DNA from: an uncultured delta proteobacterium
GTDB taxonomy: Bacteria > Myxococcota_A > UBA9160 > JAFDET01
NCBI GenBank assembly: GCA_947260035.1
Contig: CAMYOO010000005.1
Coordinates: 1-36,531, forward strand
Direction of reading: 5' to 3'
Length of the DNA stretch: 36,531 nt
The first letter of the stretch is position 1; each line of letters starts with the position of its first letter. The position numbers and the translations under genes were made by a program. Shown piece by piece: positions 1 through 36,531 of the stretch. The notes beneath the pieces were generated by a model, which was given only the letters and a program-made list of their open reading frames with translations, was not told where the DNA came from and did no database searches.

Positions 1-1299
1 CGGGTGTCGGCCTTGACGTTGCCACGCGGGTCCAGGTCGACGCCCAGGCCCTCCACCAGGCCGGGATGCACGGGGTGGACGAATCCCATGGCCAGAAGCA
101 CCAGGTCCGCAGGGATTTCGAACTCGCTCCCCGGCACCTCGCGCATGCTGCCCATCAACGGCCGCTCCAGCCGGTCACGTTCGAACTCCACCTCGACTCC
201 GCAGAGCCGCTGCACCCGGCCGCCTTTGCCCTCCAGGCGCTTGGTCATCAGCGCGTAGCGGCGCTCGCCGCCCTCCTGATGGGAGCTCGAGACGTTGAAG
301 TAGTACTTCTTCGAGAGCGGCCAGGGCTCGGAGGCGTGGCGGCCCTCCGGCGGCCGCGGCAGCAGCTCCAGCGAGGTCACTGAGGCGGCGCCCTGGCGGT
401 GCGAAGTCCCGATGCAGTCGGATCCCGTGTCGCCCCCGCCCAGGATCACCACGTGACGGCCCTCGGCCAGGATGTCCTCAGCCGGATCCAGGCTGTCGCC
501 GGCGTTGCGGCGGTTCTGCTGGGTCAGGAAGTCCATGGCGAAATAGACCCCGGACAGCTCCCGGCCCGGGACCGGCAGGTCGCGGGGCGCCTCGCTGCCC
601 AGGCACAGCAGCACGGCGTCGAAGCTCTGGCGCAGGTCGGCCACGGACAGGTCGCTGCCTACGTTCACACCCGCCTGGAACGACACGCCCTCTTCGCGCA
701 TCTGCTCCAGCCGCCGATCGATGGCGATCTTCTCCATCTTGAAGTCGGGAATCCCGTAGCGCAGCAGGCCACCGATGCGGTCGCTCTTCTCGAAGAGCGT
801 CACGGTGTGGCCGGCGCGGGTGAGCTGCTGGGCGGCGGACAAGCCGGCCGGCCCGGAGCCCACCACGGCCACGGAGCGGCCGCTGCGCCGCTCGGGCCGG
901 ATCGGGCGGATCCAGCCCTCCTCCCAGCCGCGGCGCACGATCTCCCACTCCACCTGCTTGATGGTCACCGGGTCCTGGTTGATGCCCAGAACGCACGCCT
1001 GCTCGCAGGGCGCGGGACAGACCATCCCGGTGAACTCCGGGAAGTTGTTCGTGGAGTGCAGCCGCGCGAGGGCGTCCTCCCACTTGTCGCGGAACACCAG
1101 GTCGTTGAAGTCGGGGATGATGTTGCCCAGCGGGCATCCGTCGTTGCAGAACGGGATCCCGCAGTCCATGCAGCGAGACGCCTGCTCCCGAGACATCTCC
1201 GGCGGAAAGTCGTCCTGGACCTGCTGCCAGTCGGCGAGACGTTCGTCCACCTTCCGGTAGTGCGTCGCTTCACGCCCGTGCTTGAGGAAGCCTCGAGCA

Positions 1300-1307
<8 letters not shown>
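1..1307 (-). CDS. gltD: Glutamate synthase small subunit (GltD), 3' end truncated by window edge
   Basis: Minus-strand reading from ATG at 1307 gives [27 protein letters not shown]..., with [26 protein letters not shown] and [13 protein letters not shown] Fe-S cysteines and the [15 protein letters not shown] dinucleotide fold. It overlaps the gltB stop by 8 nt. The supplied ORF track does not list this frame because it has no stop inside the window. Confidence 0.95.
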
Positions 1308-5858
<4,551 letters not shown>

Positions 5859-5862
<4 letters not shown>

Positions 5863-6407
5863 CCGTTCCCCTCCGCCCGCCGCAAGCGCGGGCTCTGCTG
5901 TCGTCGCGATCGTCGCTGGGCGTTCAGCGCCTCGGGCTCCAGACCGACCCGGGTGCGCTCCGTGTGGGTGGACAGCACGACCATGGTCTCGGTGCGCGTC
6001 ACGCCGTCGATGGAGCGCATGCGATCGATGAGCCGTTCGAGGCTTCCCGTGTTCTCCGTCTTCACCTTGAGCAGGAGCGTGTGGTCACCGGTGACGTGAT
6101 GGCAGTCGAGCACGTCGGCGATGGGGCCGATCTCAAGCTCGAAGGCGCTGATGGCCTGGGGGTGATTGATCGACACCCCGATGAAGGCGGACACGTCCTT
6201 GCCCAGGCGATGGGCATCCACCTGCGCCGCGTAGCCCGTGATGACGCCGGCCTGCTCCAGCTTGTGGATCCGCTCCATCACCGAGGAGGCCGTGAGCCCC
6301 ACCTTCTCCCCGATTGCGGCCAGGGGCTTCTTGCAGTTCTCCTGCAAGAGATCGAGGATGCGCAGGTCGATGGCATCCGGATGATGCTCAGAAGGATCGA
6401 ATTTCAT
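5859..6407 (-). CDS. Lrp/AsnC family transcriptional regulator
   Basis: 182 aa with an N-terminal HTH ([49 protein letters not shown]) and a RAM/AsnC_trans domain. ATGA overlap with gltB. Confidence 0.93.
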
Positions 6408-6432
6408 GGGGCAATTCTCTTTTTGAGCCGAA

Positions 6433-6462
6433 TGAATACGCGATAGGTGCGCGTTTCGTCAA
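6433..6462 (-). promoter_or_regulatory. Predicted sigma70-type promoter of lrp-gltB-gltD
   Basis: Minus strand TTGACG (6462-6457), 18-nt spacer, TATTCA (6438-6433), about 25 nt before the lrp ATG, in a locally AT-richer intergenic gap. Confidence 0.5.
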
Positions 6463-6536
6463 GAGAACTTTCGAATCCGCCCGAAACACCCCGGTTTTGT
6501 GAGCATTTCTTGGATGCCCCGAGGGGAATGCCCTCC

Positions 6537-7286
6537 TCAGCCCAGCATGGCCCGCATCCGGTCGGGCCGGTTGGTGAACAGGCCGTCCACGCCCCAGTCC
6601 AGGAGCTGGCGCATGCGCTCCGGCGCATCCACCGTGAACGGGTAGACGGCGAGCCCGGCCGCGTGGATCTCGTCCACCAGCTCGCGGGTCACCAGGGGCG
6701 CCTCCGGATTGACCGCCTCGGCGCCCACCGCCCGAGCGCGCGAGAGGATGTCGATCGGGTAGCGCCGCGAGATCAGCAGCGCGATGCGCGCCTCCGGCGC
6801 GTTCGCCCGCAGCCGCCCCAACACGGGATCGTAGAACGACGAGAAGAGCGTCCCGTCCAGCAGGCCGCGTTCAGAGACTGCGTCGATGGCCAACGGCTCC
6901 AGACCTGCGTACTCGGCATCGACTCCGCGCTTGATCTCCAGGTTGAAGGGAATCGCCGACCCGAAGCGGTCCAGGACCTCGTCCAGGGTGGGAACGCGCT
7001 GCCCATCGCCGGCGTTCAGGGCGCGCACCTCGGAAAGGCTGGCGCCGGCGATCTCGCCCTCTCCCCCCAGCCCCTCGAGCTCGGCGTCGTGGGTCACGAC
7101 CAGCGCGCCGTCACGGGTGCGGTGCAGGTCGATCTCGATCATGTCCGCGCGCTGCTCGATCGCCAGTGCATAGGCGGACGGGGTGTTCTCGGGGCGGTAG
7201 GCGGATGAGCCTCGGTGGGCGATTACGAGGGGCTTCGAGTTCGAGGAGGCGGCGGGGTGGGCGGTGTCGGGGGGCTTCGGGTTCAC
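6537..7286 (-). CDS. Glycerophosphodiester phosphodiesterase (GDPD family)
   Basis: 249 aa; KPLVIAHRGSSAYRPENTPSAYALAIEQRADMIEIDLHRTRDGALVVTHDAEL is the canonical GDPD N-terminus. GTG start. Confidence 0.93.
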   Translation of the reverse strand: MNPKPPDTAHPAASSNSKPLVIAHRGSSAYRPENTPSAYALAIEQRADMIEIDLHRTRDGALVVTHDAELEGLGGEGEIAGASLSEVRALNAGDGQRVPTLDEVLDRFGSAIPFNLEIKRGVDAEYAGLEPLAIDAVSERGLLDGTLFSSFYDPVLGRLRANAPEARIALLISRRYPIDILSRARAVGAEAVNPEAPLVTRELVDEIHAAGLAVYPFTVDAPERMRQLLDWGVDGLFTNRPDRMRAMLG

Positions 7287-7302
7287 GTTTCGATCCTTAG
7301 CA

Positions 7303-7373
7303 GGACAATGCCCTTCGCTCGCCTTCGGCTCACTGCGCGCCCTCGAAGGGGGCCCGGAACAAGCGCAATGTCC
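7303..7373. repeat. Intergenic imperfect palindromic element (71 bp)
   Basis: Terminal arms ggacaatgc / gcaatgtcc (8 of 9 pair) plus an internal complementary pair cccttcg / cgaaggg, located between glpK and the GDPD gene. Confidence 0.5.
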
Positions 7374-7442
7374 GTCGACTCGGGCTTGCAGGCCATAGGC
7401 GCGGCGGCTTCTCCTAGTCCGGTGGGGCCACGGTGTGCTGGG

Positions 7443-8930
7443 CTACGCCTCCCAGGCGAGGGCTCTCTCTACGGCGCGCTTCCAGCCGGCGTAGAGGTTG
7501 TCGCGTTTCGCGGCGTCCATGGTCGGCTCGAAGAGGTGTCCGCCCTCCGTGGTGGACTGGATGGCGGCGCGGTTGGGCCAGACGCCGGTGGCCAGGCCGG
7601 CCAGGGCGGCGGAGCCGAAGGCGGTCAGCTCCAGCAGCGGCGGCCGGCGCACGGGCACACCCAGCACGTCGGCCTGGAACTGCATCAGGAAGTCGTTCTC
7701 GCACGCTCCGCCGTCGACGCGCAGCGCATCCAGGGTCAGGCCCGAGTCCTGGCGCAGGCACTCGACCACGTCGCGGGTCTGGTAGGCGATGGATTCCAGC
7801 GTCGCGCGGATCACGTGCTCGCGGGTGGTTCCCCGGGTCAGGCCCACCAGGGCGCCGCGGGCGCGCTCGTCCCAGTAGGGCGCCCCCAGCCCCACGAAGG
7901 CCGGCACCAGGTACACCCCGCCCGTGTCCTCCACAGCACGTGCCGCGGCGTCGGACTCGGACGCGTGCGCCACCAGGCCGAGGCCATCGCGCAGCCACTG
8001 CACCGCGGCGCCGGCCACGAAGATGCTTCCCTCCAGCGCGTACTCGACCTTCCCGTCGATGCCCCACGCCAGCGTGGTGAGCAGCCCGGTGTCGCTAGCA
8101 ATCGCCTCCTCGCCGGTATTCATGAGCAGGAAGCAGCCGGTGCCGTAGGTGTTCTTGGCGCTTCCCGGCTGGTGACAGCCCTGGCCGAACAAGGCGGCCT
8201 GCTGGTCCCCGGCGATGCCCGCCACGGGGATTGCCGCGCCCAGCCACTGCGGATCGGCCTCGCCGAACACCCCGCTCGAGTCGCGCACCTCGGGCAGCAT
8301 GGCCCGCGGAATGCGCAGCTCCGCCAACAGGGTGTCGTCCCAATCTCGCTCGTGGATGTTGTAGAGAAGCGTGCGCGAGGCGTTGGAGTACTCGGTGGCG
8401 TGCACGCGCCCACGGCTGAGCTTCCACAAGAGCCAGGTATCGACGGTGCCGAAGCACAGCTCACCCCGCTCGGCACGGGCCTGGGCTCCGTCCACCGCAT
8501 CCAGGATGAAACGGACCTTGGTTCCCGAGAAGTAGGCGTCGATCACGAGCCCGGTGCGGCGCCGCACCTCTTCTTCGAGCCCGCGAGAGCGCAACCCTTC
8601 GCAGATCGGCGCGGTCTGGCGCGACTGCCAGACGATGGCCGGATGAATCGGCTCACCGCTGCTGCGGTCCCAGACCAGTGCGGTCTCGCGCTGGTTGGTG
8701 ATGCCGATTGCCGCAACCTCCGAGGCGGCCATCCCGGCGCGCTCGAGGGCGCCGCGCGCGGCGCGCAGCTGCGAATCCCAGATTTCCAACGGATCGTGCT
8801 CGACCCAGCCCGGCTTGGGGAAGTGCTGGGTGAACTCGTGCTGGTCCACCCCCAGCGCCGCTCCGCTCTCGTCGAAGACAAGGGCGCGGGAAGAGGTGGT
8901 CCCCTGATCCAGCGCGAGCACACAGGCCAT
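7443..8930 (-). CDS. glpK: Glycerol kinase
   Basis: 495 aa; [70 protein letters not shown]. Confidence 0.97.
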
Positions 8931-8934
8931 GGAT

Positions 8935-10143
8935 CTACTCCGTTTCGAAGAGCGCCTCGACGAACTCGTTGGCGGAGAACTCGCGCAGGTCGTCGAGGCC
9001 CTCGCCCACGCCCACGTAGCGGACCGGGATTCCGAACTCGTCGGCCAGGCCCACGATCACGCCGCCCTTGGCGCTGCCGTCCAGCTTGGTCAGGGCCAGG
9101 CCCGTGACCTGGGCCGCCTCGGTGAAGAGCCGCGCCTGACTGATGGCGTTCTGGCCGGTGTTGGAGTCCAGCACCAGCAGCGTCTCGTGGGGCGCGCCTT
9201 CCACCTCGCGCCCGATGACCCGCGCAATCTTGGTCAGCTCCTCCATGAGCGGCTTCTGCGTCTGGAGCCGCCCCGCAGTGTCGATGATCGCCACGTCGGC
9301 GTTGCGCGCGACCGCCGCCTTGAGGGTGTCGAAGGCCACTGCGGCGGGATCGCCCCCGGCCTGCCCCGAGACCACCTCGCAGCCCACGCGCTCGCCCCAG
9401 ACCTGGAGCTGCTCGATGGCCGCGGCGCGGAACGTATCGCCGGCACCCAGAACCACCTTGCGCCCGGCACGCACGTAGCGGGCGGCGAGCTTGCCGATGG
9501 TCGTGGTCTTGCCCGACCCGTTCACACCCAGCACCAGGATCACGTGAGGCGGCCCCGCCAGCGGCGGCTCGGCGCTCTCCACCCGCGTCAGTTTGGTGCG
9601 GATCGCGTCGCAGAGCGCCGCCTGCACCGCGGCGACGTCGCCGCCGGTCGCCTTGGAGCGCACGCTCTGCAGCAGATCGTCCGCGGTGCGGACGCCCAGG
9701 TCGGCGGAGAACAGCAGGGCCTCGAGCTCGGCCAGGGCATCGGCGTCCAGGGAGCGGCCACCGAGCAGCCCGCCCACGCGTCCGACCAGGGCCTCCCGGG
9801 TCCGGGTCAGCCGATCGCGCAGCCGCACCGGACGCGGAGGCTCCGGCTCCGGCTCTGGCTCTGGCTCCGCGATCGGCGCGGGCGCTTCAGCGACGACGAC
9901 GGGTTCGGGTTCCGGCGGGGGCTCGATCTGCGGCTCGGGCTGCGCTGCGACGGCCGGCTCGGACGCGGTCTCGGCAACGGGAGCGGGCGGCGGCTCGAGC
10001 TCGAGCGGCGCGGCATCGCGGCGAGTGAAGAGCCGCGCCAGCACCACGGCCACCAGCGGCGGCGCCAGGGCGAGCGTCAACACCGCCACGGCGGGATTGG
10101 CCGTCACCCAGGCGGCCAGTGAACCGAGCAGGCTGGAACCCAT
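8935..10143 (-). CDS. ftsY: Signal recognition particle receptor FtsY
   Basis: 402 aa; SRP GTPase NG domain ([64 protein letters not shown]) preceded by an N-terminal hydrophobic segment and an acidic/proline linker. Confidence 0.97.
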
Positions 10144-10162
10144 AAGGGCTGGGAGGGTAACC

Positions 10163-10267
10163 CGGCCTGGCAGCTACGCGACTACCGGTCCGAGGGGCGG
10201 CCTGGGAGCTGCCCGACTACCGGTCCGAGGGGCGGCCTGGGAGCTGCCCGACTACCGGTCCGAGGGG
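10163..10267. repeat. Three tandem copies of a 35-bp unit
   Basis: cggcctggcagctacgcgactaccggtccgagggg (10163-10197), then two identical copies of cggcctgggagctgcccgactaccggtccgagggg (10198-10232 and 10233-10267). The third copy contains the 3' end and stop of the PEP-CTERM ORF. Confidence 0.97.
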
Positions 10268-10983
10268 CGCGCGCCCATCACGGCCAGGCCCAGCAGTCCG
10301 ACGCCCAACAGCAGCAGGATGGCCGGCTCGGGAACGGGCGTCGGCTCGCCTTGCGGAACCACCCGGTCCGGCGGCTCGCCGGGCGGGGCCAACGGATCGT
10401 CGCTCTTGGTGAGTTCCGGGTCGAAGCCGGGCTCGCCGTTGGGGAGGGCTCCAGCCGGCGCGGCCCAGCCCGGCCAGCCGGGCAGCGAAGGCCCGCGCGG
10501 CCCGGACAGGATCGGCAACGGGCTGGAGTTCGAAGGAACCAGAGGCGGCAGGTAGCCCGCGGTCTCGAAGAGCAGGATGTCGCCGCCGGCCGCCCGAGGC
10601 TGCATCGTGAACGGGATCCGCAGCGGGCGGCGCAGGTCGAAGGGCTCGAGCCGGATGCCCTGCTCGATCAGCTCGAGGATCGGACCCATGGAGAAGTCGA
10701 AGCGCCATTGGCGGAGCACGCGGGGGCGCGCGGTGCGAATCGGACGCTGCTGCTGGCGGATGCCCGGCGCGCCCTTGCGCACCAGCTGCACCAGGTCCGG
10801 CGCGAAGACCGCCGCAGCGACCAGCGAGGCCAGCAGCGCGATCAGGATCGCACGCCGCCGCCGCCGCTGCTTGCGGTCGGAGCTGCGCCGCCGGCGTCCG
10901 GGCAGATTCGGGGTTTCGGAGTTCGGGTCCGCCAATTGACCCCCCGAGGGAGACCCACCTTTCCAGGCGGGGCTTTCCCTCAC
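10252..10983 (-). CDS. Putative PEP-CTERM sorting-domain protein of unknown function
   Basis: 243 aa, GTG start. Arg-rich N-region plus TM helix (RRRRRAILIALLASLVAAAVFAPDL), a Pro/Gly-rich middle, and a C-terminus PTPVPEPAILLLLGVGLLGLAVMGARPSDR that matches the PEP-CTERM layout (PEP, hydrophobic helix, short basic tail). Confidence 0.75.
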   Translation of the reverse strand: MRESPAWKGGSPSGGQLADPNSETPNLPGRRRRSSDRKQRRRRRAILIALLASLVAAAVFAPDLVQLVRKGAPGIRQQQRPIRTARPRVLRQWRFDFSMGPILELIEQGIRLEPFDLRRPLRIPFTMQPRAAGGDILLFETAGYLPPLVPSNSSPLPILSGPRGPSLPGWPGWAAPAGALPNGEPGFDPELTKSDDPLAPPGEPPDRVVPQGEPTPVPEPAILLLLGVGLLGLAVMGARPSDR

Positions 10984-11019
10984 TCGGGTTCATCGGCGGA
11001 CCCTTTGTGATGCTTAAGG

Positions 11020-11060
11020 GCGCGAAGTTGCGCGCGTATGAAGCTTCCCCCGTGGGGAGG
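11020..11060 (-). terminator. Two small hairpins directly downstream of smc (weak terminator candidate)
   Basis: cttcccc-cgt-ggggagg (11044-11060, one GU pair) and gcgcg-aagttg-cgcgc (11020-11035). There is no U-tract, so intrinsic termination is uncertain. Confidence 0.25.
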
Positions 11061-11061
11061 C

Positions 11062-14000
11062 CTAGTGCAGGTCGACGGCGACCAGCTTGCTGACGCCCTT
11101 CTCCTCCATCGTGACGCCGTAGAGCACGTCGGCGATCTCGATGGTGCGCTTGTTGTGGGTGATGACCAGGAACTGCGACTGCTCTGCCATCTCCCGCACG
11201 ATTTCGTTGAAGCGGCCCACGTTGGCGTCGTCCAGGGCGGCGTCCACCTCGTCCAGCAGGAAGAAGGGCGAGGGACGGACCTGGAACAGCGAGATCAGCA
11301 ATGCGATGGCCGTGAGCGTCTTCTCACCGCCCGAGAGCAGGTTCACGTTCTGGAGCCGCTTGCCCGGCGGCTGAGCCTGGATGTCCACGCCGGCCTCCAG
11401 CACGTCCTCGTCCTCGGCCATGAACAGGCTGGCCTTGCCTCCCCGGAACAGGCGCGGGTAGTTCTTCTGGAAGCGCTCGTTGACGGCATCGAAGGTCTCC
11501 CGGAAGCGCTTGCGGCTGGTCCGGTTGATGCGTGTGATGGCATCGCGCAGCGAGGCCACGGTGGTCTCCAGATCCGCCTTCTGCTCCGACAAGAAGCGGA
11601 AGCGCTCCGCCAGCTCTTCGTGCTCCTCGATGGCGCCCAGGTTCACCTCGCCCAGGGCCTCGAGCTTGCGGCGCACCTCGTCGACCCGCTCGCGGCGCTC
11701 CTCGCGGGAGAGCTGCATCACGTCCCGCGCCGCCAGCTGGGCCAGAGCGGCCTCCTCGTCCTCCTCCTCCGACGCAGCGGCGTCGGCGACGACCACGGCC
11801 TCGGGATCCGGAGGCGTCCAGGTGGCGATGTCCACGCCCCACTTGTCGCGGATCTGGTCCTCCAAGTGCTGGAGGCCCAGCTCGCGCTCGCGGAGGGCCA
11901 GCTCCGACTGCTGCAGCGCCTCGCGGGACGAGCCCTCACGCCCGCGCAGGGCACGCGCCTCGTCCTCCGCCGTGCGCACCGACTCGGCCTCGCGCTCGAA
12001 GGACGCCCGCTTCTCGGAGGTGCTGGCGCGAGCCTGCTCCTCGTCGCCCAGCCGGGCGTTCAGGGTCTGCTCGGCCTCCTCCAAGCTGCTCGCCAGATGA
12101 GCGCGCCGAGCGTGGGCCTCGCCGATCTCTCGCTCGCGGCGTTCCATCCACTCGCGGGTCTCGGCCACGCCGACCCGCGCGCGCGCGGCCAGGTCGTGCA
12201 CGCGGTCGCGCTTGGCGACCCGGCCTGCGTGCTCGACGCGACGCTGGGTGAACTCACCGTCCAGGCGCTGAACCTCGCGCCCGGCCGAGCCGATGCGCAG
12301 CCCCAGCCCGTCCAGCGCGTGCTGGCATTCGCCACGGCGCCGTCGCGCGTCCTCCAGACCGCTCACCAGGCGTTCGCGTGCCAGGCCGGAGTCATCGACG
12401 TCCGTGAGCAGGGCGGCGCGCTGGGCCACGCGATCCTCACGAGCCTCTCCCAGCGCCTTGACCCGCTCGAGGGTGCGCTCCAGGTCCTTCTCGTGGTTGG
12501 CCACCGCCAGGGCGGCGGTGTGGTGGCGGTTGCGCAGGTTCTCGACCTCGTCCGCCCCCGAGACGGCGCGCTGCTCGGCAGCGCGGGCCGCCGCGTCGGT
12601 CTGGGTCACCTCGAGATCCAGCGCGTCCAGCTCCCCCTCCAGCTCGCGTACCTCGCGCACCAGGGAGAACGCGGTGGCCCCAACGGCATCGCCGCCGCCG
12701 CGCACCACGCCGTCCGGCGAGAGCACGTCGCCGGCCGGCGTCACGAAGGTGGCGGGAATCCGGCTGCCGCCGTAGACGCGCAGCACCTCCGCCAGGTCAT
12801 CCACCAGGTTCACCGAAGCCAGCAGCGCGTGGGCCACGCCCTCGAAGCCGGGCCTCGGCCGCACCCGGGCCAGCAGCGACTCGCCCAGGGGAACGATCCC
12901 CGCGCTGGCCGGATCCGCCGGCAGCTCCACCAGGAAGGTGCCGCGCCCGGCCTCGCTGCGTCGCAGCGCCTCCAGCGCCGCCAGGACGCCCTCCGGCCGC
13001 TCCAGCACCAGGGCGTCGGCCCGTTCCGCCAGCACCGCGCCCACGGCCAGCTCCAGCTCCCGCGGCACGTCCATGGCATCGCGAACCAGGGCCCGGATAC
13101 CCAGGCCCGGGTCGCCGGCCTCCAGCAGGTGCCGCGAGGCGGCCGACAGATCCTGACGCGCATCCACCAGCTCGCGCAGCGACGCGTGGCGCGCGCGCCG
13201 CATCTCGCGGCGCTCCCGGGCGGCGTTGAGGCGTTCGCCGGCTTCGCGCTGCTCCTCCTGGGCCGCCCGCAGGGCCTCGAGCCCCTCGCGCAGACTGCCC
13301 ATGAGTCGATCGCGCTCGGCCAGCAGATTGCGCAGGCCCTCCTCCAGGACGCTCTGCTCGCCTTCGGCCCGGGCGGCCTCGCTCTGCTGCACCTCCAGGT
13401 CGTCGTCGGCGCTGCGCAGGCGCTGATCCATCTCCGCCCGGCGGTCATCCACCGACGCCACGCGGTCCTCGTCCCGGGCGATGCGGGTCAGCAGGTCCAC
13501 CAGCGCTGCGTTGGCCGTCTCGCGCTCCACCTCCAGCGTGCCCAGGGTCTCGGTGGCCCCGCGCACCTCGGCCTCCGCAGCGGAGATGGCTGCGGTCTCC
13601 TGGCTCAGGGCCCCCACGAGGCTCTGCAGCTCGGACTCGGCCGTCTCCAGCTCGCCCTGCTCGTGGCGCAGCCGCTCGGCCAGCCGCTCGCGCTCCTCGC
13701 CCTTCTGCTCCACCGACAGCGCCAGCGCCTCGCGCTCGCGCGTTTCGTAGGAGATGCGCGCCTCCAGATCCTTGATCTGGGAGCGCAGCTCGAAGAGTGC
13801 CTCGTCGCCCTGGTGCAGGATCCGCTCGCGCTCCGTGAGGGCCAGGCGGTGCTTCTCGAGCGTCAGCTCGCGCTCCGCCAGGTTCGCGCCCAGGGCCGTG
13901 ACCTCGTCGCGACGCGTGTCGACCGTCTGGCGCGCGGCGTCCATGCCGTCCACCAGCTCGCGCCGGTCATCGGCGGCCAGGGTCAGCTCGAGCACCCGCT

Positions 14001-14679
14001 GGGTCTCGCGCAAGCGCTTGTAGCGGGCCGCCTTGCGGGCCTGGCGCTCGATGGAGTTGATCTGGCGGCGGATCTCCCCCAGCACGTCGGTCACACGAAC
14101 CAGGTTCTGCTCGGTGGCCTGGAGCTTGCGCTCGGCCTCGCGGCGACGGGCCTTGTACTTGCTGATGCCCGCGGCCTCCTCGATCAGGATGCGCCGGTCA
14201 TCGGGCTTCGCCGAGACGATCGAGGCGATCTGTCCCTGCTCGACGATGGTGTAGCCCTTGGTGCCGATGCCGGTGTCGCGGAAGAAGTCCACCACGTCGC
14301 GCAGCCGCACCGGGGTCTTGTTGAGCAGGTACTCCGACTCGCCGGAGCGGTAGAGGCGCCGGGCGATCTGGATCTCGCTGTAGGCGGCGTAGGCCGGGGG
14401 CGCCGTCCCCACGGAGTTGTCGAAGGTGAGCACCACCTCCGCCATCGACACCGGGGCCCTGACCTCGGAGCCGGCGAAGATGACATCGTCCATGCCCTTG
14501 CCGCGCAGGCGGCGGGGCGACTGCTCGCCCATGGCCCAGCGCATGGCATCGACCACGTTGGACTTGCCACAGCCGTTGGGACCCACCACACCGGTGATCC
14601 CAGGCTTGAAGCTGAAGACGGTCTTGTCCACGAAGGACTTGAAGCCGCTGATCTGGAGGGACTTGATTCGCAAGTGCAC
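11062..14679 (-). CDS. smc: Chromosome segregation protein SMC, 1205 aa
   Basis: GPNGCGKSNVVDAMRWAMGEQSPRRLRG Walker A, long coiled coils, hinge region, LSGGEKTLTAIALLISLFQVRPSPFFLLDEVDAALDDANV. Confidence 0.97.
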   Translation of the reverse strand: MHLRIKSLQISGFKSFVDKTVFSFKPGITGVVGPNGCGKSNVVDAMRWAMGEQSPRRLRGKGMDDVIFAGSEVRAPVSMAEVVLTFDNSVGTAPPAYAAYSEIQIARRLYRSGESEYLLNKTPVRLRDVVDFFRDTGIGTKGYTIVEQGQIASIVSAKPDDRRILIEEAAGISKYKARRREAERKLQATEQNLVRVTDVLGEIRRQINSIERQARKAARYKRLRETQRVLELTLAADDRRELVDGMDAARQTVDTRRDEVTALGANLAERELTLEKHRLALTERERILHQGDEALFELRSQIKDLEARISYETREREALALSVEQKGEERERLAERLRHEQGELETAESELQSLVGALSQETAAISAAEAEVRGATETLGTLEVERETANAALVDLLTRIARDEDRVASVDDRRAEMDQRLRSADDDLEVQQSEAARAEGEQSVLEEGLRNLLAERDRLMGSLREGLEALRAAQEEQREAGERLNAARERREMRRARHASLRELVDARQDLSAASRHLLEAGDPGLGIRALVRDAMDVPRELELAVGAVLAERADALVLERPEGVLAALEALRRSEAGRGTFLVELPADPASAGIVPLGESLLARVRPRPGFEGVAHALLASVNLVDDLAEVLRVYGGSRIPATFVTPAGDVLSPDGVVRGGGDAVGATAFSLVREVRELEGELDALDLEVTQTDAAARAAEQRAVSGADEVENLRNRHHTAALAVANHEKDLERTLERVKALGEAREDRVAQRAALLTDVDDSGLARERLVSGLEDARRRRGECQHALDGLGLRIGSAGREVQRLDGEFTQRRVEHAGRVAKRDRVHDLAARARVGVAETREWMERREREIGEAHARRAHLASSLEEAEQTLNARLGDEEQARASTSEKRASFEREAESVRTAEDEARALRGREGSSREALQQSELALRERELGLQHLEDQIRDKWGVDIATWTPPDPEAVVVADAAASEEEDEEAALAQLAARDVMQLSREERRERVDEVRRKLEALGEVNLGAIEEHEELAERFRFLSEQKADLETTVASLRDAITRINRTSRKRFRETFDAVNERFQKNYPRLFRGGKASLFMAEDEDVLEAGVDIQAQPPGKRLQNVNLLSGGEKTLTAIALLISLFQVRPSPFFLLDEVDAALDDANVGRFNEIVREMAEQSQFLVITHNKRTIEIADVLYGVTMEEKGVSKLVAVDLH

Positions 14680-14737
14680 CTCACGCTTCCGGGGAGGACC
14701 GGGCGTCGGAGAGAGCGGAGTCCTGGGGGGGACGCGA

Positions 14738-14763
14738 AATAATTACCACCCCGGAGGGCGGGG
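14738..14763 (-). terminator. Possible intrinsic terminator after ABC exporter subunit 2
   Basis: Minus strand CCCCG-CCCTC-CGGGG followed by TGGTAATTATTT. Short GC stem plus a partly T-rich tail. Confidence 0.3.
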
Positions 14764-14771
14764 ATGCAAGG

Positions 14772-14820
14772 GGCAAGTCACCCGGCGGCCACAGGGGAAG
14801 TCACCCCGCGGCTACAGCCT
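14772..14820. repeat. Imperfect 23-bp tandem duplication of the 3' end of the ABC subunit 2 gene
   Basis: caagtcacccggcggccacaggg followed immediately by gaagtcaccccgcggctacagcc, 18/23 identical. The second copy holds the real GTAGCCGCGGGGTGA (VAAG-stop). Confidence 0.6.
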
Positions 14821-16651
14821 CTCCCGCCTCCTGGGCGCCGTACTGGAGCTGGTAGAGGTGGTGATAGACCCCTCGGGCCTCGAGGAGCTCCTGGTGGCGG
14901 CCCTGCTCCACCACGCGGCCCTTGTGGAGCACGTAGATGCGGTCCACGTCCTGGATCGTGGACAGCCGATGCGCGATGGCGATGGCGGTCTTGCCCTCCA
15001 TCAGGGAGTGGATTCCCTGCTGGATGGCGACCTCGGTCTCGGTATCGATGGAGCTGGTGGCCTCGTCCAGCACCAGGACGTGCGCTCCGTGGGCCACGGC
15101 CCGGGCGAAGGACAGCAGCTGGCGCTGGCCGGTGGAGAGGTCCGTACCGCGCTCGCGCAGCTCCGTCTGGTAGCCGTCGGGCAGCTCCTCGAGGAAGCGG
15201 TGGGCCTCCACGCTGCGTGCCGCCAGCTCCAGGTCCGCCTGGGAGAGGTCGTCGCGCCCCAACCCGATGTTCTCGGCCACGCTGCCGCTGAACACGAACA
15301 CGTCCTGCAGGACCATGGCCACACGCCGGCGCAGCTCGGCCTGGGGCAGGTCGCGCAGATCCACGCCGTCGACGCGGATGGTCCCGCGCTGGGGCTCGTA
15401 CAGCCGGGTCAGCAGCTTGATGATCGAGGTCTTGCCGGCTCCGGTGTGGCCCACCAGCGCCACCTTCTCGCCCGGCGTTACGCAGAACGACACATCCTCC
15501 AGGATCCAGTCCTCGCCGCGGTACGCGAACCAGACGTTCTCGAAGGCGACCTCGCCCTTGCGCGCGGGGTCGCCCGCGGCGGGCTCCTCCACCCGGTCCA
15601 CCACCGCCGGCTCGATGTCCATGAGCTGGAAGATGCGCTCGGCGCTGGCCATGGAGGACTGCATCACCGAGTACTTGGCCGACAGGTCGCGCAGCGGCAT
15701 GAAGAAACGCCGCAGGTAGTCGAAGAAGCGGTACATGATGCCGACGCTGGCGAGTCCCGCGCCGGCGCCCAGCACGATGGCGAAAGTCAGGTTCTGCGCG
15801 ATTTCCACCACGGAGAAGAGCGCCGCCTCCCAACGGATCGAGCGCTGCCACGCGTCTCGGTGCAGGGAGTTCATCTCATCGAAGTCGCGGAAGTTGCGGC
15901 GCTCCCGGGTGAAGAGCTGCACCACCTTCATCCCGGTGATGGTCTCCTGGATCATGGTGTTGATGCGCGCGATGCGGATCCGCGTCTCGCGGAACGCGTC
16001 CCGCACGCGCATGCGGAAGATCACCGCGCACACGATCAGCACCGGAACCACCAGGAAGGTCCACAGGGCCAGCTTGGCGTTCAGGGCGAAGAGCACGCTG
16101 GCGATGATGAGCATCTTGATCACGTCGGTGACCAGCGTGACGATGCCCGACGAGAACATCTCGGTGATGTTCTCCACGTCGTTGGTGGCGCGCGTCACCA
16201 GCCGACCCACCGGGTAGGAATCGAAGAAGCCCAGGTGCAGCTTCTGGATCTGCCCGAAGACATCGCGGCGCAGGTCGCGCATGGCGTGCTGCCCGGTCCA
16301 GGCCATCACGTAGAGGTTCAGGAACTGGAAGCCCGCCAGGAGCACCACCGTGCACAGGTACAGTACAGTCAGCCACAGGATCGGCGGGAAGCCACCGGGC
16401 GCGTCCAGCAGCGCGTTCAGACCGCTGCCCGCGGAGGCCACCTCGCCGCCGAAGACCCGGTCGAGGCCCGTGGCGATGATCCAGGCTGGCGCCAGCTCGA
16501 GCGCCGTGAGCGGGAAGACCAGCGACAGCGAGAGGGTCACCTGCCAGGTGTAGGGCCGGATGTAGGGCCACAGGCGCGTGAGCAGGCGCGAGTCGTAGGC
16601 CTTGCCCAGCGCCTCCTCGTCGTGGAACGGATCGAGGGGAGGCGCGCTCAC
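14801..16651 (-). CDS. ABC exporter subunit with fused TMD-NBD, canonical Walker-B Glu, variant signature LSTGQ
   Basis: GTG start at 16651 (VSAPPLDPFHDEEALGKAYDSRLLTRLWPYIRPYTWQ...). Walker A GHTGAGKTS, signature LSTGQRQLLSFARA, Walker B LVLDEATSSID. The ORF track merges this with upstream out-of-gene sequence (14801..18598). GTGA overlap with the preceding gene. Confidence 0.93.
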   Translation of the reverse strand: MSAPPLDPFHDEEALGKAYDSRLLTRLWPYIRPYTWQVTLSLSLVFPLTALELAPAWIIATGLDRVFGGEVASAGSGLNALLDAPGGFPPILWLTVLYLCTVVLLAGFQFLNLYVMAWTGQHAMRDLRRDVFGQIQKLHLGFFDSYPVGRLVTRATNDVENITEMFSSGIVTLVTDVIKMLIIASVLFALNAKLALWTFLVVPVLIVCAVIFRMRVRDAFRETRIRIARINTMIQETITGMKVVQLFTRERRNFRDFDEMNSLHRDAWQRSIRWEAALFSVVEIAQNLTFAIVLGAGAGLASVGIMYRFFDYLRRFFMPLRDLSAKYSVMQSSMASAERIFQLMDIEPAVVDRVEEPAAGDPARKGEVAFENVWFAYRGEDWILEDVSFCVTPGEKVALVGHTGAGKTSIIKLLTRLYEPQRGTIRVDGVDLRDLPQAELRRRVAMVLQDVFVFSGSVAENIGLGRDDLSQADLELAARSVEAHRFLEELPDGYQTELRERGTDLSTGQRQLLSFARAVAHGAHVLVLDEATSSIDTETEVAIQQGIHSLMEGKTAIAIAHRLSTIQDVDRIYVLHKGRVVEQGRHQELLEARGVYHHLYQLQYGAQEAGEAVAAG

Positions 16652-18447
16652 GCCACGGCCTCGTCCAGCGCGTCTTCCAGCGCCTGCTGGCGGGCCAGGC
16701 GTGCGTAGAAGCCGCCGTGGACCAGCAGCTCCTTGTGGGTGCCGCGCTCGCTGATCGCACCGTCGGCGAGCACGATGATCTGGTCGCACTCGCGCACGCT
16801 GGAGATGCGGTGCGAGATCACCACCACCGTGCGCCCGGCGAAGACCTCGGCCAGCTCGCGCTGGATGGCCTCCTCGGTAGCGGCGTCCACGCTGGACAGC
16901 GTGTCGTCCAGGATCAGGATGCCGGGCTCCATGGCCAGGGCACGAGCCAGGGCCGCTCGCTGACGCTGGCCACCGGACAGCATCACCCCGCGCTCGCCCA
17001 CCACCGTGGCCAGCCCGTGGGGCAGCTCGGAGAGGTCCTTGGCCAGCTGGGCGCGCTCCACGGCCAGCGCCACGCGCCCCGAGTCGGTTTCCGGCAGGCC
17101 GAAGGCCACGTTGTCGGCGAGGCTCATGGAGAACAGGAACGAGTCCTGGGGCACCATCGCGATACCGGCGCGCAGGGTCATGAGCGGAAGCCGGTTCAGG
17201 TCGACGCCGTCGATCAAGACGCAGCCGTCGTCCACCTCGTAGAGCCGCGGAATGACCGAGGCCAGGGTGCTCTTGCCGGACCCCACTGGCCCCACCACAC
17301 CCAGGGTCGACCCGGCCGGCACGTGGAACGAGACGTCGCGCAGCGCGGGTTCGCGATCGGCGCCTGGGTACGCGAAGGTCAGGTTCCGGAACTCGATCTC
17401 GCCGCGCAGGGCGTCCACGTCCGCGAGATCGCCGCGGTCGGCGATGGACGGCTCGGTGGCCAGCACCTCGTCGATGCGCTGCATGGCGGCCGCGCCGCGC
17501 TGCACCAGCGAGAAGACCCAGCCCATGATGAACGTCGGGAAGGTCAGGTTCCAGATGTAGACGGCGAACATCATGAACTCGCCCTTGGTGAGCGTGCCCT
17601 GGGCGATCTTGTGGCCGCCCACCAGCAGCACCAGGCCCATGCCCAGGGCCGGCAGCAGCCCCACGATGGCAGGCATCGCCCCGTTGACCCGCACCAGACC
17701 CATGTGGCGGTTGAAGAGCTCCTGGTTGGCGCGCGCGAAGCGCTTCGCCGTCACCCGTTCCATGGCGTAGGTCTTCACCACGGCGATCCCGGAGATCGTC
17801 TCCTGCAGGTGGTTGGAGAGGTCCGCCAGGCCCTCCTGCACGGCGATGTTGGCCCGGAACATGAGGCGGCCGAAGGCCCGCGCGATGAACACGAACAGGA
17901 AGTACGGCGCCACCACCAGCAGCGTCAGCAGCGGGTCGAAGAACGCCATGGCGATCAGCACGCCCACCAGCATCACCGGGGTCTGCACCACCGAGAGCAG
18001 GCCCGGCCCCAGCATCAGCCGCACCGAGTTCAGGTCGTTCACGCAGCGGCTCATGATGTCGCCGGTACGCCAGCCGAAGTAGAAGGACTGCGGCAGGCGC
18101 TGGAGATGGGCGAAGAGATCGTTGCGGATCTCGTACTCCACCTCGCGGCCGGCGCTGAAGACCAGCTCGCGCGAGAAGTAGCGCAGCGCCCCGGACAGCA
18201 GCGCCACGATCCCGATCCACAGGGCCTGGCGCGCCAGATCCGGGCCGCTCTGCTCGCCGATCGCGTCGACGCCGCGCCCCACCATGATGGGGATCGCCAC
18301 GAAGCAGCCCACGTAGGCCAGGGTGATGACGGCCCAGATCCCGTAGTAGCGGCCGTTGCGGCGGATGTAGACCGAGAGCCGCGCGATCGCGGCGCGAACG
18401 TCGCTGCGGCCCTCGCGGGCGGCGGCGATGTCGGAAGCGGCGCTCAC
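16648..18447 (-). CDS. ABC exporter subunit with fused TMD-NBD, degenerate Walker-B (LDDTLSSVD)
   Basis: 599 aa, GTG start. Walker A GPVGSGKST, intact signature MLSGGQRQRAALARALA, Walker B ILILDDTLSSVDAAT with Asp in place of the catalytic Glu. Confidence 0.95.
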   Translation of the reverse strand: MSAASDIAAAREGRSDVRAAIARLSVYIRRNGRYYGIWAVITLAYVGCFVAIPIMVGRGVDAIGEQSGPDLARQALWIGIVALLSGALRYFSRELVFSAGREVEYEIRNDLFAHLQRLPQSFYFGWRTGDIMSRCVNDLNSVRLMLGPGLLSVVQTPVMLVGVLIAMAFFDPLLTLLVVAPYFLFVFIARAFGRLMFRANIAVQEGLADLSNHLQETISGIAVVKTYAMERVTAKRFARANQELFNRHMGLVRVNGAMPAIVGLLPALGMGLVLLVGGHKIAQGTLTKGEFMMFAVYIWNLTFPTFIMGWVFSLVQRGAAAMQRIDEVLATEPSIADRGDLADVDALRGEIEFRNLTFAYPGADREPALRDVSFHVPAGSTLGVVGPVGSGKSTLASVIPRLYEVDDGCVLIDGVDLNRLPLMTLRAGIAMVPQDSFLFSMSLADNVAFGLPETDSGRVALAVERAQLAKDLSELPHGLATVVGERGVMLSGGQRQRAALARALAMEPGILILDDTLSSVDAATEEAIQRELAEVFAGRTVVVISHRISSVRECDQIIVLADGAISERGTHKELLVHGGFYARLARQQALEDALDEAVA

Positions 18448-19109
18448 CCGGCGTACCAGCCGGCCAGACGCTGCCGGTCGAGCCCCAGGCGCCAGCCCAA
18501 CAGGGCCAGCCAGTTGCGCAGCATCTGGCGGAAGACGCGGCCCTGGTAGCGCCGCGCCGAGGTCTCCACGGCCAGGGGCAGCCGCACCAGCCGGCCATGC
18601 CGTTTCATCTCTCGCGCCAGGTCCAGGTCCTCCATGATCGGCGCCTGGGGAACGCCGCCCATCGCATCCAGGACGTCCCGGCGCACGAAGACCGCCTGGT
18701 CACCATACGGCAGCCCGAAGAGCGCGACCCGCAGCCGCGCCCCCCACTCCACGATCCGCAGTCCCGGCCCCGTCGCGTCGAACTTCAGCCGGAAGCAGCC
18801 GCCGGCCACCCCCGGATCGCGGCAGGCCGACTCCAGCGCCTGGTCCCAACCCTCCGGCAGGCGGGTGTCCGCGTGCAGGAAGAGCAGAACCTCGCCGGCG
18901 GCCAACCGGCTGCCGGCCTCGAGCTGGCCGGCACGGCCCGGAGGCGCCTCCAGGAGCCGTGCGCCCGCTTCCACGGCCCGATGGGCCGTGGCGTCCCGGC
19001 TTCCGCCGTCCACCACCCAGACCTCTACATCCTGGGCGCGCGCGCTGGCGACCGCGGCTGCCACCGAGCCCTCTTCGTCGAGGCTGGGGATCACGACCGC
19101 AATCTTCAC
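18444..19109 (-). CDS. Family 2 glycosyltransferase resembling TIGR04283
   Basis: GTG start at 19109: VKIAVVIPSLDEEGSVAAAVASARAQDVEVWVVDGGSRDAT...GRAGQLEAGSRLAAGEVLLFLHADTRLP...GLPYGDQAVFVRRDVLDAMGGVPQAPIMEDLDLAREMKRHG. The ORF track extends too far upstream. Confidence 0.9.
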   Translation of the reverse strand: MKIAVVIPSLDEEGSVAAAVASARAQDVEVWVVDGGSRDATAHRAVEAGARLLEAPPGRAGQLEAGSRLAAGEVLLFLHADTRLPEGWDQALESACRDPGVAGGCFRLKFDATGPGLRIVEWGARLRVALFGLPYGDQAVFVRRDVLDAMGGVPQAPIMEDLDLAREMKRHGRLVRLPLAVETSARRYQGRVFRQMLRNWLALLGWRLGLDRQRLAGWYAG

Positions 19110-19115
19110 GGGCCG

Positions 19116-19121
19116 ACGGTA
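19116..19121 (-). promoter_or_regulatory. Candidate -10 element (TACCGT) of the glycosyltransferase/ABC operon
   Basis: TACCGT ends exactly 6 nt before the GTG start at 19109. No clear -35. Confidence 0.35.
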
Positions 19122-19127
19122 GCTGAT

Positions 19128-19157
19128 TTGACAGCGGGCCGACCCTTCCCGTATCCA
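19128..19157 (+). promoter_or_regulatory. Predicted sigma70-type promoter of purM
   Basis: TTGACA (19128-19133), 18-nt spacer, TATCCA (19152-19157), 6 nt before the GTG start at 19164. Confidence 0.6.
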
Positions 19158-19163
19158 TCGTCC

Positions 19164-20264
19164 GTGCCCCCCCGAAAGAAGCGCGACGCAGACGAGGGCT
19201 CCGCTCCCGCCTATGCACAGGCCGGGGTCGACCTGGACCACGACGAGGGCTTCGTCGATGAGATCCAGGAGATCGCGCGCTCGACGTTCCGGCCCGAGGT
19301 GCTCTCGAACATCGGGGGCTTCGCAGGCCTGTTCAAGACGCCCGATCGCTACACGGAGCCGGTCCTGGTGGCGGGCGCCGACGGCGTGGGAACCAAGCTG
19401 CTGCTGGCGGCGCGGGTCGGACGCTACGACACCGTGGGCATCGACTGCGTGGCGATGGTGGTGAACGACCTGGTGGTGCAAGGGGCCGAGCCGCTGGTCT
19501 TCCTGGACTACCTGGCCATGGGGGAGCACGACCCCGAGATCGCCGCCGAGGCCCTGCGCGGGCTGGCCGAGGGCTGCAAGCGCGCCGGCTGCGCCCTGCT
19601 CGGCGGCGAGACGGCCACCATGCCCGGCGTCTACCCCAAGGGCGAGCTGGAACTGGTGGGCTTCGGTGTGGGCGTGGTGGAGCGGGAACGGGTGATCGAC
19701 GGCTCGTCCATCCGCGTGGGCGACGTCATCATCGGCGTCGCCTCGGGCGGCCTGCACAGCAACGGCTTCTCCCTGGTGCGCTCCCTGGTGGACGAGGGGC
19801 TGGCCGCCGAGCGCTTCGGACTCTTCGACGAGGTGGACGAGCTCAACACCTCGCTGGCCAGCGCGCTGCTGTCTCCCACCCGCATCTACGTCAAGCCGGT
19901 CCTCAACCTGCTGCGCGACTTCGAGCTGCACGGCATCGTGCACGTCACCGGCGGCGGCTTCGAGGGCAACCTGCCGCGGGTGCTGCCCGAGGGCCTGTGC
20001 GCGCGGGTCGACCCCGAGAGCTGGCCGCGGCCCGGCATCTTCACCTGGATCCAGCGCCAGAAGGAGATCTCCGACGGCGAGATGCTGCGGGTGTTCAACT
20101 GCGGCGTCGGCCTGGTGGTCTTCGTCCCCGAGGAGCAGTCGGAAGACGTGGCCGATCGCCTACGCGCCTTGGGCGAGCGGCCCTACCGCATCGGCCGCGT
20201 CGAACGCCGCGACGACGGCGAGCCCGCGCTGATCTTCGAGCGCGGCGCCGCGATCCCCGACTGA
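19164..20264 (+). CDS. purM: Phosphoribosylformylglycinamidine cyclo-ligase (AIR synthetase)
   Basis: YAQAGVDLDHDEGFVDEI...IGGFAGLF...VAGADGVGTKLLLA...DCVAMVVNDLVVQGAEPLVFLDYLA...LLGGETATMPGVY...GLHSNGFSLVR...HVTGGGFEGNLPRVLP. GTG start at 19164; the ORF track starts too far upstream. Confidence 0.96.
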   Translation: MPPRKKRDADEGSAPAYAQAGVDLDHDEGFVDEIQEIARSTFRPEVLSNIGGFAGLFKTPDRYTEPVLVAGADGVGTKLLLAARVGRYDTVGIDCVAMVVNDLVVQGAEPLVFLDYLAMGEHDPEIAAEALRGLAEGCKRAGCALLGGETATMPGVYPKGELELVGFGVGVVERERVIDGSSIRVGDVIIGVASGGLHSNGFSLVRSLVDEGLAAERFGLFDEVDELNTSLASALLSPTRIYVKPVLNLLRDFELHGIVHVTGGGFEGNLPRVLPEGLCARVDPESWPRPGIFTWIQRQKEISDGEMLRVFNCGVGLVVFVPEEQSEDVADRLRALGERPYRIGRVERRDDGEPALIFERGAAIPD

Positions 20265-21628
20265 TGCCCGACCTCCCCGCCTCGGGACGCAGCCATCTGC
20301 GAGCTCGACGCTGGGACGTCCTGGTGCTGGGCGGCGCCCTGCCCGGCCTGGTGGCGGCGGCGCGGCTCTGCATGGCCGGCCACCGGGTCCTGGTGATCGA
20401 AGAAGAAGCGGCGGCCCAGACGTTCGAGCCTCTGCGCGAGCCCTTCCTGCTCACCGGCGCCGTGGGCCAGGGGCTCCTGGCCGGGGTCCTGCGCGACCTG
20501 AACGTCCCGCTGATCGAGCTGCGCCGCCTGGAGCAGAGCCCGCTGGCCTTCCAGGTGGTGACGCCCGACGCTCGCATCGACGTGGGATCGCCCACGCGCA
20601 CGGCGGAGGAGCTGGTGGCCTGGGGCCTGGCCAAGCCGGACACGGCCCAAGCGCTGCTGCGCGCGCTGGTCCGCGCTGCAGCCGCGGAGCACGATGCCAT
20701 GCTGACCGCGCCCGTGGTGCGGGCCGGCGGCTTGCGCCGACTGGGGCGCGGCGCGGCGGCGCCGTCCACCCGCCACGCGAGAGGCATGCCGGCGGAGGCC
20801 GCCTCGGCGCCGCCGGAGCTGGCCCCCTTCTTCGACGCGCAGGTCCGCGCACTGTCGAACCTGGCGGAAGCGGACCCGGGCCCCGAGGCGCGCGCGCGCC
20901 TGCTGGGCGCCGTGCTCGAAGGCGGCGCCACGTTCCCGTCGGCGGAGACGACGCTGCGCGGGCTGCTGCGGGCACGCATCCGCGCCCTGCACGGAGAGTT
21001 CAAGAGCATGCCCGGCGGGTTCGAGCTGGTCTCGGCCGACGCCGAGCCGGGTGTCGCACCGGCGCGCTCGACCGATCTCTGGCTCGGCCGCGCGCTGGTC
21101 GTCAACGTCCCCCGCGGACTGCTGGCCCGCGCGCTGCGCGAGACCGATGCCCCGGTCCCGGAAATTCTGGACGTGGAGGAGCCCCGCGGGCGGCGGGCGC
21201 GCGTGCACCTGCGCACGCGCCGCGCGGTAATCCCTGAGGGCATGGCGCGCCGGATCATCCGCGTCGATGGAAAGCGCGTGATCACGATTTCCGCCTACCC
21301 GGCGAGCCCGACCTCGGACGTGGTGGACGTGGTCGCCGGCGCAGTCGGGGCGAGTGGGGACGAGATCGAGACCGCCGTCCTCGAGCTGATGCCCTTCTGC
21401 GAGGGTCGACTGGTGCGCCACCCCACGCCCGAGCCGCTCTGGGACGACGACGACGCCCTCGAGGACCCTTCCCACAGCGCGGCCTGGCCGGGCGAGGTGG
21501 AGATCCGCCTGGCCGCGCGGCCGCGGGTCTACCAGCTTCCGCGCGCGGGACTCGCGGGGCTGGGCGTCGAGGGGGACGTCTTGCTGGGCTGGCGCGGTGC
21601 GGAGCGGATCTCCGCCGATCTCGGATAG
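20264..21628 (+). CDS. Rossmann/FAD-like oxidoreductase-related protein of unknown function
   Basis: ATG overlaps the purM stop (TGATG). N-terminal WDVLVLGGALPGLVAAARLCMAGHRVLVIEEE is a beta-alpha-beta dinucleotide fold ending in an acidic residue. The rest is not recognised. Confidence 0.65.
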   Translation: MPDLPASGRSHLRARRWDVLVLGGALPGLVAAARLCMAGHRVLVIEEEAAAQTFEPLREPFLLTGAVGQGLLAGVLRDLNVPLIELRRLEQSPLAFQVVTPDARIDVGSPTRTAEELVAWGLAKPDTAQALLRALVRAAAAEHDAMLTAPVVRAGGLRRLGRGAAAPSTRHARGMPAEAASAPPELAPFFDAQVRALSNLAEADPGPEARARLLGAVLEGGATFPSAETTLRGLLRARIRALHGEFKSMPGGFELVSADAEPGVAPARSTDLWLGRALVVNVPRGLLARALRETDAPVPEILDVEEPRGRRARVHLRTRRAVIPEGMARRIIRVDGKRVITISAYPASPTSDVVDVVAGAVGASGDEIETAVLELMPFCEGRLVRHPTPEPLWDDDDALEDPSHSAAWPGEVEIRLAARPRVYQLPRAGLAGLGVEGDVLLGWRGAERISADLG

Positions 21629-21668
21629 CCGGGTGTCTCCCCCGGGAGGCGCCGCGTCGGCCTGAGCC

Positions 21669-22487
21669 CTACGCCGGTACGCTGACCGGGCTCCCTCGCT
21701 GCAGGATCGGGTACTGGCGGGCGGGGTCGTCCTGCCGCTCGGGGACGTCGCCTTGCCGGAATGCCACCGCACCGTCGGGGGCGAGCTGCACGATGTAGGC
21801 CTTGCGCACCGAGCCGCTGGTATTGGGCCCGGTCTGGTGCGGCGTCAGCGACGAGAAGACAACCACGCTGCCGGCCGGCGCTTCCACCGCGATCGCGCCT
21901 TCGGGCTCTTCGAGGCACTGCCAGCCCTGCCCGGTCATCCAGTGCTCCAGGGTTCCGCGAAGGTGGAATCCGGGCGCCACCCAGGGACAACCGTTTTCGC
22001 GCGTCGCGTCGGTCAAGGCCACCCAGCAGGTGACGTACTGCTGCGGCTCCACGAAGGTGTACCCGTTGTCCTGATGCCAAGGGAATCGGCGCGGACGCTC
22101 CGGGTACTTGTATACGGCCTGCTCCCAGTAGAGGCGAACATCGGGCCCGATCAGATCGTGGGCGAGCTCGCGAAACACGCGGTGCGCGCAGAACTCGCGC
22201 AGGCGGCGCGAAGCCAGCACCAGGTTGGGGCAGAACGCGATGTTGCCCTGCTCGGCGATGAAGGCCTTGCCGCCGGGGCGCGTGCCCAGGAACGCGGACA
22301 CCTGCTCCTGGATGGGGTCGATCTCCGCAGTGATCGACTCCACCTCGTCCGCCGTGAAGGCATCGCGCAGCAGGAAATAGCCGGACTCGTTCCACTGGCG
22401 CGCCTGCTCGTCGTCGAGCCGCGCTCGCGGGCCCGAGGGCGACGTCCAGAGAAACTCGCGGTTGCGGGGATCCGCACGCGGCTCCAT
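21669..22487 (-). CDS. Phytanoyl-CoA dioxygenase (PhyH) family protein
   Basis: 272 aa; FLLRDAFTADEVESITAEI, HxD motif in FPWHQDNGYTFVEPQQYVTCWVALTDATRENGCPWVAPGFHLRG, distal His/Arg region AGSVVVFSSLTPHQTGPNTSGSVRKAYIVQ. Confidence 0.88.
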   Translation of the reverse strand: MEPRADPRNREFLWTSPSGPRARLDDEQARQWNESGYFLLRDAFTADEVESITAEIDPIQEQVSAFLGTRPGGKAFIAEQGNIAFCPNLVLASRRLREFCAHRVFRELAHDLIGPDVRLYWEQAVYKYPERPRRFPWHQDNGYTFVEPQQYVTCWVALTDATRENGCPWVAPGFHLRGTLEHWMTGQGWQCLEEPEGAIAVEAPAGSVVVFSSLTPHQTGPNTSGSVRKAYIVQLAPDGAVAFRQGDVPERQDDPARQYPILQRGSPVSVPA

Positions 22488-22493
22488 GCCCCA

Positions 22494-22499
22494 ACGGTA
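22494..22499 (-). promoter_or_regulatory. Candidate -10 element (TACCGT) of the PhyH gene
   Basis: TACCGT followed by TGGGGC (6 nt) and the ATG at 22487. No clear -35. Confidence 0.35.
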
Positions 22500-22555
22500 G
22501 CGCCGCCGGACCCGGGCGGCGGCGGGCCGGGCCGTGGGGTAGCCTGCGCAGCGTC

Positions 22556-23224
22556 GTGGTCGATCCGACGCGCCGTCCCCGTGATTTCCAACGTGCCTGG
22601 TACCGCTACGCCGCGCGGCTGTTGCCGGCCAAGGGCGGACGCTGGCTCGATCTGGGCTGCGGGCAGGCCGAGTTCCTGGAGCTGGCCTCCGAGCAGGGCC
22701 TCGAGGGCATGGGCCTCGACCGCCAGCCCAACAACGCCCGCGCCTGCCGGGCCGCCGGACGGGCGGTCCTGGTGGCGGACCTGGGCCGCTGCCTGCCCTT
22801 CCGCGACGCTTCGCTCGACGGAGCCTCGCTGATCGAGGTGATCGAGCACATCGTGGAGGCCGAAGCGCTGGTGGCCGAGCTGGCCCGGGTGATCCGGCCG
22901 GGTGGCTGGCTGGTGATGACGACGCCCAACGTGGCGCATCTCACCTATCGCTGGCGAGCGCTGACGGGACACGAGCCCAAGCAGGAGGGCTACCACTACC
23001 GCTTCTTCGTGCGCCGCACCCTGGAGGCGATCTTCGCCCGCGAGGGCTTCCGCATCGCCGCACGGGCGTCTTTCGGCAAGCAGTCGCTGCTCTCGAAGCT
23101 GGCCCGGCTGGCGGGCCGCGGCCGCAAGTACAAGGTGCGCTACGCGGTGCCCACGCCGCTGGAAAGCCTACTCGCCCAGCACTTCGTATGGCGGCTGGAG
23201 CGGGTGGAGCGCCCCAACCCGTAG
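22556..23224 (+). CDS. Class I SAM-dependent methyltransferase
   Basis: 222 aa, GTG start; GGRWLDLGCGQAEFLELA (motif I), ASLIEVIEHIVEAEALVAELARVIRPGGWLVMTTPN (Methyltransf_11/UbiE-like). Confidence 0.88.
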   Translation: MVDPTRRPRDFQRAWYRYAARLLPAKGGRWLDLGCGQAEFLELASEQGLEGMGLDRQPNNARACRAAGRAVLVADLGRCLPFRDASLDGASLIEVIEHIVEAEALVAELARVIRPGGWLVMTTPNVAHLTYRWRALTGHEPKQEGYHYRFFVRRTLEAIFAREGFRIAARASFGKQSLLSKLARLAGRGRKYKVRYAVPTPLESLLAQHFVWRLERVERPNP

Positions 23225-23230
23225 CGGCGC

Positions 23231-24328
23231 TCAGCCCAACCGCGACGGCAGCGGGAGCGGAGTCTCGGACTGCGTCTCCTCCACCGGCGCCACGGTCACC
23301 GCAAAGCAGCGAACGTCGAGCTCCGCGGTCAGGCGCTGCGCCAGCGCATCGCGCTCGTCGGGACCGCGGGCCACCAGCTGCGCCGATCCGTCGCCTTGGG
23401 AGCCCACGCCCTTGCCGCCCCAGGCCAGCTCGCGAGCCGCGGGGTGCGACAAGACCTGGCGCAGGCCCGGCGCACGCAGCTGCTCTGGCGACGCGGGAGC
23501 GACGCGTTCGTCGAAGCAGGCTTGGGCTTCGTGCATCAGTTCGCCCAGGCTGCGCGCGTCTCCGGCCTCCAACGCCGCGCGACCGCGCTGCACGAGCGCA
23601 CGATTCGCCTCACCCAAGGCGTCGCGCACGCCCCGCGCCAGGGCTCCGGGAGCGTCGGGGAAGCATGCGTTGAGGTCCGCCAGGATACGGCGCGTATCCT
23701 TGCCGCGACGCAGATCCACGACCAGCATCGGGATCGCAGCGCCCGGCAGCAGGGGCTCGACCTGCAGCGAGGCACCGTCGAAGTGCATCAACGAGGGCCG
23801 ATGCCCGTAGGCGCAGATCTGGTCCATGCGCCCGCAGACCGAGCCGGTGCGACGCTCGCCGGCGTACGCCAGCTCCATCTCGTCGTCCAGCGAGAGCGAA
23901 AGATCGTGCACGCGAGCAAAGGCCCGCGCCACCAGCACGCACGCCGCGGCCGAAGACGAGAGCCCGCGGCCCACCGGCAGGTCGGCGCGAATCGCGATGC
24001 GCAGGCCGCCCGGCCGGTAACGTTCCAGGACCTCGCAGGCCACGCCGGCGGCATAGCTGAAGAAGCCGCCGGCGCGTGCGGCGGAGTCCAGCGCCGCCGA
24101 CTCCAGCGGAAAGCGCTCGGGCCCCTGACGCGTGCCGTCGGGCAGCCGGGCTTCGATCTCGAGGACATCGTCCAACGCCTCGACCTCGGCGTGCAGGCCG
24201 GGATCGGTGCCGGTGACGAGGCACAGACCGGGCGCGATCTCGGGAAAGCGCTCGCGGTAGCCACCGGCCCAGTCCGAGTGCTCGCCCAGGAGGCACAGGC
24301 GCCCGGGCACGAAGAGCGCCACGCTCAC
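23231..24328 (-). CDS. GHMP-family sugar kinase (galactokinase/glucuronokinase-like)
   Basis: GTG start at 24328: VSVALFVPGRLCLLGEHSDWAGGYRE; ATP loop LPVGRGLSSSAAACVLVARAFA; GSVCGRMDQICAYG; C-terminal GGKGVGSQGDGSAQLVA. GTGA overlap with the preceding gene. The ORF track starts too far upstream. Confidence 0.85.
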   Translation of the reverse strand: MSVALFVPGRLCLLGEHSDWAGGYRERFPEIAPGLCLVTGTDPGLHAEVEALDDVLEIEARLPDGTRQGPERFPLESAALDSAARAGGFFSYAAGVACEVLERYRPGGLRIAIRADLPVGRGLSSSAAACVLVARAFARVHDLSLSLDDEMELAYAGERRTGSVCGRMDQICAYGHRPSLMHFDGASLQVEPLLPGAAIPMLVVDLRRGKDTRRILADLNACFPDAPGALARGVRDALGEANRALVQRGRAALEAGDARSLGELMHEAQACFDERVAPASPEQLRAPGLRQVLSHPAARELAWGGKGVGSQGDGSAQLVARGPDERDALAQRLTAELDVRCFAVTVAPVEETQSETPLPLPSRLG

Positions 24329-25443
24329 GCCTTCTCCAACGCCGCGCGGTACAGCGCCTCGACCCCCTCGGCCAGGCCCGAGGGCGAGAAGAGCGTGCGC
24401 GCCCTGCGCGCGGCAGCCTCGCCCAGCGCGCGGCCGGTGTCGTCGTGCAAGAGTCGCTCCCAGGCGGCGGCCAGGGCGTCCGGGTCCTCGTCCACGACGA
24501 AGCCGGTCTCCCCGTCCGCCACGATCTCCGGCAAGGCTCCGCGGCGCGTCACCACCGCGGGAATCGCACAGGCGGCGGCCTCGAGCACCGCGCGACAGGT
24601 TCCATCGGTACCGGGTACGAGCAGGGTGAACACATCGATCGCTCGGATCGTCTCCAGGTAGTCCTCCCCCCGATACCCGGCGAAGACCACGCGGTTTCCC
24701 AGCCCGCGGCGGCGCGCCGGGTCTTCGGCCACCGCCTCGCGATGGGTGCCGCGCCCCACCACCAGCAGGCGCGCGCGCGGGTCGCGGGCGAAGAGCCGCT
24801 CGGCGGCGTCCAGCAGCAGGTCGAAACGACGCCGCGGCTGCATGCGCGCCACGATGCCCACGACGCGGTCGTCCATGCCCAGCCCCAGCGCCCTGCGCAC
24901 GTCCGGATCCTGCGGCGCGGGTTGGAAGCGCTCCAGGTCCACCGCGCCGAAGCCGCCGGCCGCCGGCCGACCGCGGCGCAGCGCCGCGTTGCGCTGCGCC
25001 AACCCCGGCGAGACGCACCACAGACCGTCGGTACCCGGACCGAAGAGCCAACGGTTCCAGGGCCGGTCCGCGATCGGCTCGGAGTGGGACAGCGTGCGCA
25101 CCAGGCGCGCGCCGCTGCCGCGTCGCGCCAACAGCGCGAGGGCGTGATCGCGGGAGTGCCAGGCGTGCACCACGTCGAAGCGCTGCTCGGCCAGGTAGCG
25201 CACCAGACGGCGCCCATCGCGGCGGTCGCGCCAGGGATGGAAACCCCGGGCCGGCTCCAGGACGAGCGCCGGCGGAAAGCCCGCCGCGCGGGCGTGCTCG
25301 GCCACACCGGCGCGGGGCCGCGGCGTCTCGGGACAGGCCAGCACCAGATCGTGGCCGCGTTCGCGGAGCCCGAGCGCCAGCTGCAGCATGGGCTCGGCGG
25401 GCCCGGTCCACTTCCAGTCGCTGGTGATCTGGAGGATCTTCAC
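24325..25443 (-). CDS. Family 4 glycosyltransferase
   Basis: GTG start at 25443: VKILQITSDWKWTGPAEPMLQLALGLRERGHDL...VDLERFQP...VGIVARMQPRRRFDLLLDAAERL...VPGTDGTCRAVLEAAACAIPAVVTRRGALPEIVADGETGFVV. Confidence 0.92.
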   Translation of the reverse strand: MKILQITSDWKWTGPAEPMLQLALGLRERGHDLVLACPETPRPRAGVAEHARAAGFPPALVLEPARGFHPWRDRRDGRRLVRYLAEQRFDVVHAWHSRDHALALLARRGSGARLVRTLSHSEPIADRPWNRWLFGPGTDGLWCVSPGLAQRNAALRRGRPAAGGFGAVDLERFQPAPQDPDVRRALGLGMDDRVVGIVARMQPRRRFDLLLDAAERLFARDPRARLLVVGRGTHREAVAEDPARRRGLGNRVVFAGYRGEDYLETIRAIDVFTLLVPGTDGTCRAVLEAAACAIPAVVTRRGALPEIVADGETGFVVDEDPDALAAAWERLLHDDTGRALGEAAARRARTLFSPSGLAEGVEALYRAALEKA

Positions 25444-26255
25444 GCCGCGGGATCGACGGGCTGCACCCGAGCGGCCTTGCCCGATGCCGGAACACCGGCG
25501 TCGCCGCGTCGCTCCAGCTCCCACAACGTCGCGTACTTCAAGAACACGTGGAACGCCGACGCGGCCGCGATCGCAAAGCCCGGAAATCCGTCGCGAAAAC
25601 CCGCCTTCAGCAGGTAGCCGCGCAGGAAACGCGCCGGTGGCCGCAGCAGCCAGTCGGACACCCGCGCCCGCCGTCCCTCGGCGTGCAGCGCCCGCGCCTG
25701 AATGCGGCTGAAGTCCTGGATGCGCGCCACCTGGTCCGCCAGGTCGCGGTAGCTGTAGTGCTCCAGCTCGCCGGACAGGCGTTCCACCCGGCCCTCCACG
25801 CGCACCCGGCCGTGCGGATTCGTCCCCACCCAACGACCGCCTTCGCGGCGGAAGAGCCGCAGCTGCCAATCGGGGTGGAAGTCCCCGTGGCGGATCCAGC
25901 GGCCCAGGTGGAAGGTCAGCCGGTCCAGCTCATAGCCGTCCGCGGCGTCGCCCCGCGCCAGCTCCGCGCAGATGGCCTCGCACAGACCGGGGCTCACCGC
26001 CTCGTCGGCATCCACCGCCAGCAGCCAGTCGCAGCGCGCCTGGTCCAGCGCAAAGTTCTTCTGCTCGATGTTCCCGACGTAGGCTCGCGTAAAGACCCGG
26101 GCGCCCGCCTCCCGGGCGATCGCCTCGGTGCGGTCGGAGCTGCGCTCGTCCACCACCACGACCACGTCGTCGGCGAACGCCACCGATTTCAGGCAACGGG
26201 GCAGATCCCGCTCCTCGTTGCAGGCGATGATGCAGACGCTGAGGGGGAGGCTCAC
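25440..26255 (-). CDS. Family 2 glycosyltransferase, WaaE/KdtX/LgtF-like
   Basis: 271 aa, GTG start; LSVCIIACNEERDLPRCLKSVAFADDVVVVVDERSSDRTEAIAREAGARVFTRAYVGNIEQKNFALDQARCDWLLAVDADEAVSPGL. Confidence 0.9.
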   Translation of the reverse strand: MSLPLSVCIIACNEERDLPRCLKSVAFADDVVVVVDERSSDRTEAIAREAGARVFTRAYVGNIEQKNFALDQARCDWLLAVDADEAVSPGLCEAICAELARGDAADGYELDRLTFHLGRWIRHGDFHPDWQLRLFRREGGRWVGTNPHGRVRVEGRVERLSGELEHYSYRDLADQVARIQDFSRIQARALHAEGRRARVSDWLLRPPARFLRGYLLKAGFRDGFPGFAIAAASAFHVFLKYATLWELERRGDAGVPASGKAARVQPVDPAA

Positions 26256-28402
26256 GAGCGGAGTCGCTCGACGGAGAGCACGCCCCGGATCCGCTCGAGC
26301 TTCTTCATCACGGCGTTGAGCGTCTCCACATCAGCGACGGTCAAGTCGAAGGATTGCAGCGCCTTCTGGTCCCGGGTGGTGGTGACCCGCGCGCCCTCGA
26401 TGTTGATGCCCGCCTCCGAGATGGTGTTCGTGACGCTGGCCAGCAGACCGGGCTTGTCGAGGGAGTGCACCCGCACCTTGATGCGACGCGGAACCGTGGT
26501 CTTGGTGTCCCACTCCACGTCGACGCGCCGCTCCGGATCCAGCTCGAAGACCTTGCTGCAGTCCTTCACATGCACGGTCACGCCCCGACCCCGTGTGATG
26601 AAGCCGATGACTTCGTCTCCCGGAAGCGGGCTGCAGCAGCGGGCGAAACGCACCAACACGTCACCCATGCCCGAAACCCGGATCCCGGTGCGATCGGACG
26701 GCGCGCGCTCGCGCCGGAAGAAGCTGCGCCGCTTCGGCTTCGGCTCGGGCACGGCTTCCGCGTTCGGGTCCAGCTTGCGCACCACCTGGGCGGCCGGCAA
26801 GCGGCCGTAGCCGATGCGCGAGAACAGCTCTTCCACCGAGCCCGCCGCGTCGCTGCGGGCCACCTCTTCGATGGCGCCGTCACCCAGCAGCTTGGTCAGG
26901 TTGAGGCCCGCGCGGCGCAGCTCGCGCTCCAGGATCTGACGGCCCAGCTCGCGGCTGCGAGCCTGCTCGGCGCCCCGTATCGCGTGCCGGATCTTGCTGC
27001 GAGCCTTGCCCGACACCACGAAATCGAGCCAGTCCTTGCGGGGATGCTGGCTCTTGCTGGTGATGATCTCGACGGTGTCGCCGTTCTGGAGCACGTTACG
27101 CAGGGGAACCATGCGTCCGTTCACCCGGGTGCCGCCGCAATGATCGCCCACCTCGCTGTGGATGGCGTAGGCGAAGTCCACGGGCGTGGCCCCTCGCGGC
27201 AACGTGATGACATCCCCGCCCGGCGTGAACACGAACACATCGTCCGGGAACAGGTCGACCTTCACCGTGTCCAGGAACTCGTGGGGATCCTGGAGCTCTC
27301 GCTGCCACTCCAGCAGCTGGCGCAGCCACGCGAAACGACGCGTGTCCTCTTCATCTTGGGCGATGCGGCCTTCCTTGTACTTCCAGTGCGCCGCGATGCC
27401 CAGCTCCGCCTGGTCGTGCATCTCGCGCGTGCGGATCTGCATCTCCATGCGCTCACCGTAGGGGCCGATCACCGTGGTGTGCAGGCACTGGTAGCCGTTG
27501 CTCTTGGGTAGGGCGACGTAGTCCTTGAAACGGCCGGGGACCGGGCGCCACAGATCGTGCACCAGGCCAAGCGCCTCGTAGACGCTGCTCTTGGCACCGC
27601 TGATGACCATGCGGAAGGCGATCACGTCGTAGATCTGGTCCAGGCTGACGCCCTGGCTCTCCATCTTCTTGTGAATGGACGCCAGGTCCTTGACCCGGCC
27701 CGACACCTCGGCCCCGATGCCCGCGTCGCCGAGCTTGGCCGAGAGGATTCCAATCACCTCCTCGATGTACTCCTCGCGCTCCTTGCGACTGGTCGTGAGC
27801 TGGCGCTCCAGCTCCTCCACGACCGCCGGGCGCAGGGTGCGGAAGGCCAGGTCCTCGAGCTCCTGCTTCATCCAGTGGATGCCCAGGCGCTGAGCCAGGG
27901 GCACGTAGATCTCGATCGTCTCCTGGGCCACGCGCCGTCCCGCGTCTTCGCTCATGTACTTGACGGTGCGCATGTTGTGCAGGCGGTCGGCCAGCTTGAT
28001 GAGCAGGATGCGGATGTCCTTGGACATGGCCAGCAGCATCTTGCGGAAGTTCTCGGCCTGGCGTTCGCGCGTGGACTTGAACTCGATGCGGGCGATCTTG
28101 GTGAGGCCCTCCACCAGGAAGGTCACCTCGGAACCGCACAGACGGTCGAGCTCCTCGCTGGTGGTGAGGGTGTCCTCGAGGGTGTCGTGCAGCAGGGCGG
28201 CGGCGACGCAGATCGCATCGAGGCGCATCTCGGTGAGGATTCCCGCCACCTCCAGGGGGTGGACCAGATAGGGCTCACCCGAGAGACGCTCCTGCCCCTC
28301 GTGAACCTTGGCCGAGAAGACGTAGGCCCGCTGCAAGAGCTCGGTGTCGGCCTGGGGGTCGTAGTCCAGGACGCGGTCGAGGATGTCGTTGAAGCGGAAC
28401 AC
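26252..28402 (-). CDS. spoT: Bifunctional (p)ppGpp synthetase/hydrolase (RelA/SpoT family)
   Basis: 716 aa, GTG start; HD hydrolase (VAAALLHDTLEDT, KLADRLHNMRT), synthetase (YDVIAFRMVI, GRFKDYVALPKSNGYQCLHTTVIGP, EMQIRTREMHDQAELGIAAHWKYKEG), TGS domain and C-terminal ACT domain. Confidence 0.96.
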   Translation of the reverse strand: MFRFNDILDRVLDYDPQADTELLQRAYVFSAKVHEGQERLSGEPYLVHPLEVAGILTEMRLDAICVAAALLHDTLEDTLTTSEELDRLCGSEVTFLVEGLTKIARIEFKSTRERQAENFRKMLLAMSKDIRILLIKLADRLHNMRTVKYMSEDAGRRVAQETIEIYVPLAQRLGIHWMKQELEDLAFRTLRPAVVEELERQLTTSRKEREEYIEEVIGILSAKLGDAGIGAEVSGRVKDLASIHKKMESQGVSLDQIYDVIAFRMVISGAKSSVYEALGLVHDLWRPVPGRFKDYVALPKSNGYQCLHTTVIGPYGERMEMQIRTREMHDQAELGIAAHWKYKEGRIAQDEEDTRRFAWLRQLLEWQRELQDPHEFLDTVKVDLFPDDVFVFTPGGDVITLPRGATPVDFAYAIHSEVGDHCGGTRVNGRMVPLRNVLQNGDTVEIITSKSQHPRKDWLDFVVSGKARSKIRHAIRGAEQARSRELGRQILERELRRAGLNLTKLLGDGAIEEVARSDAAGSVEELFSRIGYGRLPAAQVVRKLDPNAEAVPEPKPKRRSFFRRERAPSDRTGIRVSGMGDVLVRFARCCSPLPGDEVIGFITRGRGVTVHVKDCSKVFELDPERRVDVEWDTKTTVPRRIKVRVHSLDKPGLLASVTNTISEAGINIEGARVTTTRDQKALQSFDLTVADVETLNAVMKKLERIRGVLSVERLRS

Positions 28403-28493
28403 GCGCTCCCCAATTCTCCTTTGAAAACAAGTGCTTGGAAAGGATAGTCAGGCCCGGCGCCGGCCGCCAGCAGGCGCCCGAAAAGCGCTGCAC

Positions 28494-29141
28494 CTACCGC
28501 AAGTTGTCGAATCCCGGGCCGAGCCGCTCGAGCGCCGCCTCAAGGCCGTAGCGCTTCCGAGCCTCGGCCGGGTCGCCGCCGCGTTCGGCGTCGAGGATGC
28601 CGTGGACGGCGGAGAGAGTCTCCTCCAAGTCATCGTTGACGACCGCATAGTCGAACTCGCGCACCGCCTGGATCTCGCGCCTCGCGATGGTGAGACGCCG
28701 CTGGATGACCTCGTCCGCGTCGGTCCCGCGTGTACGCAGGCGCCGCTCCAGCTCCTCCCAGGAGGGCGGCAACAGGAAGATCAGGCGCGCGTCGTCGCGC
28801 CGTGCGCGGATCTGGGCCGCACCCTGAACCTCGATCTCCAACAGGACGTCGACGCCCCGGGCCAGGTTCGCGTCCAGCTCCCGAGATGAAGTCCCGTAGA
28901 GGTTGCCGCCGTACTCAGCCCACTCCAGGAAGACGTCCTGCTCCTCGAGCCCTCGGAACGCCTTCTCAGACACGAAGTGGTAGTGAACACCGTCCACTTC
29001 ACCCTGCCTGGGCGTGCGCGTGGCGTGCGAGACGGAATGCACCAGCTCGGGGTCGCCGTCCACGAGCGCACGGCACACGGTGGTCTTGCCGGTGCCCGAA
29101 GGCGCGGCGACGACGAAGGGGATCCCCCGGCGCGCGCTCAT
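28494..29141 (-). CDS. gmk: Guanylate kinase
   Basis: 215 aa; [80 protein letters not shown]. Confidence 0.97.
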
Positions 29142-29431
29142 CGCGCGCCGTCCTCGGGCTCGGCGCCCTCGGGCGTCAGGCGTCCGGCCACGGTCTCGGG
29201 GTTCAGGGCCGAGAGGATCACGTGGTCGCTGTCGGTCACCAGGATCGAGCGGGTGCGGCGACCCTGGGTGGCATCGACCAGCTTGCCCCGGCTCGACGCC
29301 TCTTCGCGCAAGCGCTTCATGGGCGCCGATTGAGGCGACACGATGCAGACCACGCGCGAGGCCAGGATCAGGTTGCCGTAGCCGATGTTGAGCAGTCGCG
29401 AGCGCGAGCGATCGGCCGCGCCGTCATTCAA
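29138..29431 (-). CDS. remA: RemA/YlzA (DUF370) family DNA-binding regulator
   Basis: [77 protein letters not shown] overlap with gmk; apparent TTG start overlapping the end of yicC by 8 nt. Confidence 0.93.
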
Positions 29432-30314
29432 CGTTCTGGACCTGCTCGCGCACGCGTTCCAGCTCGGTCTTCAGCTCCACGACACGGTGAGCGATGGGCG
29501 CATCACTGCCCTTGGAGCCGACGGTGTTGGCCTCGCGGCCCAGCTCCTGGAGCAGGAAGTCCAGCCGGCGGCCGACCGGGTGGCCCGGCCCGGCCGCGTC
29601 CAGCGAGGCGCGGAACTGTTCCACGTGGCTGCGCAAGCGCACGATCTCCTCGGTGATGTCCATGCGGTCGGCCGCCAGCACGATCTCCTGGAGCAGGCGG
29701 CCCTCGTCGTGCACGCCCGTCTCCTGGGCCAGGGCCTCGGCGCGCTTGCGCAAGCGCTCGCGCACGTGCTCCTGCACGCCGTCGGAGCGAGCCGCCAGCT
29801 CTTCCGCCAGCTCCGCGATCCGGTCGAGACGCCCGCGGATCTCGCGCTCCAGGGCTTCGCCTTCGGCCCGGCGCATGCCGGCGGCCTGTTCGAGGGCCAC
29901 GTCGGCGTGACGGAACAGCGCCTCACGCAGCGCCTCGCTCGGAAGCTCGTGCTCCACGAAGCGCGCCACCCCCGGCAGCCCGAGCACGTCGTCCACATCG
30001 AGATCGCCGGAGAGCCCGTGGCGCTCGCGCAGCGTGGCCGCCGCCTCCAGGTAGCGCGCCACCGCGTCGAGATCGATCTCCACGTCCTGTGCGGTTCCGC
30101 CGGCCGACGGCATCTGCACCGAGAGGTCCACCTTGCCGCGATCGAAGCGGCTCTGCACCCGCGTGCGCAGCTCCGACTCGAACGCGGCCAGCGGCCGGGG
30201 AAGTCGCACCCGCACGTCCAGGTAACGGTGGTTCACCGAGCGCACTTCGACGTCGAAGGCGGCCCCTTCCACCTCGAACCGATCCCGCCCGAAGCCGGTC
30301 ATGCTGAAGATCAC
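29424..30314 (-). CDS. yicC: YicC/YloC family endoribonuclease-like protein
   Basis: GTG start at 30314: [50 protein letters not shown]...[53 protein letters not shown]. Confidence 0.95.
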
Positions 30315-30316
30315 CG

Positions 30317-31321
30317 CTACGCCTCCGCGGCCTCGATGGCGGCCGGCAACAGCGCCTTCACCTCTTCGGGCGTGGCGGTGGCCGTCCCCACCTTGCCCAG
30401 CACCACGCCCGCCGCCGCGTTGGCGATCACCGCCGCCTCCAGCAGCGAGCCCCCGGCGCGCAGCGCCAACACCAACGCCGCGATTGTGGTGTCTCCCGCG
30501 CCTTGCACGTCGAAGACCTCTCGTGCTGCAGTGCGCACATCCACTCCCGGCGTGTCGCCCTCGAAGACGGTCATGCCCGACGAGCCTCGGGTGACGACGA
30601 AATCGGCCTCGCCCAGCTCTTGGCGCAGCGTCGCCACCGCGCGCGCCAGATCCTCGGGGGTGCGGATGCGCACGCCCGAGAGCACCTCCGTCTCGCGCAG
30701 GTTGGGCTTCACCAGCGTGGCTCCGCGGTAGGGAGCCAGGCTGTGCTTGGGATCGACGGCGATGGGCACCTCGGCCGCATTCAGCAGATCCATGGCGCCG
30801 CGGATCACGCTGTCGGACAGCACGCCCTTGGCGTAATCCTCGAAGATGACGCCGTCGGCGAAGGGCAGCGTCGTCTCGATCTGGCGCAGCAGGCGCCGGG
30901 AGTCTTCGGCGGAGACTTCGTCCTCGTCCTCCCGATCGAAGCGCAGCAGCTGTTGGTTGCGCGCCACGAGCCGGGTCTTGCGGGTGGTGGGACGACCCTC
31001 CAACGCCACCAGGCCCGCCGGATCCACGCCCAGGGCTTTGAGCAGGTCGGCGACGCGGCCACCTACACGGTCGTCGCCGATCACGGCGCAGAGGTGGCAA
31101 CGACCGCCCAGGGCGACCACATTGCGCACCACGTTGCCCGCACCGCCCAGGGCCTCGGATTCCCTCGCCACGTGCACGACGGGCACCGGCGCCTCGGGAC
31201 TGATGCGCTCCGAATCGCCCCACAGGTACTCGTCCAACATCACGTCGCCCACGACCAGCAAAGAGACGCCGCCGAAGGCATCCACCAGCATCGCCAGACG
31301 GGCTTCTTCGAGTCCGTTCAC
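30317..31321 (-). CDS. rfaE1: D-glycero-beta-D-manno-heptose-7-phosphate kinase (RfaE domain I, PfkB family)
   Basis: GTG start at 31321 (VNGLEEARLAMLVDAFGGVSLLVVGDVMLDEYLWGDSERISPEAPVPVVHV; FDREDEDE; EDYAKGVLS; DPKHSLAPYRGATLVKPNLRE; DVQGAGDTTIAALVLAL). No C-terminal nucleotidyltransferase domain. Confidence 0.93.
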   Translation of the reverse strand: MNGLEEARLAMLVDAFGGVSLLVVGDVMLDEYLWGDSERISPEAPVPVVHVARESEALGGAGNVVRNVVALGGRCHLCAVIGDDRVGGRVADLLKALGVDPAGLVALEGRPTTRKTRLVARNQQLLRFDREDEDEVSAEDSRRLLRQIETTLPFADGVIFEDYAKGVLSDSVIRGAMDLLNAAEVPIAVDPKHSLAPYRGATLVKPNLRETEVLSGVRIRTPEDLARAVATLRQELGEADFVVTRGSSGMTVFEGDTPGVDVRTAAREVFDVQGAGDTTIAALVLALRAGGSLLEAAVIANAAAGVVLGKVGTATATPEEVKALLPAAIEAAEA

Positions 31322-32286
31322 GCCGTATCTCCTCCATCCCGAGCCAGACCCGCACCGGCAGGGCAGCCGCGCAAGTGCCACCAGAGCACCGCCGAACGGC
31401 TTCGCCAGCGCTCGCGCCCGGCGCGGGACAAGACGGCCCCGGGCAGCAGCACCAGCGCGTAGAGAGCCGACTTGCCGAAGCGCAGGGTACGCACCAGGGC
31501 TGCCTGGGCCGCACCACGCCGCTTGCGAAAGAAGCGATACAGGGAGCGGTGGTACTCGATGCGCGTGCGCGCCGGCACGCGCTTCTTGGTGGTGGCGCCG
31601 TGCACGTGAATCACACGAGTGTCAGGAAGGTGGACTACGCGCCAGCCCGCTTCGTGGATTCGCCAGCACCAGTCGGTTTCCTCGAGGAAGAAGAAGTATT
31701 CCTCGGGCATCAGCCCGACGCCGTCGAGCACCTCGCGACGCACGAAGAGGCACGCGCCCAGCACGGCCTCCACGTCGACGGGTCCGTCGTGCTCGTAGCG
31801 CTTGGAGGGGAAGCGCCCGGGCAGCAGCGTTTCCAGCACGCCCTTGGGCAGCAACTCGGTAGCCAGGCTGGGGTAGTTGTGCACGGAGTTCTGCTTGGAG
31901 CCGTCCGGATTCAGGAGCTGGGGGCCGACGACACCGACATCGGGGTGCTCGTCCAGGAAGCGTACGCAACGCTCCAACGCACCCGGCAATACCTCGGTGT
32001 CGTTGTTGAGCAGCAGCGCGTGGCGCCCGGCAATCTTGGCCAGGGCGACGTTGTTTCCGGCCGCGAAGCCCACGTTGCTCGGCAACGCGATCACCTGCAG
32101 CCAGGGAAACCGCTCGCGAACGGCATCGGGCGTGCCGTCTCCGGATGCGTTGTCCACGACGAAGACCTCGATCTCGATGCGATCGGGCTCGCGACGCGAG
32201 CGCACGTGGCGATCCAGCGACTCGAGGCAGGCGAAGAGCAGGTCCCGCGCGCGCCAGGAGACGATCACGACCGAGAGGTCGATCAC
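31318..32286 (-). CDS. Family 2 glycosyltransferase (rhamnosyltransferase-like)
   Basis: GTG start at 32286: VIDLSVVIVSWRARDLLFACLESLDRHV...EVFVVDNASGDGTPDAVRERFPWLQVIALPSNVGFAAGNNVALAKIAGRHALLLNNDTEVLPGAL. GTGA overlap with waaF. Confidence 0.93.
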   Translation of the reverse strand: MIDLSVVIVSWRARDLLFACLESLDRHVRSRREPDRIEIEVFVVDNASGDGTPDAVRERFPWLQVIALPSNVGFAAGNNVALAKIAGRHALLLNNDTEVLPGALERCVRFLDEHPDVGVVGPQLLNPDGSKQNSVHNYPSLATELLPKGVLETLLPGRFPSKRYEHDGPVDVEAVLGACLFVRREVLDGVGLMPEEYFFFLEETDWCWRIHEAGWRVVHLPDTRVIHVHGATTKKRVPARTRIEYHRSLYRFFRKRRGAAQAALVRTLRFGKSALYALVLLPGAVLSRAGRERWRSRSAVLWWHLRGCPAGAGLARDGGDTA

Positions 32287-33377
32287 GCTTCGCCGCCTCC
32301 GGACAGCGGACGCAGCGCGCCGTCGCCGCGCCAACGGGCAGCGCCCTCTACGTCCAGAGCGGGCAGCGCGGCCTCACGCACCGCCGCCACCGGGATCCGC
32401 GTCATGCAGCGGTGGTCGGTGGGACAGCGGCGCAGGTAGCAGGGTCGGCAGCCCACGTCGGCCGTCAGTACGCGCACCCGCTCCAGGTTCAGATTGGTCT
32501 TGGCCAAGCTGGTTGGGCCCATCAGTGCGATGCAGGGGACCCCGAACGCGACGGCGACGTGACGTGCGCCGGCGTCATTGCAGATCAGGAGCCGCGCGTC
32601 CCGGATCACGGCTTTGAGCGAGCCCAGGTCCAGCTTGCCGGACAGATCCGCCGCAGGCGCGCGCATGGCCGCGGCCACCCCGCCCACCAGACCGCGCTCG
32701 TCCGCGGTCCCCACCAGGACCACGCGGGCGCCGGCCTCGGCCAGGGCATCGCCCGCCTGGGCGAAGGACGCCGCCGGCCACAGCTTGGACGGACCGTAGG
32801 AAGCCCCCGGCGCCAACACGGCGTAGGGCTCGCCCGGAGCCACCCCGGCCGCGTCCAGCAACGAGCCGGCCCGGGAGCGTTCGGCCTCGGTGGTGAAGAG
32901 CTCCAGGTGCGTGCCCTGGGCGGGCGCACCGGCCGCCTCGGCGAGGGCCAGGACGTGGCGCTCGCGGGGAATCCAGGCGCGGCGGCCTCCGCTGCGCGGC
33001 GCCGCCACGGAGGTGTGGAGAAGCGGAGCGCGTAGATCAGAGCGGTAGCCGACCACATTGCGGACGCCCGCCAGGCGCATGTGCAGCGCGGACTCGAAGG
33101 AGTCGGGCAGGCACAGTCCCAGGTCGAAGCCGCCCCGGCGCCGCAGGCCCCAGGCCTCGCGCAGCACCGCCCACGGCCCGCGCCGGTGGGACTCCACCGG
33201 AAGCACCCGGTCGAACCAGGGAGCGCCGGCCATCAGCGGTGCCAGGACCCCCTTCACGGCGAGGCTCATCCGCGCGGTCGGATAGGCGTGGCGCAGAGCC
33301 CGGAAGGCGGGCGTCGCCATTACCAGATCGCCGGCCCAGTTCGGGCCCCGAACGAGGATTTCCTCAGGATTGGTCAT
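32283..33377 (-). CDS. waaF: Lipopolysaccharide heptosyltransferase II (GT9)
   Basis: ATG at 33377: MTNPEEILVRGPNWAGDLVMATPAFRALRHAYP...VLAPGASYGPSKLWPAASFAQ...ICNDAGARHVAVAFGVPCIALMGPT...CRPCYLRRCPTDHRCMTRI. Confidence 0.94.
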   Translation of the reverse strand: MTNPEEILVRGPNWAGDLVMATPAFRALRHAYPTARMSLAVKGVLAPLMAGAPWFDRVLPVESHRRGPWAVLREAWGLRRRGGFDLGLCLPDSFESALHMRLAGVRNVVGYRSDLRAPLLHTSVAAPRSGGRRAWIPRERHVLALAEAAGAPAQGTHLELFTTEAERSRAGSLLDAAGVAPGEPYAVLAPGASYGPSKLWPAASFAQAGDALAEAGARVVLVGTADERGLVGGVAAAMRAPAADLSGKLDLGSLKAVIRDARLLICNDAGARHVAVAFGVPCIALMGPTSLAKTNLNLERVRVLTADVGCRPCYLRRCPTDHRCMTRIPVAAVREAALPALDVEGAARWRGDGALRPLSGGGEA

Positions 33378-33412
33378 GGGTTGCGTGACCCCGGGGGAGG
33401 TCGCGGAGTCTA

Positions 33413-34453
33413 TCAATGCCCTGTAGCGCCTGCCAGAAGCGCGCGCGCCTCCTGCACCACGCGATCGGGGGGAATTGCCCGCATGCACGTGGCCGCTGCG
33501 CAGCCCCGCCGACACGGGCTGCACGCCACGGGAACCCGCACGCTGCGCGAGGGAGTGGCCTGCCAGGGTGCGTTCTCCAGCGGATGCGTCGGACCGAGAA
33601 GCTGGAGCACCGGCGTGCCCACCAGCGACGCCACGTGCATGGGTCCCGTGTCGCTGCCGATGTAGAGCCGAGCACGGGCAAAGAGCGCCGCCAGGTCGCC
33701 CAGCGAAGGCGTGTCCGGTGCGCGCCGCGCGGCGCCCCGCGCCTCCCCGACCAGCGCCTCGGCGAAGGCGCGATCGTCCCGGGCAGGCCCCACCGTCACC
33801 AACACGGGTGTGCCGGTGTCCTCGGCCAGCTCGCGGGCGACCTGGGTGTACCCCGACACGGTCCAGCGTTTGTGCGGCGTGTCGTCACTGGTCCCGGGAT
33901 GGATCACCACCGGCGCCGACGTCGGCCCGAGCAGACGGGCCATGCGCTGGCGCGCGGCGTCGGCGACCCGCAGCGGCTGCGCGTCGGGCGCCGCCTCGAC
34001 GCCCAGGAACTGCACCAGCGCGCGGTTGCGCTCGAAGCGCGAGGCTCGGCGCGGCTCGACGTGGGCGCGGCGGTTGGCGAACCGCCAGCCGCCCTCGCGT
34101 CCGAAGGGGGGCGCGAGGCCGACCCGTAGCGGCGCGCCGCTGAGCCGCGAGAAGACCCCGCTCTTCAGGATGGAGTGGAAGTCGACCACCAGATCGAACG
34201 CGCCTCCGCGCAGCGCAGCCACAAAGCTCCTCAGACGCCGGGCCGCCTCGAGCCAGCGCACGCCGAGAAGCGCCTCGCTCACGTCGGCCCGCGGGTAGAC
34301 CAAGACCTCATCGATCCACGGCTGGTCGCTCAGCACGCTGGCGGACGCCGGCTCCACCAGCCAGCTGATCCGAGCTCCGGGATAGGCCGCCCTCAGCGCC
34401 GAGACGGCGGGCAGGGTCCGCACCACATCGCCGACGGCCCCCAGCCGGATCAC
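33413..34453 (-). CDS. GT9 family heptosyltransferase (WaaC-like); start uncertain
   Basis: IRLGAVGDVVRTLPAVSALRAAYPGARISWLVEP...VVIHPGTSDDTPHKRWTVSGYTQVAREL...IGSDTGPMHVASLVGTPVLQLLGPTHPLENAP...CSPCRRGCAAATCMRAI. The listed start (GTG) follows in-frame RIL (AERILVIRLGAVGDV), so the true start may lie upstream. Confidence 0.9.
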   Translation of the reverse strand: MIRLGAVGDVVRTLPAVSALRAAYPGARISWLVEPASASVLSDQPWIDEVLVYPRADVSEALLGVRWLEAARRLRSFVAALRGGAFDLVVDFHSILKSGVFSRLSGAPLRVGLAPPFGREGGWRFANRRAHVEPRRASRFERNRALVQFLGVEAAPDAQPLRVADAARQRMARLLGPTSAPVVIHPGTSDDTPHKRWTVSGYTQVARELAEDTGTPVLVTVGPARDDRAFAEALVGEARGAARRAPDTPSLGDLAALFARARLYIGSDTGPMHVASLVGTPVLQLLGPTHPLENAPWQATPSRSVRVPVACSPCRRGCAAATCMRAIPPDRVVQEARALLAGATGH

Positions 34454-34540
34454 CAGGATGCGCTCAGCCGGCGGCAGGGCTTCTAAAGGGTTCCTACAGG
34501 TGGCGATTGCGGGTGCCTCGCACGGACGCAGAGCGACGGG

Positions 34541-34546
34541 TAGGAT
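34541..34546 (+). promoter_or_regulatory. Candidate -10 element (TAGGAT) of lptF
   Basis: TAGGAT ends 8 nt before the ATG at 34555. No clear -35. Confidence 0.35.
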
Positions 34547-34554
34547 ACCCCGCC

Positions 34555-35694
34555 ATGCGGATCCCGCGAATCGTCGCCGGCTACATCGTCCGCGAGATCA
34601 TCCAGTACTCGGTCCTGGGATTCCTGGTCTTCTCGTCGCTGATGCTGACGCAGAACCTGCTCCGGACCCTGGCGGACCTCACCGAGGCCGCCGGCGGCGG
34701 GGCGTCGGTATGGGACCTGCTGCGCGTGCTCGGGTACCTGATGCCCACCCTGGCCACCTACGCCCTTCCCGTCGCGTTCCTGTTCGGCGTGCTGCTGGCG
34801 GTGAGCCGGCTGGCGTCGGAGTCGGAGATCCTGGCCATGCGCGCCTGCGGCCTGGGCATGACGGCGGTGGTGGGCCCGGTGCTGCTGCTCTCGGTCCTGG
34901 TCTCGGGCTTCACCGGCTACCTGATGCAGGAAGTCGAGCCAAATGTGCGCCGGCAGCTGCGCCGCGTGGTCACCGAAGCGGCGACGCGCAGCCTGACCAT
35001 CGAGCCCGGCCACTTCCGCTCGTTCGACAAGCGGCTCATCTACGCGCAAAGCGCCGAGGCCGACGGAACGCTGCGGGGCATCGTGATCTGGGACAACACC
35101 GACGCGCGACGCCCGTTTGCCGTCTTCTCGGAGTCCGGCAGCCTGCGCTACGACGCGGAGACGGCGGAGATCAAGCTGGTCCTGGAACGTGGCGACATGC
35201 ACATCGAGCCGGACGATCTGGCCCGCTACCGGCGCATCTCCTTCGAGACCTTCGACTACACCTTCGACGCCTCCGGCGTGGTCGAATCGAAGACCTCGCG
35301 GCTGCGCCCGCGCGACATGTCCATGCAGCAGCTCCGCTCCACGCTGGAGCTGCTCGACTCGACCGACGACTTCGAGAAGATCAAGCACCTGCCCGAACGC
35401 CGCCCGGTGAAGTACGAGACCCAGCTCCACCGCCGCTTCGCGGTTCCCGTGGCGCCGATCGTGTTCGCGCTGCTGGCCGTTCCCATGGGCCTGCGGCGAG
35501 TGCGCGGCGCGCGCTCGGCGGGCGCGCTGACCTGCGTGGCGGTGGCGTTCGCCTACTACGTGCTGCTGTCGTTGGCCGAGTTCCTCGCCGAGGACACCGC
35601 CGTTCCGCCCGTCGTCGCGCTGTGGCTGCCCAACGTCGTCTTCGTGGGGGTGGCCATCCCACTGCTCCGCCGCGCCAACCGCGGAGAAGGCTGA
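34555..35694 (+). CDS. lptF: LptF/LptG (YjgP/YjgQ) family lipopolysaccharide export permease
   Basis: MRIPRIVAGYIVREIIQYSVLGFLVFSSLMLTQNLLRTLADL...LMPTLATYALPVAFLFGVLLAVSRLASESEILAMRACGLGM; C-terminal ETQLHRRFAVPVAPIVFALLAVPMGLRRVRGARSAG. Confidence 0.93.
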   Translation: MRIPRIVAGYIVREIIQYSVLGFLVFSSLMLTQNLLRTLADLTEAAGGGASVWDLLRVLGYLMPTLATYALPVAFLFGVLLAVSRLASESEILAMRACGLGMTAVVGPVLLLSVLVSGFTGYLMQEVEPNVRRQLRRVVTEAATRSLTIEPGHFRSFDKRLIYAQSAEADGTLRGIVIWDNTDARRPFAVFSESGSLRYDAETAEIKLVLERGDMHIEPDDLARYRRISFETFDYTFDASGVVESKTSRLRPRDMSMQQLRSTLELLDSTDDFEKIKHLPERRPVKYETQLHRRFAVPVAPIVFALLAVPMGLRRVRGARSAGALTCVAVAFAYYVLLSLAEFLAEDTAVPPVVALWLPNVVFVGVAIPLLRRANRGEG

Positions 35695-35756
35695 CCCGTA
35701 TCCCGGGACACTTCAGGACCCCGGCACCCGCAGCGCGGCCGGACGGGATCCCCCCC

Positions 35757-36461
35757 CTACGACGATCTGCAGGTGGCCGGGCCAGCCGATGGCTCCGCGT
35801 CCATTCGGCGCGTCATCTGCAGCGCCTGGATGAAGCCGAGCAGGAAGAACGCCTCCGCCAGCACTTTGAGCACGTCTTCGGCCACGATGGCCCAAAGGAA
35901 AATCGACCCCAGGTGCACGCCGGGAAGGAGCATGCGGAGGAGATCGACGTCATTCGTGAGGACGTCGAGCACGACCATGGCAAACGCCAGCACCAAGCCC
36001 GCTGCGAAGAAGGGAAGCGTCACGCGGTAGCGCCACAGTTCGCTGCGGGCGATGCAGACCGCGACCAGCCCGATCACCAGATAGAGCAAGACCAGCAGGT
36101 CGTCGATCCGATCCGTCAGGCTGGTCTCGGTGATCCCGAACAGCGAGTGGATGGCCAGATCGACCTGCTCGTGGATCTCGAACAGCTCATCCGCGGCCAG
36201 GAAGAAGAAGCCGCCGGCCATGAGCGCCCAGATCAGCAGCGACGAGCGAAGGATCGGCTGCCGGGTCTGCGCCCTTCGCAGCACCAGGATCCGCCAGGCG
36301 ACGAGGCCCATGGCGACGAGATGCGCCGCGGACACCCAGGTTCCAGACTGGCCCTCTTGGAAGCGCCGCCTCGGGTCTCCGTGGAAAAACTGGCCGTCCC
36401 CGATCGCAATGGCGAGAAACAGGAGGTCGGCGCACAGCACGACCGCGATCACCCGAGGCAT
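35757..36461 (-). CDS. Polytopic membrane protein of unknown function
   Basis: 234 aa with about six hydrophobic segments and a FFFLAADELFEIHEQVD motif. No recognised enzymatic domain. Confidence 0.7.
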   Translation of the reverse strand: MPRVIAVVLCADLLFLAIAIGDGQFFHGDPRRRFQEGQSGTWVSAAHLVAMGLVAWRILVLRRAQTRQPILRSSLLIWALMAGGFFFLAADELFEIHEQVDLAIHSLFGITETSLTDRIDDLLVLLYLVIGLVAVCIARSELWRYRVTLPFFAAGLVLAFAMVVLDVLTNDVDLLRMLLPGVHLGSIFLWAIVAEDVLKVLAEAFFLLGFIQALQMTRRMDAEPSAGPATCRSS

Positions 36462-36467
36462 GCCGCC

Positions 36468-36473
36468 ACGATA
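36468..36473 (-). promoter_or_regulatory. Candidate -10 element (TATCGT) of the terminal membrane-protein gene
   Basis: TATCGT followed by GGCGGC (6 nt) and the ATG at 36461. Confidence 0.35.
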
Positions 36474-36531
36474 CGGGACCTGAGACGCCGTGGCCTCCGC
36501 CCATCGAGAGCACGGCGCAAACGCTCGAGAC

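Follow-up and report, generated by a model that had tools for sequence, protein, structure and literature searches.

Two predicted leaderless promoters, back to back between purM and a glycosyltransferase/ABC operon in an uncultured Myxococcota genome

In the DNA analysed here, a stretch of 36,531 nucleotides from an uncultured delta proteobacterium (hereafter the window), we found that the 54-bp gap between purM and an operon of glycosyltransferase (GT) and ABC-transporter genes is best read as the source of two divergent leaderless mRNAs, a reading that we consider very probable. The first-pass annotation had proposed such a pair, and the proposal is now supported by hexamers and spacings conserved on both sides of the gap and by a genome-wide peak of -10 elements. 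The gap appears to hold two separate promoters of the housekeeping-sigma type, which point apart, and each -10 is positioned such that RNA polymerase would start on the G of GTG, the exact +1 and the use of sigma-70 being predictions from this layout. In bacterial promoters +1 lies about seven bases past the -10 hexamer. On either strand that position is the first base of GTG; each mRNA would then begin with GUG and would be read without a Shine-Dalgarno (SD) sequence, so that the purM and GT/ABC mRNAs would both be translated from a 5'-terminal GTG without SD pairing. The elements, their spacing, the reading frame, the conservation, the gene specificity and a genome-wide -10 peak of leaderless type were all observed in the sequences, as described below.

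The gap and its flanking genes

The features of the locus are collected in Table 1. The hexamers, the N18 spacer and both 6-nt spacings of the first-pass annotation proved exact in all coordinates on re-checking, and GGAG, GAGG and AGGA are absent at both starts, in agreement with its remark that no SD sequence is visible at either GTG. The bases between the -10 and the start codon are TCGTCC for purM (plus strand) and CGGCCC for GT (minus strand), and either strand thereby has C(-1)G(+1), a favourable initiator pair. The purM -10 departs from TANNNT. A -35 match for the GT promoter of the window, searched 16-18 nt from its -10, was not found. In most relatives the GT promoter is an extended -10, TGCTANNNT, the TG of which is gone in the window's family, and the GT promoter of the window, being without a -35 and having lost this TG, may thus be weak. 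A simple sigma-70 consensus scan of the window reported no promoter at these sites, because TATCCA is without the final T and the minus-strand promoter is without a -35. A bidirectional promoter with a shared -10 was also considered and was rejected, since the window has two separate -10s, at 19116-19121 and 19152-19157.

Table 1. Coordinates of the intergenic region, promoter elements and flanking genes in the window.
Feature	Position	Strand	Remark
Intergenic region with two back-to-back promoters (predicted)	19110..19163	.	54 bp, read from the sequence
purM promoter, -35 TTGACA	19128..19133	+	TTGNC at the equivalent site in 50/56 relatives
purM promoter, spacer of 18 nt	19134-19151	+	Read from the sequence
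purM promoter, -10 TATCCA	19152..19157	+	Ends 6 nt upstream of GTG
purM start codon GTG, predicted mRNA +1	19164..19166	+	In frame in 55/55 promoter-bearing relatives
GT promoter, -10 TACCGT	19116..19121 (19121-19116)	-	Ends 6 nt upstream of GTG
GT start codon GTG, predicted mRNA +1	19107..19109	-	GTG in 54/54 relatives with an aligned start
purM, phosphoribosylformylglycinamidine cyclo-ligase	19164..20264	+	TIGR00878, 411.8 bits (cut-off 236.35)
TIGR04283-family glycosyltransferase (GT), first gene of the GT/ABC operon	18444..19109	-	TIGR04283, 218.9 bits (cut-off 182)
MsbA-like ABC transporter (permease plus ATPase)	16648..18447	-	Start overlaps the GT stop
Second ABC-transporter-like ORF, same run	14801..16651	-	Gene call; start overlaps the preceding stop

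Both GTGs were picked by a gene caller that is free of motifs, a home-made dynamic-programming program that uses coding potential alone and that was also the source of gene starts outside the studied loci. We also considered that purM could be leadered, or could start elsewhere, at the in-frame TTG 19128 or farther upstream, with the GTG being internal. The purM frame is indeed open upstream to 18597 and includes this TTG, but the TTG belongs to the -35 hexamer, the gene caller settled on the GTG, and many relatives have either no in-frame start upstream of the purM GTG or a stop, so that we regard such a start as very improbable; an upstream TTG start was rejected on the upstream sequences of the relatives. 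That the TTG falls in frame follows from the promoter spanning 36 nt. As an in-frame pseudo-start, TTG 19128-19130 lies 12 codons upstream of the GTG, and many relatives have the like, which makes the -35 TTG of such promoters a trap for annotation, as an in-frame false start. Furthermore, PurM of the window carries a 20-residue extension (19164-19223) ahead of its GVDL core motif. Across the window and its relatives this N-terminal extension, measured from the promoter-anchored start to GVDL, varies from 15 to 96 residues, is rich in P, A, S, K and D, and is possibly a translated former leader; annotators should expect variable PurM N-terminal extensions to follow the promoter-anchored start.

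Conservation at divergent and unlinked loci

Two samples of relatives were compared with the window. A PurM search of genome contigs gave 31 loci with GT divergent beside purM (sample 1), and the close PurM matches all come from uncultured metagenome-assembled genomes (MAGs), with titles mostly of Myxococcota or Deltaproteobacteria. Sample 2 comprised 91 genomes of the window's class, 80 of them with GT, and the divergent pair was kept in 56, spanning 11 families. Some genomes are shared by the two samples, and since the relatives are MAG assemblies with related loci, the counts given here do not represent independent events. One MAG, Meg19_46_Bin_213, holds two different purM/GT loci (L006 and L030, with PurM identities of 96% and 67%), probably through bin contamination.

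The alignment of the gap in related genomes, which the first-pass annotation had put forward as a check, revealed that practically every relative has, for purM and GT alike, the hexamers and a spacing of 6-8 nt to an in-frame RTG, and nearly all 31 loci of sample 1 have the same -10/GTG layout. On the purM side, 55/56 junctions have a TAY -10-like element 6-8 nt upstream of an in-frame start (54 GTG, 1 ATG), with TTGNC at -35 as well in 50 of these 55 promoters, and each of those 50 motifs, searched blind to frame, led to a start that shares the frame of purM. C at -1 together with G at +1 was found in 45/55, and position -2 is often G. For GT, TANNNT lies 6-8 nt before the GTG in 53/54 loci (distance 6 in 40, 7 in 12 and 8 in one), while no TANNNT occurs at any other distance within 0-19 nt among these 54 loci, and the interiors of these gaps have a TANNNT background of 0.0015 per position. 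In profiles with one sequence per genus, the conserved columns cluster in two places, the purM -35/-10 block and the GT TGCTANNNT block. Across relatives the two starts are 54 to about 194 bp apart (one longer value, in G056, is an artefact of a mis-set GT start). Since gap length varies, the conserved quantity is the distance of each element to its own start codon. Each hexamer is degenerate when taken alone and the consensus scan was blank, as would be expected if the hexamers were chance matches in a GC-rich gap, but their recurrence at fixed spacing in 55/56 and 53/54 relatives despite the varying gap, against so low a background, leaves chance with a negligible probability, and the alignment refutes it. 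The conserved elements near the starts could in principle serve another factor.

The range of 6-8 nt between -10 and start among relatives, together with the frequent G at -2 on the purM side, would also be compatible with very short leaders of 1-5 nt, with the start of transcription slipping by a few bases and initiation still independent of SD; in particular, a leader of 1-3 nt is a possible alternative to strict leaderlessness. We consider such leaders quite unlikely, given that the window has a 6-nt spacing on either side and that, of the pyrimidine/purine pairs, C(-1)G(+1) is the best placed. In one relative, G086, purM appears to be leadered and of SD type. In this low-GC relative (L139/L027) purM looks SD-led from a TTG, and the old promoter still precedes a GTG, which opens a 14-codon ORF ending in TAA, either a leaderless leader ORF or the product of a frameshift.

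As regards INDEPENDENCE of the two genes, family f10 mostly has purM and GT apart. Most purM genes of this family retain a TGCTATCAA-type box shortly upstream of an RTG start, and most GT genes retain a GCTAGAGT-type box ahead of GTG. Because the unlinked copies keep their boxes, the start-proximal -10 is a property of each gene and not of the pair, and co-regulation was rejected as the cause of conservation on the same ground. In the sister order (f12; L154, L164, L166-L169 and L173), TTGTCA and a CACYCT-like box were seen by eye before GT at similar distances, which suggests a diverged -10 consensus. Regarding the start codons, GT always has GTG in the divergent set, and purM has ATG in five f10 genomes and in G045. 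We make no strong claim on the constancy of GTG, given these ATG cases and an HDAC-like gene, described below, that almost always has ATG.

Overlap of the two promoters

As regards INTERFERENCE, just 6 bp separate the purM -35 from the GT -10 in the window and the promoter footprints overlap, so that two polymerases would be unlikely to bind together. The first-pass annotation had raised mutual interference, which these footprints make possible in the window; the overlap itself does not appear to be conserved, given the spread of gap lengths and the promoters kept by unlinked copies. A gap of 70 bp or less is found in 15/55 relatives (families f1, f4, f7, f8 and f10), the rest being larger, and interference therefore does not appear to be the reason for conservation. 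It may operate locally in the window, where the overlap is probably a by-product of compaction.

A stronger version of this idea is a regulated bidirectional switch, in which the overlapping promoters would be mutually exclusive and purM and GT/ABC would be expressed reciprocally. With the two starts of the window 54 bp apart the -35/-10 spans do overlap, interference has been documented at bidirectional promoters of E. coli (PMC12825309), and overlapping divergent promoters are known in EcoRV (PMC5333194). The window resembles the E. coli promoters in its divergent transcription from a short region and in the potential competition for RNA polymerase, but the latter share a -10 and have transcription start sites 10-23 bp apart (PMC12825309), unlike the window with its two -10s and predicted transcription start sites 55 bp apart. 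Moreover, short gaps are confined to the minority of relatives given above, and in most of family f10 purM and GT are unlinked and yet still of leaderless type. We regard the switch as unlikely, and we retain two separate, predicted leaderless starts as the preferred reading.

Leaderless initiation in the genome and in other bacteria

Many high-GC bacteria, among them Actinobacteria, Deinococcus-Thermus and some delta-proteobacteria, have been predicted to contain leaderless genes in which TANNNT precedes the start by about 12 bp; in the delta-proteobacteria, such genes were predicted in 8/33 genomes and make up 15.8% of genes on average (PMC3160421). The purM/GT case is like these in the element and its distance, in concerning first genes of operons, in the high-GC genome and in the coexistence of SD-led genes. 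It differs in belonging to an uncultured Myxococcota class, in having been traced gene by gene across families and in being known from sequence alone. In Deinococcus, promoters with a "-10 region adjacent to ORF" were tested experimentally and drive leaderless mRNA (PMC12340547). The -10 motif directly before the ORF and the risk of N-terminal mis-annotation are common to both, whereas purM of the window adds a strong TTGACA -35 and stands in another phylum. For leaderless initiation in mycobacteria, having ATG or GTG at the 5' end is both necessary and sufficient, and E. coli makes poor use of leaderless GTG (PMC4633059). The mycobacterial mRNAs share with our case the RTG-only starts, the free use of GTG and the lack of SD, and were established by experiment, in contrast to the sequence comparison used here. 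Given the poor use of leaderless GTG by E. coli, the leaderless GTG reading, if right, requires a tolerant host ribosome, and we infer that Myxococcota ribosomes would resemble mycobacterial ones in their use of leaderless GTG. The literature searched yielded no experimental work on leaderless genes in Myxococcota. The purM/GT pair is, as a prediction, a well-conserved new example of known leaderless expression and not a new mechanism.

A similar signal was found across the genome. In a sample of 435 kb of the window's own genome (about 400 kb plus the window), TANNNT precedes 23 of 176 first genes by 5-8 nt, compared with 3.9 expected from flanking positions. The peak was also present in G091 (14 versus 4.4 expected) and in G010 (5 versus 0.9 expected), the G040 sample being too small for this analysis, and it was not seen in beta/gamma-proteobacterial control loci processed identically (5 versus 7.4 expected). 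The row for Myxococcota relatives in this analysis is dominated by the purM/GT loci and is not independent of them. SD motifs precede 57 of the 176 first genes (the control stretch has 22), and the genome thereby mixes leaderless and SD modes. The leaderless-like starts of this genome and G091 are ATG or GTG, with TTG in 0/37.

Two other genes of the class served as ortholog controls. An HDAC-like gene has a leaderless-type GATACCAT box 5-8 nt before its start in 27/30 class loci, 26 of the 27 with ATG, and is predicted to be another conserved leaderless gene; in the window's own species it falls outside the box definition used. There (C3, near 27244; loci L237-L266) this HDAC-like deacetylase gene is divergent to an NAD-epimerase-like gene, 34 bp apart. 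On the other hand, cysK has SD in 28/30 loci and no -10 box at leaderless distance. This pair of controls argues that the mode of initiation is gene-specific. Comparative evidence of this kind, clearer than a motif count, points to leaderless expression as a fixed, gene-specific trait across families of an uncultured Myxococcota class, and the trait would include GTG, a codon poorly used by E. coli in leaderless mRNAs. One could go further and suppose that the class fixes its initiation mode gene by gene, GT and, in most cases, purM being leaderless with GTG, the HDAC-like gene leaderless with ATG and cysK SD-led, and that compaction in the window's lineage then turned purM and GT into two mutually exclusive leaderless promoters linking purine synthesis to the GT/ABC operon; to this combined proposal we assign a low probability. 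Three other starts in the window, at 7286 (minus), 22487 (minus) and 34555 (plus), have TANNNT-type boxes 5-8 nt upstream and are likely leaderless as well.
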